Positions 1-64,000 of a stretch of 64,000 bases of DNA are shown in pieces; within the stretch, counting starts at the first letter, position 1; each line of letters opens with the position of its first letter. A program made the translations under genes and the position numbers. Under the pieces are notes generated by a model, which was not told where the DNA came from, searched no databases, and was given only the letters and a program-made list of their open reading frames with translations. Source of the stretch: Acidimicrobiia bacterium (GTDB lineage: Bacteria; Actinomycetota; Acidimicrobiia; Acidimicrobiales; Poriferisodalaceae); assembly GCA_012960315.1 (NCBI GenBank), contig DUBN01000079.1:1-64000 (forward strand), written 5' to 3'.

Positions 1-1961
1 CCGCACTTGCCCAAGATGCCGCGGAACTCGTCGACATCAGATACGAACAGCGCGACGCGATCGTCAACGCGGAGGCTGCTCTGGATTCCAACATCATTTT
101 GTTTGATGGCACCGCCGAGGGGAATGTGGTCTGTCGTATGGAAGCCGAAGGTCTTCACGCAGATTTCGAGACGTGTGACGTCGTGACCGAAGTAAGAACA
201 GTGAATAACCGACTCGCACCAGCGCCAATCGAAACACGAGTTGCTGCAGCTGAATGGGGTGCAGATGGCCGTCTCCACTGTTACAACGCTGGGCAAGGGC
301 CTCACCCTGTCAGAGCCGCCATCGCTTCAATATTGGGGCTTGAGAAAGATCAGGTGCGCGTTGTTTCTCGCGATGTCGGTGGAAGTTTTGGGGCCAAAGC
401 GCGCCCTTCACCTGAAGAGGCGTTACTGGGTTGGCTAGCGAAACGAGTGGACCGTCCTGTCGTTTGGGTTCCATCGCGCAGCGATGACATGGTGGGGCTC
501 GGACACGGTCGAGGTCAGATCCAGTACTGCCGTATCGGGGGCAGTTCAGAGGGCGATATCACCGCCTATCACCTCCACGTAGTCCAGGAGGCGGGCGCGT
601 ATCCGGCGGGCGGAGCGGGCTTGCCGGCTAACGCCCGAGCGATGCTTACGGGCTGTTACGACATCGCTAGCGTCGGATTCAGTTCAGTTTCTGTAGTCAC
701 AAATACCACTCCGACGGGTGCCTATCGGGGGGCGGGCCGCCCCGAAGCCGCCGCAGCTATTGAGCGCGCCGTTGATGTTTTCGCGGCAACAATCGGTATG
801 GATCCGACAGAAGTTCGGCGACGTAACTTTCACCGACCTGAAGTTTTTCCTCTGACAACCAAGACCGGTTCCAATTATGACAGCGGAGAATACGAAGCCA
901 GCTTGGATGCAGCGCTCGATGCCAGCGGCTACGGCGATCTTCGGGCTGAGCAGGCGCGCCGGCGTTCCATGGGCGAGAAACGTCTTCTCGGTATTGGGTT
1001 AGCGACCTATGTTGAACGAACCGCTGGAGCTGGGCGTTCCGAATACGGAGGTGTCGAACTTTTGAGCGGCGGAAGAATTTTGGCTCGAACTGGCTCATCT
1101 CCTTACGGTCAGGGGCACCACACAGCTTGGGCGATGCTCATATCGGATGCCACCGGAGTGGAGTTCGACAAGGTAGAAGTAGTGCATGGCGATACTGATG
1201 AGGTTCCTCAGGGCGGAATTACTGGCGGATCACGTTCGGTTCAGCTAGCAGGGGCTGCCCTGTGGAACGCGTCTGAGGTACTTGTCGAGCAGGCAAAGAA
1301 GATTGCTGCGGAATTGCTTGAGGCTTCCGAGGCTGATCTTTCGCTTGACACGGTGACGGGTAACTTCCATGTGATCGGGACACCATCGATCGGGGTCTCT
1401 TGGGAGCACGTTGCGGATCACTTGGGAGAACAAAACGTTGGGCCGCGACTGCTACATGCCGAAGAGATATTCGAGTCTGAAGGACCCACCTTTCCCTTTG
1501 GTACACACGTAGCAGTGGTGGAGGTTGATACCGAGACGGGCAAAGTTGATTTGGAACGGTTAGTTGCTTGCGATGACGCCGGGGTAATTCTCAACCCCCT
1601 TCTAGCTGCCGGGCAAGTTCACGGTGGTCTGGCTCAGGGCGCAGCTCAAGCTCTTCTCGAAGAGTTCCGGTACGACCAAGACGGAAACCCTCTAACTGGC
1701 AACTTGGCTGATTATGCCGTTATTTCAGCAGCAGAATTACCGATGTTTGAGCGTGTTGTCCTTGAAACGCCAACGCACATCAACCCTTTAGGCGCCAAAG
1801 GCATCGGTGAGTCTGGAACTGTTGGTGCCACGCCAGCCATTCAGAACGCGGTAGTTGATGCTTTAAGCCATTTAGGAATTCGGCATCTGGACATGCCAAT
1901 GACACCAGAAAAAGTGTGGCGGTCGATTAAGGCAACAGAAGTATCGCTACCAGGTAGCTAG
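1..1961 (+). CDS. Molybdopterin-binding large subunit, form II CoxL-like (5' partial)
   Basis: This is the catalytic large subunit of a xanthine dehydrogenase/CO dehydrogenase-family molybdenum hydroxylase. The reading frame is open from the first full codon (base 3), and the residues before the first possible start (TTG at 99) already match the family, so the 5' end lies outside the window. The active-site loop reads AYRGAGR (bases 720-740). That is the form II signature; true CO dehydrogenases (form I) carry AYRCSFR. Near the C-terminus KGIGESGT carries the conserved catalytic Glu. The substrate is therefore unknown and need not be CO. Medium (FAD) and small (2Fe-2S) subunits are not in the window. 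The 3' end overlaps the convergent paaC-like gene by 15 bases. Confidence 0.9.
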
Positions 1962-2681
1962 CGGGTCGATTCGAAGCACCGCAACCATCTCATCATGTAG
2001 CGCCAAAAAATCTTCAGAACGAACACCCGCGCGTCCTTGTGACGGCCTACTGGCGCCCCAGTCGATGCTCAATTCAAATTCGTCGAAGACCTCTTCTACT
2101 CGCTCCATCCAGGTCCGCTCCTGATCAGCAAGTGATGCGTTAAGCACGCCCGAAGCGACGAGTCCAACGTCAGAACCTGCGAAGTATTCTCTTCCCAGCG
2201 GAGCTAATTCGCTGAGGACTGGTGCAAGGCGCGTGTAACCGTCGGGAGAGGAGAGCAAACGCCTTGCCAGCGATACCCCGTGATGAATATGGAATTGCTC
2301 CTCAGCCAAAGCACGTGTAGCGACAGCCTTTAGTTCCGGCCAACTCGAATTAAGTAGGGCTGTCCAACGAATTTCTTCTGCTAAGTCGTGAAGAACGTGG
2401 CGAGCAAGCGCCATGGTCCAGTCGTGACAGAGAAGTTCCGCTAAATGTGCTGAGCGGTACTCGGAGTGCGGCCTCCCATACGCCACTCGGTCCACGTCAT
2501 TGGATACAAGCGAATAAAGGGCTCTTGCGTGACCAAGTTCATCTTGTGCAATAGAACTGAACGCCAGATCTTCCTCCAAGAACGGGCCGACCGCGATCCA
2601 CCAAGAATGGTTTTGGCCGACACACAGTTCGTCATCTGCAAAAGCAAGAACTAACTCTTTTGCGGTCTCGTCGGGACTCAT
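1947..2681 (-). CDS. paaC: PaaC-like subunit of phenylacetyl-CoA epoxidase
   Basis: This 244-residue protein is a ferritin-like PaaC-family subunit, normally the structural partner of PaaA in the ring-1,2-phenylacetyl-CoA epoxidase. It is the last gene of the paaA-D-tetR-B-C run and starts 5 bases after the paaB stop. The sequence shows a DELGHA helix near residue 47, an acidic helix with AEEIRW near residue 107 and EEQFH near residue 132, after an earlier EED near residue 36. These could be a full set of di-iron carboxylate/histidine positions. In E. coli PaaC, as I recall it, the first ExxH is replaced (LLGQAR), so this subunit may still bind metal. The assignment to PaaC rather than a second PaaA rests on gene order and size. 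Confidence 0.8.
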
Positions 2682-2686
2682 CTTAT

Positions 2687-2959
2687 TTATCTCGCGTGCC
2701 CTGGGTCAGATTGGCGAAGTTCTGCCACTAGGTGCCCGTCGTTGTGTCTATGGTCGCGGTCGGCCATTGCGAGGTTGATTGCGTCTCCGACGAGAACCGC
2801 GGTTCGGTCAACTACCCACATTTGCTCACCCTCGCTACGGCGACCGTAGGTTTCTCGCGCATATGCGAGCGCTAGCTCGTCGTCTGGCGCATCAAGTGAT
2901 CCGGCATGGCTAAATGGTTCTTTCCCAGCTTTCTTGAGAAATACTTCGTAAGTGTTCAT
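2687..2959 (-). CDS. paaB: PaaB-like subunit of phenylacetyl-CoA epoxidase
   Basis: This 90-residue protein opens with TYEVFLKK and continues into a conserved ALAYARETYGRR stretch and a MWVVDR segment, the pattern of PaaB. PaaB is a small non-catalytic subunit that bridges PaaAC heterodimers in the multicomponent epoxidase. Its start overlaps the stop of the tetR gene upstream by 4 bases (ATGA), and paaC follows 5 bases later. This implies translational coupling within one transcript. Confidence 0.85.
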   Translation of the reverse strand: MNTYEVFLKKAGKEPFSHAGSLDAPDDELALAYARETYGRRSEGEQMWVVDRTAVLVGDAINLAMADRDHRHNDGHLVAELRQSDPGHAR

Positions 2960-3549
2960 GCGATGTTTGCCTTCGGGTTTGGATTCAGGCCGAGCGTCAA
3001 CAGAAAGTGGACTTCCAAAGCAAGAGAGTCGACATTCAGCGCGCCGTCAGCGTTGAACCACCGTTGGGTGCCATTCAGTAGTGAAAGGACCAGATTCGCT
3101 GCCAAATGAACGTCGAGATCCGATCGAAATTCGCCGGTGGCACAGCCGTTGCTCAGAACGTCGCGAAAGACTTGTTGGTAGCGGTCGAACATAGTGACCG
3201 CCTTATGTCGCTCTAGTTCCGGAAGAAATCGAGTTTCGTTGAGGAAAGTTCGAGCTTGATGCGGGTCTTCAACAAGGATTTGGAGGTGGCCGTGAATCAG
3301 TCGAGACAGTCGTTCGTTAGCCGTTCCCGACATCGTTGCCACTTCGTCAGCCAGTGCTTGGAAGCGCGAAGATGCTTCGCGCACGACGTCAACTAACAGT
3401 TCATCTTTGGAGACGACATGGCTGTACAACGATGAACCCATCAGGCCCAACTTCTTGGCTAAGTCACGCATTGAGGTTCCGTGGAACCCCTGTTCGGCAA
3501 ACATAATTCGGGCCGCGGCCACCACGTCAGTTCGATTCTTTCGGCTCAT
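2956..3549 (-). CDS. TetR-family regulator embedded in the paa operon (PaaR-like)
   Basis: The 197-residue protein has an N-terminal TetR helix-turn-helix at about residues 8-55 (ARIMFAEQGFHGTSMRDLAKKLG, given here only as its location, with SLYSHVVSKDELL closing the domain) and a C-terminal helical ligand domain. It lies between paaD and paaB with 4-base overlaps on both sides, so it is made from the operon it probably controls. The perfect palindrome at 4954-4973, in the promoter of the same operon, is the obvious operator. Acyl-CoA-responsive TetR proteins of this type usually act as repressors released by a CoA thioester. The ligand here is inferred, probably an aryl- or acyl-CoA. Confidence 0.85.
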   Translation of the reverse strand: MSRKNRTDVVAAARIMFAEQGFHGTSMRDLAKKLGLMGSSLYSHVVSKDELLVDVVREASSRFQALADEVATMSGTANERLSRLIHGHLQILVEDPHQARTFLNETRFLPELERHKAVTMFDRYQQVFRDVLSNGCATGEFRSDLDVHLAANLVLSLLNGTQRWFNADGALNVDSLALEVHFLLTLGLNPNPKANIA

Positions 3550-4025
3550 CGCTCCCCCATTTGGCGGGACCTAACTATTTCGACGGGATTGCGACAATCC
3601 GGGCACCATTCGACGGATCGGCAAGCTGTGCCACCAACATCGCTGCGAGGTTCTAGTGCTGTGCGCCCACAAAGAGGGCACTTTGTCGGCCCCTCCCGAG
3701 GCCGAATGGCGACTGTGTATTCGTCTGCGAGTATTTGGCGCGCGTCTTCGCTAATGCGATCCGGAGTCCATACCGGAGACATGCAAAAACGAACGGTCAC
3801 GTCATATCCCGATGCTCGAGCAGCAGCCACTACATCTTTTTCGATGACATCTAAAGCTGGGCATCCGAGGATGGTGGGGACTAGGTCGACGCGGATGGAC
3901 GCCGAATCGGCGACCACGTCTTCGAGGATGCCTAATTGTTGGATATTGAGATCTGGATACTCCGGATCCGTGACGGACGAAACGGCGACTCGAACGGCAT
4001 CAATGGCCGTATCGGTGATCCTCAC
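3546..4025 (-). CDS. paaD: PaaD-like protein (DUF59/MIP18 domain with C-terminal Cys motifs)
   Basis: The 159-residue protein has an N-terminal MIP18/DUF59 domain (AVSSVTDPEYPDLNI near residue 15, PTILGCPALD near residue 50) and a C-terminal metal-binding segment with CPLCG near residue 117 and CPDC near residue 142. This layout is typical of PaaD, which is thought to help mature iron or iron-sulfur centres of the phenylacetyl-CoA epoxidase system. It overlaps paaA and the tetR gene by 4 bases each. The length matches the family. Confidence 0.88.
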   Translation of the reverse strand: MRITDTAIDAVRVAVSSVTDPEYPDLNIQQLGILEDVVADSASIRVDLVPTILGCPALDVIEKDVVAAARASGYDVTVRFCMSPVWTPDRISEDARQILADEYTVAIRPREGPTKCPLCGRTALEPRSDVGGTACRSVEWCPDCRNPVEIVRSRQMGER

Positions 4026-4924
4026 GCGTCAGCCTTCGCGGCGGCGTCGAGTGCTACGCGAACCCATTCAGCGTCGTACCAGGCTCGTCTAGCGTCCGAA
4101 ATTCTTCGGGAGCTATCTGGACCACCATTTCTCATTATTTCTTTTAGCGGCCGCCAGTCGATCTCGCTGATTTTCCATTTGCCGTCGTCGCTGTCTTGTC
4201 GAAGCCCGGGGTCAGGAATAGTGAACCCTCCACCAAGCAACTGGGGCACAAATTTTTGTATGTATCGATCTCGCAGGTCCTCATTCCGTTCCGACTTGAT
4301 GCGCCACCGAAGTAACTCATCATCAGGTCGAGAATCGGGGCCGAATAGTTGGATAGAGGGCAACCACCAGCGATCGATCGACTCTTGCATCATCTGGTGT
4401 TGAACATCGCTACCACGGGCCATCAAAAGCATCATCTCTTCACCATTGCGCATGTGAAATCCTTCTTCGGCAATCACTCTTCGCAATATTCGTTTATAGG
4501 GACCGTAGGAACAGTTTTTGAAAACTGCTTGTTGGCTCGCTAACGCAGCCGCGTCGACGAGATATGCGACGGCTATTTGATCCGTCCAAGTATGAACTCG
4601 GTAGTGAAAAACATTGTGGAAATGGGTGCGTCCTTCCAGCAGGTCCGTGATCATTTCTTCGCGTGTCTTCACCCCAAGATCAGCAGCGACCATGTAGAGC
4701 AGGTGAGCGTGACCAATTTCGTCTTGAGTTTTTGCCAGCGCGGTCATTTTGCGGTGCAGCCCAGGAGCCTTTGGAATCCAGTCCCTTTCAGTAAGCCCGC
4801 CCATGTACTCACTGTTCGCGTGCATCTCGATAAAACGAAAGACGGCGCTTCGGTAGGCCTCTGGAATGTCATCGTTGGGCTCGACCATGCCGCCTTCATC
4901 AAGGAACTCCTCGAATTCGTCCAT
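4022..4924 (-). CDS. paaA: PaaA-like catalytic subunit of phenylacetyl-CoA epoxidase
   Basis: This is the di-iron oxygenase subunit that in characterised systems epoxidises phenylacetyl-CoA. The 300-residue protein begins MDEFEEFLDEGG. Candidate iron ligands are seen in the HANSEY helix, in AKTQDEIGH (ExxH), in an Asp in LVDAAALASQQ, and in AEEGFH (ExxH). The frame stays open upstream to 5020, but an upstream start would place the TATAAT box and the palindromic operator inside the gene. The ATG at 4924 is therefore preferred; it sits about 18 bases downstream of the predicted transcription start. It is the first gene of the operon. No PaaE reductase or PaaK ligase is nearby, so the electron donor must be encoded elsewhere. 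Confidence 0.88.
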   Translation of the reverse strand: MDEFEEFLDEGGMVEPNDDIPEAYRSAVFRFIEMHANSEYMGGLTERDWIPKAPGLHRKMTALAKTQDEIGHAHLLYMVAADLGVKTREEMITDLLEGRTHFHNVFHYRVHTWTDQIAVAYLVDAAALASQQAVFKNCSYGPYKRILRRVIAEEGFHMRNGEEMMLLMARGSDVQHQMMQESIDRWWLPSIQLFGPDSRPDDELLRWRIKSERNEDLRDRYIQKFVPQLLGGGFTIPDPGLRQDSDDGKWKISEIDWRPLKEIMRNGGPDSSRRISDARRAWYDAEWVRVALDAAAKADA

Positions 4925-4948
4925 GTTTCGCCAGTTACGCACAACTCC

Positions 4949-4954
4949 ATTATA
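4949..4954 (-). promoter_or_regulatory. -10 box of the paa operon promoter
   Basis: On the minus strand this reads TATAAT, a perfect -10 hexamer, placed 24 bases before the paaA ATG. The region that would hold the -35 box (4972-4978) has no good TTGACA match, so the promoter may depend mainly on the -10 box. It overlaps the edge of the palindrome by one base. Confidence 0.6.
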
Positions 4955-4973
4955 CAAACGAACGTTCGTTTGT
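4954..4973. promoter_or_regulatory. Perfect 20-bp palindrome, probable TetR operator
   Basis: The sequence is an exact inverted repeat of the half-site ACAAACGAAC with no spacer. It fills the space between the -10 box and the -35 position of the paaA promoter, where a bound dimer would block RNA polymerase. Half-sites built on AACG/CGTT are common for TetR repressors of acyl-CoA catabolism, and the only TetR gene in the window is in the controlled operon. I saw no second copy in the window. Confidence 0.8.
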
Positions 4974-4974
4974 G

Positions 4975-5865
4975 TTATTCGTGTTTTTTGGGATCGAGGT
5001 AACCGTTTGCGATTGCCCATTGCTTCACGAGTGACCCGTAGGTGGTGGTGCTGTCTTTGTAGCCTCGGACATCTTTAGGCAATTTCGACAGCGATTGGAC
5101 CAGTTCACCGAGAGCTGTGGGGTGTTCAGCAACCGACCTTATTTGTTGTCGGAGAATTCGGATGGTGAAGACGATGGCCTCAGTTTGTGGAAGGCGCCGA
5201 AGCGTCTGGTATTCCACTCTTAGCCAGACCCGTTCAGCAACATTTGTCAAAGTAATATCTTGCCGCAGAGGTTCATGTCGTTGATGGGGTGCTAATCGCA
5301 AGCCTGGGTCGTCAGTCAAGGTGCGGTTTGCTCTCCATACCGGCCGATCTACACGAAGGCGGTCGAAGAAGGTTCCCATCAGTTGGGAGAGATCCGTGTC
5401 GTATCTAGGTACCGGTTCGTGAATGGAATCAAGAGTGGTGCCGAACTTCGAAGGAACGTCCCATTGTGTTGGGATCGCTACAGCGCATGCCGTCATGACC
5501 CAGCCTTCCGATCGTCGTTGGAGCAGACAAATATCTTCTTGCACCAGTCGGCGAGTCGATTCGATTACAGGGACGCCTGGTTGTTGGTCCAGTTCAATGC
5601 TGCTCAGTCCAGACACGCTTCTGAGGTGTTCAACTACCTCGGCCGCTAGTTCTTGGCAGGCCGGTACCGCGCTTGGCTCGCAGTAAATGATTTCATCGCG
5701 GCAATTGTCAATAAGTGCGCCAATTTCGTTGAGGTCGGCGACGCGGTCCTCGTCGACTATTAGCCACTGGTCAAGATTTAGAGGTCTGACCCCCATGCGC
5801 CATTTGAACGGTTCAGGATCGACCGCAACAAGGTCCGCTGCTTTCAAACGCGGCGTTTTCAACAT
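4975..5865 (-). CDS. DUF3445 / haem-dependent oxidative N-demethylase-like protein
   Basis: The 296-residue protein carries signatures I associate with DUF3445 (HODM alpha-subunit-like): WRMGVRPLNLDQWL near residue 22, VQEDICLL and GWVMTACAVAIPTQWD near residues 108-135, RLRVDRPVWRANRTL near residue 170, and RVEYQTLRRLP near residue 215. Characterised relatives are haem oxygenases that remove N-methyl groups, such as dimethylamine monooxygenase. The function here is inferred from family only. It overlaps the phosphorylase gene upstream by 7 bases, so it belongs to the mtaD-phosphorylase unit. Its stop lies 2 bases before the paa operator palindrome. Confidence 0.75.
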   Translation of the reverse strand: MLKTPRLKAADLVAVDPEPFKWRMGVRPLNLDQWLIVDEDRVADLNEIGALIDNCRDEIIYCEPSAVPACQELAAEVVEHLRSVSGLSSIELDQQPGVPVIESTRRLVQEDICLLQRRSEGWVMTACAVAIPTQWDVPSKFGTTLDSIHEPVPRYDTDLSQLMGTFFDRLRVDRPVWRANRTLTDDPGLRLAPHQRHEPLRQDITLTNVAERVWLRVEYQTLRRLPQTEAIVFTIRILRQQIRSVAEHPTALGELVQSLSKLPKDVRGYKDSTTTYGSLVKQWAIANGYLDPKKHE

Positions 5866-6599
5866 TCACCAGATGACTGCAGCTGAACAGAGCGACTGAG
5901 AAGGCGGAAAACTGGTTCTTTTGTCGCTTCTAGAGTGGCCCAAATCGCTTCCTCTTCTACGGCTTCATCGCTCATACCAGCTGCTGGGTTGGACACAACG
6001 GCGACTGACGCGTAGGGAAGATTTGCCTCGCGGGCTAGCGCCACCTCCGGGTAGCCAGTCATTCCGACTACATGTGCGCCGAGTTTTTTATACATCTGAA
6101 TCTCCGATGGGCTCTCAAATCTTGGGCCGTTGGTGCACACATAGGTAGCTTTTTCGGCGATATCAATACCCTCGATCTCAGCGGCCCGGAGTAGAACGGA
6201 TCGAAGTTCGGGGTGATACACCGACGTCATATCCGTATGTGTGACTTCGCCTGGTTGGTCAAAAAAGGTGCAATCGCGTCCTTGGGTGAACTCAATGAAA
6301 TCGTCAACCAAAAGAAGTGATCCTGATCCGCGTTCGGGAACCATTGATCCGACGACGTTGACCGCAAAAACCGAGTCGACTCCTAAGTCGACGAGAGCGC
6401 GGATATTGGCCCGATAGTTGATGGCATTAGGGGGTATCGAATGATCACCGCCATGGCGGGCGACGAAAGCGATGGGGACGTTGTGCCACAGTCCTGTAGA
6501 AACCGATGCATTTCCGTAGTCAGTAACGAACGTCTCGTCTCTTCGTTGAAGTAACCCTGGAAGTTCGTAGTAACCACTACCTGCAATGATCCCGATCAT
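5859..6599 (-). CDS. S-methyl-5'-thioinosine / purine nucleoside phosphorylase (MtnP family)
   Basis: The 246-residue protein starts with IGIIAGSGYY, has the phosphate-site RHGG near residue 49, the NVVGSM segment near residue 80, and GMTGYPEVALARE near residue 177, the hallmarks of the MTA phosphorylase family. The base-binding loop reads SNPAAG. An Asn there, rather than the Asp pair of true MTA phosphorylases, suggests a 6-oxopurine substrate such as methylthioinosine. The next gene upstream encodes an MTA deaminase, which would make methylthioinosine from methylthioadenosine. Together they fit the two-step deaminate-then-phosphorolyse salvage route known from Pseudomonas. Confidence 0.82.
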   Translation of the reverse strand: MIGIIAGSGYYELPGLLQRRDETFVTDYGNASVSTGLWHNVPIAFVARHGGDHSIPPNAINYRANIRALVDLGVDSVFAVNVVGSMVPERGSGSLLLVDDFIEFTQGRDCTFFDQPGEVTHTDMTSVYHPELRSVLLRAAEIEGIDIAEKATYVCTNGPRFESPSEIQMYKKLGAHVVGMTGYPEVALAREANLPYASVAVVSNPAAGMSDEAVEEEAIWATLEATKEPVFRLLSRSVQLQSSGEC

Positions 6600-6664
6600 G
6601 ACGTCATCGTGACACGCGACTCACAGCCCATGTGTCAATTGGGGTCTGGTCTATCGTCTCGTCG

Positions 6665-7996
6665 TTAAGTTCCGGACTTTTCCGCTAGACGCACACCGCG
6701 AGATTGAACTTCAGCCATAGCTTGTTTTACATCAACTTTGAGGCATTGCCGGTCAGCTACAACTTGTTCCCCTCCCACCCAGACGTCGGTGACATGTCGT
6801 CCGCTACCCGACCATGCCAGGTGCGCGATTAGCTCATCGCTGCAGGTGACGGGAACAAAGGTCGGATCATCTAAGTTAATGCGAATAAAATCGGCTCTCT
6901 GACCTCTTTCGAGGCTCCCTACGTCGAAATTGCCAATAGCTCGAGAACCTTCAACAGTGGCCATGCGAAGCGCATCTTGTGGACGCATCGCTGAAGCATC
7001 CAGCGTTGAAACTCTTGCCAGTAATGGTGCGAATTTGATTTCTTGCCACAGGTCCAGATCATCGTTTGAGGCCGGCCCGTCGGTTGCCAATCCGACTTCG
7101 ATTCCTCGCGAACGCATTGCAGGGACCCGAGCGACACCGGATGCAAGCTTCATGTTGCTGACGGGGCAGTGAGCTACGGAGACTTCGTGCTGGGCGTACG
7201 TTTCGATATCGGCGTCATCGAGCCAAACGCTGTGCGCGGCCAGAACTCGTCCATCAAGAACGCCGTGTTCAGCTAGTAACTGAACCGTTGAGCGGCCCTC
7301 GTGCGCGGATTCAAGTTCGATTCCTTCGTCCTGAGTTTCGCAGACGTGAATGTGCAGAAGCGCATCTAGATCGCGGGCTGCTGCAGCTATTTCTCCGCAG
7401 AGTTCGAGCGGCAGGTCATACGCCGAATGCGGCCCAAAGCCAACAGTGACGCGCTGTTCCGGATCGTGGTAGTGCTGGTGGAAGGCAACGATCGCGGCGA
7501 TCCGGCTTTCGGTCGAACCAAAATCATCAGCGTGGAGCGCCGAGATGATGCCGGGTGTCATAACGAGCCGGATCCCTGCATCGGTAGAGGCTTCGACTAC
7601 CGACTCTTCAAAGAGGTACATCTCACAGGTACTTGTCACGCCTGCGCGTAACATCTCCGACGCGCCGAGACGCATCCCCCAAAGCACATCTTCAGGAGTC
7701 ATTTCACCTTCCCGCGGCCACATCACTTGCGTTAACCAGTCCAGGAGAGGGAGCCCATCACCAGCGCCACGCACCAGTGTCATAGGGGTGTGGGCATGGC
7801 TATTAACGAGGCCCGGCATGATTAGGCCACCAAGGTGATGAACTGGGCCATCACACGGCGGTGCTTCCGATTGGGGTCCGATGAATGAAATCCGACCCTG
7901 AGTTACGTCAATTGCAGCGTTCGAGATAACAGAAAAGTCTTGATCGCAGGTGACCGCGATGTCAGCAAGATAGCGATTGGTAGTCACGTGCAACAT
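6665..7996 (-). CDS. mtaD: 5-methylthioadenosine/S-adenosylhomocysteine deaminase-like amidohydrolase
   Basis: The 443-residue metal-dependent amidohydrolase has the HxH metal motif in NSHAHTPM near residue 66, further His residues in GPHSAYD and HVCETQDEG, and the deaminase signature TDGPASNDDLDLW near residue 304. This combination fits MTA/SAH deaminases, although 8-oxoguanine and s-triazine hydrolases are related alternatives. It is the first gene of a minus-strand unit with the phosphorylase (65-base gap) and the DUF3445 protein. It diverges from the livH-like gene across 79 bases. Confidence 0.8.
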   Translation of the reverse strand: MLHVTTNRYLADIAVTCDQDFSVISNAAIDVTQGRISFIGPQSEAPPCDGPVHHLGGLIMPGLVNSHAHTPMTLVRGAGDGLPLLDWLTQVMWPREGEMTPEDVLWGMRLGASEMLRAGVTSTCEMYLFEESVVEASTDAGIRLVMTPGIISALHADDFGSTESRIAAIVAFHQHYHDPEQRVTVGFGPHSAYDLPLELCGEIAAAARDLDALLHIHVCETQDEGIELESAHEGRSTVQLLAEHGVLDGRVLAAHSVWLDDADIETYAQHEVSVAHCPVSNMKLASGVARVPAMRSRGIEVGLATDGPASNDDLDLWQEIKFAPLLARVSTLDASAMRPQDALRMATVEGSRAIGNFDVGSLERGQRADFIRINLDDPTFVPVTCSDELIAHLAWSGSGRHVTDVWVGGEQVVADRQCLKVDVKQAMAEVQSRGVRLAEKSGT

Positions 7997-8075
7997 CCTC
8001 GCACGCGATGTTAGAAGTAGGTATGACCGCTAAGGGGGTGCTTAACGCACGCGGGGATGACAGACTCCGAGGTGC

Positions 8076-9014
8076 ATGTCGCTGTTCCTACAACGAACCT
8101 TTGACTCCCTTGCCAACGGCTCGGCGTACGCCGCTCTGGCGGTAGCTATTTCGATGGTATTCCGCTCGACCGGGGTTCTGAATCTCGCGCAGGGTCAGAT
8201 GGCCATGTTTTCCACCTATATCGCCCTGGTCTTCGCCACCGGGCCGAGTCCTTATCTGAAGTTCTCATCGAACACGGATGTGCTGGGGGCAGCTTGGCCT
8301 ATCTGGGCGGCCATCCTCGGCGCGGTAGTGATCTCGATGGTGATCGGAGCTTTCACCGAAAGGGTCATTATTCGTCCTATTAGCGCCAACCCGGTTGCGG
8401 CCGTTGGAGCGACGCTAGGTCTGTATCTACTCCTCGGTGCTTTTGTTCGAAAGCAATGGGGCGGGCGAACGATGTTTTTGGGCTCTCCCTTTCCTCAGAC
8501 TGTCGACGATCGCTGGGATATCGGCGGCGCTCGTCTTTGGCACGACACCCTGGGGATCACCCTCACAATGATCGGAGTATTAGGTCTTCTGGCGGTGCTG
8601 CAGCGCCGAACAAAAGTTGGGCTCGCTTTTCGAGCAGTGACATCGAATCGCACGGGATCGCTCATGGTGGGAATCAGAGTTAGTCGGGTGCTTATGCTCG
8701 GCTGGGCCTTGGCGGCTGGGATCGGAGCTTTAGCCGGTGGTCTAATAGCCGGAGAGATCAATGTGCGGCCCGACATGATGGGGCGGCTCCTGATTTTCGG
8801 TCTTGCAGCAGCGACCTTGGGCGGCCTGAGAAGCCCGGTTCTCGCGTTTATCGGAGGTTACTTATTCGCATTTCTTGAGACCATGCTGGGCGGTTACGTG
8901 AGCTTCATCGATAGTCAAGTCACGTTGGTATGGGCCTTACTAGTACTCGTCATCGTCTTATTTGTGCGCCCCTCGGGACTATTACCGCGAAGTGAAGCGT
9001 GGCAACAACGATGA
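8076..9014 (+). CDS. Branched-chain amino acid-type ABC transporter permease, LivH-like
   Basis: The 312-residue integral membrane protein has the LivH hallmark near its N-terminus (GSAYAALAVAISMVFRSTGVLN, at residues 15-36, followed by LAQGQMAM) and many hydrophobic helices. It would form half of the inner-membrane channel of an importer for branched-chain amino acids, amides or related solutes. A GAGG ribosome site precedes the ATG. The LivM-like partner follows with a 4-base overlap. No LivG/LivF ATPase or binding protein adjoins, which is unusual for this transporter class. Confidence 0.88.
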   Translation: MSLFLQRTFDSLANGSAYAALAVAISMVFRSTGVLNLAQGQMAMFSTYIALVFATGPSPYLKFSSNTDVLGAAWPIWAAILGAVVISMVIGAFTERVIIRPISANPVAAVGATLGLYLLLGAFVRKQWGGRTMFLGSPFPQTVDDRWDIGGARLWHDTLGITLTMIGVLGLLAVLQRRTKVGLAFRAVTSNRTGSLMVGIRVSRVLMLGWALAAGIGALAGGLIAGEINVRPDMMGRLLIFGLAAATLGGLRSPVLAFIGGYLFAFLETMLGGYVSFIDSQVTLVWALLVLVIVLFVRPSGLLPRSEAWQQR

Positions 9015-10147
9015 CCGCCAAAAATCCGACAACTTCAACCCCTCTGCGAATTGTGTGGGCGGTTATCTCGCTAGCATTCGTCGTTCTGTCTCTACGAGTC
9101 GCTTTTGGAGCGACTCCGAAGATAGTCACTGACTTTTCAAACTCAATAGCCCTGTCCCTCGCGTTTGGCGGTCTGGTGCTGCTGACTCACTACCTCGGCC
9201 TTTTATCCCTAGGCCAGGGAGCTCTTGTCGGCGTCGGGGCTTACGCCGCGCTGCACGCGGTGAACGATTTTGGTGCACCTGTCGTTTGGATGCCTCTGGC
9301 GGGCCTGTTGGCGGGAACGCTCGTGGGCGCCGTCGTGGCCATTCCTTCTCTGCGTTTACCCAAGGCGTATCTTGCTCTTCTCACCCTTTCTTTGGCAGTT
9401 GCCTATCCGATCATTCTTAAGCAAGTTGACGGCAACTTGCCAGTCACCCTCGATGCTGAATTTGTGGCGCCATCATGGACAGGGATCGCGGAAGAAGACG
9501 AACACATCTGGGAATTTTTTCTGGTCGCGATTTACGCGTCAGCAGCGCTTTTCCTGGTTCAAGGTCTACTAAGAGGACCAATAGGACGGGCCTTTATAGC
9601 TAGCCGTGACGAACCTGAAGCTGCGCGGGCCTTTGGGGTTCCGGTCTATCGGCTGCGGCTCTATGGCGTGGCGTTAAGCGGGGGCATGGCCGGATTAGCT
9701 GGTGGCCTTCTGATGATTCCAACCAACTTCAACGACTACACCCATTACCCCGAAGAGTTGTCGATCAAAATGTTCGCGCTGGCAATGGCTTTCGGTGGAT
9801 CCCGTTTAATTTCGTCAGTTCCCGCAGCGTTGGTCCTGATCTTTCTTCCGGTCTGGTTAATTGATCGAAATTGGGTCGTCGAATACGGGTGGGTGGGGCT
9901 CTTTAAATCCGAAGGATTCATCTACGCTGCGCTTCTTCTAGCTACCGCGTACCTCACTAGAGGCAAGGGCTTCATGCACTTGTCCGAGCGTCGCAAAGGT
10001 CGCAAATTAGACACATCCGTGCCCATAAATAGAGGCGCTGCGCTGGTCGCGGATCAACTTATGGCTCTCGAGGATCGGTTAAATCAAATAGAAGGGTTCG
10101 TGGGTGAGCGACCTGACATCCGCTCACGCCAAGAAACGACTGACTGA
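9011..10147 (+). CDS. Branched-chain amino acid-type ABC transporter permease, LivM-like
   Basis: The 378-residue membrane protein contains the LivM pattern LLTHYLGLLSLGQGALVGVGAYAA (located near residues 57-80) and the cytoplasmic EAA-type loop ASRDEPEAARAFGV near residue 197. It pairs with the LivH-like permease. The ATG at 9011 gives an ATGA overlap with the upstream stop and is preferred to the GTG at 8999. A long hydrophilic C-terminal tail, about residues 322-378, is predicted to be cytoplasmic. Its last 64 bases overlap the antisense end of the broken DUF2889 gene. Confidence 0.87.
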   Translation: MTAKNPTTSTPLRIVWAVISLAFVVLSLRVAFGATPKIVTDFSNSIALSLAFGGLVLLTHYLGLLSLGQGALVGVGAYAALHAVNDFGAPVVWMPLAGLLAGTLVGAVVAIPSLRLPKAYLALLTLSLAVAYPIILKQVDGNLPVTLDAEFVAPSWTGIAEEDEHIWEFFLVAIYASAALFLVQGLLRGPIGRAFIASRDEPEAARAFGVPVYRLRLYGVALSGGMAGLAGGLLMIPTNFNDYTHYPEELSIKMFALAMAFGGSRLISSVPAALVLIFLPVWLIDRNWVVEYGWVGLFKSEGFIYAALLLATAYLTRGKGFMHLSERRKGRKLDTSVPINRGAALVADQLMALEDRLNQIEGFVGERPDIRSRQETTD

Positions 10148-10785
10148 CCTAACTCTTCTGCTCGTTTCACCGCCCAAATGGGCGGCTCTAGTTCTTCACC
10201 GCGGTCTATTGCGTCGAACATGGGGCCGGGGTCGGACCAGACATGGCAAGTGTTCACGTTGTATGCCATCTGAGCTCGTATCTCTTCAGGGGTTCATCTA
10301 CTCCAATTGGTGGCGCAACCATTTGCTCAGTTTGCGACACCTGCCGCATCGACCAGATCGATTGCATCGCAACCGGTGCCATTGCCTGAAGCAACGCAGT
10401 CGTGTGGGTCCACCCCCTCGGCCCTCCAAATAGTTCGCCCGCTTTTTGGCTAAAGCCCCGCGCTATAGAAAGACCTGTCAGCTTTCGATAGTCATCAACG
10501 ATGTTTCTGCAATGTCCGTGCGGGTGAGTCTCCATTCGTACCTGTACGTCGTTAATGACCAAATCCGAGAAGCCGACGTGAGATCAATCACCATGTGGTG
10601 GATCTCTAACTCATTAGGGTCATCATCGAAGTACACACCTGGGGGTTTGAAATCTCTGACCTGCCCTCGAATCAAAATTTCCCCGGAACCAGCTGCATAG
10701 GACCGAATCTTGTAGTCCGTTCTTGCAGTGCGGCGAGATCGGCGATCTCTATATCCAAATTGTTTGGTGAGGCTTCAACGTCCAC
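10084..10785 (-). pseudogene. DUF2889 family gene interrupted by three frameshifts
   Basis: Read across three frames, this stretch encodes one continuous DUF2889-like protein. It starts at a GTG (10785) two bases after the SDR stop, with VDVEASPNNLDIEIADL. It moves to a second frame near 10717 (DYKIRSYAAGSGEI, then FKPPGVYFDDDP and IHHMVIDL) and to a third near 10565 (VINDVQVRMETHPHG, ARGFSQKAGELFGGPRGWTH). The last change is near 10289 (EEIRAQMAYNVNTCHVW, EELEPPIWAVKRAEELG). Each change is explained by loss of one base in a short G/C run. No substitution stop is seen. This is either genuine decay or clustered sequencing error. DUF2889 has no established function. Confidence 0.75.
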
Positions 10786-10787
10786 GT

Positions 10788-11615
10788 CTAACTCAAAAGC
10801 CAATCAGCTGGGGACAAATCACTTTCCGCATAAAGGCGACTTTGGAACCTTTGCATGCCGTTAATCCAACGGTCCACGTCGCTTGCTTTTCGTTCTCGGT
10901 ATGTCTGAACTTCGGGGTGCGGTAGTACCAGAAACCTTTCCTCAGACATGCAGTCGATGACCGTGTCAGCTAATTGTGCAGCGGTGAGGACGCCATCACC
11001 AGCCGCGCTACCGGGCGTACCGGTTCCTTGATCAAGACGATCGGGGCTGTTTGAAAGGATGTTGGTTGCCACGGCCTGCGGGCAGAGCATTGACACTCGA
11101 ATGCCTCGTTCTCCATAGGTAATGGAAAGGAACTCGCCTAATGAAACCGCCGCCGCTTTGGTAACCGCGTATTGCATGGAACCAAGTTGGGTGAGGAGAC
11201 CCGCAGCAGACGCAGTGTTCAGCAAATAGCCGCCACCGTTGGCCACCATCACCGGTACCGCCGCCCTAGCCGCATAGATGTGGGACATCACGTGCACTTC
11301 CCACATCCGTTGAATTTCAGTGTTGTCCGTCTCGAGGCCTCCCTGGGTGACATATCCAGCATTCGATGCAAAAATATCAAGCGTTCCATAGTCATTGACA
11401 GTTTCAGCAACTACGGCTGCTATGGCGGCTTCGTCGGTGACGTCTAGTTCAACTGCTCTGCCATCGACGTTCTGAGCGACACGTTCGGCGTTTACCCCAT
11501 CGCGGTCCAGTACGACCAAGCCCCTCGCGCCTTCTGCGTGAAATCTTTCGGCGAGCGCTTCTCCGATTCCGCTACCGCCACCGGTGACGATGGCAACTTT
11601 GTCTCTGATGTCCAT
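10788..11615 (-). CDS. Short-chain dehydrogenase/reductase (SDR)
   Basis: The 275-residue Rossmann-fold oxidoreductase has the NAD(P) motif TGGGSGIG near residue 12, NAG near residue 86, a catalytic Ser in NTASAAG and the YAVTK (YxxxK) motif near residue 154. An acidic residue after beta-2 (VLDRDG) hints at NAD preference. The frame is open to 11681, but the ATG at 11615 gives the normal SDR N-terminus (MDIRDKVAIVTGG). The C-terminal 40 residues (QTYRERKASDVDRWINGM) are longer than in a minimal SDR. It is followed 2 bases later by the broken DUF2889 gene, so both were probably co-transcribed. The substrate is unknown. Confidence 0.88.
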   Translation of the reverse strand: MDIRDKVAIVTGGGSGIGEALAERFHAEGARGLVVLDRDGVNAERVAQNVDGRAVELDVTDEAAIAAVVAETVNDYGTLDIFASNAGYVTQGGLETDNTEIQRMWEVHVMSHIYAARAAVPVMVANGGGYLLNTASAAGLLTQLGSMQYAVTKAAAVSLGEFLSITYGERGIRVSMLCPQAVATNILSNSPDRLDQGTGTPGSAAGDGVLTAAQLADTVIDCMSEERFLVLPHPEVQTYRERKASDVDRWINGMQRFQSRLYAESDLSPADWLLS

Positions 11616-11755
11616 AAGGTCAGCGTAACGAGCGACACAGAAGGCTGCTTGACGCACGCACCATCGTTTACAAAGCTGCAACTCTCACCCAAACCAGGCT
11701 TCGTTCCTGCGATGCCGCTGAGAATTCACACCCACTCCCCAAAGGACACGATCAA

Positions 11756-12976
11756 ATGGCTGCTCCACTCGACAACGTGACCGTCATCGAAATTGACAAT
11801 TGGATGGCCTCGCCAAGTGCTGGAGCCATACTCTCCGACCTCGGTGCTGACGTCATCAAGATTGAGCCTCTAAGCGGCGATCCGATGCGAAACATGGGTC
11901 GACCGGCGAAAGTTTCAGAAGACAAAAAGGACTTCGATTTTCAGTTCGACGTGTCGAACCGAGGTAAGAGATCGATTGCTATAGACCTCGAATCCGAAGC
12001 CGGGATAGAGGTCGCGTTATCACTCATCGCTGGTGCCGACGTTTTCATGTGCAACCTTTTGAGACACCGCCAGGAGAAATTCGGGTTAGACCCTGAAAGC
12101 GTCAAAGAAGCCAACTCAAACATCGTTCACGCGACGTTGACTGGTTACGGAACTCATGGGCCCGAAGCACACCGACCCGGATATGACGTCACTGCTTTTT
12201 TTGGGCGGTCTGGTCTCTATGACGCTATGCGAGAGGGTGAGACTGGAACCGTTCCTATGGCACGCCCCGCCCAAGGCGATCACACGACCGGACTCGCGTT
12301 TGTTGCAGCGATTTTGGCAGCGCTTCGACTCGCAGAACAAAGCGGGGAAGCACAAGTAGTAGAGACGTCTCTCTATGAAACCGCCATTTGGACACAAGCG
12401 ACTGACTACGCAATTACGGCGGTAGACCTCGCACCTCTCCGGCCTCGGGCTAGAGAAAACATGATCATCCCAACCGCAAACCGATACCCATGTGGGGATG
12501 GGAAGTGGATCGTGCTCAACATGCCAGAGGAAAGCGCTTGGGCGAAGCTGTGCCGCATAATTGAACGAGAAGATCTGTTAGCCGACGAGAGACTTCAAGA
12601 CATTCGAGGACGCTTCCAACATATGCCCGAACTAGTCGCCGCTATCGACCAGGCCCTTTCTCATCGAAGCCGGGACGAATGGGGAGAAATTTTCGATGCG
12701 AACAGCATTATCTGGGGACCGGTGCTTGGCCTTCACGAAGTCGCTTCCGATCCCCAGGCTGAGGCACTCAACGTTTTCCCGACAGTTCACAGCGATCAAA
12801 TCGGGTCGTACCGAACCGTCGCCGTTCCCATGCGATTCATCGACGTTGACGTCGGACCGAAGGGCCCGGCGCCGATGTTGGGACAACACACGCGGGAAAT
12901 TCTCGCAGAAGCAGGTCACGATCCAGAAAAAATTCAATCTCTGGTTGAACGTGGTGCAATCGCAGAGTTGTCCTAA
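11756..12976 (+). CDS. CaiB/BaiF (family III) CoA-transferase
   Basis: The 406-residue protein has the family N-terminus LDNVTVIEIDNWMASPSAG followed by LSDLGADVIKIEPLSGDP near residue 30, and SNRGKRSIAIDL near residue 66. Family III enzymes move CoA between carboxylic acids through an aspartyl-CoA intermediate, or act as acyl-CoA racemases. Usually the catalytic Asp lies in the middle third; I could not fix which Asp it is here. It diverges from the SDR across about 140 bases. The substrate is unknown. Confidence 0.87.
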   Translation: MAAPLDNVTVIEIDNWMASPSAGAILSDLGADVIKIEPLSGDPMRNMGRPAKVSEDKKDFDFQFDVSNRGKRSIAIDLESEAGIEVALSLIAGADVFMCNLLRHRQEKFGLDPESVKEANSNIVHATLTGYGTHGPEAHRPGYDVTAFFGRSGLYDAMREGETGTVPMARPAQGDHTTGLAFVAAILAALRLAEQSGEAQVVETSLYETAIWTQATDYAITAVDLAPLRPRARENMIIPTANRYPCGDGKWIVLNMPEESAWAKLCRIIEREDLLADERLQDIRGRFQHMPELVAAIDQALSHRSRDEWGEIFDANSIIWGPVLGLHEVASDPQAEALNVFPTVHSDQIGSYRTVAVPMRFIDVDVGPKGPAPMLGQHTREILAEAGHDPEKIQSLVERGAIAELS

Positions 12977-13044
12977 ATCTTTTAGTCCATACGCGACGCG
13001 CTTTCTGCCGTTGGGGGATCGCAGGCATTTTCGCGTTTACCGAA

Positions 13045-13860
13045 TCAGAGTTGAATTTCCTCGGGGGCGATCATTTGACTTTGCAACACCCAACCGATGA
13101 CTCCAATTTCATCAATGAGAGTTGTGCGGCAACACGCCAAATTCGTTGATGAACGCGCAACTGCGGAGTCAAGCAAGATCCATTCGGATTGCGGCAGACG
13201 CAGCAGTTGGAGGGTGACGTCGGTGTTGATGAACGACTGTTCGCCCTCAGCATATTCGAAGCCAACTGCTGCTCCTAAGTCGGACAAAGTCGCAACCTGC
13301 TGAAACTTTGAGGCTGATTCACCGGCTATTAACGCGTGATCGAGGCGCGCCCATACGAGTCCAGGACCGGACTCCTCTGTAGACCCAGTAATCACACGAA
13401 GTTCAACCGCGTCCGCATTAAATCCAGGCCTCGGGTATTCCATATCGGGATGTGCCCCAGGGTTCGCTCGTTGGGAGGGAATAGGTGGGACTGATATTTG
13501 GTCTCCCGTCAGATCTTTCGGTCGCGAAAGCCACTGCGAGGTAGCGCGTGCTAACAACTTGCCTTCATGAGTTATCGATGCTTCTGCAACGGCAGTCCGT
13601 TTTCCATTCTTCACAACGTTGGCTGACACTCCCAACTTGCCAACTGGGACCCCTGAGAGAATCTCTACGGTGTAGCGCGAACAGATCAGATCTTCTCGAT
13701 CGAGTTCGCGTTCTATCAACCAACTCATCAAGCCACAAATGGGTCCGCCATGCATCACGCCATGACTCCACGGGCCACGGGTTAGTTCAGTCGCTTCGAC
13801 TCCTCCTTCACATGTCAAGAAGAGCGCTGGGGGATAATCTTCCGGGGCGGGGGTGGGCAT
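13045..13860 (-). CDS. Double-hotdog acyl-CoA thioesterase-like protein
   Basis: The 271-residue protein resembles the actinobacterial thioesterase-like family (4HBT_3). The first hotdog contains GPWSHGVMHGGPICGLMSWLIE near residues 29-50, where HGG faces the acyl-CoA site, and SRYTVEILSGVPVG near residue 62. The second half has a LVWARLDHALIAGE segment. It would hydrolyse an acyl-CoA in the cytoplasm. Its start is only 22 bases from the start of the divergent LLM gene. Confidence 0.75.
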   Translation of the reverse strand: MPTPAPEDYPPALFLTCEGGVEATELTRGPWSHGVMHGGPICGLMSWLIERELDREDLICSRYTVEILSGVPVGKLGVSANVVKNGKRTAVAEASITHEGKLLARATSQWLSRPKDLTGDQISVPPIPSQRANPGAHPDMEYPRPGFNADAVELRVITGSTEESGPGLVWARLDHALIAGESASKFQQVATLSDLGAAVGFEYAEGEQSFINTDVTLQLLRLPQSEWILLDSAVARSSTNLACCRTTLIDEIGVIGWVLQSQMIAPEEIQL

Positions 13861-13882
13861 CGAACCACGTTAGGGTGCGCAA

Positions 13883-14821
13883 ATGCACCCGTTCCGATTT
13901 GGCGTCCAGTTTTCCAAATCAGCGTCGGGGGATGACTACAGAGATACGGTCCGCCGAATCGAAGACTCGGGTTACAGCACAGTTTTCTGCCCTGACCATT
14001 TCGATGATCAGTGGGCGCCTACAGTCGCTCTCACCGTGGCAGCGGAAGCGACGACAGATCTGCGTGTCGCAACACTCGTCTACGACGTGGACTATCGCCA
14101 CCCTGTTGTACTTGCGAAAGAAATCGCCACGCTCGATCTTGTCTCAAACGGACGTGTGGAGTTTGGGATCGGCGCCGGATGGATGTCAGATGACTACGAC
14201 ACGGCCGGCATTCCATTCGATAAAGCCGGCATTCGCATTGACCGAATGGTCGAAGCCATCGACGTCGTTCGAGGTCTCTGGTCGGGCCAACCCTTAAATT
14301 TCCAGGGAGAGCACTACGTGGTTCGCGATATGACGGGAGCACCGAGCCCTTGTCAGCCTGGCGGGCCACCAATAATCGTCGGAGGCGGCGGGAAACGAGT
14401 CTTAACCGAAGCAGCCCGGCGAGCTGACATTGTTGGACTTAATGCTTCACTCCACGCCGGATCTGTAGGCCCAGAGACAGCACTATCTGCTCTTGGAGAG
14501 AGATTCCTGGAGCGACGTAACTGGGTGGAGGAGGCGGCAGGAGAACGATTCTCCCAACTCGAACTTCAGATGAATACCTTTATGACCGCTGTTACTGCTA
14601 CCACTGCAGAAGCTGACGAAATGATTGAGGGGATGGCACCGATGTTCGGTCTCTCGCCAGATCAGGCACGAACTATCCCGATGGTCCTTGCCGGGACCGT
14701 TAATGACGTTTGCGAGCAACTTCACCATCACCGTGAACTCTACGGAACAAGCTATTGGGTAATCCATGAAGGAGAAGTCGACGCCATGGCTCCAGTAGTA
14801 GCCAAAATGTCAGGCACCTAG
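13883..14821 (+). CDS. F420-dependent LLM-class oxidoreductase (TIGR03621-like)
   Basis: The 312-residue protein has a luciferase-like TIM-barrel pattern: FRFGVQFSKSASG at the start, FCPDHFDDQWAP near residue 36, DLRVATLVYDVDYRHPVVLAKE near residues 59-80 and GRVEFGIGAGWMSDDY near residue 90. The last motif is typical of actinobacterial F420-dependent members. Such enzymes use reduced or oxidised F420 for hydride transfer, and the substrate cannot be read from sequence. It starts 22 bases from the divergent thioesterase, so at least one of the two promoters must lie inside the neighbouring gene. Confidence 0.85.
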   Translation: MHPFRFGVQFSKSASGDDYRDTVRRIEDSGYSTVFCPDHFDDQWAPTVALTVAAEATTDLRVATLVYDVDYRHPVVLAKEIATLDLVSNGRVEFGIGAGWMSDDYDTAGIPFDKAGIRIDRMVEAIDVVRGLWSGQPLNFQGEHYVVRDMTGAPSPCQPGGPPIIVGGGGKRVLTEAARRADIVGLNASLHAGSVGPETALSALGERFLERRNWVEEAAGERFSQLELQMNTFMTAVTATTAEADEMIEGMAPMFGLSPDQARTIPMVLAGTVNDVCEQLHHHRELYGTSYWVIHEGEVDAMAPVVAKMSGT

Positions 14822-14846
14822 CTTCGGGCTACCGAATGATGACTCA

Positions 14847-17800
14847 GTGTCAGCCCCTGGGCCTATGGTCGTTGGTGTGATCGATCTGGAGGCAGTCAGC
14901 TTCGGTAGGGACGCCACCGAGAAGCTCTCCGGATTGCTTCGCGATTCGAAGGCCGAAGACGTTTTCACACCTGTGAGTGTCATAGTTCCGACCAACTACG
15001 CAGCGGTGAGTCTTCGCAGGGATTTAGCTAGCGGAGAATACGGACCAACGTCGTGGGTTGGAACAGGCCTAATTAACACAAACTTTTTGACTTCATACCG
15101 CTTGGCTGAATCGGTCACCGGTGACAGTTTCTTAGCCCAAGGGCGCCAGCCGGTACGCAGCACTGTGATCGGTGCGGCGCTACGCCAAATACTTCTTGAT
15201 GAACCTGGCATTTTCGGGCCAATTGCGCATCACGGTGCCACGGAACGGGAACTAATTCGGGTGTACCGCGAACTTCGCGACTTAGAGGATGAGCAACTCG
15301 ATGAGGTTGCGGCACTGGGTGAGAGAACCAGCGAAGTGATTCGGGTCTACCGCGCTGCTCAAAAGTTATTGGAGAAAGACTGGTTCGATCAGTTCGATCT
15401 CTTCCGATGCACAGATCTCTCAACGCAGAAAATATCTGACTTCGGAAAGCTAGTGCTCTTCCTCCCTCAACAACTAGCCACTACCGAGACAAAGTTTCTT
15501 TCCCGCCTATCAGGGCTCAGCCCCATCGTCGGATTGATTGGTTTGACCGGCACAGGCGACGCAGACCGCGATCCGCAAAGGATCGCTGATCTTTTCGGTA
15601 GTCAATTGTCGCCGCTAGCCACTGCACCAATCTCCACAAATACGGTCCTTTCGGTTAGTGACCCAGATGACGAAGCTCGAACCACCGTCCGATCAGTCAT
15701 CGGTTTACTTGATGAAGGAGTCACGGCCAGTCAGATAGCTGTTCTCTACCCACACCAGCACCCCTATGCCCGTCTACTTGAGGAGCACCTCAACGGATCG
15801 GGCATCTCCTTCAGTGGTGTCTCAGCTCGAACAGTTGCTCACTCAATGCTGGGCCGCTTCATCACGAGTTTGCTGGCTTTGCCAGACAAAGACCTGGGCG
15901 TCAACGAAGTGCTCGACTTTTTTTGCAGCGCTCCGACACGACAGCATCCCGATAGCCCGACGACAATCCCAGCGGTTTCTTGGTCCCGAACTGCCATAAC
16001 CGCTGGCGTCAGCATGGGGCTAGATGACTGGTCAGACAAACTCACTCGACATAGGGAGCAGCTTTTAGCCACGGCCACGCGAGAACGGCTCCGCACCGGA
16101 GATGACCGGCAGGCAAGTCGTTACGAAAGAGCAGCGCTAGAGGCTGAGGAACTCTTGACCTTTGTCACTGAACTCCACCAAATCGTAAACCCAGACAACT
16201 TACCCAGCGGTTGGGTTCAACTGTGCTCCTGGTTGCGAAAGGCAATGGAACGTTATTTAGATCCGAGCAACCAACTTGATTCACAGAAAGGAGATTTCGT
16301 TGCAGTAGAACAAGCTTTAGATCAGTTACAAAGCCTGGCTCAGGTTGAGCCAAACACAAGCTTCACAGTTTTCCGGCGAAGCTTAGAAACACAACTACAA
16401 GACAGCAGTGAACGCACCGGAAAGTTGGGTCAAGGCATCTTTGTAGGCGACATACGCCAAGCTTGGGGCCTCAATTTCGAACACACGTTCATTTTGGGAC
16501 TAGCCGAAGGAATCTTTCCTCAACCACCTAGCAAGAACGGGGTCATCTCCGACGAGGACCGATCTGAACTAGATGGCCTACTCGCGATGTCACGAGATGC
16601 GATACACAACGACCAGCGTCGGTTCCTTGCCGCCCTGTCATCGTGCAATTCCAACACATTGCTGTTTCCGCGAGGTGACCTGCGTCAGCACAGAGAGAAC
16701 TACCCTGCTCGATGGCTAGACCAAATAGCCGCCCGCAGGGGAACCCTTTCACTCGACGAAGCGCTCAAGAGCCCAGAACACCCCTGGGCACAACATCAGT
16801 CGTCATTTATCGCTGGCCTTCGAAGCTCAAAATTCCCAGCGTCACACCAAGAATTCGATCTGGCGTCGTTGCTCGACAGCCACGAACAAGGTCAAGACCT
16901 CACAGCTGTTTCATTAAACAACACATCCGCGTTTGAAGCCGGTCGACAACTTATCGAAAGTCGAAATAGCAGCGCATTCACGCGTTTCGACGGCAACCTA
17001 ACTGATCTAGTAGACCCAAAAATGGTCCGGACCGACGTACTCTCACCAACACGCCTGAAACAGTGGATTGATTGTCCGCACAGTTACTTCATGCGTCACG
17101 TCTTAGGTGTCGATGAGCCGGCGTTCTCTCGGCACGAATTTCGCATTCCACCACTAGTTCGTGGATCGTTAATTCACGAGGCGGCTGACCGTTTTTTTCG
17201 CGACCAAATATCGAAAGGCAACCCGCCGGGCCCGGATCGTCAATATAGGGAGACCGACATTTCTTCCATCAGACAGTTCGGCATCGAAGTTGCATCAGAA
17301 CTGGAAGCCCAAGGACTTGTGGGCAGGCCACTGTTTTGGAGTCGGGATCGCGAACAGTTACTGAACGATCTAGTGGGAATCTTGAAACACGATCGGCAAA
17401 GGGAAACGAGAGGAACGGTGATAGCCACAGAATTGAAATTTGGTTTGCCAGACGGCGAGTTCCCACCTCTTAAACGAAGACTCCCGTCCGGAAGAGTGGT
17501 GAATTTCAGAGGCAGCATCGACCGCGTCGAAAAAACAGGCGCTGGAACTTTAGTAGTAGTTGATTACAAGACCGGAAAAATCAATAGCTACAAGGACCTC
17601 AGTCCTGAGGATCCAATTTTGGGTGGTTCTCAACTTCAGTTACCCCTCTACGCTCTCGCAGCAGACGCCTACTTAGGCCAAGAAGCTGGTGGTGTTCACG
17701 CAAGCTATTGGTTCACCAGCGACACCCAACGTTGGTCAACTCGTGGTTATGTAATCACCCCAAAAATCCTTGACACTTTCGACGAAGCAATCGACGTCAT

Positions 17801-18023
17801 CGTTAACGGAATAGAGGCCGGTCTATTTCCATCCAAACCCGCGCCGTTTTCGTCGAAATGGACCGGTGTCGGTAAATGTATTTTCTGTGATCCCGACGAA
17901 CTTGGCACTAGAGAAATCGAGGAAAAGTGGCAATCCATGTTGACTGTGGAGTCGCTTGCTCCTTATCTACGACTCCGGGGCGAAAGCAACATTGCCGACG
18001 ACGAAAATAATTACGATGAATAA
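14847..18023 (+). CDS. AddB/AdnA-like recombination nuclease subunit
   Basis: The 1058-residue protein has an inactive helicase-like N-terminal part. VSVIVPTNYAAVSLRRDL occurs where AddB has its non-Walker segment, and LNFEHTFILGLAEGIFP lies near residue 545. A C-terminal RecB-type nuclease domain contains RGSLIHEAADRFF near residue 772 and GSIDRVEKTGAGTLVVVDYKTGK near residues 890-912 (Asp and D-Y-K catalytic residues). With the next gene it would resect double-strand breaks for RecA. Iron-sulfur cysteines of this family appear in IDCPHSYF near residue 747 and in CIFC near residue 1011. The usual fourth Cys after CIFC is absent (CDPDELGTREI). The start is GTG 14847, and ATG 14865 is possible. 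Confidence 0.8.
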   Translation: MSAPGPMVVGVIDLEAVSFGRDATEKLSGLLRDSKAEDVFTPVSVIVPTNYAAVSLRRDLASGEYGPTSWVGTGLINTNFLTSYRLAESVTGDSFLAQGRQPVRSTVIGAALRQILLDEPGIFGPIAHHGATERELIRVYRELRDLEDEQLDEVAALGERTSEVIRVYRAAQKLLEKDWFDQFDLFRCTDLSTQKISDFGKLVLFLPQQLATTETKFLSRLSGLSPIVGLIGLTGTGDADRDPQRIADLFGSQLSPLATAPISTNTVLSVSDPDDEARTTVRSVIGLLDEGVTASQIAVLYPHQHPYARLLEEHLNGSGISFSGVSARTVAHSMLGRFITSLLALPDKDLGVNEVLDFFCSAPTRQHPDSPTTIPAVSWSRTAITAGVSMGLDDWSDKLTRHREQLLATATRERLRTGDDRQASRYERAALEAEELLTFVTELHQIVNPDNLPSGWVQLCSWLRKAMERYLDPSNQLDSQKGDFVAVEQALDQLQSLAQVEPNTSFTVFRRSLETQLQDSSERTGKLGQGIFVGDIRQAWGLNFEHTFILGLAEGIFPQPPSKNGVISDEDRSELDGLLAMSRDAIHNDQRRFLAALSSCNSNTLLFPRGDLRQHRENYPARWLDQIAARRGTLSLDEALKSPEHPWAQHQSSFIAGLRSSKFPASHQEFDLASLLDSHEQGQDLTAVSLNNTSAFEAGRQLIESRNSSAFTRFDGNLTDLVDPKMVRTDVLSPTRLKQWIDCPHSYFMRHVLGVDEPAFSRHEFRIPPLVRGSLIHEAADRFFRDQISKGNPPGPDRQYRETDISSIRQFGIEVASELEAQGLVGRPLFWSRDREQLLNDLVGILKHDRQRETRGTVIATELKFGLPDGEFPPLKRRLPSGRVVNFRGSIDRVEKTGAGTLVVVDYKTGKINSYKDLSPEDPILGGSQLQLPLYALAADAYLGQEAGGVHASYWFTSDTQRWSTRGYVITPKILDTFDEAIDVIVNGIEAGLFPSKPAPFSSKWTGVGKCIFCDPDELGTREIEEKWQSMLTVESLAPYLRLRGESNIADDENNYDE

Positions 18024-21000
18024 CGACGTCATGCCCCCAGATCAACCGGCAAGAGATGTCATCGCATCTCAGCACGACGAGACCTTGTTTGTAGAAGCAG
18101 GTGCTGGCTGCGGAAAAACTGAAGCGTTAGTCGGGCGAGTCATCAACCTCATTAGTTCATCAGATGAAGTATCACTTGACGATCTGGCTGTGATCACCTT
18201 TACGAACAAAGCCGCTGCAGAACTTCGGCACCGGATTAGATCCCGCCTAGAGGAACTTCTAGTCGACTGCTCCGAACCTTCGATACAAGAAAGGTTGAAG
18301 GTTTCGTTGGAGCAACTCGATAGCGCCGCTATTTCAACGTTGCATGGTTTTGCCAGACGACTCCTCACTGAGCACTCAATAGAGGCCGGACTTCCTCCAA
18401 GCTTTGAGGTTCTTGATGAAATTTCTACTCAAGTTGAGTTTTTAGAGAGATTCGAGAAGTTCTTAGATTCGCTCCTACTTGACCCGGCATGGTCCAGAAC
18501 ACTCTTGATCGGAGATGCACTCGGCATTAATCCGGCTAAAGATCTATTGCCGTTGGCTGCAGAACTTCACAAGAACTGGGATTTGCTGAGACCAACAAAT
18601 CCCCCAGAACCTGACGAAATTGAGTTCGAGGACCTTATTGCTAAAGGCCATTCGTTAGTCCTGCAACAAAGCACCTTCCTAGATTCCGCTGACTCGGACA
18701 GTATGACCAAATGTTTAGACGCAATTCGCGGATTTGTAGGAGAACTCGAAAGCGCGTTTGACGAAATTCAACAGGTGGCCGCGCTTGCAGACCCCAATTT
18801 GCCTAGTGGAAAACGAGCAGGACGAAAAGGAAACTGGGTTGACATAGAAAGTCTTAGGTCTGATTACGAACGCTACCGATCTGAAGTGGCCTTGTTTAAA
18901 GCATCACTGGTTGATCTCATTCTTCGACGGCTCATCGCTTGTCTCACGACCTTCATATTGGACGGTGTTCGCGAACAGCGAAATCGAGGGCGTCTCGACT
19001 ATCACGACCTCTTAGTTTCCGCCCGAGAGGTACTTGGCCATTCGATTCACGGCCCACTCATCAGAGCGAAGGTACATAGAAAATACAAGCACCTTCTCAT
19101 CGACGAATTCCAGGATACGGATCCAATTCAGGTCGAAATCACCACATTGATAGCGTCACCAAACGACACCGATCCAACGTCTCCATGGCAAAAAACTTCG
19201 ACTCTTCCTGGACGCCTGTTCTTTGTCGGGGATCCCAAACAATCGATATATAGATTCCGTAGAGCAGATATCAGTCTGTATTTGGATGCCCAAAGGAAAT
19301 ACGAAAGCGGACAATGCCAACTGTCAACGAATTTTCGTAGCACCCCAGAGATCATTAATTGGGTCAACGAGATTTTCGGCAAATTAATTGATGCTCGTCA
19401 TGGCAGTCAGCCCGGATATACACCGTTGATTCCAATTCGGGAGAGCGCTCCAGTGGGAGACGCTGTCTCCCTGCTCGGCGCTACTCCGCACCCAAAATCG
19501 GAGACCAACAAGTCGGATACGAACGCTGCACGGCTATCTGAAGCTCACGACATCACCCAAACCGTGATTCGTATGGTGAGCGAAGGCTGGTCAGTCGAGC
19601 AGGACGACGAGTGGAGGAAAGCCAGATTTAGTGACATTGCAGTGCTGGTTCCTACCCGGTCAAGAATGTTCGAGATTCAGAGAGATTTCGAAAAAGCTGG
19701 AGTTTCGTATCGCGTCGCCTCCACAAACAACGTTTGGCGAAGCCAAGAGATTCGAGACCTTGTCATATGTCTTCGAGCAATTAATGACCCATCCGATTCC
19801 TTGGCAACAGTCTCCGCATTGCGCTCTTCTGTCTACGGATGCGGCGACGACGACTTGTATCGATTCAAGACAACTAACTTTGAAGCGTGGGTCTGGAGCA
19901 CTCTTACTGCCTCGGAACATGCAGAACGAGCAAACAATGGTGATCCGGTTGCCGTCGGATTGGCTCACCTAGCGCAACTTCATGAACAACGTTCGGTCTT
20001 ATCTCCTTCAGAATTGATCGGACGACTCATTAAAGATCGTCAGTTGGAAGAACAATGCGTTGCCCGCAAACACCCACGTGAGTCTCTGCGTCGCTTCAGA
20101 TATGTAGTTGACCAAGCTCGCGCGTGGTCCGATACAGGCAAGGGAGATCTTCAGAGTTTCATTTTCTGGATCGCTCAACAAACAGCCGAAAATGCTAGGC
20201 CCGTTGAAACAATCCTCTCCGAAGATGACGAAGACTGCGTCCAAATTATGACTGTCCACGCGGCGAAGGGCCTCGAGTTTCCAATTGCAATAGTCGCCGG
20301 GTTACCCCTCCGGACACGCAGAGACTCTGGAGTGAAAGTGGGATACACCCCAAACTCCGAGATGCCCGAGGTGAAAATTCGAAAAGGGCTCGAAACCCTC
20401 GATTTTGATGACTGGGCGCAAGCAGAAAAACTCTTCGATCATGACGAATCGATTCGAACTTTGTATGTTGCTTGCACGCGCGCACGCGACCATTTAGTCG
20501 TCTCGTTACATCGCACAGAGACCGCTCCAAAGTCTGGTCTGGAACATCAAACCTCAGCGGAACTGCTCGCAGAGGCTTCGACCGACGCAGAGCACGTCGA
20601 AGTTGACTATTCAAACCACACGGAGATTTGGAGTACCGATCAGACAAGCTTTTCTGTTTCTCGTCCAAGCCTGTCGGAATGGCTTAAACGCTATAACAAT
20701 GCTGTCAAGTTCAGCGGTCGCCACCGATTTATGAGTGCTACTCATATCGCTCAATCCGCCGACCGACCGGCAACTGCTTCTAAGAGCGGCGAAATCCACG
20801 AACCCGGCCTTTTGAAGGACGGAGACGAATCAGAGTTACCAATCCAAGGTCGGGGTCGTTATGGGACCGCTATTGGGCGCGCAGTCCACGCTGTACTCCA
20901 AACAGTTGATTTAGAAACCGGAACTGGACTTGGACCTCTCGCCAGAATTCATGCTGAAGCTGAAGGGGTAGCAGAGCTGTCAGACGAAGTTACTTCCTTA

Positions 21001-21396
21001 GCTTTGTCCGCTCTTGCAAGCGAGGAAATTCAACGAGCTGTCGGTAGTAGATATTGGCGTGAACTATATGTCGCATGTCCGATAGGCGATCAGGTCATTG
21101 AAGGTTACGTGGATCTTGTCTACGAAACCGACGAGGGGCTGGTGGTAGTTGACTACAAGACTGATCAAATCGATCCTTCCGAGCTAGGGCGCAAAGTTGA
21201 GCGTTACCGACTTCAGGGTGCCACCTACGCAACAGCACTTGAGGCAACGACTCGGCAACGTGTCGCGCGCGTCGTGTTCGTTTTTCTGTCGCCAACGTCA
21301 CCGGCACTGCTTGCCTCGCTACCTAACCTCGAAGAAGCCATCGCTGAGGTTCGGACGGTTATAGAGCACGAGGGGGCGGTTGGTAGCCACCCATGA
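18016..21396 (+). CDS. AddA/AdnB-like UvrD-family helicase-nuclease
   Basis: The 1126-residue protein has all core UvrD/RecB helicase motifs: EAGAGCGKTEALVGR (Walker A) near residue 29, ITFTNKAAAELRHR near residue 57, LLIDEFQDTDPIQ (Walker B) near residue 360, FVGDPKQSIYRFR near residue 401, STNFRSTPEI near residue 435, MTVHAAKGLEFP near residue 745 and LYVACTRARDHL near residue 815. A C-terminal PD-(D/E)XK nuclease follows, with GRAVHAVLQT near residue 955 and GYVDLVYETDEGLVVVDYKT near residue 1030. It overlaps the AddB-like gene by 8 bases (ATGAATAA), which sets the start. It is the translocating motor of the break-resection complex. Confidence 0.9.
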   Translation: MNNDVMPPDQPARDVIASQHDETLFVEAGAGCGKTEALVGRVINLISSSDEVSLDDLAVITFTNKAAAELRHRIRSRLEELLVDCSEPSIQERLKVSLEQLDSAAISTLHGFARRLLTEHSIEAGLPPSFEVLDEISTQVEFLERFEKFLDSLLLDPAWSRTLLIGDALGINPAKDLLPLAAELHKNWDLLRPTNPPEPDEIEFEDLIAKGHSLVLQQSTFLDSADSDSMTKCLDAIRGFVGELESAFDEIQQVAALADPNLPSGKRAGRKGNWVDIESLRSDYERYRSEVALFKASLVDLILRRLIACLTTFILDGVREQRNRGRLDYHDLLVSAREVLGHSIHGPLIRAKVHRKYKHLLIDEFQDTDPIQVEITTLIASPNDTDPTSPWQKTSTLPGRLFFVGDPKQSIYRFRRADISLYLDAQRKYESGQCQLSTNFRSTPEIINWVNEIFGKLIDARHGSQPGYTPLIPIRESAPVGDAVSLLGATPHPKSETNKSDTNAARLSEAHDITQTVIRMVSEGWSVEQDDEWRKARFSDIAVLVPTRSRMFEIQRDFEKAGVSYRVASTNNVWRSQEIRDLVICLRAINDPSDSLATVSALRSSVYGCGDDDLYRFKTTNFEAWVWSTLTASEHAERANNGDPVAVGLAHLAQLHEQRSVLSPSELIGRLIKDRQLEEQCVARKHPRESLRRFRYVVDQARAWSDTGKGDLQSFIFWIAQQTAENARPVETILSEDDEDCVQIMTVHAAKGLEFPIAIVAGLPLRTRRDSGVKVGYTPNSEMPEVKIRKGLETLDFDDWAQAEKLFDHDESIRTLYVACTRARDHLVVSLHRTETAPKSGLEHQTSAELLAEASTDAEHVEVDYSNHTEIWSTDQTSFSVSRPSLSEWLKRYNNAVKFSGRHRFMSATHIAQSADRPATASKSGEIHEPGLLKDGDESELPIQGRGRYGTAIGRAVHAVLQTVDLETGTGLGPLARIHAEAEGVAELSDEVTSLALSALASEEIQRAVGSRYWRELYVACPIGDQVIEGYVDLVYETDEGLVVVDYKTDQIDPSELGRKVERYRLQGATYATALEATTRQRVARVVFVFLSPTSPALLASLPNLEEAIAEVRTVIEHEGAVGSHP

Positions 21397-22723
21397 GTTC
21401 TCCGATGTGTCCGGCCAAGGCAATGGTCAGCTTGTCGCTCCCGTACGGACCGACCACTTGACAGCCGATGGGAAGCCCTGAGGTTCCGAGCCCTGTCGGA
21501 GGCACCGTAGAGGGTAGATACGCCATCCCAACCATGACGGTCCACTTCACGACGTCAATGTAGTTACGTTCTTCACCATTGCAGAAAAGAGTTCGAGTTC
21601 CAAAGTCCCCTTCTTGCTGGTGAGCGAACGGCGGCACGAAGCTAACTGGCATTATCAATGCGTCATAACCATCAAAGAACTCCGCCCATTTGAGTCTCAG
21701 CTCTTCGCGTCTGGCGTGGTGGTCAAGCCAAATCCGGTGGCCCGGACCATCACTGTCCGTACTTTGCGAGGTTGCTCTTTGAACTAACCACAACCCCAAC
21801 ATCGCTGCTTCCTCTGGATCTAAAGCAGGCCTTGCGTCGCGATCAACAACGACTCCATCTTTTTCTAGTTCTCCGACAACTTTCTCAAGGTGTTCACGTA
21901 CCTCATCATCAACAGGGCAGAATTCATCGTCAAGCCAAGCTCCCACCTTTAGATCCTTAAGATCCCGCGGCGCGCTTCGCAGTTGAGGTACCCAAGGAGG
22001 CGAGTTCCGCTTCAACACTTCCAAAAGAAGTTCGAGGTCCTGCGAACTCCTGGCTAAGGGTCCAAAAACGTTAACGTCGGCTTCGTTCACTCCACCGTTG
22101 ACGTGGTCGAGATATCCGGTGGTCGGGATCACACCAAAACTAGGCTTATGCCCCCATATCCCATTGAACGCAGCTGGGAACCTGATCGATCCGCCGATAT
22201 CAGTGCCGATCTCAAAAGACGTAAACCCCATCGCAACCGCCGCTGCAGCACCTCCAGAAGATCCACCAGGTCCGCGAGATAAATCCCATGGGTTGTTAGT
22301 GGTCCCGAATATTTCGTTGTACGCCTGAATATCGCCCGACCATCGAGGCAAGTTCGTCTTTCCCATGACGATGGCCCCTTCTCGACGAACCGCGTTAACC
22401 ACCGCTGCGTCGCGCTCCGGGACATTGTCGGTGAGTTCCACTGCCCCACCAGTCGATCTCAAGCCTTTGGTTTCCAACGCGTCTTTCACCGTGATCGGAA
22501 CACCATGCAGGCGTCCGAGTACCTGCCCCTTGGCTTGAGCGGAATCAGCAGCATCGGCATTAATCAACGCCGTTTCAAAATCTCGGGTAACTACCGCATT
22601 GATCTCACCATCTCGACGTTGTATTCGATCAATGCAATGTTCGGTCAATTCGCGGCTCGAAATTTCGCTCCGGCTAATCAAATCCACCTGCTCAACTGTG
22701 GACAGCAGTGCTACGTCTTTCAC
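21359..22723 (-). CDS. Amidase (amidase signature family)
   Basis: The 454-residue protein shows the amidase-signature catalytic region. The Lys is in VPITVKDALETKG near residue 75, and GPGGSSGGAAAAVAMG near residues 151-166 holds the cis-Ser; the nucleophile Ser follows in GTDIGGSIRFPAAF. Members cleave carboxamides, and some act in nitrile or urea degradation. The frame is open to 22792, but the GTG at 22723 has a strong AAGGGGGG ribosome site and lies just after the stop of the upstream gene, so it is preferred. The 3' end overlaps the convergent helicase gene by 38 bases. The substrate is unknown. Confidence 0.87.
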   Translation of the reverse strand: MKDVALLSTVEQVDLISRSEISSRELTEHCIDRIQRRDGEINAVVTRDFETALINADAADSAQAKGQVLGRLHGVPITVKDALETKGLRSTGGAVELTDNVPERDAAVVNAVRREGAIVMGKTNLPRWSGDIQAYNEIFGTTNNPWDLSRGPGGSSGGAAAAVAMGFTSFEIGTDIGGSIRFPAAFNGIWGHKPSFGVIPTTGYLDHVNGGVNEADVNVFGPLARSSQDLELLLEVLKRNSPPWVPQLRSAPRDLKDLKVGAWLDDEFCPVDDEVREHLEKVVGELEKDGVVVDRDARPALDPEEAAMLGLWLVQRATSQSTDSDGPGHRIWLDHHARREELRLKWAEFFDGYDALIMPVSFVPPFAHQQEGDFGTRTLFCNGEERNYIDVVKWTVMVGMAYLPSTVPPTGLGTSGLPIGCQVVGPYGSDKLTIALAGHIGELMGGYQPPPRAL

Positions 22724-22745
22724 TGGACCCCCCCCTTTTTGAAAT

Positions 22746-24065
22746 TCATCCGCCCAAAACAAATAACGCTGGCCCTTGCGACGTCTCGACAACCATTGTC
22801 AACTCCGCTGAGTCGAAACCCAGTCTGCCCCAGAGCGAAGGCAAACCGGTCAGTTCCTCCAACGGTTGCTCTCCACTGGAATCTCGGAACCAAAGTCCTT
22901 CTTCTCGTTCAAATATTAGAGACGTGCCTGAAGAACTCGCTAAGGCATCAATAAGTCCCAGCGCGACCGGGGGAATAAGTTGGTTCCGGTCTAGGCGCTG
23001 ACCGTCATGCACGGTGTGAGCGGCATCTTCGGACACTACTAAGCCATCTACCACGCCCAGCTCTGCCACCCGCTGCCCCATCACAAGGGTTGTACCCCAG
23101 TTGTCACCGTCAGCGGAGCGGCTCACCATTGATCGTTGTATGGGTCCAGTGTCAAGAAATTCCTGTGCTTCGAAAGGACCGAGTTTGTCAAGAGAGTGCA
23201 CCACGCGGCCGGCTTTACGATCAGTCGCGAATATGAGACCGTCAACAATTTCCGCATCAACCACGTCAATACCACGACTTTGTAATAAGCAAACTGGGTC
23301 AAGTGACAGCTCTTCTACTCGGGAGAGAACTAGTTCGTGGTCTGTGACGCGGAGTCTCGCCGCGGACACCGCACTAACTAAACCGGTGGCAAATTCATTT
23401 GGCAGTTCATATCGCTTCCAGGTGTTTCCATCTCGAACTTGGATCACCAGGGCGCGAGTGCAGACGTCCTCTCCCAGCCACCCGGCTACACGCAGCACTT
23501 CTTCACCTGCGCCGAAATCAACTGCTATGACCTTTAGCGACGCAGGCATTTCCAGTTCGCGCCATGATGACTCATCTCGCACAAACCACTGTGAAATGAC
23601 TCGGGCTAACACCCTGTCACCCGAGTACATGTATTCCGTCGTCGCGCCAGTTACCGGACCCTCGACTTTGGTCCAGCGCGATTCAGATGATCCGCTCACC
23701 GGTGTCGAAGTAACTTCTGCGTCCTCAGTAGCTGCTCTCGCTACCGTCTCGTAGGTGGGACTTGTGGAAGCCAGCGAAGCTGATGAGTCTTCGTCTGCGG
23801 ACATCAATTTTGTCGTTTGATCTGTTTCGGCTAGCGGAGCCAAATTCAGAGATGTGGCTTGTTCATTGCTGCGACTCGATAGCACACCGACTAATCCGCC
23901 GATTGCTCCCAATACGATCAATGTCCCAAGTCCGCGCAGAATGAAGCGTTGGCGGCGCGCTCGGCTGGAGGCGCGAATACGCACGGCGTCCACCATCCCG
24001 GGCGTAAGAGCAACTTGTTCGCCGGTATCGCGTAAATGCCGTCGAACTTCATCGTCAAGATTCAT
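22746..24065 (-). CDS. Membrane-anchored protein paired with ECF sigma factor (putative anti-sigma)
   Basis: The 439-residue protein has a charged N-terminal 40 residues, one transmembrane helix (about residues 44-64, LRGLGTLIVLGAIGGLVGVL) and a large C-terminal part predicted outside the cell. A Ser/Thr-rich linker lies at about residues 90-140. Its start overlaps the sigma-factor gene by 11 bases. Gene order and topology suggest an anti-sigma factor that senses something with its outer domain, but no zinc-binding anti-sigma motif (HxxxCxxC) is visible. The outer part has several WxxE/LVxSxDG-like strands that might form a beta-propeller. The function is inferred. Confidence 0.6.
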   Translation of the reverse strand: MNLDDEVRRHLRDTGEQVALTPGMVDAVRIRASSRARRQRFILRGLGTLIVLGAIGGLVGVLSSRSNEQATSLNLAPLAETDQTTKLMSADEDSSASLASTSPTYETVARAATEDAEVTSTPVSGSSESRWTKVEGPVTGATTEYMYSGDRVLARVISQWFVRDESSWRELEMPASLKVIAVDFGAGEEVLRVAGWLGEDVCTRALVIQVRDGNTWKRYELPNEFATGLVSAVSAARLRVTDHELVLSRVEELSLDPVCLLQSRGIDVVDAEIVDGLIFATDRKAGRVVHSLDKLGPFEAQEFLDTGPIQRSMVSRSADGDNWGTTLVMGQRVAELGVVDGLVVSEDAAHTVHDGQRLDRNQLIPPVALGLIDALASSSGTSLIFEREEGLWFRDSSGEQPLEELTGLPSLWGRLGFDSAELTMVVETSQGPALFVLGG

Positions 24066-24636
24066 GGTGAACGCCCTCCTGACTTACCCCTGACCGAAGC
24101 ACCGAAGGGTCACTCAGCTCATTAGCAAGCTGACCTAGGGCACGGCTCAGACGGCTCTTCACAGTTCCCGGCCGGATGCCAAGCGCATCGGCTGTTTCGT
24201 CAACCGACCAATCCATAAAGAACCTAGCCACCACAACGGTCCGGTGGCTAGGTGACAACCCCGCGAGCGCCCTCTCAAGGTCGATATCCACTAACTCGTC
24301 TTCTATCGGTTCGTAGTTCATTAGCAAAGGGCGTTTGTCGCGTTCTCTTCGCGTGCGACGTAGCCACGACCGAGCCCAGTTCATCGCAACGCGGTAAATC
24401 CAACCTTGGGGGTTCTTGTAGGTAGAAACTTCAGACCACCTTTGACAGGCTCTAACGAACGCTTCGTCAGCAGCTTCTGCGCCAAGATCAGCGTTTCTCA
24501 GACTGAGGCTCAGAGCGCGGGCAATCTGATCGCGATTGTGAAGGTAAAAACTGTCGAAGTCCTGGTGAGCCTCGGTGGGCCCTTCGGGTCTTCGCCGAAC
24601 AGCGGCGGCGCTGTCATGACTCGGGTCGTCGCCCAT
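24055..24636 (-). CDS. ECF-type RNA polymerase sigma factor
   Basis: The 193-residue protein has sigma region 2 at about residues 26-92 (FYLHNRDQIARALSL, AADEAFVRACQRW, NPQGWIYRVAMNWARSW). Sigma region 4 is at about residues 118-170 (LSPSHRTVVVARFFMDWS, VDETADALGIRPGTVKSRLSRA, given as separate parts). Frame evidence allows a start at 24702, but the ATG at 24636 has a well-spaced GAGGGG site and is preferred. It overlaps the membrane partner by 11 bases, the usual arrangement for a sigma/anti-sigma pair. The target promoters are unknown. Confidence 0.88.
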   Translation of the reverse strand: MGDDPSHDSAAAVRRRPEGPTEAHQDFDSFYLHNRDQIARALSLSLRNADLGAEAADEAFVRACQRWSEVSTYKNPQGWIYRVAMNWARSWLRRTRRERDKRPLLMNYEPIEDELVDIDLERALAGLSPSHRTVVVARFFMDWSVDETADALGIRPGTVKSRLSRALGQLANELSDPSVLRSGVSQEGVHHES

Positions 24637-24766
24637 TCGGTTCCCCTCGGTTTCGATGAACATGACTGCGGTCCGCTGATCTCTCGTGATGGTTAAGGCC
24701 AAAGGGTAAGACGTTCATGTCCATCGACCATTCCCGCTTTATCGCAAACTTACCGGGAGTGTTCCC

Positions 24767-25594
24767 TCACCTGCCTTCGGGTCTGTACAGCTTGATAGGG
24801 CCTTGCCCAGTCATCATTTCACTTTGACGATGCCACGGTCTGCCAGCGTGAGCTCCTCCATCGACGACCATCGCTGTGCCAGTAATAAAAGTGGAGTCAT
24901 CTGAGGCAAGGAAAAGAGCCGTTTGGGCAATGTCCTCAGCTTCACCTACACGCCCTATTGGTTGGTAGCGGCCAAATCGGTCACGGAATTTTTGGCGCCG
25001 ATCCGCGTCCAGCGGGCCATGCGCTAGTGGCGTTGCGACTACTCCGGGGCATATTGCATTCACTCTTATTCCCTGTTGCCCGAGTTCGAGTGCGACCGAT
25101 TTTGTGAGGTGAATGACTGCCGCTTTGGTGGCGGTGTAGAGATGCGGTGACTCACCGGCCTGCAACCCAGCTACCGATGCAGTGGAAATAATTGAGCCGG
25201 ACCCTTGTGCTTTCATCACTGGGGCGGCATGTTTCATTCCAAAGAACACGCCTTTAAGTAACACGTCAACAGTGATATTGAAATCGTCTTCACTAATAGA
25301 TTCCACAGGGCCTCGGGCCCCTCCGAAACCCGCGTTGTTAAACATCACATCAAGACGTCCCCAACGTGATTCGGCCCTCGAAACAGCGGCGGCTATATCC
25401 GCTTCACAAGACACGTCAACGTGGAGGAAGTCCCCCAAATCTCCGATTTCAGCGGCAACGATTTGTCCCTTTTCATCGTTCATGTCGGTAACGAGAACCC
25501 TGGCTCCCTCAGATGCAAAGAGTCGCGCTGTTGCAGCGCCCATCCCACTCGCGGCGCCCGTAATGACCGCTACTTTCCCCTCAAGTCTGCTCAC
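24767..25594 (-). CDS. Short-chain dehydrogenase/reductase (SDR)
   Basis: The 275-residue SDR has TGAASGMG near residue 12, NNAG near residue 87, STASVAG, and the catalytic YTATK near residue 153. The Asp in LVTDMND after beta-2 suggests NAD use. It ends with VDGGAHAGRPWHR, longer than usual. The GTG start at 25594 has a strong GGAGGAGAG ribosome site and overlaps the CoA-transferase gene upstream by 14 bases, so the two are translationally linked. It could oxidise a hydroxyacyl-CoA or steroid-like alcohol made by the neighbouring enzymes. Confidence 0.9.
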   Translation of the reverse strand: MSRLEGKVAVITGAASGMGAATARLFASEGARVLVTDMNDEKGQIVAAEIGDLGDFLHVDVSCEADIAAAVSRAESRWGRLDVMFNNAGFGGARGPVESISEDDFNITVDVLLKGVFFGMKHAAPVMKAQGSGSIISTASVAGLQAGESPHLYTATKAAVIHLTKSVALELGQQGIRVNAICPGVVATPLAHGPLDADRRQKFRDRFGRYQPIGRVGEAEDIAQTALFLASDDSTFITGTAMVVDGGAHAGRPWHRQSEMMTGQGPIKLYRPEGR

Positions 25595-26771
25595 TGGTTC
25601 TCTCCTCCGGCGGATTCTGTGCTAACAGCACGCCAGCTTCAAATAGGGCGTTGACTTCGTGGTGGCCGACACCCAACCAATCATTCAAAACCTCAGAATT
25701 GTGTTCCCCTCTGTAGGCGGCAACTTTGTTGGACGACAAACCAGACTGGCTCTTCGAAAACCGGTAAGGCGTTTGAGCTACGCGTCTCGTGGAACCATCA
25801 CGCGCGTCAATGTCCACCGACGAACCTCGAAACTGGGCTGTCGGCGATTCGTAAGCTTCAGCAGTCGTTTTTATGTCACCCCACGCGAGGTTGCAGGCAT
25901 CGAGGGCCTCATACATCTCGGCTCTTGAAGCGAACGAACTCAGAAAACTGTTGATTGCTTGCTCCCGATATTCGCGTTTGGTGGGTATGTCGCTGTTTGG
26001 CGGAGCGTTGTCTTCCAGCCCGTGAACTTGGTGGAGTTGCTTCCAGATCCACCTGAAGTCGCCCGCTGTTAGGACCGGACCGTCCACGCCTTCCCACACC
26101 AGACCACCAGCAGCGGTGTACCGCAAGTCGTCGAGACCCACGTGACTGGCGTCATCGGTCGCGAGAAAAGCGTCAAGCATGCACATATCGATGTGTTGGC
26201 CTTCCCCGGTCTGTTCCGCTACGCGTAGTGCCGCCAAAAGACCAATCGTGCCGTGCAGCGATGCGTTGGTGTCTGCCGCTGAAAGGTTCAAGTCGATGAC
26301 GGGGTGGTTATTCCACTCGGCGCTGCGATGAAGCCACCCTGATTCTCCGTGAAGAATCGGAGCATATGCGGCACGAGCCGATTCTGGGCCTTCCTGCCCG
26401 AATCCTGAGATTGAAAGCATCACAAGCTTCTCATTGACCAACCGCAAATTTTCGTACGCAAGGCCGTACCTTTTCATCACCCCAGGTCGAAAGTTTTCGA
26501 TCACCACATCGGCTTCAGCGGCCATTCGAAGAACTAGCTCAGATCCGCCCTCAATTCGCAGGTCTACGCATACATTGCGTTTACCAATATTTTGCTGGGT
26601 GTAATAGCCCGCTAACCCAGCACGAACCTTCCCCCAATTCCGGGTCACGTCACCTTCTGGGGGTTCCACTTTCACTACCTCGGCTCCGAGGTCGCTGAGG
26701 ATCCGGCCCGCGAAAGGTCCAGCTAACACTCTGCTCATATCGAGCACTTTGATTCCTTCAAGCGGTCGCAC
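25581..26771 (-). CDS. CaiB/BaiF (family III) CoA-transferase
   Basis: The 396-residue protein begins with RPLEGIKVLDMSRVLAGPF followed by LSDLGAEVVKVEPPEGD, a textbook family III start. It continues with NIGKRNVCVDL near residue 62 and ADVVIENFRPGVMKRYGL near residues 88-105. The GTG at 26771 has a close GGGGG site and gives the usual N-terminus; the frame is open to 26828. It precedes the SDR with a 14-base overlap and follows the TauD-like gene after about 150 bases that hold no gene I can recognise. It probably activates a carboxylic acid as its CoA thioester or racemises an acyl-CoA. Confidence 0.9.
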   Translation of the reverse strand: MRPLEGIKVLDMSRVLAGPFAGRILSDLGAEVVKVEPPEGDVTRNWGKVRAGLAGYYTQQNIGKRNVCVDLRIEGGSELVLRMAAEADVVIENFRPGVMKRYGLAYENLRLVNEKLVMLSISGFGQEGPESARAAYAPILHGESGWLHRSAEWNNHPVIDLNLSAADTNASLHGTIGLLAALRVAEQTGEGQHIDMCMLDAFLATDDASHVGLDDLRYTAAGGLVWEGVDGPVLTAGDFRWIWKQLHQVHGLEDNAPPNSDIPTKREYREQAINSFLSSFASRAEMYEALDACNLAWGDIKTTAEAYESPTAQFRGSSVDIDARDGSTRRVAQTPYRFSKSQSGLSSNKVAAYRGEHNSEVLNDWLGVGHHEVNALFEAGVLLAQNPPEERTSEQT

Positions 26772-26921
26772 CGCGCCCCCTAGGCCCAATGTTTGGAATT
26801 GGATGCGTTGGCAGTCTCGCGCGTGCACATCGTTTCATCTACCACGGTCAATGAAGGCCAGTTCGCCGACGATTGGTTGAACGCTTTAGGACTGGTGCCC
26901 TACGCACACGTCATTACAGCT

Positions 26922-27782
26922 TTAGACGGGTTCGTCACCTTCGATAGTTACCCGATGCATGTGACGTCTCTGCCCCTGATAATCATTTAACGCATAGTGC
27001 TGCACGATGCGGTTGTCCCACATAGTGACAGTCCCTACTTCCCACTTGACTCGGCAAGTAAACCGTTCTTCTTCGCAATGTGTGTAGAGGAATGCGAGCA
27101 ACGCTTGACTCTCACTTTTACGCATTCCCTTGATTCGTTCGGTAAAGGGCCGGTTAACGTACAGCGCTCGCAAACCTGAGTCAGGGTGAGTGCGAACGAC
27201 AGGATGTTCAACCATCTGGTGAGCCAGATCGGAGCTTTTCAAGTCCATCGATCCACGTTCGTCTTTACGTTTCTCCGAATCTCCTCCAACGCCGTATTGG
27301 CTAGCAGCGGAGTGGATGCCTGTAAGCCCATCGACGATTGTCTTCATCGTGTCGGAAAGAGCCATGTACGCGGCATGTTGGTTAGAGAAAACAGTGTCAC
27401 CACCGTATTCAGGAACTTCTAGTGCGTACAGAATCGAGCCAAGCGGAGGCGCGGGAAGAAACGACATGTCGCTGTGCCATCCGCCACCGAAATTGATGGT
27501 CTCGTGTGGTTCTTTAATGACAGCGACGACTTCTGGGTGGTCGTCCAGACCGGTGATGTAGGGATGCGTCTCAAGGCAACCGAAATGTTCAGCGAAACGT
27601 TTCTGTCCCATGGGTGAGAGTTCTTGCTCTCGGAAGACCAGGACGTGATATCGATTAAAGGCTTCGCGTATCTCGTCGACTAGGCGTCCGCTGGCGTCGC
27701 CCAAATCCACACCCCGAATTTCCGCGCCCAGAGCGCCAGCTACCGGTCGAATGGAAAGGTTCAAATCGGAGATCTGGTTCAC
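26922..27782 (-). CDS. TauD/TfdA-family Fe(II)/2-oxoglutarate dioxygenase
   Basis: The 286-residue enzyme has the metal motif HSD in [15 protein letters not shown] near residue 102. The distal His and the 2-oxoglutarate Arg are in [10 protein letters not shown] near residue 273. The N-terminal [12 protein letters not shown] is typical of the family. It hydroxylates or cleaves an unknown substrate with O2 and 2-oxoglutarate. Family relatives act on taurine, aryloxyacetates and alkyl sulfates. The GTG at 27782 falls 10 bases after the LLM gene stop. The upstream ATG-like start at 27842 would overlap that gene by 50 bases and is less likely. Confidence 0.88.
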
Positions 27783-27792
27783 GTTTGTAAGG

Positions 27793-28722
27793 TTAGTCAG
27801 CCATGCACCGGAGTCTGTCCCCAACCTCACCAATCGCCTCAATCCCAGCTTCCGTACTGGTTGCGACTGGGGTGAGATTGAAATGCCTACATCCAGCTTC
27901 GAGATAGGGCGCTAGATAGTCGACTATGTCGTCGATTGTGCCGTGTGGTGTGTATCGCTCAAATTTTTCGAACGGAACCCTATAGAACCCCTCCATAGCT
28001 GGCCCTACGAACGATGCCGCTTCCGCGCGATCTTCTCCGATTCCGACCCATAGCTGAATCCCGTGATCTGGATCGACATCTCGCCCTGCCTTTCGTGCCG
28101 CATCATCAAAGACCGTTAGCGCCTCGGCATATCTTTGGCTTGAACACCACGCGCCAAGCCAGCCCTCGGCGAAGCGACCAGCACGACGAAGCGCAGCATC
28201 GGATCGTCCTCCTACGTAGAACGGGATCGGAGGATCTGGGACTGGAACGATGCGTGCTTGCTCCAAACTGAAGAATTCGCCATCATGATCCACTGTGACA
28301 CCAGCTAGGAGTTGTTGAAGCACATCAAGAGATTCGTCTGTTCGTTTCCCACGAGTTCGAGGGTCAACCCCACATACTTCAACTTCATGACGGTCGTCAC
28401 CACCGACTCCCACACCGAAGCTAACTCGACCTGGAGCCATTTCTGCGAGGTTGGCGAGCTGGCGAGCTACGGGCATTGGGTGTCGAAGGGCGAGTAAGTA
28501 AACCCCAAGGTAGATACCCAATGTGGGATGCAGATTTGCGAGGGCAGCACCTATCACCATGCCATCGTGTCCGTGCCCAATTCGGAAACTCACATGGTCA
28601 GCAAAAAACAAGTGATCAATACCCGCGTCGGCTACAAGATTCACTACCTGAAGGCGCTCCTCCCATGGGCGAGTCCAAATATCAAGGCCGGGGGTGACAC
28701 CAACTCGAATCGCTGGGCTCAT
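27793..28722 (-). CDS. LLM-class flavin/F420-dependent oxidoreductase
   Basis: The 309-residue luciferase-like protein has [16 protein letters not shown] near residue 40, [22 protein letters not shown] near residues 91-112, and [22 protein letters not shown] near residues 172-193. These are standard cofactor-binding positions of the bacterial LLM fold. F420 rather than FMN is likely in this lineage but is not proven by sequence. Its start overlaps the thioesterase stop by 4 bases, and the TauD-like gene follows 10 bases later. That makes a tight three-gene unit. Confidence 0.85.
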
Positions 28723-29153
28723 GATTTAGGCGTCATGATCAGGCAAGTTCCTTGAGCAACAGCGACGAGACGGTCATCGTTGGTGATGTCAATTCTGACA
28801 ACCGCAGTAGTGCGGCTCATTGAGATGATTTCAGCGCTCGCGGTACAGGTTCCGCCACTGACTGGTTTCAGAAGGTTTATTTTGAACTCAGTGGTCGCTG
28901 CCCAAGAGCCTTCTGGCATAACGGGATACATCACTACTCCCAACACGTGGTCGCAAAACGCCGAGAGGCAGCCACCATGCATGTTGCCGATCATGGTGAT
29001 CATCTCGTCGCTAACTTCAAAGGACGCCACAAGTTGGCCGGGAGTCACGCCATCAATTCGGATTCCTAAAAAACCGTCAATCCCTTTGGTTGGAAGGAAT
29101 TTTTTGAAACTCTCCGCTGTTTTGGGATTCCAGTGTTCAAACGTCAATGCCAT
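28719..29153 (-). CDS. PaaI-type hotdog thioesterase
   Basis: The 144-residue single hotdog protein has MIGNMHGGCLSAFCDHVLGVVM near residues 54-75, where HGG and the following Asp are the usual active-site positions. TTEFKINLLKPV near residue 87 is the central strand. It would hydrolyse an acyl- or aryl-CoA. It is the first gene of the thioesterase-LLM-TauD unit, coupled by an ATGA overlap. Confidence 0.85.
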   Translation of the reverse strand: MALTFEHWNPKTAESFKKFLPTKGIDGFLGIRIDGVTPGQLVASFEVSDEMITMIGNMHGGCLSAFCDHVLGVVMYPVMPEGSWAATTEFKINLLKPVSGGTCTASAEIISMSRTTAVVRIDITNDDRLVAVAQGTCLIMTPKS

Positions 29154-29193
29154 ATTCGAACCGTAGCGCCCGAAGCGGTTCTATGACCGAACT

Positions 29194-30054
29194 TCAACCT
29201 TCTATGGCCCCGTCGAGCCAACGACATAAATCGTCCAGGAAATGTTGCGTTTGTTTTGTTTCGAGGTGACCAAAGCCGTGCGCCGCTCCTGGATAATGCT
29301 TGAGAGTGAACCGGCCGCCCGCTTGTCGATACGCACTAGCAAGTTCGTCAACCATTTGTGGGGGAACATTTTGATCGTTTCCCGCCCGAGCAAACCAAAC
29401 CTCAGGTAGTTGCGTTTCGGTCTCTTCGGTCACTATGCGCGAGAGACAAGCATCAGTCATCGCTTGCTCCTTACCGAAATACGCCTCGGTGTTAGCGACG
29501 AGCCGTTTACCTAGAGCAGTATCTAAAGATCGGGCGTACACGTATCGGGCGAACGGATCGACGGGAGCCCAGAACACCCCTACTCCGGTGACACGGCCGT
29601 CTATCGGCCCTTGCTCTTCCCACTTTCCATCCACATACATTTCGGTGCCTTGAGAGTCAATCGACTGAGGTCTCAGGGCCGCCAGCAACGCAAGGTGCCC
29701 CCCGCTCGAACTTCCAATAGAGATAATTCGGTCGCTGTCACCAGTCAGTCGCAGCGCGCGAAGCCGCGCCCAATGAGCTGCGGCACTGACATCGGTAGAT
29801 GCGTCGGGGTGTTGGTGTTCGGGTCCGCAGCGAAAATCAATGGCAACCACCGAGAATCCGGCAGCGGCGAGTGCAGCGTCGTAATGCGAACCTGCCCGTC
29901 GATCGCGATCACACCATGCTCCCCCATGCACGTCGAGCACCACACCGCGGACCACCGTTTTCGTTGGGGGGTTCCATACTCGAGCCAACAATTCTTTCTT
30001 CCCTCGTCGCAGGTAAGGAATGTCGGTATGGTCACCGATCATTCGTTGTCCCAT
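29194..30054 (-). CDS. Alpha/beta-hydrolase (esterase/kynurenine formamidase-like)
   Basis: The 286-residue hydrolase has the oxyanion motif DVHGGAWCDRD near residue 41, the nucleophile elbow GSSSGG near residue 113, and the likely catalytic His in GAAHGFGH near residue 261; a plausible Asp lies in RAGNDQNVPP near residue 224. HGG plus GxSxG places it in the hormone-sensitive-lipase/BD-FAE-like esterases. Its start overlaps the P450 gene by 16 bases. It may open an ester or lactone in the pathway encoded around it. Confidence 0.83.
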   Translation of the reverse strand: MGQRMIGDHTDIPYLRRGKKELLARVWNPPTKTVVRGVVLDVHGGAWCDRDRRAGSHYDAALAAAGFSVVAIDFRCGPEHQHPDASTDVSAAAHWARLRALRLTGDSDRIISIGSSSGGHLALLAALRPQSIDSQGTEMYVDGKWEEQGPIDGRVTGVGVFWAPVDPFARYVYARSLDTALGKRLVANTEAYFGKEQAMTDACLSRIVTEETETQLPEVWFARAGNDQNVPPQMVDELASAYRQAGGRFTLKHYPGAAHGFGHLETKQTQHFLDDLCRWLDGAIEG

Positions 30055-31352
30055 TTGACTGGTAGATGTTTCGGGCCGTTTTGGAAATTAGAAATCAGGT
30101 GTTCCGGTTCTCCGTTGAGCTCGATGTTCGGTAGCCGCCATAAGACCTGTTCAAAGATGGCAGACATCTGACGTCGAGCAACGTGGGCTCCCAAACAGAA
30201 GTGAGGGCCGGCACCAAAGGTGACATGGTCATTGGGGGTTCGTTCAACATCGAATTGGTCCGGGTTTCGAAAAGCTGCGGGATCTCGATTCGCGGCTACG
30301 TGATACACGACGATTTTGTCGTTTTGGCTGATACTGGCCCCGCCCAGGTCCACAGCACGTGTGGCGGTACGGCGGAAGTGCACCACAGGGGGGGAATATC
30401 GCAACATTTCTTCAATGGCACTGGGAAGCAGATCGGGGTGAGAGATCAACTTCTTCATCTGCGATGGGTGTTCAAGCAGCGCGAGCATCCCTCCTGGAAT
30501 GCCGTTTCTAAGTGTTTCATTGCCTGCAACTGCAAACAGGAAGAACATGGTTTCGAATTCTTCGGTCGTTATTGCTCCCTGCTCATCTTCAGTCGCGAGG
30601 AGGATCGATACCACGTCGTCACCTGGGTATCGTCGGCGATACCTAGCTAACTCCGACGCGTAGAAGTACATGTCAGCGAGTCCTTCGCGAGACCGGGGAT
30701 CGGGCATTCGTCCGCTCCCATCTGGTCTGATTTCGTCTCTCAGCTTCCGAGCCTTGCGCGCCATATCAGTGCCAGTGGACGGGTCGAATTGATCAGAAAT
30801 TGCGTATTCACTGTCTTGATAGCCAATGACTCTGTTGCTCCAATCAAACAGCAGCATGCGGTCTTCTTCAGGAACCCCCATGATCTCAGCGAGTGTCATG
30901 AGAGGTAGCTCAGCTGCGATATCGCTTGCAAAATCTGCGTTGCCTCTGGGAACGACTCTGTCGATTATCGATTTCGCTCGATGTGAAATGCCGTCTTCGA
31001 GCGCGGCTATAGCGCGAGGAGTAAACGACTTCGTCAGTAGGCGGCGCAGGCGAGTGTGATTGGGTGGGTCCTGGTTCAGCATCATGCGTTGCACGAAAGC
31101 CAACATCTCTGCTGTGCCCGGATCACGAATCTGGGTCGCCCCTTGATGAGATGAAAACGTTGATGGGTCGCGCAACACTTGGTTGACCAGTTTGTGAGTG
31201 AGCACCGCCCAGTAACCCGGTCCTTCACCCCAGCCCATTACAGATGGTTCGGCTACCCAATGGACCGGAGCCTCTTCTCTCATTTCTGCGATGAGGTCGT
31301 ATGGGACACCTTGGGTGTAGGTCGCGGGGTCGAACAATCGAGTGCGATCCAT
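30039..31352 (-). CDS. Cytochrome P450
   Basis: The 437-residue soluble P450 shows the haem-binding FGAGPHFCLGAHVARRQM near residues 375-392 (Cys ligand), the K-helix ExxR in EEMLRYSP near residue 305, and an I-helix AGNET near residue 264 with the conserved Thr. It has no membrane anchor. It resembles actinobacterial P450s that hydroxylate steroid or fatty-acid-like substrates (CYP125/CYP142-type region), but the family is not certain. No ferredoxin or reductase is adjacent. It leads the minus-strand run that continues into the esterase gene with a 16-base overlap. Confidence 0.92.
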   Translation of the reverse strand: MDRTRLFDPATYTQGVPYDLIAEMREEAPVHWVAEPSVMGWGEGPGYWAVLTHKLVNQVLRDPSTFSSHQGATQIRDPGTAEMLAFVQRMMLNQDPPNHTRLRRLLTKSFTPRAIAALEDGISHRAKSIIDRVVPRGNADFASDIAAELPLMTLAEIMGVPEEDRMLLFDWSNRVIGYQDSEYAISDQFDPSTGTDMARKARKLRDEIRPDGSGRMPDPRSREGLADMYFYASELARYRRRYPGDDVVSILLATEDEQGAITTEEFETMFFLFAVAGNETLRNGIPGGMLALLEHPSQMKKLISHPDLLPSAIEEMLRYSPPVVHFRRTATRAVDLGGASISQNDKIVVYHVAANRDPAAFRNPDQFDVERTPNDHVTFGAGPHFCLGAHVARRQMSAIFEQVLWRLPNIELNGEPEHLISNFQNGPKHLPVKWDNE

Positions 31353-31421
31353 GCCCCGTTACTAGCACGATTGGAGTCGCCTTCGACCCGCGTTCATTGC
31401 AGATAGTTGGTCGATAGCACA

Positions 31422-32450
31422 ATGACTGGCACCCTTGGTTTAATGACGAGCTCCCAGCCCGAAGGTCTCGGCGCCCGTTGGCGTCCTGGCTTCTGGCAAC
31501 TACTACGCCAGTTCACTTCGAACGTGTCAGAACATCACACCCTTTTAGCTGCCGCTGGTGTGGCCTATTACTTTGCTCTGGCGTTAGTTCCCGCTGTGGT
31601 GACGATTGTTTCAATTTACGGTTTAGTCGCTGAACCCAACGAAGTAGCCGACCAGCTCGAACCGCTCACCAATGCTCTCCCCAGCGAAGCTGGCGAACTT
31701 GTGGTTGCCCAACTTCACGGGGTTACGTCAATCGGTGATGGTCGAGTCGGAATCAGTCTCGGTATCGGTCTGTTCGGTTTGTTGTGGCTGGTCTCAAATG
31801 CCTTTAACTCGTCAGTTATGGCGATCAGAATCGCCCATGCTCAACGAAGTCCCCACAATTGGGTTCAAGGAAGAATTTTCGCGCTGAAGCTATCTGCAAT
31901 CGCCATGGCGGTGACAACTGTAGTGATTTGGGGAGTGATTGCATTCCCAAGAACTCTCGAAGCTGCAGGATTTACTGACGGCGCTCGCCCTTGGCTGGAA
32001 GCAGCTCGTTGGCCCATGGTGCTCGTCCTTGCTTCTATGTCACTGGGGTGGATTTACCGGATGGTGGTGGGACCATCAGGACGCACGCGTGCGCGCGTCG
32101 TCGCGGTCGGGATTGGTGGTGCGATTTGGATCAGCGGCACGTTTGGTATGAGCGTTGCTGCAAGTTCGGCGGACCAACTCCAGGCCACGTTCGGATCTCT
32201 TGGAGCGGTCGCTGTTCTACTGATTTGGTTATACCTCTCAGCTTCCTCGATGCTCTTAGCCGCGGAAGCAGAATCGGTATTAGTTGACGCGTGGCGACGC
32301 GATCCGGTTAGGAGGCGCGGGCGGGGTGGCCAGCACAAAGAAAACCATGCCGAGGGCGGCAAGGGTGGCCAAAACCAAAAACCCGGCTCGGTAGGTTCCG
32401 GTGACGTCGGCGAGGACGCCGGCGATAATCGGCCCCAAGACAGTCCCTAA
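31422..32450 (+). CDS. YihY/BrkB-type inner membrane protein
   Basis: The 342-residue protein has HHTLLAAAGVAYYFALALVPAVVTI near residues 40-64 and about six hydrophobic helices, matching the YihY/BrkB family of unknown role; it is not an RNase BN. The C-terminal ~55 residues (RRRGRGGQHKENHAEGGKGG and on) are low complexity and lie antisense to the conserved end of the MFS gene. That gives a 171-base convergent overlap. The ATG at 31422 or 31443 is possible, and no clear ribosome site decides. Confidence 0.8.
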   Translation: MTGTLGLMTSSQPEGLGARWRPGFWQLLRQFTSNVSEHHTLLAAAGVAYYFALALVPAVVTIVSIYGLVAEPNEVADQLEPLTNALPSEAGELVVAQLHGVTSIGDGRVGISLGIGLFGLLWLVSNAFNSSVMAIRIAHAQRSPHNWVQGRIFALKLSAIAMAVTTVVIWGVIAFPRTLEAAGFTDGARPWLEAARWPMVLVLASMSLGWIYRMVVGPSGRTRARVVAVGIGGAIWISGTFGMSVAASSADQLQATFGSLGAVAVLLIWLYLSASSMLLAAEAESVLVDAWRRDPVRRRGRGGQHKENHAEGGKGGQNQKPGSVGSGDVGEDAGDNRPQDSP

Positions 32451-33542
32451 CATCACGATCAATGAGCTCAGTCCCATGATGAACCCGAAAGATGACGATC
32501 CGAAGTAGTCGGCACGAAGAGCCTGCATGAGTGGTCCTCGCGCGCCCCATGCCACTCCATGCAGGACCACGAAGAGGCCAATCATCCAGGCTCGGTGTGC
32601 GAATGCAAGCACAAGAATTCCACCTGCGTGGCCCAGCATTGCAAGGGATGCGATGAGACGCTTGTTGATGCGATCACCAAGCGCACCTCCGATTGTCATA
32701 CCGATGATTTGCATCACTGGTAGAGCAGCTCCTACGAAGCTGGCTTGTTGCAGCGAATAGCCCCGTTCCGAAGTGAGAAAGAGCGCCAAGTGAGCCATAA
32801 CCGCCCCCACCACGAAGAGAGCACTCATGTGGCCGAGCGAAATCATCCAAAAAGCTCGAGTACGAATAGCTTCTTTGGCTGTGAAGTGAACTGAGGTAAG
32901 ACCTTCAGCTGTGTGCGCCTCAACTAACTCGTCAGGGGAGAGTCCGTCGACAGATTCTCCGTAGTCGGCCGGATATCCGTCGAGGTAACGGGCGAAGAAG
33001 TACACCCCTATGCCCGCTAGAACACCAGAAACAGATGCTGTGGCGCGCCAGCCGTTGGCGTTCATTGACCAAACCACGATGGGAACAGCTAATCCACCGG
33101 CTGCGAAACCTAAGCTTCCCGTTGCCAGTGCACGGGCTCGTCGTCGTTCGAACCACCGAACGATTGCCACGGTGACGGTCAGGAAACCACTTAAACCCGC
33201 ACCAATTGCGATGAGCAGAAAAGACGCGAAGAACTCCCAAAGATTCTGGATTCGACCGAACCATAGGAACCCCAGGACCAGGAATACCGAGCCAATTCGA
33301 GCGATGCGTTTAGGGCCAAATCGGTCAAGCATCCACCCTTGCATCGGCCCCAGCAGCGCCGATTCGAAACGGTTTACCGAGAAAGCGGCAGAGAGGACAG
33401 ATTTACTCCATCCGAATTGTCGCTCGAGTACTACCAGGTAGCTTCCCATCGCTTGCATGATCAGGGCGCTCTGGATGAACTGAATGACGATGCCTGAACT
33501 CACGACCTTCCATCCTCGGAAGATCGATCGGTTACCAGGCAT
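32280..33542 (-). CDS. MFS transporter (monocarboxylate/oxalate-formate type)
   Basis: The 420-residue protein has twelve hydrophobic segments and the pattern of the monocarboxylate-type MFS group: RGWKVVSSGIVIQF at the start, FGWSKSVLSAAFSVNRFES in helix 1-2 and MLDRFGPKRIARIG in loop 2-3. The central loop is short and carries VHFTAKEAIRTRAFW, a motif shared with the MFS protein at 49692. ATG 33542 is preferred because it places the first helix normally, although the frame is open to 33605. The substrate is unknown, perhaps an organic acid. Confidence 0.85.
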   Translation of the reverse strand: MPGNRSIFRGWKVVSSGIVIQFIQSALIMQAMGSYLVVLERQFGWSKSVLSAAFSVNRFESALLGPMQGWMLDRFGPKRIARIGSVFLVLGFLWFGRIQNLWEFFASFLLIAIGAGLSGFLTVTVAIVRWFERRRARALATGSLGFAAGGLAVPIVVWSMNANGWRATASVSGVLAGIGVYFFARYLDGYPADYGESVDGLSPDELVEAHTAEGLTSVHFTAKEAIRTRAFWMISLGHMSALFVVGAVMAHLALFLTSERGYSLQQASFVGAALPVMQIIGMTIGGALGDRINKRLIASLAMLGHAGGILVLAFAHRAWMIGLFVVLHGVAWGARGPLMQALRADYFGSSSFGFIMGLSSLIVMLGTVLGPIIAGVLADVTGTYRAGFLVLATLAALGMVFFVLATPPAPPNRIASPRVN

Positions 33543-33637
33543 CGTTACATGGTGCCATTGTGTGTGTAGTTTCGCCTCATCGAACGTAAGGAACGAGGGG
33601 GCCACATGTTATTAGCAGTCTCTGGTGGAGAGCAGAC

Positions 33638-33769
33638 ATGAGCCAGCACAGCGAATTTATCGGTTTCGTAGGTCTGGGAAACATGGATGGCGCGATGTGT
33701 GATCGTCTCGTCAAGGCTGGTTATTCAGTTTCCGTCTACGACGTTCGGAGCGACAAGCTGGTCGAATAA
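33638..33769 (+). pseudogene. N-terminal remnant of a 3-hydroxyisobutyrate dehydrogenase-like gene
   Basis: An ATG here opens 43 codons whose product contains IGFVGLGNMDGAMCDRL followed by AGYSVSVYDVR. That is the NAD(P)-binding start of beta-hydroxyacid dehydrogenases (normally about 290 residues). A TAA ends it at 33769, and the next gene starts 61 bases later, so roughly 85 percent of the protein is missing. The sequence after the stop is open in another frame for about 19 codons to a TGA at 33825-33827 but shows no similarity I recognise. It is most simply a deletion remnant. Confidence 0.75.
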
Positions 33770-33830
33770 TCAATACGCTGAAGACCCCAAAGCGACAACT
33801 TCGCAAGTCGGCCACTATTACGATTGATTG

Positions 33831-34568
33831 ATGACCGGATCTACACCCACCCTTCTGTTGCTCCATGGCCTCGGCGCCACGGCACAAGTGTGGGATCCAC
33901 TCATAGCGACAGCGAGATGGGCAGGAAGAGTTCTTGCGCCTGATTTGCGCGGTCACGGATCCGCCAGCTGGGCCGACAGCTACTCGTTCGGCGGGATGGC
34001 CTCAGACGTAGCGGAACTGTTGGAAGTTGACGAAACCTATGTGGTGCTCGGACATTCGATGGGCGGCGGGGTGGGAGCAGCTCTCGCGACTGGTTTGTTC
34101 GGCCATCCACCCCGAGCGGTAGGGACTATTGGGGTAAAGATCGTTTGGTCTGACGAAGAGTTGGAGAAACTGCCTGACATTGCAGCAAAGCCACCGAGGT
34201 TCTTCAAAGATCGGGAAGAAGCTGCCGATTGGTTCCTGAAACTATCGGGGCTCTTTGGGGTAGTGGCTTCTGATAATCCCCTCACGGAACGGGGTGTGAT
34301 TCACACTTCCGATGGTTGGAGGGCGAGCCAAGATCCGCGGAGCGTTCTGGTCGGCACAGGTGCACCATCTTTTACCAAGATGTTTGAGGGTTTGTTGGCG
34401 CCGACGTTTATGTCACTAGGGGAACATGACCCACTGGTTTCGCCAGCAGATCATCAAAATATGCCTACCGATCCTCCTCATGTATTTTCGGGATTGGGAC
34501 ACAACGCCATGGTTGAAGACCCAGCGACAGTGTGGTCATGGTTTTTTCAAGCGGCTTCGCTCACCTGA
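33831..34568 (+). CDS. Alpha/beta-hydrolase
   Basis: The 245-residue protein has LLLLHGLGATAQVWDP near residue 7, DLRGHGSA near residue 37, nucleophile elbow LGHSMGGG near residue 67, the acid in LGEHDPLV near residue 197 and catalytic His in GLGHNAMVEDP near residue 222. It fits the single-domain esterase/lactonase group. Its last 33 bases overlap the convergent membrane-protein gene. The substrate is unknown. Confidence 0.85.
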   Translation: MTGSTPTLLLLHGLGATAQVWDPLIATARWAGRVLAPDLRGHGSASWADSYSFGGMASDVAELLEVDETYVVLGHSMGGGVGAALATGLFGHPPRAVGTIGVKIVWSDEELEKLPDIAAKPPRFFKDREEAADWFLKLSGLFGVVASDNPLTERGVIHTSDGWRASQDPRSVLVGTGAPSFTKMFEGLLAPTFMSLGEHDPLVSPADHQNMPTDPPHVFSGLGHNAMVEDPATVWSWFFQAASLT

Positions 34569-34925
34569 ATTCGAACCTGAAATCGCTAACGCGACTACCG
34601 CGAATGTGACAACCATCAACGCAGTGTGCACCGCTTTGAATTCAAAAGACCAGTTACTGTCGATCAAAATGCCAGTTCCGCGGACTAGCCAAAAGCCAAT
34701 GGACCAAGTTGCCAACCATTTGAGCTGCTGAGTTCCTTGGTGGCCTGAAATCAACTGACCCAGGACCGCGGCAGCGAGCCCTAGAAAGATTCCCGCGGCC
34801 CCCAGTCTCCATGCAACGCCAGCGACTTCAAGATCTTGATTTGTCAGTACATTGCGGACGCGAGAAATCCAAACAAGAAAAGTCCACGTCAGAAGCGGAG
34901 CGATCCGCCATTTGCTTGCTCTCAC
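34536..34925 (-). CDS. Small four-helix membrane protein of unknown function
   Basis: The 129-residue protein has four hydrophobic stretches at about residues 9-20, 37-60, 67-84 and 97-115, separated by short charged loops. It begins MRASKWRIAPLLTWTFLVWISRVRNVL. It starts with a 4-base overlap on the SDR gene upstream, which supports it as a real gene. I recognise no catalytic motif. Confidence 0.65.
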   Translation of the reverse strand: MRASKWRIAPLLTWTFLVWISRVRNVLTNQDLEVAGVAWRLGAAGIFLGLAAAVLGQLISGHQGTQQLKWLATWSIGFWLVRGTGILIDSNWSFEFKAVHTALMVVTFAVVALAISGSNSGERSRLKKP

Positions 34926-35692
34926 CCATCCTCAAGAGGCAACTCGCCCGCTATACGAATGAGTTCTCCACCATCAATGTTGAGAATATTGCCTGTCACC
35001 CAAGATGCACCCGCGGACAGGTAAAGAGCGGCTTCGCCTATGTCTTCGGGCTCTCCAAGGCGTTGGAGCGGCAACATGTCGGAAATCATTTGTCCCCGAG
35101 GTCCGTCCCACAACACCTTCGCGAAGTCGGTGCGAACCAAACCTGGCGCAATGCAATTCACTCGAACCATGGGGCCTAACTCCGCCGCTAATTGTCGCGT
35201 CATGTGCATTAAGGCGTCTTTAAACATGCAATAAACACCTAACGCTTCGCTCGTGGTGTGACCTCCCACGGACGCTATGTTGAGAACTGATCCGCCGTGC
35301 TCTTGCATCCACTTCTGCCACGCCGTTTGGGTCCACTGCATCGGGGCTCGGAGGTTTACTTCGTAGGTCTTATCTAGCCGCGGGAGGTCACAGTCGATCA
35401 TCGGTCCTGCCCACGGATTTGTTGCAGCATTATTCACGAGGATGTCAACCGCGCCGAATCGTTCGATTGTCGCGTCGATGACTCGCTCAGCTTCCTCAAG
35501 GTGGCCGATATGAGATGCTATGTAGTCGCTGTCGCCACCGATGTCGGCCAGAGCGGCTTCGCATTTCTCTGCCTTACGACTGGTGATCATTACCTGCGCT
35601 CCCGCTGCAGCAAAAGTGGTCGCAATTCCTTTCCCAATGCCAGCCGAGCCCCCTGTTATAAGCGCTGTTTTTCCGTCAAGTCGCAAATCCAT
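34922..35692 (-). CDS. Short-chain dehydrogenase/reductase (SDR)
   Basis: The 256-residue SDR has TGGSAGIGKG near residue 14, NNAA near residue 87, NIASVGG and the catalytic YCMFK (YxxxK) near residue 154, and the C-terminal NIDGGE. TSRKAEK after beta-2 suggests NADP. It lies 26 bases downstream of the acyl-CoA dehydrogenase gene on the same strand and overlaps the membrane-protein gene by 4 bases. It may act on a 3-hydroxyacyl-CoA formed after the dehydrogenase step. Confidence 0.9.
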   Translation of the reverse strand: MDLRLDGKTALITGGSAGIGKGIATTFAAAGAQVMITSRKAEKCEAALADIGGDSDYIASHIGHLEEAERVIDATIERFGAVDILVNNAATNPWAGPMIDCDLPRLDKTYEVNLRAPMQWTQTAWQKWMQEHGGSVLNIASVGGHTTSEALGVYCMFKDALMHMTRQLAAELGPMVRVNCIAPGLVRTDFAKVLWDGPRGQMISDMLPLQRLGEPEDIGEAALYLSAGASWVTGNILNIDGGELIRIAGELPLEDG

Positions 35693-35718
35693 GTTGACTT
35701 TTCCCTTCGTAGTCCAGT

Positions 35719-36969
35719 TCAGTTTTTTCCGATTTCATTCCAAGGCCCACTATCAGCTCGCGGCTCGCGAGGGAGCCCCAAGACTCGATCACCAACAATG
35801 TTGCGTTGTACCTCTGATGTGCCCGCATAGATAGTGCCCGGGCGAGCCCCAAGCATGGTCTGCACCCAAGCCAGCGTCGAAAATTCGGCGCCAATGGCGT
35901 CAGTCTGAATTCCGTGAGCTGCCGGGTGGCCACTAGGTGTCATGGCCTCCGCTCCAAGTATGTGCATTGTCTTTTCGGTAAACCACGTGTGGTATTCACT
36001 CCAAATAAGTTTATGGAGCGACGATTCTGGCCCCGGGGTGTTGCCAGCGAGAACAGATGTGACTTGTCGTTGTCCCATCCATTTCATAATTTCCACCGTG
36101 CTGTGTGCCCGTGCAAGATCTTGACGCATCAGAGGGTCGCTGGTCAGCCCACGTTGTTGAGCGACAGCCGACACTCTGTCCAACTCGTCTCTAAAACGAA
36201 CAGCGTCAGTTGTCGCGCCGTGACCTCGCTCAAATCCGAGAAGCACGTTTGCTACTCGCCAGCCGTCATTTACGTCGCCGACCACGTTTTCTTTGGGGGC
36301 CTTCGCATCGCTAAAGAACACCTCGTTGAAGTCATGTCGGTTACTGATGTTGATAATGGGTCGGCATTCGACTCCCTCTTGTTGCATGGGAACGAGAAGA
36401 AAGGAAATACCTTTGTGTTTTGGTGCCTCCGGAGCGGTTCGGCACAGCACAAAAATCCAGTTGGCGGTGTGGCCACTTGATGTCCAGACTTTTTGGCCGT
36501 TAATCACCCACTCGTCGCCATCAAGAACAGCTCGAGTCCCAAGATTCGCTAAGTCTGATCCACTGTTCGGTTCGCTATATCCCTGACACCATCGGTCTTC
36601 GCCGCTAATGATCCGAGGGAGAAACTGACGTTTTTGTTCTTCGCTTCCACATTGGATAATTGCGTTTCCGACCATCGTGATAGAAAAGCCATCGTTTTCA
36701 TTGCCTTCGGGTACCCCAGCTTTCGCGAATTCCTCAGCGAGGATGATCCGTTCGATTTCGCTGAGGCCCGCTCCTCCATATTCTTCGGGCCAGGACACTG
36801 CAAGCAGGCGATTCTCTGCCAGGAGAGTTCGCCATTCTTCAACAAAACGGCCTTGAGAGAGTTCGTCGAGGCCCCCAAGCCCGTTCCAGTTATTTGGTAA
36901 ATGTTCACCCAAAAAGCCCTGGATTTTCTGACGATACGTTTCGGCCTCGTGGTTGTAAGTCGGATGCAT
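35719..36969 (-). CDS. Acyl-CoA dehydrogenase
   Basis: The 416-residue flavoprotein has the N-terminal helical domain with SWPEEYGGAGLSEIERIILAEEF near residues 59-81, the FAD-site WCQGYSEPNSGSDLANLGTRA near residues 132-152 and the C-terminal RPGTIYAGTSEVQRNIVGDRVLGLPRE near residues 374-400. It belongs to the large actinobacterial FadE group that includes steroid-catabolic heteromeric enzymes. I cannot see a certain catalytic Glu at the medium-chain position. The SDR follows 26 bases downstream. Confidence 0.9.
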   Translation of the reverse strand: MHPTYNHEAETYRQKIQGFLGEHLPNNWNGLGGLDELSQGRFVEEWRTLLAENRLLAVSWPEEYGGAGLSEIERIILAEEFAKAGVPEGNENDGFSITMVGNAIIQCGSEEQKRQFLPRIISGEDRWCQGYSEPNSGSDLANLGTRAVLDGDEWVINGQKVWTSSGHTANWIFVLCRTAPEAPKHKGISFLLVPMQQEGVECRPIINISNRHDFNEVFFSDAKAPKENVVGDVNDGWRVANVLLGFERGHGATTDAVRFRDELDRVSAVAQQRGLTSDPLMRQDLARAHSTVEIMKWMGQRQVTSVLAGNTPGPESSLHKLIWSEYHTWFTEKTMHILGAEAMTPSGHPAAHGIQTDAIGAEFSTLAWVQTMLGARPGTIYAGTSEVQRNIVGDRVLGLPREPRADSGPWNEIGKN

Positions 36970-37056
36970 TTGTTTCCCTAACTAGCAGACACCATTAGTG
37001 AATCATGGCAGGTCCCCTTCGCGCTAACTCAAAGGGGCGGCGGACGCGTCCAAGAG

Positions 37057-38619
37057 TTACGGACGGTAACTGAATGACGACGGACCCAGCGTGAGGGCGC
37101 GCTGCGCCAGTTCAACCCATTCACACAAAAGCGGTCGTGTGTCGCGAGGATCAATGATTTCTTCGATCTCGAAGAACTCCGCTGAGCGATGTGGTGATCT
37201 AACTCGGTTAAGTCTGTCTCTAATTTCCACGAGCAGGCTGTCGGGGTCATCTGAATCGGCTAGGTCTTGTTTGTAGGCAACTTCGATTCCTCCTTCTATT
37301 GGTAGGGAGCCCCAATCACCAGATGGCCAGGCGTAACGAAGGCTCCGATAGCCGGGTTTGTTGTTTGCGGCTCCGGCTACGCCGAAGGCTTTCCGGATCA
37401 CAACACACGCGAATGGTGTCGTTAATTGGCCTAACGCTGCTAGTGCTTGGGATCCGTAACGAATCGTCGAGTTCTCCTCTGATTCTTTTCCTATCAAGAA
37501 TCCAGGACAGTCTTCAAGGTGCACTACGGGCAGATGAAAAGTGGATGCGGTATCGAGCAATCGAATGAGCTTGCGGCAACCATCAGCGGTCCACGCGCCG
37601 CCGTACTGATATGGATCTTCAGCGAACACCGCTACTGGGTATCCGTCCAAGCGAGCAAATCCTGTGATGATTGATTTCCCCCAAGAACGGCCGATCTCAA
37701 AAAACGAACCGACGTCAAATACGGAGTCAACAATTTTTCGCATCTGATACACCCGGCGCGGCTCTCGAGGCACGGCGGACAGAAGAGCTTCATCCCGGCG
37801 GTCGGTTGGGTCGCCGGTTGCTGTTCGAGGAGCAGTCTCGTCGATGCTCGAAGGCAGGTAAGACAAAAAGGCCTTAGCACAAGCAAAGGCCTCCTCCTCA
37901 GTGTCTACGGCGTCGTCTATAGCTCCGTTTGCGGTGTGGATATCGGCATGCCCTAGTTCTTCTTTGCCGTGATTACCCAATTGCGCCTGTTCGACTAAGG
38001 CCGGCCCGGCGATCATCATTTGGGCGGTCTCTCGAACAATCACTGAATAGTGAGAAGTTGCGACGCGGGCTGCACCAATACCTGCCACTGAACCCAGTGC
38101 CAGCGACACTGACGGCGCGACCGCCAAGTGGTTCACCACTGTTTCCCAACCGTTGAGTTGGGGAATGTAGGTCCGTCCTGCAGTTTCGATGGTCTTTACT
38201 GATCCCCCGCCTCCCATCCCGTCGACAAGACGCACATGAGGCAGTTTCAACTCGAGCGCCATTCCTTCCGCCGTGTTGCGTTTCTGCGGAAGGGTCGCCT
38301 CAGCAGACCCACCTCGAACCGTGAAGTCATCGCCAGAGACCAGCACGGGTCGATCGTTCACCCGAGCTAAGCCGAACAAAAAATTCGATGGTGTTAAGGC
38401 CACCAGCTTTCCTTCCTCGTCGTAGCTCGCGACGCCTGCTGTTTTGCCTATCTCATGAAAAGATGCGGGATCAACAATTGCGGCTATCCGTTCACGAATT
38501 GTTAACTTCCCGAAGAAGTGTTGTCGTTCAACCTTCTCTGCACCACCGAGCTCCTCAGCGAATGCTTCTCGTCGACGCAATTCTGCGATCTCGGCTTCCC
38601 AGCTCACTCTTAGGTCCAA
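37057..38619 (-). CDS. Acyl-CoA carboxylase beta (carboxyltransferase) subunit
   Basis: The 520-residue protein has the paired crotonase-like halves of a biotin-dependent carboxyltransferase: GKLTIRERIAAIVDPASFHEIG near residues 37-58, SGDDFTVRGGSA near residue 94, and in the second half VFDVGSFFEIGRSWGKSIITGFARLDGYPV near residues 303-332. It transfers CO2 from biotin to an acyl-CoA. It is related to propionyl-/methylcrotonyl-CoA carboxylases. No biotin carboxylase or biotin carrier gene is near. It diverges from tesB across 63 bases and is followed by the acyl-CoA dehydrogenase. Confidence 0.88.
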   Translation of the reverse strand: MDLRVSWEAEIAELRRREAFAEELGGAEKVERQHFFGKLTIRERIAAIVDPASFHEIGKTAGVASYDEEGKLVALTPSNFLFGLARVNDRPVLVSGDDFTVRGGSAEATLPQKRNTAEGMALELKLPHVRLVDGMGGGGSVKTIETAGRTYIPQLNGWETVVNHLAVAPSVSLALGSVAGIGAARVATSHYSVIVRETAQMMIAGPALVEQAQLGNHGKEELGHADIHTANGAIDDAVDTEEEAFACAKAFLSYLPSSIDETAPRTATGDPTDRRDEALLSAVPREPRRVYQMRKIVDSVFDVGSFFEIGRSWGKSIITGFARLDGYPVAVFAEDPYQYGGAWTADGCRKLIRLLDTASTFHLPVVHLEDCPGFLIGKESEENSTIRYGSQALAALGQLTTPFACVVIRKAFGVAGAANNKPGYRSLRYAWPSGDWGSLPIEGGIEVAYKQDLADSDDPDSLLVEIRDRLNRVRSPHRSAEFFEIEEIIDPRDTRPLLCEWVELAQRALTLGPSSFSYRP

Positions 38620-38682
38620 TCTTGAGTCGGCCCGGCGAGCCTAGAGCGCCCTGCACGTCTCTGGCTCGATAAGTTCATTCAG

Positions 38683-39540
38683 GTGTCGCGTGTATTTGCA
38701 GATCTCATGAAACTCAAATCTCTGGAAGAAGGAAGCTTTGTCGCGCCGACTGCTCCCGAACAGGGACAAAGAACCTTCGGAGGACAGTTCCTCGCGCACA
38801 CACTCAGAGCTGCTCAATTGACCGTCGATGACGACAGGTTCGTTCACTCAACGCACTCTTATTTTTTGCGTCCTGGCGACGTAAATGCCTCGACGGAACT
38901 AGTGGTCGAGCGTGTCCGAGATGGGCGGAGTTTTAGCACCCGAGAAGTAACTGCATACCAAGACAAAGTCGAAATGTTCCGAACCGTAATTTCGTTCCAC
39001 GTGCCCGAACCAGGGCTGGATTGGTCACCACCGACACATTTTGATGTGCCTGGACCCGAGGCAGAGCTCATTTCGTATAACGAATTTTGGGAATCCTTGT
39101 CGTCGAATCTCAACGGTCCATGGCATGGAAGAAAACGACCCATGGAGATTCGATATATCAATCCACCCAAACTTCCTGAAGGCAAGCCAATTACAGAACC
39201 TCAGCTGATGTGGATCCGTCTCAGCGAAGAGTTAGGCCACGATCGTCAACTCCATGAGGCCGCCCTGGCTTACCTAGCCGATGCGACACTCGTCGACCAT
39301 GTGTTACTTCCTCACGGATTTCGCTGGCAGGACGAACGCCTCGACGGTGCAAGCCTCGACCACTCAATGTGGTTTCACCGAGAACCAACAGCGGATGAAT
39401 GGCTTCTCTACGAGCAACGAGTCGAAAGCACCAGCGGGAGTCGGGGTCTAGGCAGCGGTCGCTTTTTCGATAGAAACGGGGACTTAGTCGCGACTTGCGT
39501 TCAAGAAGGCTTGATGCGTTGGAATAGCAAACATGGATGA
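38683..39540 (+). CDS. tesB: Acyl-CoA thioesterase II (TesB-like)
   Basis: The 285-residue double-hotdog thioesterase has RTFGGQFLAHTLRAAQLTV near residues 28-46, HSTHSYFLRPGDV near residue 56, the Asp in LDHSMWFHR near residue 225 and the Gln in LVATCVQEGLMR near residue 268. Asp-Thr-Gln is the TesB catalytic set. It hydrolyses acyl-CoAs to free acids. The GTG start at 38683 is assumed, and ATG 38707 is possible. The SDR gene follows 23 bases downstream on the same strand. Confidence 0.9.
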   Translation: MSRVFADLMKLKSLEEGSFVAPTAPEQGQRTFGGQFLAHTLRAAQLTVDDDRFVHSTHSYFLRPGDVNASTELVVERVRDGRSFSTREVTAYQDKVEMFRTVISFHVPEPGLDWSPPTHFDVPGPEAELISYNEFWESLSSNLNGPWHGRKRPMEIRYINPPKLPEGKPITEPQLMWIRLSEELGHDRQLHEAALAYLADATLVDHVLLPHGFRWQDERLDGASLDHSMWFHREPTADEWLLYEQRVESTSGSRGLGSGRFFDRNGDLVATCVQEGLMRWNSKHG

Positions 39541-39563
39541 ATTCTCGGATGTAGTTTCAAGCT

Positions 39564-40349
39564 ATGGAGATAAGCCTTAAAGGCCACCGTGCACTGATTA
39601 CCGGCGGCAGCAGGGGCCTCGGCAGAGCCATGGCTGAAGCGTTTGCAGCGGCCGGAGCAGATGTCGCGGTGGTAGCTCGAGAAGAGTCGGTACTACAAGA
39701 AACGGCCGCCGCTTTGAGCGACATTCGTCCCTCGGGGAGATTTATTGGAATTTCTGCCGACGTCAGCGATGCAGCACATGTCGAACGAGCTCACGGCCAA
39801 GCTGTTGAGTTCCTCGGCCCAATCGATGTACTTGTCAATAACGCCGGTACCTCAAATGCTCAGCCATTTTTGCAGGTAGACGACCAAAACTGGATGAACG
39901 ACTTCAACCTCAAGTTTTTTTCGGCGGTTCGATTATGTCGCCTGTGCATACCCGACATGCAACGGCAAGGCTGGGGGCGAATCATCAATACTTTGAACTC
40001 GGCGGCTAAGGCACCAAGTGCGAATAGCTGTCCGACATCGGTTGCTCGCGCAGCCGGAATGGCGATGACGAAGGCGTTAGCGACCGAGTTCGCGGCTGAT
40101 GGAGTCCTAGTAAACGCGCTCAATACAGGTCTTCTTGTAAGCCATCAGTGGGTGACGAGGTGGGAAGCCCAGGCCGGTGACCAGACCTTTGATCAGTTCA
40201 TCAACGAAATGGGTCGCAAGATTCCCATTGGTCGCATGGGAGATCCTCGAGAATTCGCGAACTTGGCGCTCTTCCTCGCAAGCGACGCCGCTTCGTACCT
40301 CACTGGTGCCGCCATCAACATAGATGGTGGTCTAACTCCCGTAGTGTGA
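39564..40349 (+). CDS. Atypical SDR-fold protein lacking the YxxxK motif
   Basis: The 261-residue protein keeps the Rossmann motif TGGSRGLGRAMAEAF near residue 13, NNAG near residue 92 and the C-terminal NIDGGL. Where the catalytic Tyr and Lys are expected it reads PTSVARAAGM (residues ~157-166), placing Thr and Arg at those positions. The usual VNAxxPG is VNALNTG. It therefore binds nucleotide in all likelihood but may not be a standard dehydrogenase. It follows tesB by 23 bases. Confidence 0.82.
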   Translation: MEISLKGHRALITGGSRGLGRAMAEAFAAAGADVAVVAREESVLQETAAALSDIRPSGRFIGISADVSDAAHVERAHGQAVEFLGPIDVLVNNAGTSNAQPFLQVDDQNWMNDFNLKFFSAVRLCRLCIPDMQRQGWGRIINTLNSAAKAPSANSCPTSVARAAGMAMTKALATEFAADGVLVNALNTGLLVSHQWVTRWEAQAGDQTFDQFINEMGRKIPIGRMGDPREFANLALFLASDAASYLTGAAINIDGGLTPVV

Positions 40350-40412
40350 CAACCAATCCGTTAAATGCTTGGTGCCCCGCTTCTCGATCATTTGCTAAAA
40401 CGCTCGGTGGAT

Positions 40413-40829
40413 CTACCCGTGATCGTTCATCAGACGCGAAAGAGTGACATTTAAGTCAGATGGCGGTCTGGTCGGTTTGCCGCCCAAATCACAAACCCCA
40501 AGGATAAGTTCAGCCTCGACGAGTTCTTTCCCATCGCTTTCTCGACTAATTACTTGCTTCCACCTCGAACTAACCCGTTTCAGTTCAGCGATCCGGGTTT
40601 CGACATTCAAAACGTCTCGAGCCGTCGCTGGTTCGCGAAATCTCACATCGAGGTGGGTAACAACTATCTGCAAACCGCGTTCGCTGAGATCACTCAACGA
40701 CATTTCGATGTCGTCAAGAGCAATGCAGCGAGCTGCTTCGAAGTAAGCGACGTACGCGGCGTGGTTGACATGGTTGTACGGGTCCAACTCCCCGAAGCGG
40801 GGAACAATGGTGGTGCGATGCGCGGGCAT
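40413..40829 (-). CDS. 4HBT/FadM-type acyl-CoA thioesterase
   Basis: The 138-residue single hotdog protein has FGELDPYNHVNHAAYVAYFEAARC near residues 12-35. It holds the Asp of the YbgC/4-hydroxybenzoyl-CoA thioesterase active site (GELDPYNHVNH). The VVTHLDVRFREPA strand follows near residue 56. It probably hydrolyses short or aromatic acyl-CoAs. Confidence 0.85.
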   Translation of the reverse strand: MPAHRTTIVPRFGELDPYNHVNHAAYVAYFEAARCIALDDIEMSLSDLSERGLQIVVTHLDVRFREPATARDVLNVETRIAELKRVSSRWKQVISRESDGKELVEAELILGVCDLGGKPTRPPSDLNVTLSRLMNDHG

Positions 40830-40879
40830 GACCAGACACTAGAACGGGATACGGAGCCAAAGTGTTAGTTGGGTGAGGT

Positions 40880-41350
40880 TCAAATCACAAAGTCAGCGAC
40901 TTGGCCTCCGCTCAAGCCGACAAGTCGGGCACTGGAGATCGAGAAAACGGTGTCTGGAGTGCCTGCCGCACCCCAAACTGTTTCATGCCGACCAATGTTC
41001 CGATCCACGAAACAACGCAATTGAGTCATATGGCCAAAGGGAGGGACTCCACCGATTGCAAATCCAGTTGCGTCGCGCACTACTTCGGCGCCGGCCTTTT
41101 CGATAATGCCACCGCACAGCTCCCCAAGTGTTTGGGTGTCCACTTGCTGATCCCCGGCTGTTAACGCGAGCAGAGGTTCTCCATCGCATTGGAATACCAA
41201 TGATTTTATGATCTGCCCCAAGTCGCAATCCAAAGCAGCCGCAGCTTGCACTGCCGTTCGGGTGTCTTCTGAGAATCGAACAATGTCAGGTTCTATACCC
41301 AAAGCCTCAGCGGCGGCCCGAAACCGATCGTTAGCTGGTAGACGAATCAT
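40880..41350 (-). CDS. YbaK/EbsC-family aminoacyl-tRNA deacylase-like protein
   Basis: The 156-residue protein has IIKSLVFQCDGEPLLALTAGDQQVD near residues 47-71 and AIGGVPPFGHMTQLRCFVDRN near residues 98-118. The invariant Lys and the GG-P-FGH loop are those of the YbaK editing fold. Members remove mischarged amino acids from tRNA (Cys from tRNA-Pro in YbaK). It lies 6 bases downstream of the LLM gene stop on the same strand. The tRNA substrate cannot be told. Confidence 0.87.
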   Translation of the reverse strand: MIRLPANDRFRAAAEALGIEPDIVRFSEDTRTAVQAAAALDCDLGQIIKSLVFQCDGEPLLALTAGDQQVDTQTLGELCGGIIEKAGAEVVRDATGFAIGGVPPFGHMTQLRCFVDRNIGRHETVWGAAGTPDTVFSISSARLVGLSGGQVADFVI

Positions 41351-41356
41351 CAGCGA

Positions 41357-42406
41357 CTATTCAGCCCAGGCCTTTACCTTTTCGATCACTTCGATCGGGT
41401 TTTCTGTGTCAGCTGGAATATCAATGTTGAGATAGGTAACACCGACGTCTTTGTACACCTCTATACGTTCTCGAACTCTTCCTTCATCACCGGTCAAGCT
41501 TGCTCGATCGACATAGTCGTCAGGCACTTTCGAAAATGCCTCATCGCGCTTCCCGCTGAGAAATAGGTCCTGGATTTCCTGAGCTTCTTGCTCATACCCG
41601 TAACGTTTGAACAAGTCGTTGTAGAAGTTCTGGTCGCGCGCTCCCATCCCTCCAACATAAAAACCAGTGGTATCGCGCACTGCTTTTCTCGCCGCGTCAA
41701 CATGAGGTCCGTTACCAAGAGCGACGGTCCCCCCAGCTACTATTTCCAGTTCTCCAAGATCACTGGATCGCTTCGCTTTACCAGCGTGTAGGGCGTCACC
41801 CCAGACGTCATGAAACTTTTCTGGGAGGAAATGGATGGGCTGCCAAATGTTTCCCAATTCTGCTGTCATTTCCACGTTTTTGGGGCCGATCGAAGCGACC
41901 GCAATCGGAATGTCGCGCCGGTATGGCTTACACATCAGCTTTAGCGGTTTACCCAAACCGGTGCCTTCCCCCTCAGCTAACGGAAGACTGAAGGCTGCGC
42001 CCTGATGTTCGACCTTGTCGCCTGACCAGACTTTGCGACAGATATCTATGACATCTCGCGTCATGCCAATTGGTTTGTGGAACGGAACTCCGTGCCATCC
42101 TTCAATTACCTGAGGTCCAGACGAGCCCAAGCCCAGAACGAAACGTCCCTGTGAAAGTGCGTCGATGGTGATGGCAGTTTGAGCGATCAGTGCGGGGCTA
42201 CGCGAATAGATGGGCAAGATCCCAGTCATGAGTTGCATGGTCTTGGTTTGGCCAGCAATAAAGGCGAGAGTGGAGACGAGGTCATACCCGTAGATCTCCC
42301 CTCCCCATACAAGATCGACTCCTGCACTCTCTAGATTTTGTGCATGACGGGCCAAACCATCAGGTTCCAGGCTGGCACCTGCACCAATGGCCATTGAGAT
42401 CTGCAT
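41357..42406 (-). CDS. F420-dependent LLM-class oxidoreductase (Rv3520c-like)
   Basis: The 349-residue luciferase-like protein has VDLVWGGEIYGYD near residue 30, GILPIYSRSPALIAQTAI near residues 62-79, SQGRFVLGLGSSGPQVIEGWHG near residues 85-106 and PIAVASIGPKNVEMTAELG near residues 167-185. The last two motifs are typical of mycobacterial F420-dependent enzymes of the TIGR03559 kind. ATG 42406 is chosen because GGAG precedes it by 6 bases; the frame is open to 42418. It diverges from the acyl-CoA dehydrogenase gene across about 110 bases. Confidence 0.83.
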   Translation of the reverse strand: MQISMAIGAGASLEPDGLARHAQNLESAGVDLVWGGEIYGYDLVSTLAFIAGQTKTMQLMTGILPIYSRSPALIAQTAITIDALSQGRFVLGLGSSGPQVIEGWHGVPFHKPIGMTRDVIDICRKVWSGDKVEHQGAAFSLPLAEGEGTGLGKPLKLMCKPYRRDIPIAVASIGPKNVEMTAELGNIWQPIHFLPEKFHDVWGDALHAGKAKRSSDLGELEIVAGGTVALGNGPHVDAARKAVRDTTGFYVGGMGARDQNFYNDLFKRYGYEQEAQEIQDLFLSGKRDEAFSKVPDDYVDRASLTGDEGRVRERIEVYKDVGVTYLNIDIPADTENPIEVIEKVKAWAE

Positions 42407-42519
42407 AGCGGACTCCATTCAGTATTCGCCCATCAAAATCAGGTTTCAGCAACCCGATAGGGCACGACGTCACCCTGGATAGTAGGAAATGGGAGACCCT
42501 ACATGCGAAGGGAAACGCG

Positions 42520-43689
42520 ATGACCGACATTGATGTCGCAAAAGAGATGATTGCGGCCCTGAAAAGCTGGGTCGACAATGAGGTCGTCCCTCACGCATCT
42601 GAGTTCGAACTACCTGACGAATATCCAACCCAGATGGCACTTCAAATGGCCAGTTTTGGGCTCTTTGGTGCAACAATCCCGGCCGCCTACGGTGGACTTG
42701 AACTCGACAACATTACCTACGCACGTATCGTCGAAGAGTTGTCCCGAGGTTGGATGTCGCTCGCTGGAATTATTAATAGTCATTTGATCTGCGCCAAGCT
42801 CATCACTCGATTTGGTTCAGAAGAGCAACGTCAAAGGTGGCTACCAACCATGGCCACTGGCGAGTTACGCGGTTGTTTTTCTTTGTCAGAACCTGACAGC
42901 GGTTCCGATGCCGGTGCCTTGCGGTGCCGGGCAGAACGCGATGGCAACGAGTGGATCATTAATGGCACCAAAATGTGGGTGACTAATGGCGAAAGGGCCG
43001 GTGTGGTGGCCCTCCTCGCTCGCGTTCCCGATAGCGATGGCACTGACAGTGGCGGAATCACTTGCTTTATCGTCGAGAAAACTCCAGGTCCAGGGAACCA
43101 AAGCGGCGGCATCACTGTCAGCCCCAAGATCGACAAGCTCGGTTACCGCGGCGTTGAAACCGTCGAAATGTCCTATGTCGATCATCATCTCGGAGAGGAT
43201 CAGCTTCTCGGCGGAGACGAAGGAATCGGAAATGGTCTTCGTTGGGCTTTAGCTGCCCTTGAACTCGGAAGAATAAATGTTGCAGCTCGTGGAGTTGGCG
43301 TAGCGCAAGCCGCCTACGACGCGGCTTTGGCTTACGCCAAAGAACGCCAAGCCTTCGGTCGACCCATAAGCCAGCATCAAGCGATCGCTTTCAAATTGGC
43401 TGAAATGGCTACAAAGTTGGAAGCGGCACGACTTCTCACCTATGAAGCGGCCCGCAAAGCCGACGCTGGAGAGCGGGTCGATCTCGCCGCTGGAATGGCA
43501 AAGCTTTTTGCGTCCGAAACAGCCAGTGAGCTGGCGCTTGACGCGATGCGAATCCATGGGGGTAACGGCTATAGCACCGAGTATCCGGTGGAACGGTATT
43601 ACCGAGATGCCCCGCTGATGATCATTGGAGAAGGAACGAGCGAGATTCAAAAGCTCATCATCAGCCGAGCTCTACTCGCCGAGGACTGA
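42520..43689 (+). CDS. Acyl-CoA dehydrogenase
   Basis: The 389-residue enzyme has [19 protein letters not shown] near residues 46-64, [21 protein letters not shown] near residues 119-139, [13 protein letters not shown] near residue 148, and [34 protein letters not shown] near residues 344-377. The Glu in GEGTSE is the likely catalytic base. It is closest to the short/medium/branched-chain group. A GAAGGGA ribosome site precedes the ATG. A strong bidirectional terminator follows at 43702. Confidence 0.93.
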
Positions 43690-43701
43690 GGGAAAAACGA
43701 G

Positions 43702-43730
43702 AGGACCGCCGGGCTTTGCCCGACGGTCCT
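43702..43730. terminator. Bidirectional intrinsic terminator
   Basis: The arms AGGACCGCCGGGC and GCCCGACGGTCCT pair with one mismatch around a TTT loop. A T-rich tail follows on the plus strand, and a GGGAAAAAC tract gives a U-run on the minus strand. It can end both the acyl-CoA dehydrogenase transcript and the convergent binding-protein transcript. The 5' arm shares its first 12 bases with the stem at 45671. Confidence 0.85.
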
Positions 43731-43783
43731 TTCGATATCTAAGGCACTAAGGCCAACTGGCCTTTGATGCCCGAATTAACTAA

Positions 43784-45439
43784 TTAGCAACCGCCGTTCT
43801 CCTTGTCCCAAGCACAGTTGGGGGATCCGCCGTTGCCGTCGACGATATCGCCGACGATAACCCAGGTCTGACCGGTTGCGTCAAACTTACTGAAGTCGGA
43901 GCCTTCAATCGCAAAGGCGTCATCGTTGCCGTTCAACTCGTAGGCGACACCGTCCATCAATTGCGGATGGTAGATATCAATGCTTCGAGCAGCAAGCATG
44001 AGGTTGGTTCGACTCAGTCCTCCAGGCAGCGCATCCGCTACACGGAGTGACTCAGTCCATGGGACGGCGAAGAAGTAACCGGTCGCCAGTAGTGAAATCG
44101 ACGGATCAAGCCCGCCCGCTTTCAAGGTTTCGTTCAGGAACGCTATGAACGGCTCGTCAGCGTACTGGGGATCTGTCGAGTCTTTGACGCCGCCGCCAAC
44201 AACCCACCAGTTATCAGCTGCCATTCCAGCCGGGGCCATGTATGCCGCAATTCCCTTACATACCGAAGGAGTGAATGCTGCCGAAAGACGCTCGAGAAGA
44301 CCTGAGGCCTCTACTTCCTGAATTGCCAACAGACACGGGTTACCTGCGGTCATCGAAATGAACACATCAGGGTCAAACGCCGCGATGGTAGTCACCTCGT
44401 TGGTCAACGTCGGCGCTGCCGGGTCGTGACGAACCGGCAGATAGTCCGAAACTACATCCGGGTTGTTCTCCGCGTAGTACTCGAAGCCCTTCTCGTAAGC
44501 CAAACCGAAGTCGTTGTCCATGACTAGGCCAGCAACCGTGACTGGAAGTTCGTCAGCAAGGTTGGTCTTAATCCACGTTCCCCACAGAACAGCTTCAGTC
44601 AGATAGGACATCTGGTTGCTTGTGGTCCATGGATGGTTGACCGGGTCGCCCCATGCAGGGTGACCTGACGCGTAGAACAGGTGCGGTACGCATTCCTTAT
44701 TGATCTTGTCGTATACCGCTAGGCCGTTCGGCGAACCAAGTCCATGGAGGGCGAAAATGTTCGCTGACTCAATCAGTTCGTCCACGAACTCAATGGTCTG
44801 GGCTGCGACGTAACCATCGTCCTTGATGATCATCTTGAGCTTACGGCCCCCGATGCCACCTAATTCGTCGTTAATCCAGTTCCAATAGTTTTCCCAACCC
44901 ACTGAAATGTTGCCGTAAGCAGCAAGGTTGCCTGACTGCACGGTCGTTTGGCCGACACGAATTTCATCGTCCAGAAGGCCATTAGTGTTCGACCAGTCTC
45001 CTGGGCAATCGTTGAGGTCAGCCTCAAAACCAGCCGGGCCGCGGAGAATGTTGTCGTCACCGACACCCCATTCGCCTGCTTCCATTTTCTCGGTGATCTC
45101 ATCGATCATGAGTTGGCGGCGATAGGCCGCTTCTTCCCAGATACCGTCAAGGGTGGAGCGATCGAAGGTAGGCGCATCTTCGTCTACTTCTTCTTCAGTA
45201 TCTTCACCCGATACGGCTTTTTCGATGGCGTCCTGCGACAACCCGCCAGCTTCTTCTTCTTCTTCTTCTTCTGCTTCGTCGGCATCGTCGGCATCGTCGC
45301 TGCTCGAAGCAGCCGCGGTGTCAGAACCGCTACTGCTCGAAGAGTCATCGTCGCTATCGCTGCCGCCACATGCTGCGGCGACCATAGCGAACGCAAAAAG
45401 CACCGCCAACAAACGCAAAATCTTGCGTCTGAATCCCAT
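43784..45439 (-). CDS. Liv-type ABC transporter substrate-binding lipoprotein (copy 1)
   Basis: The 551-residue protein has a lipoprotein signal (MGFRRKILRLLAVLFAFAMV, then AAAC with the acylated Cys at 24). A Ser/Asp/Glu-rich linker follows to about residue 90, including seven Glu in a row. The rest is a type I periplasmic-binding fold of the branched-chain amino acid group: QTTVQSGNLAAYGN near residue 160 and GLVMDNDFGLAYEKGFE near residue 305. It is larger than LivK because of the linker and an extra segment before the fold. ATG 45439 has a GAGGGGGAG site and matches the start of copy 2. ATG 45478 in frame is also preceded by AGGGGACT and would add 13 residues. Confidence 0.87.
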   Translation of the reverse strand: MGFRRKILRLLAVLFAFAMVAAACGGSDSDDDSSSSSGSDTAAASSSDDADDADEAEEEEEEEAGGLSQDAIEKAVSGEDTEEEVDEDAPTFDRSTLDGIWEEAAYRRQLMIDEITEKMEAGEWGVGDDNILRGPAGFEADLNDCPGDWSNTNGLLDDEIRVGQTTVQSGNLAAYGNISVGWENYWNWINDELGGIGGRKLKMIIKDDGYVAAQTIEFVDELIESANIFALHGLGSPNGLAVYDKINKECVPHLFYASGHPAWGDPVNHPWTTSNQMSYLTEAVLWGTWIKTNLADELPVTVAGLVMDNDFGLAYEKGFEYYAENNPDVVSDYLPVRHDPAAPTLTNEVTTIAAFDPDVFISMTAGNPCLLAIQEVEASGLLERLSAAFTPSVCKGIAAYMAPAGMAADNWWVVGGGVKDSTDPQYADEPFIAFLNETLKAGGLDPSISLLATGYFFAVPWTESLRVADALPGGLSRTNLMLAARSIDIYHPQLMDGVAYELNGNDDAFAIEGSDFSKFDATGQTWVIVGDIVDGNGGSPNCAWDKENGGC

Positions 45440-45537
45440 AAATACTCCCCCTCGGGTGAATTGACCAGGAAACCCCATCTGAGTCCCCTAAATAAGCGAC
45501 CGTTAAATCGCTGCGCTTACCGTAGTAGGCCGACAAG

Positions 45538-45558
45538 ACCCTGTCGCCCTCACAGGGT
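45538..45558. repeat. Perfect inverted repeat ACCCTGT-N7-ACAGGGT
   Basis: The two 7-base arms are exact complements around a 7-base spacer, 99 bases before the copy 1 start codon. The repeat directly abuts the first 30-base direct repeat. No U-run follows on either strand, so it looks more like an operator or leader hairpin than a terminator. Confidence 0.65.
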
Positions 45559-45588
45559 TTTCGTAACAGTTCACGCACGAAAAAGCTG
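45559..45588. repeat. 30-base direct repeat, unit 1
   Basis: This is identical over 30 bases to 45623-45652. Each unit carries TTTCGT-N12-ACGAAA at its centre, a small inverted repeat that could be a protein-binding site, and the core CGTAACAGTTCAC. The units sit upstream of the copy 1 lipoprotein gene. Confidence 0.8.
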
Positions 45589-45622
45589 AATTTGCTGGGG
45601 AAGACGCCTGGTCGCACAGGCA

Positions 45623-45652
45623 TTTCGTAACAGTTCACGCACGAAAAAGCTG
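45623..45652. repeat. 30-base direct repeat, unit 2
   Basis: This is the second exact copy, 64 bases from the first, start to start. It lies between unit 1 and the copy 2 terminator. The bases before both units are also similar (CACAGG), so a longer imperfect unit may have been duplicated. Confidence 0.8.
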
Positions 45653-45670
45653 GCTCTTTGGAAAAAGGGA

Positions 45671-45700
45671 AGGACCGCCGGGCCGAAACCCAGCGGTCCT
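45671..45700 (-). terminator. Intrinsic terminator of binding-protein copy 2
   Basis: AGGACCGCCGGG and CCCAGCGGTCCT pair with one mismatch around a 6-base loop. Read on the minus strand, TCCCTTTTTCC follows, giving a U-run. It lies 55 bases after the copy 2 stop. Its arm matches the stem at 43702, which ends copy 1, so stem and gene were probably duplicated together. Confidence 0.82.
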
Positions 45701-45754
45701 CACCTTGGCTAACTGCGAGCGTTCAAAGAACTCTCACATCATTGTCTTAACTAA

Positions 45755-47398
45755 TTATCGGCAACCGCCGTTGGCTTTGTCCCACGCGCAGGGTGGTGTT
45801 CCACCGTTGGCGTCAACAATGTCACCAACCATGACCCATGTCTGGTTCACGGCATCGAACTGGCTGTACTCGGAACCTTCAACGAAGTAGGCGTCCGCGT
45901 TGCCGTTAAGTTCGGTAACAAGACCGTCCAGGAGACCTGGGTGGTAGATCTTGAAGTTACGCAGAGCCAACATCAAGTTGGTCCTGCTAATACCGCCAGG
46001 GAGGGCATCAGCGATGCGGAATGCTTCAGTGAAGGCATATCCACGGAAGATACCTTCGCCCGTAAGCGAAATACCTGGGTCTTCACCGGCGTCTGAGATG
46101 AGGTCGCGTGCAAAGGCAATGAACGGCTCTTTCATCTTTACGCTGTCAGTGGTGTCTTTACCGCCACCGCCAACAATCCAGTAGTCCTGCGCTGCCATTC
46201 CAGCCGGAGCCATGTAAGCAGCAATTCCCTTACATACCGAAGGCGTGAATGCCGCTGACAGGCGCTCATAAAGACCAGAGGCCTCTACTTCTTGAATGGC
46301 CAGCAAGCAAGGGTTGCCTGCGGTCATGGAAATGAACACGTCAGGATCAAACGCAGCGATGGTTGTCACCTCGTTGGTGAGCGTTGGAGCGGCCGGGTCG
46401 TGACGAACCGGTAGGTATTCGCTTACAACGTCTGGGTTGTTGTCGACATACGCCTGGAAGCCCATTTCATAGGCAAGACCGAAGTCGTTGTCCATCACCA
46501 AACCGGCGACCTTGACTGGCAGTTCGTCAGCAAGGTTGACCTTGATCCACGTACCCCACAGCACAGCCTCAGTCGAATATGACATCTGGTAGCTGGTGGT
46601 CCATGGGTGGTTCACAGGGTCACCCCATGCTGGGTGACCTGAAAGATAGAACGGATGGGGAATGCATTCCTCGTTGATCTTGTCGTATACAGCAAGACCA
46701 TTCGGTGAACCGAGGCCTTGAATCAAGTGAATGTTGGCGGACTCAATGAGTTCGTCGACATATTCAATTGTTTGAGCAGAGACATAACCGTCATCCTTGA
46801 TGATGAATTCGATATCGCGACCACTGAGAACGTCAAGTGTGTCAATGTATTTGAACCAGATGTCCATTCCCACGCTGAGGTTGCCGTATGCGGCAAGGTT
46901 GCCTGATTGCACGGTCGTTTGACCGAAACGGATCTGATTGTCAGTAAGGCCTGCGTGATCATCCCAGTCTGCTGGGCATACGTTGAGGTCAACGTCCATG
47001 CCTTCTGGTCCAATCAGGTGGTTGGCGCTATTGACGCCCCACTCGCCGGCTTCCATCTTCTCGGTGATTTTGGCGATGATCGCGTCACGGCTGCAGTCAG
47101 CTTCAGCGAAGATCCCTTCGACATTTGAGCGATCAGAAGGACAGTCGCTTGCGACTTCTTCTTCCTCTTCGCCGTCATCCTCACCAGACACGGCTTTTTC
47201 AATCGCGTCTTGGCTCAGAGTGCCGCCTTCTTCTTCAGCTTCTTCAGCTTCGTCAGCTGCTTCAGCTTCGTCAGCAGATTCGCTAGAACTAGCGCTGCTA
47301 GACGAATCGTCGTCGTCGCTGCTACCGCACGCGGCCGCAACAAGTGCGAACGCGAACAGGACAGCGAGCAGACGCAACAAATTGCGTCGAATCTCCAT
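45755..47398 (-). CDS. Liv-type ABC transporter substrate-binding lipoprotein (copy 2)
   Basis: The 547-residue paralogue of copy 1 has the signal MEIRRNLLRLLAVLFAFALV and then AAAC with Cys at 24. An acidic Ser/Asp/Glu linker follows to about residue 85, and then the same type I binding fold. The stretch from DNDFGLAYE through CKGIAAYMAPAGMAA is almost identical to copy 1, whereas the regions around the start of the fold and the last 130 residues differ much more, so the two may bind different ligands. AAAGGGGACTCC precedes the ATG. No permease or ATPase gene adjoins. The LivH/LivM pair at 8-10 kb is the only such permease set in the window. Confidence 0.88.
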   Translation of the reverse strand: MEIRRNLLRLLAVLFAFALVAAACGSSDDDDSSSSASSSESADEAEAADEAEEAEEEGGTLSQDAIEKAVSGEDDGEEEEEVASDCPSDRSNVEGIFAEADCSRDAIIAKITEKMEAGEWGVNSANHLIGPEGMDVDLNVCPADWDDHAGLTDNQIRFGQTTVQSGNLAAYGNLSVGMDIWFKYIDTLDVLSGRDIEFIIKDDGYVSAQTIEYVDELIESANIHLIQGLGSPNGLAVYDKINEECIPHPFYLSGHPAWGDPVNHPWTTSYQMSYSTEAVLWGTWIKVNLADELPVKVAGLVMDNDFGLAYEMGFQAYVDNNPDVVSEYLPVRHDPAAPTLTNEVTTIAAFDPDVFISMTAGNPCLLAIQEVEASGLYERLSAAFTPSVCKGIAAYMAPAGMAAQDYWIVGGGGKDTTDSVKMKEPFIAFARDLISDAGEDPGISLTGEGIFRGYAFTEAFRIADALPGGISRTNLMLALRNFKIYHPGLLDGLVTELNGNADAYFVEGSEYSQFDAVNQTWVMVGDIVDANGGTPPCAWDKANGGCR

Positions 47399-47570
47399 GT
47401 GGAGTCCCCTTTAGGTTTAATTTGTTTTGCTTAGTGGCCAACCATTCCCACGGAACAGTTGACCGGGTCACGCTAGGCCCCCGTTAAGCCAAGTACGAAT
47501 CGAAACCCCCTATTTGCGCGACTTGTCACAAAATCGCAAAGGAGGCCTTTGGGGGCCGTAAGTTGGGTAA

Positions 47571-48488
47571 ATGGATTGGGGAGTGCATTTACCGCACCTA
47601 GGAAGAGACGTTGGGCGTGATTCGTTGATCGGATTCGCTCAAGCAGCAGAAAAAATCGGGATTCATTCGGCGTGGGCCAGCGATCACGTGTGTTGGCCAG
47701 CACAATTCGAGTCGAAATACCCTTACAGCAGCGACGGCTCTTTCCCTGCTCCATCTGGTCTTGGATGGCTCGATCCCATCGGCACGTTGCTTTTTGTTGC
47801 CGGCTGCACCGAACAGATCCGGCTGGGGTTCACGGTTCTCATTCTTCCTTACCGGCAGCCCGTAGCGACCGCCAAACAACTCGCGACTATTGATGTGGTG
47901 TCCGAAGGGAGACTCATCTTGGGAGTCGGAGTCGGGTGGATGCGCGAAGAAGCTCAAGTCCTCGGTATGCCTTGGGACAACCGCGGGCGCCGCTCCGACG
48001 AACAGTTAGAAATTTTCGAGGCACTGTTCCAAGAAGAAACCCCTTCCTACGATGGCACCTACTATTCGTTCCCGCAGGTTCGATTTGAACCCAAGCCAAT
48101 CCAGCAGCCACTCCCTGTATGGGTGGGGGGTAATAGTCCGGCAGCCTTTAGACGCACGGCTCGTTTCGGTCACGCTTTTCATGCCGCATTCGAACCATTG
48201 GATGTTGTGGAAAAAGAATGGGAACAGGTTCGCGAAGCGTGTGAGGCAATCACTCGAGACCCCGACGAACTGGATCTATCGCTTCGCATGTTTTTGGATC
48301 CTAGTGAGGCCATGGAACCTGCGAAGTCGATCGGCGGATCCGTAGATCAAATGGTTGACACGATCGGACTTTGCCAAGAAATAGGGATCACACATATTCT
48401 TCTTGACCCAGTCGCCAGAGGCGGAATCGATGGCCGACTAGATGCTCTAGCTGACTTTATGAGCGACGTTGCATCGCAGATCAAATGA
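47571..48488 (+). CDS. F420-dependent LLM-class oxidoreductase (TIGR03619-like)
   Basis: The 305-residue luciferase-like protein has WGVHLPHLGRD at the start, AWASDHVCWP near residue 34, LGFTVLILPYRQPVATAKQLATID near residues 84-107, GRLILGVGVGWMREE near residue 112 and PLPVWVGGNSPAAFRRTARFG near residues 180-200. GVGVGWMREE is characteristic of actinobacterial F420-dependent members. The substrate is unknown. It is separated by 172 bases from the divergent lipoprotein gene. The S4-domain gene starts 7 bases after its stop. Confidence 0.86.
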   Translation: MDWGVHLPHLGRDVGRDSLIGFAQAAEKIGIHSAWASDHVCWPAQFESKYPYSSDGSFPAPSGLGWLDPIGTLLFVAGCTEQIRLGFTVLILPYRQPVATAKQLATIDVVSEGRLILGVGVGWMREEAQVLGMPWDNRGRRSDEQLEIFEALFQEETPSYDGTYYSFPQVRFEPKPIQQPLPVWVGGNSPAAFRRTARFGHAFHAAFEPLDVVEKEWEQVREACEAITRDPDELDLSLRMFLDPSEAMEPAKSIGGSVDQMVDTIGLCQEIGITHILLDPVARGGIDGRLDALADFMSDVASQIK

Positions 48489-48495
48489 GTCATTC

Positions 48496-48876
48496 GTGAC
48501 GGCCGAGTTTTGTCGCATAGACAGGTGGCTTTGGGCAGTTCGCGTTTTCCGTAGCCGGTCTATCTCAAAAGACGCTTGCGTTAGCGGATCGGTACGCATC
48601 AACACTGATTCAGTGAAACCCGCAGCCAAAGTAAAGATCGGCGACCGGGTCATGGTGCGAGTGAACGGCCACAAACGAGAGCTTGAGGTGATGAAGATTT
48701 TAGAAAAGCGCGTCAGTCCAGCTCTTGCCGCTCAGTGTTACCACGACCACACGCCCGTTCGACAACAACGCTCTACATCTTCTTCAGGAACCCAGGTTGC
48801 GAAGCGCGACCAAGGCTCGGGTCGACCAACGAAACGAGATAGACGTCGCATCGACCGGCTACGAAGAGCGCTATAA
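48496..48876 (+). CDS. S4-domain RNA-binding protein (Hsp15-like)
   Basis: The 126-residue protein has the S4 RNA-binding domain at about residues 7-60: RIDRWLWAVRVFRSR, then VSGSVRINTDSVKPAAKVKIGDRV. A Lys/Arg-rich C-terminal tail follows (TKRDRRRIDRLRRAL). This is the layout of Hsp15, which binds stalled 50S subunits with attached nascent chains. GTG 48496 is taken as the start; an in-frame TTG at 48469 would overlap the upstream gene. Confidence 0.83.
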   Translation: MTAEFCRIDRWLWAVRVFRSRSISKDACVSGSVRINTDSVKPAAKVKIGDRVMVRVNGHKRELEVMKILEKRVSPALAAQCYHDHTPVRQQRSTSSSGTQVAKRDQGSGRPTKRDRRRIDRLRRAL

Positions 48877-48904
48877 CCCACGCTACCGACTTACAGGAGG
48901 TACC

Positions 48905-49687
48905 TTGCCAGCGGTGAATCTTCCTTTACCAGTCGTTCTTGCTCACGCCCGCTTGGCTATGGACATGGTCACTGTCTCTGATGTGGAAGTTCCCAGCTCG
49001 GCATCACTGGCGTATGACGCTCAAGAGCAACTCATTGGGCTTGTGGATTCAGCACTTGTGGGATGGAAGGTAGGGGCGACGAGTTCAGCCAGCCAAGGGA
49101 TGCTCGGCGTCAAAACCCCCATTTGCGGGCCAGTTTTTGAACGCACGCTTGTCGAATCAGGGACCGAAATCGCTGTATCAAACTTTCATCATCGGCCTGG
49201 ATTGGAATCGGAGTTCGCATTCACGCTCGGCATGACCATCCGGCCCGGTGGGGCGGTGATGAATGCGAAGGCAGCGAGAGAAGTTGTTTCTGCTGTTCAT
49301 CCCGCGATCGAGCTTGTGTGTTCGCGGTTTGACAGCAACTTCGACGTTGACCCGGCGTTACTCGTCGCCGATGGTGCCCTTCACGCAGCATTGGTAGTCG
49401 GGCCCGGTACCGACCCCGACGAAGTTGAGGACTTGCGCACCCATCAGCTTCGCTCCCTTGTTAACAATGAAGAAATCGCGACCGGTACAGGAAATGAGGT
49501 CCTGGGTGATCCTTTCGAATCGTTGGCTTGGCTGTGTAATCACTTGAGCCGTCGAAGCTTGACGCTGCATGCGGGAAGCATCGTGACCACAGGAGCTGCA
49601 ACAGGGCTACATCTCACCAGCGCTGACCAGCTCTTCACGACAGACGGCGGGAACCTCGGTTCTGTGAGTCTGAATTTGATGGGATAA
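48905..49687 (+). CDS. 2-keto-4-pentenoate hydratase-like protein (FAH superfamily)
   Basis: The 260-residue protein has GWKVGATSSASQGMLGVKTPICGPV near residues 54-78, FHHRPGLESEFAFTLG near residues 96-111 (ExE metal residues), HPAIELVCSRF near residue 134 and ASIVTTG-like GSIVTTGAATG near residue 228. These are hallmarks of MhpD/XylJ-type hydratases that add water to dienoates in meta-cleavage pathways. The perfect AGGAGG at 48895-48900 points to TTG 48905 as the start, and a longer frame from 48725 is rejected. The MFS gene follows after 4 bases, possibly the importer for its pathway. Confidence 0.83.
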   Translation: MPAVNLPLPVVLAHARLAMDMVTVSDVEVPSSASLAYDAQEQLIGLVDSALVGWKVGATSSASQGMLGVKTPICGPVFERTLVESGTEIAVSNFHHRPGLESEFAFTLGMTIRPGGAVMNAKAAREVVSAVHPAIELVCSRFDSNFDVDPALLVADGALHAALVVGPGTDPDEVEDLRTHQLRSLVNNEEIATGTGNEVLGDPFESLAWLCNHLSRRSLTLHAGSIVTTGAATGLHLTSADQLFTTDGGNLGSVSLNLMG

Positions 49688-49691
49688 ACAC

Positions 49692-50957
49692 ATGCTTCCG
49701 GCACCGAGGTCGGAGCGGTTTCGAGGTTGGTCACTTCTCGGGCTCTCAACCCTCGCGATTTCTTTCACTCTTCCAGGTCAGACGATCGGCGTTTCATCCT
49801 TCGCTGAGCATCTGACTGACGACCTCAAGATCAGCTCAACCACTCTCTCTGCCGCCTACCTCATAGGCACCATCGTTGGTGCACTCACAATGCCTGCGTT
49901 CGGCCGATGGATTGACCGCGCGGGCGTGCGGAAAACGATGATCACCATAGCTACCGCTTTTTCGTTTGCAGTTGCCTATATGGGAACCGTGCGTCATTTA
50001 TGGATGCTCGTTGTCGGTTTCATTGGCATCAGAATGCTCGGTCAAGGCGCTTTGAGTTTGGTCAGCCAAACCAGCATTGCTCTCTGGTTTGACCAAAAAC
50101 GCGGGTTCGCTTTCGGTATTTCTATGACTGTGTCAGCGGGTCTAATGTCGCTCGGGCCTCTCGTTCTTACTTCGTTAATCGCTGGGTTCGGTTGGCGCTG
50201 GGCGTGGTGCATCGCCGGCGGGTGCATTTTCGTTGTGGTGGTACCCGTGACCTGGCGTTGGATGGAAGATCGCCCCGAGTCACTGGGACAACTACCAGAT
50301 GGCCTTTCCTCGGCCCTGGCCGAATCAGCTAAGAAAGTTCATCACTACACAGCGAAAGAGGCCATAGCAACGCAGGCGTTTTGGATCACGACTTCGGTGA
50401 TGGTGGTGTCTTCGGCTTTGCTGACTGGCGTGACGTTCCACCACTTCGCGCTAATGGAAGCGGCAGGGCTGACAACCGCTCAAGCAGCTACCGTTTTTAT
50501 TCCTCAAATGGTTGGGACCGTAGCCGCAGGGTTCCTCTGGGCGGGGCTTTCGGATCGAATGTCTCCGAGGGTCCTACTTGTCTCCTGTCAAGCTTCGCTC
50601 GTCGCAGCGCACCTTGCGTACGCAGGAGCTCAACCCGGGATTGGTGCAGCGATTTATTCGCTTCTTCTCGGAGTTAACGGCGGGTCGATCCGCGCTCTCG
50701 TATCGGTTCTTTACCCAAAATGGTTTGGCACCCAGCACATCGGCGCAATCCGGGGAGTCGCAACGGCATTTGGCGTCGGTGCGTCAGCTATCGGTCCCCT
50801 CATCGTCGCAGGAGGTTTCCAGATCACGGGAAATTATGTTCAACTCAGTTACATCCTGGCCACTATTCCTGCAGCGGCTATGGTCGCCGCCCTGTTTCTA
50901 AAGCCACCACAAAAATTTAAGCCAAAGACGGCGTTCCCCGAAACCGGCGTTCGGTAG
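49692..50957 (+). CDS. MFS transporter (monocarboxylate/oxalate-formate type)
   Basis: The 421-residue protein has twelve hydrophobic segments, [15 protein letters not shown] in loop 2-3 near residue 73, and the central loop with [20 protein letters not shown] near residue 215. It belongs to the same subfamily as the MFS protein at 32280-33542 (shared TAKEAIxTxAFW). It follows the hydratase-like gene by 4 bases, so they are probably co-expressed. It may import an organic or aromatic acid. Confidence 0.86.
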
Positions 50958-50968
50958 CGTCTTTCCGC

Positions 50969-52906
50969 GTGCTTACTGCAACCGCTCTCACCAAGACACA
51001 CGGCTCTAGACACCTTTTTCGCGACGTCAGCATTCAGTTGTCGTCCGGACGGCGGATAGCTCTGGTCGGCGCCAACGGCGTTGGCAAAACTACGTTGATC
51101 GAAATTCTTCTCGGAACGCAGGACCCCGACGCTGGGAATGTCCATCGCCCAACGAACCTCTCAATTGGCTATCTACCGCAGGAGCTCGAAGACGAGTTGA
51201 AGGGAAGCGTTCTAGAGGTAACTCTCCAGGGGGCAGCTCAAATCGTTGGTCTCCAACAACGTCTTCTAGAACTACAGGACCAACTCACCGGGCTTGAAGG
51301 TCCCGACCAAGATCAGTTGCTAAGCGAATACGGCGAAACTCAGAGCCAATTCGAACAGCTTGGTGGGTACGCCATCGAGTCGGAAGCCCAACGAGTACTG
51401 GCAGGACTGGGATTCGATCCGGAATCGGTTCGTCGCGATGTTCTTGAACTATCCGGCGGCTGGCGGATGCGTGTCGCTCTAGCCAAACTTCTCCTCGCTC
51501 AGCCCGACGTTTTGATCCTCGACGAACCTACAAATCATCTCGACGTCGATTCTGTTGCATGGCTTGAAGAGCAACTTTCAGTGTGGTCAGGGTGCATTCT
51601 TTTCGTCAGCCACGACCGAGACTTCATTGACTGTGTGGCAAATCGAGTCATCGAACTTGATGGTCATTCAAGCCATGAGTACGTCGGTGGGTTTTCCGAG
51701 TTCGTGGTAAGCCGAGAGACTCGGCTAGCTCAACTAGAGGCCGCGGCCGCACACCAAAACCGAAAGTTGGCTCACACTGAACGCTTCATCGAACGTTTCC
51801 GCTACAAGGCAAGTAAAGCGAGACAGGTCCAGAGCCGCGTAAAGGCCATTGAGCGCACCGATCGCATTCGGGTTCCGGATTCAAAAGAGTTGCAAGCGAA
51901 GTTTGAATTCCCGTTGCCGCGAAGGTCTTCGCGGGTCGTCGTTGAGTTCGAAAACGCAGCCGCGGGATATGACGACCAAACGGTGCTAAGTGAAGTTTCA
52001 CTCGTCATCGAAAGAGGAAGAAAAGTCGCGCTCGTTGGTCCAAACGGAGCAGGGAAAACAACTCTCTTGCGGCTGTTGTTGGGGGAACTCGAGGCAACGC
52101 AAGGAAAAGCTCGTCTCGGCAACAAAGTCGACTACGCGCGATTCGCTCAACATCTCACCGAAGTCTTCGATGCGCGTCGAACAGTCCTTCAAGAGTTCAA
52201 AGGCTCGATTGGAGATCCGGGTGAGAGGAACCTACGAACAGTTCTGGGAGGGTTCGGATTTCGAGGTGAACAAGTCGACCAAAAAATCGCCGATTTGTCG
52301 GGTGGTGAGCGCACCAGACTGGCGCTAGCAATCACGATGGCCAACCCGGTGAACCTTTTGATTCTCGATGAGCCAACCAACCATCTTGACCTTCCAAGTT
52401 GCGACCGTCTTGAAGACGCATTGAACGCCTACCCGGGAACCCTCATCCTCGTCACGCATGACCGGCATCTAATTCGCAACGTCGCCAATGCCTTAATAGT
52501 CGTCCGTAACGGAACAGCGACTTGGCACGAGGGAGTCGACGAAGACCTTCTGCGGCCAGTGCCGATGGTTGTTGAGCCTGGACGCGAATCGGCTACTTCT
52601 GCAAATCAACACAACGAAGCGCGCGAAGATCGAAAAAATGAAGCGCGTCGTCGAAACAAGATGCACGAAGCAACAAAAGGTTTACGAGGTGAACTCAGTC
52701 GAGCGGAGCGTTCCTGGGAAAAAGCTGAAGAGGAACTCGCGCAACTTCAAACCCAACTTGGTGATAGCTCAACCTACGAGGACCCGGAACTGGTGAGAGC
52801 CCTCGGTAAGCGACACGAAGAGTTAAAAGATAACGCTGCTGGCTTAATGGAAATGTACGAGACGATTCAACGCCGACTGGTCAGAAAAGAAGCAGAGTTC
52901 GATTAA
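50969..52906 (+). CDS. ABC-F family ATPase
   Basis: The 645-residue soluble protein has two ATPase domains: Walker [10 protein letters not shown] near residue 34 and GPNGAGKTT near residue 356, signatures LSGGWRMR near residue 162 and LSGGERTR near residue 439, and Walker [12 protein letters not shown] twice. The inter-domain linker (residues ~250-300) is charged, and a C-terminal coiled coil spans about 555-640. There are no membrane segments. ABC-F proteins act on the ribosome, relieving stalls or giving antibiotic protection. The C-terminal extension resembles the Uup type. The start is GTG 50969. Confidence 0.92.
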
Positions 52907-52909
52907 GTC

Positions 52910-53668
52910 TTACAGGCAGCCGTTTTCTGGAGCGGAGATAGCCACATGCTCAACAGTCACTTGATCATCGAGAGTGACCAGTGCCGCCGTGCCATTTCCC
53001 GGGTAGCCCATGGGCGCTCCGGGATACCACGCAACAACCTCACCGTGACTGGCATCTGTGGTGACATGCCAATGTCCTAATGCAACGTAGTCAGCGTCGG
53101 TGGCAGAGATCTCCTCGTGCGTAATTGGTGAAGATCGGTGGGCATCATCTGCTGTGAGGTTTAAATGGCCGTGAGCTGCCGCTACAAACCACTGAGTATT
53201 AGGACGTGGTGGCACTTCAGCTAGAGGTCGGTATCGGGGTTCGTGATCTGTCATTGCTCGTCCCCACACAGTCACGCGACCGGAGGCAAGTACCAACGAT
53301 GAGCCATCAAGGCGGTCTAGGAGTTTGACACCCGTGCGTTCGACATCTGTTCGGCATCGTTCCCAAAGCGACGTTGTGTCGTGCACATCATGATTCCCTG
53401 GTATGACGATCACCGGAACGCCCGGCGCAGTCAGAAGTTCAAGAGTTCGAACAATCGCTGCGTCCGGAAGACGCGCGTGATCGAACAAGTCCCCGGCGAC
53501 TATCAATACCTCTGCTCGGTGTTCAATGACCGCGGCGGCTAACGCGTGGGCCGGGCACTGGCAGACATCTCTGTGAGAATCACCCGGGCCCTTGGTATGT
53601 CCTATGTGCACGTCGGAGGTGTGGAGCATTCGCACCCTGTTGGTCTCCGCTCTAGCATCGTTACTCAT
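52910..53668 (-). CDS. SbcD-like metallophosphoesterase
   Basis: The 252-residue protein has the calcineurin-type metal motifs MLHTSDVHIGH near residue 14, VAGDLFDHARL near residue 58, PGNHDVHD near residue 88, and later AAHGHLNL and LGHWHVTTD. These fit DNA repair exonuclease/phosphoesterases, but it is shorter than SbcD and no SbcC ATPase is adjacent. The ATG at 53668 shares bases with the ATG of the divergent gene (CATG). The ATG at 53629 is an alternative start. The frame upstream to 53758 runs inside the neighbour and is not used. Confidence 0.82.
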   Translation of the reverse strand: MSNDARAETNRVRMLHTSDVHIGHTKGPGDSHRDVCQCPAHALAAAVIEHRAEVLIVAGDLFDHARLPDAAIVRTLELLTAPGVPVIVIPGNHDVHDTTSLWERCRTDVERTGVKLLDRLDGSSLVLASGRVTVWGRAMTDHEPRYRPLAEVPPRPNTQWFVAAAHGHLNLTADDAHRSSPITHEEISATDADYVALGHWHVTTDASHGEVVAWYPGAPMGYPGNGTAALVTLDDQVTVEHVAISAPENGCL

Positions 53669-54131
53669 GGTTCGAAAGATTGCCACTAACCGGACCGTCG
53701 AGCGAGACGAATTGGTGTCATTCGTGCGACCGCGGCACCGCGGGGTGCTATCGACCACAAAAATTAACGGTCGTCCCCAGATGTCTTTGGTGACTATGGG
53801 CTTGGATAATCAGGGGCGCGTCGTGGTAGCGACCTACCCCGAGCGGGTTAAAACTCTGAACGCTCGTCGTAATTCGTCAGCATCTCTGCTGGTGATGGGC
53901 GACGAATTTAATAGCGAGTGGGTGCAGGTCGATGGGACTCTCGAAGTACTTGATCTACCTGAAGCTATTGAACCTCTGTGTGAGTACTTTCGCGCCATCA
54001 GTGGAGAACATCCTCACTGGGCGGAATATCGGGAGGCAATGATCGAACAAGGAAAGTCGTTGCTTCGACTCTCCATAGAAACTTGGGGTCCTATTTCTCA
54101 AGGAGGATTTCCCGAACGTCTAGCAAACTGA
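53667..54131 (+). CDS. PPOX-class F420/FMN-dependent enzyme
   Basis: The 154-residue split-barrel protein contains ELVSFVRPRHRGVLSTTKINGRPQMSLV near residues 15-42, then VVATYPERVKTLNARRNSSASLLVMGD near residues 53-79. This is the pattern of actinobacterial PPOX-class proteins (TIGR03618-like), which use F420 or FMN to reduce small molecules. The start at 53667 is the first ATG clear of most of the divergent phosphoesterase gene. The substrate is unknown. Confidence 0.82.
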   Translation: MVRKIATNRTVERDELVSFVRPRHRGVLSTTKINGRPQMSLVTMGLDNQGRVVVATYPERVKTLNARRNSSASLLVMGDEFNSEWVQVDGTLEVLDLPEAIEPLCEYFRAISGEHPHWAEYREAMIEQGKSLLRLSIETWGPISQGGFPERLAN

Positions 54132-54206
54132 TGTTTCCCAACCGGCAAACACAAGTTTGTTCTTCAATTGCAGGTCAACGAGGTCACAGCGAATAGCTTC
54201 TTTCTC

Positions 54207-55031
54207 GTGCGAATTTTATTAACGAATGACGACGGCATTGAAAGCGAAGGACTTCACGTGCTCGCTCGTTCGATGCGAGAACACGGCGAGGTCTTCGTGG
54301 TAGCTCCTGATAGCGAATTTTCGGGCGCTGGCGCCGCTATCGGACCTATTCATCTGAGTGAGCCACAGGTGCGCGAAGCAACAATCGACGGGATCGATAC
54401 TGCGTGGGCCGTTTCTGGGCCTCCGGCCTTGTGTGTGATGTTCGCACGGCTTGGCGCGTTTGGACCCGTGGATCTTGTCGTATCCGGCATCAATCCAGGC
54501 GCAAACGTCGGCCGGTCGGTGTATCACTCTGGCACGGTGGGCGCAGCGTTAACTGCCCGTCATACCGCTATTCCTAGTTTGGCAGTGAGTCAACACCTGA
54601 CCGGATTCGGAGTTGCGGATCAAACTTGGGATGATTTGATAGCAGATCAAAAATGGCATGTTGCTGCCAAAGTTGCTAGTTCAATTATCGAAGGCATGCT
54701 GAGAGACGACATCGGCGACAGCCCAGTAATTAATCTCAATGTCCCCAATCTTGAACTCAATCAAATCCGAGGCTGGCGATTCACAGAACTTGGCCCCGAG
54801 CCGCCCCGAGCAATGAACCGAGTCGAGTTGCAACCAGTTGTTGACGAGGCCGGGGCGTTCAACGTCTCTATGTCCTGGGGCGATGAAACCACTCAGACCC
54901 CAGAGTTCGACGCGGGCGCCATCATGAACGATGAAATCTCGATCAGCTACTTGTCGCGCATCGTTGCTCTCGAACCGCCGAAAGACTCCAGTGTTGGCTC
55001 TGCGCTTACGGATCTCTTAAAGGGTTCATGA
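54207..55031 (+). CDS. surE: 5'/3'-nucleotidase SurE
   Basis: The 274-residue phosphatase begins VRILLTNDDGIESEGL, the SurE metal-site signature (Asp-Asp), with Ser/Asn in the following loops: VVAPDSEFSGAGAAI near residue 32 and VSGINPGANVGRSVYHSGTVGAA near residues 91-113. It removes phosphate from nucleoside monophosphates in the cytoplasm. The GTG at 54207 gives the normal N-terminus; the frame extends upstream to 54168 without matching the family. It converges with the alpha/beta hydrolase gene, leaving 30 bases. Confidence 0.93.
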   Translation: MRILLTNDDGIESEGLHVLARSMREHGEVFVVAPDSEFSGAGAAIGPIHLSEPQVREATIDGIDTAWAVSGPPALCVMFARLGAFGPVDLVVSGINPGANVGRSVYHSGTVGAALTARHTAIPSLAVSQHLTGFGVADQTWDDLIADQKWHVAAKVASSIIEGMLRDDIGDSPVINLNVPNLELNQIRGWRFTELGPEPPRAMNRVELQPVVDEAGAFNVSMSWGDETTQTPEFDAGAIMNDEISISYLSRIVALEPPKDSSVGSALTDLLKGS

Positions 55032-55061
55032 CTGATTTCGAGGCTCTCCACCGGTTCTCAG

Positions 55062-56177
55062 TCAAGAACGCTGCACGATCCATTCAACAATCAGATCAGC
55101 TGCCTCGCCTCGAGCGTCATCACGTTCACGAAGATAGTGATCGCCTTCGATCGTGTGGAGTGTCAAGTCCTCTGAACCAAGAGCATCAGCGATGGCTCGC
55201 GTATCACTTGGGAATACGCCTGTGTCCGCGTCAGCATCGATGACAAGCGCCGGAAGGTTGATCCGGGCGAGATGTGGAGCTGCGTTGCATTGCGAATCGC
55301 TCAGGCTCCACATCGAAAGCCAGGTACGCAAAGAGCTCACAGTCCCTACGCCGTAAATTCCGTAATTTGCTCGCCGAGGGTCGCCCAGGTAACAACTCGG
55401 AACTTGTCTGTTGTTTGGGTCTATCGAGCCATCGATCATTCGTAAATCAGCCCAAAGTCGCGGGGTGGTAAAAAGTCGGTCGTAGTGCCCGGCAGCAACG
55501 ACACGATCGATTTCATTACGCGCCCAGTCGGTGATGCGATGATTGCGACGTAGCTGCGCATCTCGATATTTTTCAATGAAGTTCTGAGTGAATGGAACTT
55601 CCCGGTCATCTGCAAACGGGTCCAGATCGGAGATGACACTGAGGGGATCAGATTCTTCTTCAACTGAGGCATCCATCCAATTAGTCAAAACTTCCGGTCG
55701 TCCGGGGTGGGCTGCGACTGAAATGTACAGATCCGCGCTTGGAATCTCGAGAGCTGAGGGAACAATCGATGTTCGACCATATTCAGCAGTCAGATTGGGT
55801 TCAATCGCCTGGGATTGATAAGCAGCCATCAACGATCCGCCACCGGAGTTGCCAAGCAAAACAACCGTGTCTACACCGGCTTTTTGTCTAAGCCAATTGA
55901 TCCCTACTGCAATTTCGGCGACGGCGTGGTCAAGTAAAAAGTAGGGTTCAGCGCCTCTGAATCGCGTATTCCAACCCAAGAATCCGATGCCGCGAGTGGC
56001 ACAAAGGTCCGCGAGATAATGTTCGCTGAAGTCAATGTTGTAGTGGGTAGCAATGATTGCGACGGTCGGTCGAATGCCTCGAGGTCGATAGTAAACGCCC
56101 TGGCAGGGATAGCCACCGGCGCCAGCGCGCCCAACAATCGGAGAAGCCAACCCAACGAACTCGCGTTCCACTGACAC
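55062..56177 (-). CDS. Alpha/beta-hydrolase of unknown specificity
   Basis: The 371-residue protein has IIATHYNIDFSEHYLADLCATRGIGFLGWNTRFRG near residues 43-77, the nucleophile elbow LLGNSGGGS near residue 109, the acid in DADADTGVFPSD near residue 320, and the His in EGDHYLRE near residue 347. The elbow GNSGGG is unusual but fits GxSxG. The GTG at 56177 follows the VOC gene stop by 2 bases and is preferred over the frame start at 56261. It is longer than typical esterases. Confidence 0.75.
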   Translation of the reverse strand: MSVEREFVGLASPIVGRAGAGGYPCQGVYYRPRGIRPTVAIIATHYNIDFSEHYLADLCATRGIGFLGWNTRFRGAEPYFLLDHAVAEIAVGINWLRQKAGVDTVVLLGNSGGGSLMAAYQSQAIEPNLTAEYGRTSIVPSALEIPSADLYISVAAHPGRPEVLTNWMDASVEEESDPLSVISDLDPFADDREVPFTQNFIEKYRDAQLRRNHRITDWARNEIDRVVAAGHYDRLFTTPRLWADLRMIDGSIDPNNRQVPSCYLGDPRRANYGIYGVGTVSSLRTWLSMWSLSDSQCNAAPHLARINLPALVIDADADTGVFPSDTRAIADALGSEDLTLHTIEGDHYLRERDDARGEAADLIVEWIVQRS

Positions 56178-56179
56178 GT

Positions 56180-56668
56180 TCAGGCACTTTCCCCGATCGG
56201 GGCAGCTAGGACCCGGGCGGCTTCCTCTTGATCTCGAGGCATCCCAGGAGTGTCGCGGCAAAGCTCTACTAAAACTTGATTGGGGTCAAGGTAGTAGAGG
56301 GAATGACACCAACCGTGATCAATTTCCATGGTGGGCTCAATATTTTCGGATGTCATACGAGTTCGAATGCTTTCTTGCATCTCGCCGGTCGCCGCAAAGG
56401 CAGCATGGTTAACAAACACTGGTACACCCAAAGTTTCATTGACGTCGGTAGCCCAGTCCGGTCGTTCGCCAATGTTTTCGAATGCAAAAAAAGCAATGCA
56501 TTGGCCATTGCCCGTGTCGAAAAAGATGTGTTTAATCCACCCATCTTCTCGATCGTGAAACTCCGTATTTACTAGCGGGAACCCGAAAAGGTCTTCATAG
56601 AAGTGGCGAGTAGCTTCGAGATCTTTTGTCGAGTAGGCGACGTGGTGGAAAGCCAAAGTGTCCTTCAA
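56180..56668 (-). CDS. VOC (glyoxalase/extradiol dioxygenase) superfamily protein
   Basis: The 162-residue protein has two beta-alpha-beta-beta-beta units. LAFHHVAYSTKDLEATRHFYEDLFGF (residues 5-30) gives the first metal His, and DHGWCHSLYYLDPNQVLVELCRDTPG (near residues 117-142) gives the later His and Glu. It could be a dioxygenase, isomerase or lyase. It sits between the MFS gene (1 base upstream) and the hydrolase gene, all on the minus strand, so it belongs to an acyl-CoA ligase-MFS-VOC-hydrolase operon. Confidence 0.85.
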   Translation of the reverse strand: MKDTLAFHHVAYSTKDLEATRHFYEDLFGFPLVNTEFHDREDGWIKHIFFDTGNGQCIAFFAFENIGERPDWATDVNETLGVPVFVNHAAFAATGEMQESIRTRMTSENIEPTMEIDHGWCHSLYYLDPNQVLVELCRDTPGMPRDQEEAARVLAAPIGESA

Positions 56669-57931
56669 TCAAACGGTTGTTATTTCAGTCTCGCGGACGC
56701 GGGAAGCCTGTACGACCGCGATAGCAACAATCACAGCTAAGCCAATAGAAACAAACATCGCCCAGTGCGCGAGATCGTGGAAGCTCCGCTCTTCAACGGC
56801 AAGACCGGCCGAAATTCCTGCGAGCGCCCCCATAGCAGTCATCATGACATCAGAAGTCGCTTGACTCGCGACGCGATCCTCCGGAGCGAAAGCCGATGTA
56901 AGTAATGCGGCACCCGCGACTACGGCACAACACCAACCCACTCCAATTAATAAGAGACCAACGATGTGTCCGGTCGCGTGTCCGGCATCAGTATGGGAGG
57001 CAATTTCGGCACCGACCGCCGAGATAATCGCTCCGACTCCAACGACTAACGGACCTCCGATGCGATCCGTAATCCTCCCGATCAACGGCGAAAGAGCGTA
57101 CATACCAACTATGTGAAGGGAAATCATTAAGCCGATCACTGTGTTCGCTTGGCCCCCATCGCGCATATGAAGAGGAGCCACCGTCATGGTCCCGACCATT
57201 ACTCCCTGCGACAGCATCATCCCTATGACCGCTAGGCGGGCCATTGGATGGGCGATGACTCCTTTTAAAGCTGCAAACGAAGGCGCCTGTACCCCGCCGT
57301 GCTCATTCCCTACCGCTACCTGCAGGGGATCTGGGCGAAGTCGCAGATGGATAGATGCAGAAGCGACTAGGAACAAAACCGCAGCAAGCACATAGGCGGG
57401 AGCAAATCGAGCCGCGCCGTTACCGCTCCCAATCATTGAACTCATTCCGAGTCCAAGAGTTGGACCTAAGACCGAACCCACCGTGGTGGCCCACATTACC
57501 AAGCTGATGCTTCTAGCCCTATTAGCGTCAGTCGCTAGGTCAGCTCCTGCGTAACGCGCGGCCAGATTGCCTGCTTGGCCGCACCCGATCATCAACATGC
57601 CAGCGATGAGCAGCGGGTAAACCGAGAAAACGGCGGCGGTTAAACCCAGTAAAGCGCCAAGCGAGCCAATTGCGTACGCGACGCTAAGACCTACGCGTCT
57701 TCCGCGTCGGGCCATTACTAATCCAAGTGGAAGGCCCGCTAGAGAGCCTCCAGTGCTTAGACACACCGCCGCTAATGCACCTTTGGTTTCACTGCCCGTG
57801 ATTTCAAGTCCTAAAAGAGCACACGCAGAAAAGCCAGCCGTCATCGCTAATCCAGCAGGCACAACTCCGCTCTGTAGAACGCGTATCGTTTGGCGGTGCA
57901 ACCCAGCGACATCATCCGAGTGCTCGGTCAA
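56669..57931 (-). CDS. MFS transporter
   Basis: The 420-residue protein has twelve hydrophobic segments, GLVMARRGRRVGLSVAYAIG in loop 2-3 near residues 67-86 and LSPLIGRITDRIGG in loop 8-9 near residue 279. It resembles drug/metabolite exporters rather than the monocarboxylate-type MFS proteins elsewhere in this window. The start overlaps the acyl-CoA ligase stop by 4 bases, so they share an operon. Confidence 0.86.
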   Translation of the reverse strand: MTEHSDDVAGLHRQTIRVLQSGVVPAGLAMTAGFSACALLGLEITGSETKGALAAVCLSTGGSLAGLPLGLVMARRGRRVGLSVAYAIGSLGALLGLTAAVFSVYPLLIAGMLMIGCGQAGNLAARYAGADLATDANRARSISLVMWATTVGSVLGPTLGLGMSSMIGSGNGAARFAPAYVLAAVLFLVASASIHLRLRPDPLQVAVGNEHGGVQAPSFAALKGVIAHPMARLAVIGMMLSQGVMVGTMTVAPLHMRDGGQANTVIGLMISLHIVGMYALSPLIGRITDRIGGPLVVGVGAIISAVGAEIASHTDAGHATGHIVGLLLIGVGWCCAVVAGAALLTSAFAPEDRVASQATSDVMMTAMGALAGISAGLAVEERSFHDLAHWAMFVSIGLAVIVAIAVVQASRVRETEITTV

Positions 57932-59613
57932 CTGCCTCTCGATTCTTCAGCGATGGCTTTGGCCCATCGATAGTCCGGTTTACCAGCAGGGCTCCGCTGA
58001 ATATTTTCGACCTGTAGAACAGCTTTCGGTCTTTTGTATCTAGCAATCTTTGTGCCGCAGTGTTCAATGATCTGTGACTCTCTAAGCCGAGCTCCAGCTA
58101 CCAGTTGAACGATAGCCACGACCTCATTCCCCCAACGTTTACTCGGACGCCCACACACAACCACGTCATAAACGTCGGAATGCATCTTCACCGCGTTTTC
58201 GACTTCTTCCGCGAAGATTTTCTCGCCCCCAGAATTAATGGTTGTTGAGTCTCGACCTAAAACCTGGATTCGTCCTCCTAAGAGACGACGAGCACGGTCC
58301 CCTGGAATCGAAAGGCGAACATCATCAATCACCGGAAAAGTACTCTGAGTTTTTTCCGCGTCATTGAGATAACCAAGTGGCACTCGGCCTGACATAGCGA
58401 ACCAGCCAACCTCGTCGGATCCGGCTTCCAGCACGGCATCCATTTCTGCGTTGACAACAGTGCTGCCCGCTGCGGGTTCAAAGTCACCGGTGCTCGCTCG
58501 TTCGTTCTTATTGCTCACATTGCTTCCCTGGACTCCTGTTTCGCTCGACCCGATGGAATCGCGAATTGTCACGCCACCGAATTGCTCTTTGAGTTCATTC
58601 TTAAGCTCTGCGTTCAAAACAGCCCCGCCACTAATGATTGACCGTAGAGACGAAGGCGACGGCGCACCGGATTTCAAAGCGTCAAGGAGCGGTCGAGCGA
58701 ACGCGTCGCCAACTATCTGAAGAAATTCGACGCCTTCGCGTTCGCAAGCCTCGAGAACTGTTGACGCGTCATACCTGTCGGTGACATCAGGTAACACGAC
58801 CGTGTGGCCCATTGAGAGGGCCTGTAGTGCGATCCATTGGGCGGCACCATGCATAAATGGAGCACTGGTCATCCAACGCAAAGTGCCTCGCCCAGCGGCA
58901 GCGGAAACTTCTTCGTACGACTCGTATTCACGTCTCTCGTGCCGGTTCAATCCGCCTAAGGCTCCAACGAACAAATCCGCGTTGCGCCAAAGTACGCCTT
59001 TAGGCATGCCTGTAGTGCCGCCCGTGTACAGCAGGTACAAATCGTCTGGCGAACATTCTTCAAGAGATCGAGGATCTTGCGCCTCGACGAACTCCTCATA
59101 AGCAACTGCTCCCGGCAGCATTTCGTTGCCCGACTCATCTGCTACCTGGACTATGAGCCCTATGTTTGGCAGATCCGCCAGAACTTCGCCAAGGGTCGGC
59201 GCGTACATAGAGTTAACCACGACTGCCTTGGCCGCTGAATCGCTGAGTAGGTAACGCAGCTCTTCGGCGACATAGCGATGGTTGACATTAAAGGTGGCTG
59301 CTCGAGCTGCCCATCCACCAAGCATCGCCTCGAGATATTCGGGACCGTTATTCAGGTAAAGAGCAACATGATCTTGGCCGCTTTCGTGGCCTTCCAAGGA
59401 TGAGCGTTCCGTATGGCACCCCAGTCCGGCCTCAGCAAATGCGTTTCCTAGTCGTTGATAGCGATCAACAAATTTCGGGAACGATATCTCTGCGCCCCGA
59501 TGCATCAGAGCTACCCGCTCTGGGTGAGTCTTCGCGACTTCAGCTATGACCCGAGCCAGGTTGAATTCCACTGATGAGACAGTAACGAACTTGACCGTCA
59601 CCTGTTCCTGCAA
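57928..59613 (-). CDS. Acyl-CoA synthetase (AMP-dependent, FadD-like)
   Basis: The 561-residue ligase has the AMP-binding motif LYLLYTGGTTGMPKGVLWRN near residues 201-220, ISGGAVLNAELK near residue 345, SIGSSETGVQGS near residue 367, and a C-terminal GRDSTTINSGGEKIFAEEVE near residues 467-486, with the catalytic Lys in RSPAGKPDYRW near residue 545. It activates a carboxylic acid to acyl-CoA via an acyl-adenylate. It resembles mycobacterial FadD-type enzymes. It is the first gene of the ligase-MFS-VOC-hydrolase run and diverges from maf. Confidence 0.92.
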   Translation of the reverse strand: MQEQVTVKFVTVSSVEFNLARVIAEVAKTHPERVALMHRGAEISFPKFVDRYQRLGNAFAEAGLGCHTERSSLEGHESGQDHVALYLNNGPEYLEAMLGGWAARAATFNVNHRYVAEELRYLLSDSAAKAVVVNSMYAPTLGEVLADLPNIGLIVQVADESGNEMLPGAVAYEEFVEAQDPRSLEECSPDDLYLLYTGGTTGMPKGVLWRNADLFVGALGGLNRHERREYESYEEVSAAAGRGTLRWMTSAPFMHGAAQWIALQALSMGHTVVLPDVTDRYDASTVLEACEREGVEFLQIVGDAFARPLLDALKSGAPSPSSLRSIISGGAVLNAELKNELKEQFGGVTIRDSIGSSETGVQGSNVSNKNERASTGDFEPAAGSTVVNAEMDAVLEAGSDEVGWFAMSGRVPLGYLNDAEKTQSTFPVIDDVRLSIPGDRARRLLGGRIQVLGRDSTTINSGGEKIFAEEVENAVKMHSDVYDVVVCGRPSKRWGNEVVAIVQLVAGARLRESQIIEHCGTKIARYKRPKAVLQVENIQRSPAGKPDYRWAKAIAEESRGS

Positions 59614-59669
59614 AGTCGGTAAATTTGGATGGAGTAGGCAGGTTTGCGATCATCCGCCAAACTGAGCGG

Positions 59670-60254
59670 GTGGATAAGCGACTCATTCTCGCATCGGGAT
59701 CACCTCGCCGACGGACGTTGTTGGCTCAACTCGGCGTTGATTTCGACATTTACGTCCCTTCGGTGGACGAATCGCAACAACCAAACGAGGATCCACGCGA
59801 CTACGTGACCAGGATTTCGTCAGCCAAAGCTCAAGCGGTTACCGGTGACGTCGTCCTGGGCGCAGATACTTGTGTTTCATTGAACGGCACCATCTACGGA
59901 AAGCCCTCTGACATTGATCACGCCGAAGTCATACTTAAAGAATTGTCCGGGAAGACTCATCAAGTGATCACGGGGATTGCGGTGCAATTCGACGGCCATC
60001 TGTTAAACGGAATTGTAAAAACGGAAGTCGAATTCATCGATTTACACCAAAGCGCTCTCGACTGGTATCTCAGACTGGGGGATTCGCTGGACAAAGCGGG
60101 TGCATATGCCATACAGGGAGCAGCTGGAGCGTTTGTTAGCGCTATCCACGGAAGCCATTCAAATGTGATCGGGCTCCCGCTCGTCGAAACCGCCAACCTA
60201 CTCCGCGACGCCGGCATCGATTTGATGCACACAGGGAGGTCAGATCACCAATGA
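59670..60254 (+). CDS. maf: Maf-like nucleoside triphosphate pyrophosphatase
   Basis: The 194-residue protein begins VDKRLILASGSPRRRTLL (SGSPRR signature). It has VLGADTCVSLNGTIYGKP near residue 63 and DKAGAYAIQGAAGAFVSAIHGSHSNVIGLPL near residues 140-170, the standard Maf motifs. It hydrolyses non-canonical or excess NTPs. GTG 59670 gives the usual start; the upstream frame to 59625 adds nothing conserved. It overlaps the Dus gene by 4 bases. Confidence 0.93.
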   Translation: MDKRLILASGSPRRRTLLAQLGVDFDIYVPSVDESQQPNEDPRDYVTRISSAKAQAVTGDVVLGADTCVSLNGTIYGKPSDIDHAEVILKELSGKTHQVITGIAVQFDGHLLNGIVKTEVEFIDLHQSALDWYLRLGDSLDKAGAYAIQGAAGAFVSAIHGSHSNVIGLPLVETANLLRDAGIDLMHTGRSDHQ

Positions 60255-61435
60255 CGGCCTACCGAAGCGCCCTTAACGAGCATCTACATCGCGCCGCTCC
60301 TGGTGAGGTTCCGCCCGTTGATTTGGGCCCTATCCGTCTCGAAACTCCAATAGTGCTCGCACCAATGGCCGGAGTTACCGATTGGCCATTCCGCTCCTTG
60401 TGCCTAGGGTGGGGGGCCGCCCTGTACGTCAACCAAATGATCACGGCCCGAGCGTTGGTCGAAGAGCATGCCTTGACTTGGAAGTTGGCCGAATTTGGTC
60501 AAGGTGAACCAATCCGGTCAATTCAGCTGTATGGAACGGACCCACAATACGTGGCCCTCGCTGTTCGCATGCTCAAGGATCGCCTCGATATCAACCACCT
60601 TGACATGAACTTTGGCTGCCCGGCTCCGAAGGTGACCCGTAATGGCGGTGGAGCAGCCATTCCCGTGAAACGCCGCTTGCTCGGAAGCATCGTGGAATCA
60701 GCGGTCAAGGCCGCCGGAGATGTCCCTGTGACGATCAAGTTTCGTAAGGGAATCGATGATCATCACTTAACATTTCTTCATAGCGGCAGAATCGCGCAGG
60801 AAGCAGGATGCGCTGGCGTTACTTTGCACGCTCGCACAGCGAAGGACCTCTATTCCGGGCACGCTGATTGGGACGCAATTACCCAACTTGTGGAGCACAT
60901 AGACATCCCAGTCTTTGGTAACGGCGATATTTGGGAACCGTGGGATGCCTTACGAATGATCCGCCACACTGGAGCCGCGGGAGTGGAGATCGGGCGAGGT
61001 TGCTTGGGTCGGCCATGGCTTTTCTCGGACCTGGTTTCTGTGTTGAGTGGAAGCGAGCCCAATCTGATACGGCCGACACTGGGACTCGTAGCTGATGTGA
61101 TGCTGGACCACGTTCGCCGCCTACTTGAGTTCTACGATCAGAACGAAGGCGACGTAATTCGTCGCTTCCGAAAGCACGCTGGTTGGTACGTGGCGGGATG
61201 GCCAGTCGGCAAAGACCTCCGCCGCCGCTTGCACGCGGTAGGCAGTTTTGACGAACTTACGGCTGTAACGGCGGAGTTCGATAGGGAAATCGTCTTACCC
61301 CCTGAAGGTGTCCGTGTGAAGCGAAGCCACACGGGCGGGCCAAGGAAAGTGGCGCTTCCCGAAGGTTGGTTGAGCGACCCCAATGAGGAAATAACTCTCG
61401 CTGCTTCTGCAGAGGTCAACGTAAGTGGAGGCTGA
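60251..61435 (+). CDS. tRNA-dihydrouridine synthase (DusB-like)
   Basis: The 394-residue flavoenzyme has VLAPMAGVTDWPFRSLC near residue 36 and LDMNFGCPAPKVTRNGGGAAI near residues 116-136 (catalytic Cys in GCP). It has GVTLHARTAKDLYSGHADW near residues 190-208 and GVEIGRGCLGRPWLFSDL near residues 240-257. It reduces specific uridines in tRNA loops with NADPH/FMN. It sits between maf and the cyclo-ligase gene in an overlapping three-gene run. Confidence 0.92.
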   Translation: MTAYRSALNEHLHRAAPGEVPPVDLGPIRLETPIVLAPMAGVTDWPFRSLCLGWGAALYVNQMITARALVEEHALTWKLAEFGQGEPIRSIQLYGTDPQYVALAVRMLKDRLDINHLDMNFGCPAPKVTRNGGGAAIPVKRRLLGSIVESAVKAAGDVPVTIKFRKGIDDHHLTFLHSGRIAQEAGCAGVTLHARTAKDLYSGHADWDAITQLVEHIDIPVFGNGDIWEPWDALRMIRHTGAAGVEIGRGCLGRPWLFSDLVSVLSGSEPNLIRPTLGLVADVMLDHVRRLLEFYDQNEGDVIRRFRKHAGWYVAGWPVGKDLRRRLHAVGSFDELTAVTAEFDREIVLPPEGVRVKRSHTGGPRKVALPEGWLSDPNEEITLAASAEVNVSGG

Positions 61436-61997
61436 CCTCAGTCCCGTCGCTGACAAAGCAACCTGGCGCAAAAGGCTGCGTCAACTGCGAGCATCCCCGG
61501 AGCAGAAAGTTGAACAGCAAATAGTTGCGGGGTTAAAGGCGTTCCTTGACCAACGAGCGGGATTATTTTTGTTCTATAGGGCTATGCGAACAGAAATCTC
61601 GCTTGACGCATTAGCTGAACAGTTGGGGTGGAGAAGGTTTGCTACTACGAGGACCCCTCAATCTGGTGTGCTTACAGTTCACTCATCGGCCGGCCCCATG
61701 GAACAGCATCCCTATGGCTACGCCCAACCCGTGGCAGGTGCAGCAGAAATTTCGATTGACCGTATTTCCGTCGCCCTTGTTCCAGGGCTGGCCTTCGATT
61801 TGAAGGGCAATCGACTCGGTCAAGGCGTTGGCTACTACGACGAACTGTTGACGCGGGTCCCAGATGACTGCTTGCGTGTCGGCGTCATCACCGATGAATT
61901 CATATTTCCAGAGCTTCCGACAGAGCCACACGATGTTTCGATGACGCACATAGCGTCAGAAAGCGGCGTAACCGCCATAGGAGAGCTGCCTACTTAA
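61425..61997 (+). CDS. 5-formyltetrahydrofolate cyclo-ligase
   Basis: The 190-residue protein has KATWRKRLRQLRA at the start, a central segment SIDRISVALVPGLAFDLKGNRLGQGVGYYDELL near residues 109-141 containing the GxGxGYYD substrate motif, and VGVITDEF near residue 151. It recycles 5-formyl-THF to methenyl-THF using ATP. The GTG start overlaps the Dus gene by 11 bases. Its stop is 1 base from the convergent thioesterase stop. Confidence 0.92.
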   Translation: MEADLSPVADKATWRKRLRQLRASPEQKVEQQIVAGLKAFLDQRAGLFLFYRAMRTEISLDALAEQLGWRRFATTRTPQSGVLTVHSSAGPMEQHPYGYAQPVAGAAEISIDRISVALVPGLAFDLKGNRLGQGVGYYDELLTRVPDDCLRVGVITDEFIFPELPTEPHDVSMTHIASESGVTAIGELPT

Positions 61998-61998
61998 A

Positions 61999-62496
61999 TC
62001 AGATCAGCTCAGTCCGCATCTGCCGCCATCGCGAAGTGGCGGTAGTCAGTTCTCTCATATCGCTCGATAGCAGCACGGATTCTACGTAGATGTCGCGATC
62101 TTCTGAGGCCACCACCCATGCCCGTCCAATCACCTCATTGGCTATGAATGCCGGCCGTAGGTAGGTCAAATGCATCTCAGCTGTCGCGCACGCTAGGTCT
62201 GGTGCTTCTGTCGGAAGTGAGCCGTGGGCTGCGACGCCCATAACTTCGTCCAAGATCGTGGCCTGGATTCCGCCGTGGATGACGGTGTCAAAGCCGCAGT
62301 GATGTTCAGCGGTTTGGTGCCTCGTTTCGACCGTGCCGTCGTCGTACCTAAAAAACGTGAGATGCAAGCCTTCATCGTTAGCTACCGAGCAGCCAAAGCA
62401 GCGGTCTACACCAGACCGCTCAAGCGGATAAGGCTCGGCCGTGGTTTGAGCGTAGGGATCCGTGGAGCTTTTTGTCACGTCGGGGATGGTACGCAT
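61999..62496 (-). CDS. PaaI-type hotdog thioesterase
   Basis: The 165-residue protein has a short N-terminal arm with CFGCSVANDEGLHL near residue 33, then the hotdog with HHCGFDTVIHGGIQATILDEVMG near residues 65-87, where HGG and the Asp are active-site positions, and EMHLTYLRPA near residue 107. The CxxC at the arm (CFGC) may bind metal but is common in this subgroup. It probably cleaves an acyl-CoA made by the CoA-transferase encoded just upstream (21-base gap). Confidence 0.85.
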   Translation of the reverse strand: MRTIPDVTKSSTDPYAQTTAEPYPLERSGVDRCFGCSVANDEGLHLTFFRYDDGTVETRHQTAEHHCGFDTVIHGGIQATILDEVMGVAAHGSLPTEAPDLACATAEMHLTYLRPAFIANEVIGRAWVVASEDRDIYVESVLLSSDMRELTTATSRWRQMRTELI

Positions 62497-62517
62497 TCTG
62501 GCTAATACATGCAGCCC

Positions 62518-64000
62518 TCATTCGAGAACCTCCGCGATCGCTAGTTCAGCGATTTGGTCGCCGTCATAACCAAGAATGTCTTCTAGAACTTCCATCGAAT
62601 GCTGGCCATACGTTGGGCCCGCCCACTCGAAACCACCGACCGATCGTGAAAGTTGATAAGGAATGCCATCAATCATCACTTGACCCGCTTCCGGATGTGG
62701 TGCCCAAGGAAAGTGGCCTCGATGAACCAACTGCGGGTCGTTCATACAGTCAGAGGTGTCCTGCACCATGTGAGCCGCAATCCCATGCCGTTGCAGTCGT
62801 ATTTGTAAACCTCCCGCACCTTGATTCTTCGTCCACTCGCCAATGTCATTGTCGAGCGCTACCGATTGCTCATGCCGTTCGCGAAGAGTGAGTTCGGCAA
62901 GGTCTTCGCGACGCATTTCTTGGCAAAAGGATCGCCATTGTTCATCATTTTCACATGCGATGGCACACCATTTGTCTACTCCAGCGGTTGGGTACACCCC
63001 ATGCGGGGCCATGTCCGGGTCACTGTTCCCGCGACGAGTCGGGACTTGGCCAGTCCTTTGGTAGTCCACTATCCCCGGGGTTAGATAGTGCGTTGCCGCC
63101 TCGGCCTGGGAAAAGTCCAAATATTGGCCTTCTCCGGTGCGCCGTCGGTAATCAAGTGCCGCGAGAAGGGCTGCCGCACTGAACCGAGGCGACGTGTAGT
63201 CGGTATAAGCCATGTACGGTCCGGCAGCACCGCGGTCTGGCCATCCCGTGATGTCATAAAACCCGGCGACCGCGGCCGCAAGATTTCCGAATCCGGCAAA
63301 GTCACGCATCGGACCCGTTTGTCCGAAGACGCAGCTCGACAAAAGGATGATCCCTGGGTTGATGCCGCGAAGTACTTCGTACCCCATTCCCATCGCGTCC
63401 AGAGTTCCAGGGGTGAACGATTCGACTGCGATATCGGCCCACGCAGCCAAGTCGAGAACGACTTGTTTGGCCTCGGGTTTAGAAAGGTTAATTGCCAAGC
63501 TCATCTTGTTGGCGTTTACCGAGTGCCAAGTGATCGCGTTTTCTTGTTCAGGAATATCGTCTCGATGACCCAAGGCCCCTCTGAGTAAACACGGGCGAGT
63601 CACAGATTCAAGTCGAACGACTTCTGCTCCCCAAAACGCAAGCAGTTTCGTCGTGAGCGGTCCCGCAGCCACCCACGAAAAATCTAGAACTTTAAGGCCT
63701 TCTAGAGGTCGACTCGGTTCAAGTTTTTGGGCGGGTGGAGGAAATTCGGGACGCGACTTTCGCGAGACCCGAACTTCTTCGTCATGTTGACCTAAATCTG
63801 GTGCGGGGCCGAGTCGACGCAATGGGGATTCGCTGGCGTGGATAAAAGGCCCTGGATGACGGACTCCAGAGACGTCGTCCCAAAATTCGCGTGCTGCAAA
63901 TTGTTCACTTTCGACTACGTCCGCTAAGTCCGTTATTGGAGTAACCAAAAGAGTGCGATCGAGGCTCTCTTTCATGAACTCGGCCTTCGTTTTAGTCCTC
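62518..64000 (-). CDS. CaiB/BaiF CoA-transferase, C-terminal part of a probable two-domain protein (5' partial)
   Basis: The frame is open to the window edge. Its first ~60 residues after ATG 63975 (LADVVESEQFAAREFWDDV near residue 17) look like the C-terminal end of a CoA-transferase, and a complete second family III start follows with RPLEGLKVLDFSWVAAGPL near residue 89. It then has VNANKMSLAINLSKPEAK near residue 153 and LAAWADIAVESFTPGTLDAMGMGYE near residues 175-199. The protein is therefore probably a fused double CoA-transferase whose first domain lies outside the window. ATG 63975 is not the true start. The thioesterase gene follows 21 bases downstream. Confidence 0.82.
   Translation of the reverse strand, partial: RTKTKAEFMKESLDRTLLVTPITDLADVVESEQFAAREFWDDVSGVRHPGPFIHASESPLRRLGPAPDLGQHDEEVRVSRKSRPEFPPPAQKLEPSRPLEGLKVLDFSWVAAGPLTTKLLAFWGAEVVRLESVTRPCLLRGALGHRDDIPEQENAITWHSVNANKMSLAINLSKPEAKQVVLDLAAWADIAVESFTPGTLDAMGMGYEVLRGINPGIILLSSCVFGQTGPMRDFAGFGNLAAAVAGFYDITGWPDRGAAGPYMAYTDYTSPRFSAAALLAALDYRRRTGEGQYLDFSQAEAATHYLTPGIVDYQRTGQVPTRRGNSDPDMAPHGVYPTAGVDKWCAIACENDEQWRSFCQEMRREDLAELTLRERHEQSVALDNDIGEWTKNQGAGGLQIRLQRHGIAAHMVQDTSDCMNDPQLVHRGHFPWAPHPEAGQVMIDGIPYQLSRSVGGFEWAGPTYGQHSMEVLEDILGYDGDQIAELAIAEVLE

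Follow-up and report, generated by a model that had tools for sequence, protein, structure and literature searches.

TetR-type repressors of paa operons, named PaaR, have been described in Burkholderia cenocepacia and Corynebacterium glutamicum (PMC9493321) and in Thermus thermophilus HB8 (TTHA0973), where, as at the locus reported here, the repressor is associated with sites in paa promoters. The inducer of the Thermus protein is phenylacetyl-CoA (PMC9493321, PMC6651687). By selection in vitro, T. thermophilus PaaR prefers AACnAACGTTnGTT, with nanomolar affinity (PMC6651687), and the consensus CNAACGNNCGTTNG was derived from its promoters (Sakamoto et al. 2011, cited by PMC9493321). The Burkholderia paaR gene lies downstream of paaABCDE and its operator is palindromic (PMC9493321). 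A report that does not mention Acidimicrobiia describes PaaR as dominant among the regulators of actinomycete PAA clusters (PMC13186573), and no paper linking Acidimicrobiia to phenylacetate and paaA turned up in the literature collection searched. The PaaR-type switch is already known as a kind; the instance in Acidimicrobiia appears to be new.

The locus lies in a 64-kb stretch of DNA that was analyzed as a whole (referred to as the window in the rest of the text). At positions 4954-4973, ahead of paaA and immediately behind the stop codon of a HODM-like gene, the window carries a perfect 20-bp inverted repeat, ACAAACGAACGTTCGTTTGT, whose half-sites ACAAACGAAC and GTTCGTTTGT abut without a spacer. 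A TATAAT hexamer occupies 4954-4949 on the minus strand and shares one base with the palindrome, and 24 nt separate its last base from an ATG at 4924-4922. The perfect repeat adjoining TATAAT and the 24-base distance claimed in the preliminary description are thus both confirmed. The window has no other perfect palindrome whose arms reach 7 bp (14 bp or more in total). Windows resampled under a Markov-1 model are expected to hold 4.9, 1.25, 0.3 and 0.13 perfect palindromes with arms of at least 7, 8, 9 and 10 bp, respectively. At about 0.13 expected per window, the 20-bp palindrome is by length alone only mildly unusual and constitutes modest evidence; its significance comes from its location in a gap of about 50 nt, its fit to a known consensus and its conservation.

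The central 14 bp (4957-4970) are identical to the T. thermophilus PaaR consensus, with 0 mismatches to AACnAACGTTnGTT at the specified positions and the same centre, while CNAACGNNCGTTNG is matched twice, at offsets −2 and +2. The chance of a AACnAACGTTnGTT match in the gap is about 2×10−6, and a genome-wide scan returned 4957-4970 as the only exact match in 2.82 Mb. Thermus PaaR controls two paa operons, whereas here the genome holds one exact site, in front of an operon of the order A-D-R-B-C. Other operators account poorly for the identity of the site (4-5 mismatches for the PfmR, SbtR and Burkholderia PaaR consensuses). The Burkholderia PaaR operator ACCGACCGGTCGGTT has 4 mismatches to it, as has, at best, the promoter-derived PfmR operator TACCGACCGNTNGGTN, and a broader, selected PfmR consensus can be fitted with 2 mismatches, and then only off-centre. 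As judged from sequence, the palindrome at 4954-4973 is almost certainly a PaaR-type operator, the predicted docking site of the operon's own repressor. A one-mismatch site located between divergent acyl-CoA dehydrogenase-like genes (G000:C46:15471-15484, L015) is not conserved in relatives; it probably arose by chance and was rejected as a second target in the genome. Since matches with up to two mismatches are as frequent as those of a reversed-pattern control (132 versus 134), no further regulon member is claimed.

Pfam and NCBIfam analyses gave the minus-strand gene order paaA, paaD, tetR, paaB, paaC. The operon comprises a paaA-like gene of a divergent PaaA clade (4022-4942), a paaD-like gene whose start overlaps the paaA stop in a GTGA (3546-4025), a gene for a TetR-family repressor with ATGA overlaps on both sides (2956-3549), a paaB-like gene (2687-2959) and, as the last gene, a paaC-like one (1947-2681). 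These overlaps join paaA, paaD, tetR and paaB, and tetR is therefore very probably transcribed together with the rest of the operon. PaaA passes the curated cut-off of TIGR02156 (320 bits versus 280), whereas PaaC (132.1/133.35) and PaaD (100.8/108.15) fall just below theirs and PaaB (57.5/85.45) well below. In the PaaA tree, the window clade and the canonical clade are separated by a very long branch, with about 40% identity to canonical PaaA; PaaR and its site occur in both. Upstream of paaA and on the same strand, 4975-7996 holds MTA/adenosine deaminase-like (MTAD), MTA phosphorylase (MTAP) and HODM-like genes, the last of which (PF11927; 4975-5865, minus strand) has its stop codon next to the operator and is counted here as a neighbour of the operon. 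Where the upstream reading reached far enough, tetR+ relatives have the same MTAD-MTAP-HODM series before paaA, on the same strand and lacking a coding-strand terminator, and in some tetR-less relatives MTAP and MTAD still adjoin paaA.

The product of tetR has an N-terminal helix-turn-helix domain (PF00440, 1.1×10−11) and a match to PF17932 (9.7×10−25). The nearest folds to its AlphaFold model (mean pLDDT 82) are PfmR and then KstR2, with FadR and AibR also among the best, all of them regulators of acyl-CoA or fatty-acid/sterol metabolism, some solved with acyl-CoA. Among solved structures the closest is that of T. thermophilus PfmR (TTHB023, encoded on pTT27; PDB 3VPR), at 33% identity and a TM-score of 0.82-0.85; PfmR regulates acyl-CoA/fatty-acid genes. 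FadR of Bacillus, KstR2 and AibR share the fold, the C-terminal domain (TetR_C_24, TetR_C_4) and the ligand class, but differ in their operators and pathways and are only 19-25% identical. Because these neighbours include acyl-CoA-bound regulators of the FadR/AibR type, the modelled fold suggests that the ligand of TetR is likely an acyl-CoA. The recognition helix departs from that of PfmR (GLMGSSLYSHV versus GLSKAALYHHF), and GSSLYSHV is almost invariant among TetR orthologs. A class-wide profile search recovered these orthologs at E values of 10−44 or better, followed by a gap down to 10−34, and extended them to three more families. In most of those families tetR follows paaABCDE and sites are also present (in the one cluster scanned, PaaE scored 425.8 bits against a cut-off of 420.8); in G245, tetR precedes paaG, paaH, a paaJ-like thiolase gene and paaN. 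Since orthologs sit beside paaE or paaG-H-J-N together with sites, and tetR is itself third in paaA-D-R-B-C, linked to paa catabolic genes as expected of a paaR, we identify the protein as the predicted PaaR of Acidimicrobiia, placed beside Thermus TTHA0973 by its operator and gene context. None of its relatives on Deinococcus plasmids is near paa genes.

Conservation of the site was followed within the family and across the class. Among 39 genomes of the family, the core ACGAACGTTCGT occurs exactly once in each genome with a paaA-tetR operon, always upstream of paaA, and in 0 of the 11 genomes of genus g7, which have paaA in a cluster devoid of this tetR; in three genomes without the paaA-tetR operon (G003, G005 and G006) the 12-mer core is present elsewhere. 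An alignment of 15 upstream regions shows 97% conservation in the 14 operator columns, compared to 65% for 65 columns upstream of them, and the outer bases of the palindrome vary. The full 20 bp are confined to some members of the genus; what is conserved is a core of 12-14 bp. Class-wide, a site with at most one mismatch was found in 60 of the 62 paaA upstream regions of tetR+ genomes (40 exact) and in 1 of the 27 of tetR− genomes, counts that do not represent independent events because tetR+ and tetR− labels are clustered on the PaaA tree. Palindromes with permuted letters matched on average 0.15, and at most 9, of the 62 tetR+ regions. The palindrome is therefore present upstream of orthologous paaA genes, a point on which the preliminary description had staked its reading, and the site follows tetR across family and class, which supports its proposal that the in-operon TetR binds there. 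In the tetR+ genome G281, paaA lacks the site, which instead adjoins its tetR and a paaH-like gene; the paaA site of G318 has two mismatches; and G295 has a site without tetR, its paaA lying near a contig end with the downstream genes cut off. G084 (L206) carries paaABCDE with no tetR after it and a site with two mismatches, perhaps an operator decaying after loss of the repressor.

The dependence on tetR also bears on whether LexA, or another resident regulator, binds the palindrome instead of the operon's TetR. The actinobacterial SOS consensus is CGAACRNRYGTTYG, and the palindrome holds two overlapping registers that are each one mismatch away from it; moreover, the lexA-like gene of the genome has a similar upstream site, CGAACAAACGTTCG. 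However, it is the PaaR register on which conservation centres; in genus g6 (CGAACGTTCGTGTG) the SOS register is still more disrupted, the site follows the presence of tetR, and there is no obvious rationale for SOS control of the paaA operon. Compared with the LexA box CGAAC-N4-GTTCG, the half-sites here lack a spacer and the best register, at 1 mismatch, is unconserved. We therefore rejected the LexA box and regard binding by LexA or another such regulator as highly improbable. Just upstream of the lexA-like gene, GCGAACAAACGTTCG (G000:C17:25794, L009) is SOS box-like and a near neighbour of the PaaR operator.

The −10 box (4949-4954, minus strand) is conserved as TATAMT in the 15 aligned relatives and is preceded, across an 18-nt spacer, by a weak −35 element, ATAACA, at 4973-4978. 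In these relatives TATAMT ends, at fixed spacing, exactly 6 nt before a conserved start, an in-frame ATG or GTG located 18 nt upstream of the ATG at 4924 that had been proposed earlier as the start of paaA. Most share the sequence M/V-R-x-W from that codon, several have ATT, ATC, TTG or GTG at the position of ATG 4924 while keeping the upstream start, and the tetR− g7 genomes have an ATG at the conserved upstream start, behind a Shine-Dalgarno-like AGGGAGG. On the strength of this alignment, the conserved paaA start is GTG 4942, 6 nt after TATAAT; the view of the preliminary description, that the operator fixes the start at ATG 4924, is not supported. A −10 box 6 nt before the start codon would place +1 on that codon, suggesting that the paaA mRNA is probably leaderless. 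In the locus L037 (G038), a longer palindrome of 24 bp (TTACCAACGAACGTTCGTTGGTAA) stands upstream of paaA, its distance from the start increased by 14-15 nt; the leaderless spacing fails in genus g10.

Given its position right behind the HODM stop codon, the inverted repeat could work at the RNA level, either as a hairpin or as the intrinsic terminator that ends MTAD-MTAP-HODM transcription, and a terminator-like pattern was indeed scored on the plus strand. However, the T-run of that pattern belongs to the antisense strand, and in the coding-strand sequence ATAATGGAG comes after a stem of 40% GC. Relatives do not preserve the outer stem pairs, and clusters with no HODM gene found upstream conserve the repeat just as well. 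A role in RNA, which was rejected on these grounds, is very unlikely. Another reading retains the TetR-operator pair and adds a roadblock to transcription coming from MTAD-MTAP-HODM, making those genes and paa one regulated unit. HODM and paaA are on the same strand, with about 32 nt from the HODM stop to the GTG and no terminator on the coding strand between them, and the gene order MTAD-MTAP-HODM-paaA is conserved over several genera. The conservation of a −10 box right at the operator nevertheless favours a promoter of paaA's own, and, as the genome contains just one exact operator, there is none before MTAD; we consider the added roadblock rather unlikely.

Our preferred reading, in which we have high confidence, is that the palindrome serves as operator for the co-transcribed third gene of the operon, tetR (PaaR), in a negatively autoregulated circuit with release by acyl-CoA and a probable leaderless start. 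Binding, repression, ligand and transcription start are proposed from features read in the sequence, namely the site, its conservation and dependence on tetR, the gene order and overlaps, the conserved start and the −10 spacing. If +1 is at the GTG, a TetR dimer at about −32 to −13 would fill the spacer between −35 and −10 and would keep RNA polymerase off the paaA promoter. Release from the operator would follow when TetR binds an acyl-CoA, for which phenylacetyl-CoA, or a related aryl/acyl-CoA on which the PaaABCD oxygenase acts, is a plausible candidate, and the transcript would probably begin at GTG 4942, without a leader. Since tetR is very probably co-transcribed, the circuit would be one of negative autoregulation, so that the autoregulation suggested by the preliminary description is very probably correct.

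The same description called the operon paa-like and its ligands aryl-CoA, labels that the gene content leaves unproven. Unlike in the Thermus system, no PaaK, PaaZ or PaaE was found: the best PaaK score in the genome itself, which is 96.6% complete, was 26 bits, PaaE had no match there, and PaaZ had none over cut-off anywhere in the family, whose genomes are drafts. PaaK-like matches do not exceed about 36 bits in the genomes of g1, g6, g8, g9 and g10, and 10 of the 11 g7 genomes score at least 610. PaaN_2 was likewise not found, in a search run without a positive control. Although PaaA passes its cut-off, the lineage therefore shows no complete paa pathway (PaaK, PaaZ/PaaN and PaaE), which makes phenylacetyl-CoA doubtful as inducer and phenylacetate catabolism uncertain as the pathway; a different ligase or substrate is possible. 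One tentative view, which we hold to be possible but somewhat doubtful, is that a stripped-down, deeply divergent PaaABCD oxygenase, without its usual ligase, reductase or ring-opening enzyme and located beside MTA/adenosine-salvage and HODM-like genes, has retained a conserved PaaR-operator pair, and that both the substrate and the sensed ligand are an acyl-CoA other than phenylacetyl-CoA.

The combination of a conserved operator and a reduced gene set is of some interest. As the 14-bp operator is the site selected in vitro by Thermus PaaR, the specificity appears common to two phyla and, judging from the sites, to two deep PaaA clades. For Acidimicrobiia, a lineage known mostly from metagenome-assembled genomes, the locus offers a concrete regulatory circuit open to testing, along with a DNA probe ready for use. 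The operator also marks the regulon, and may thus serve as a tool to find the genes that accompany the reduced PaaABCD oxygenase and to guess its substrate.
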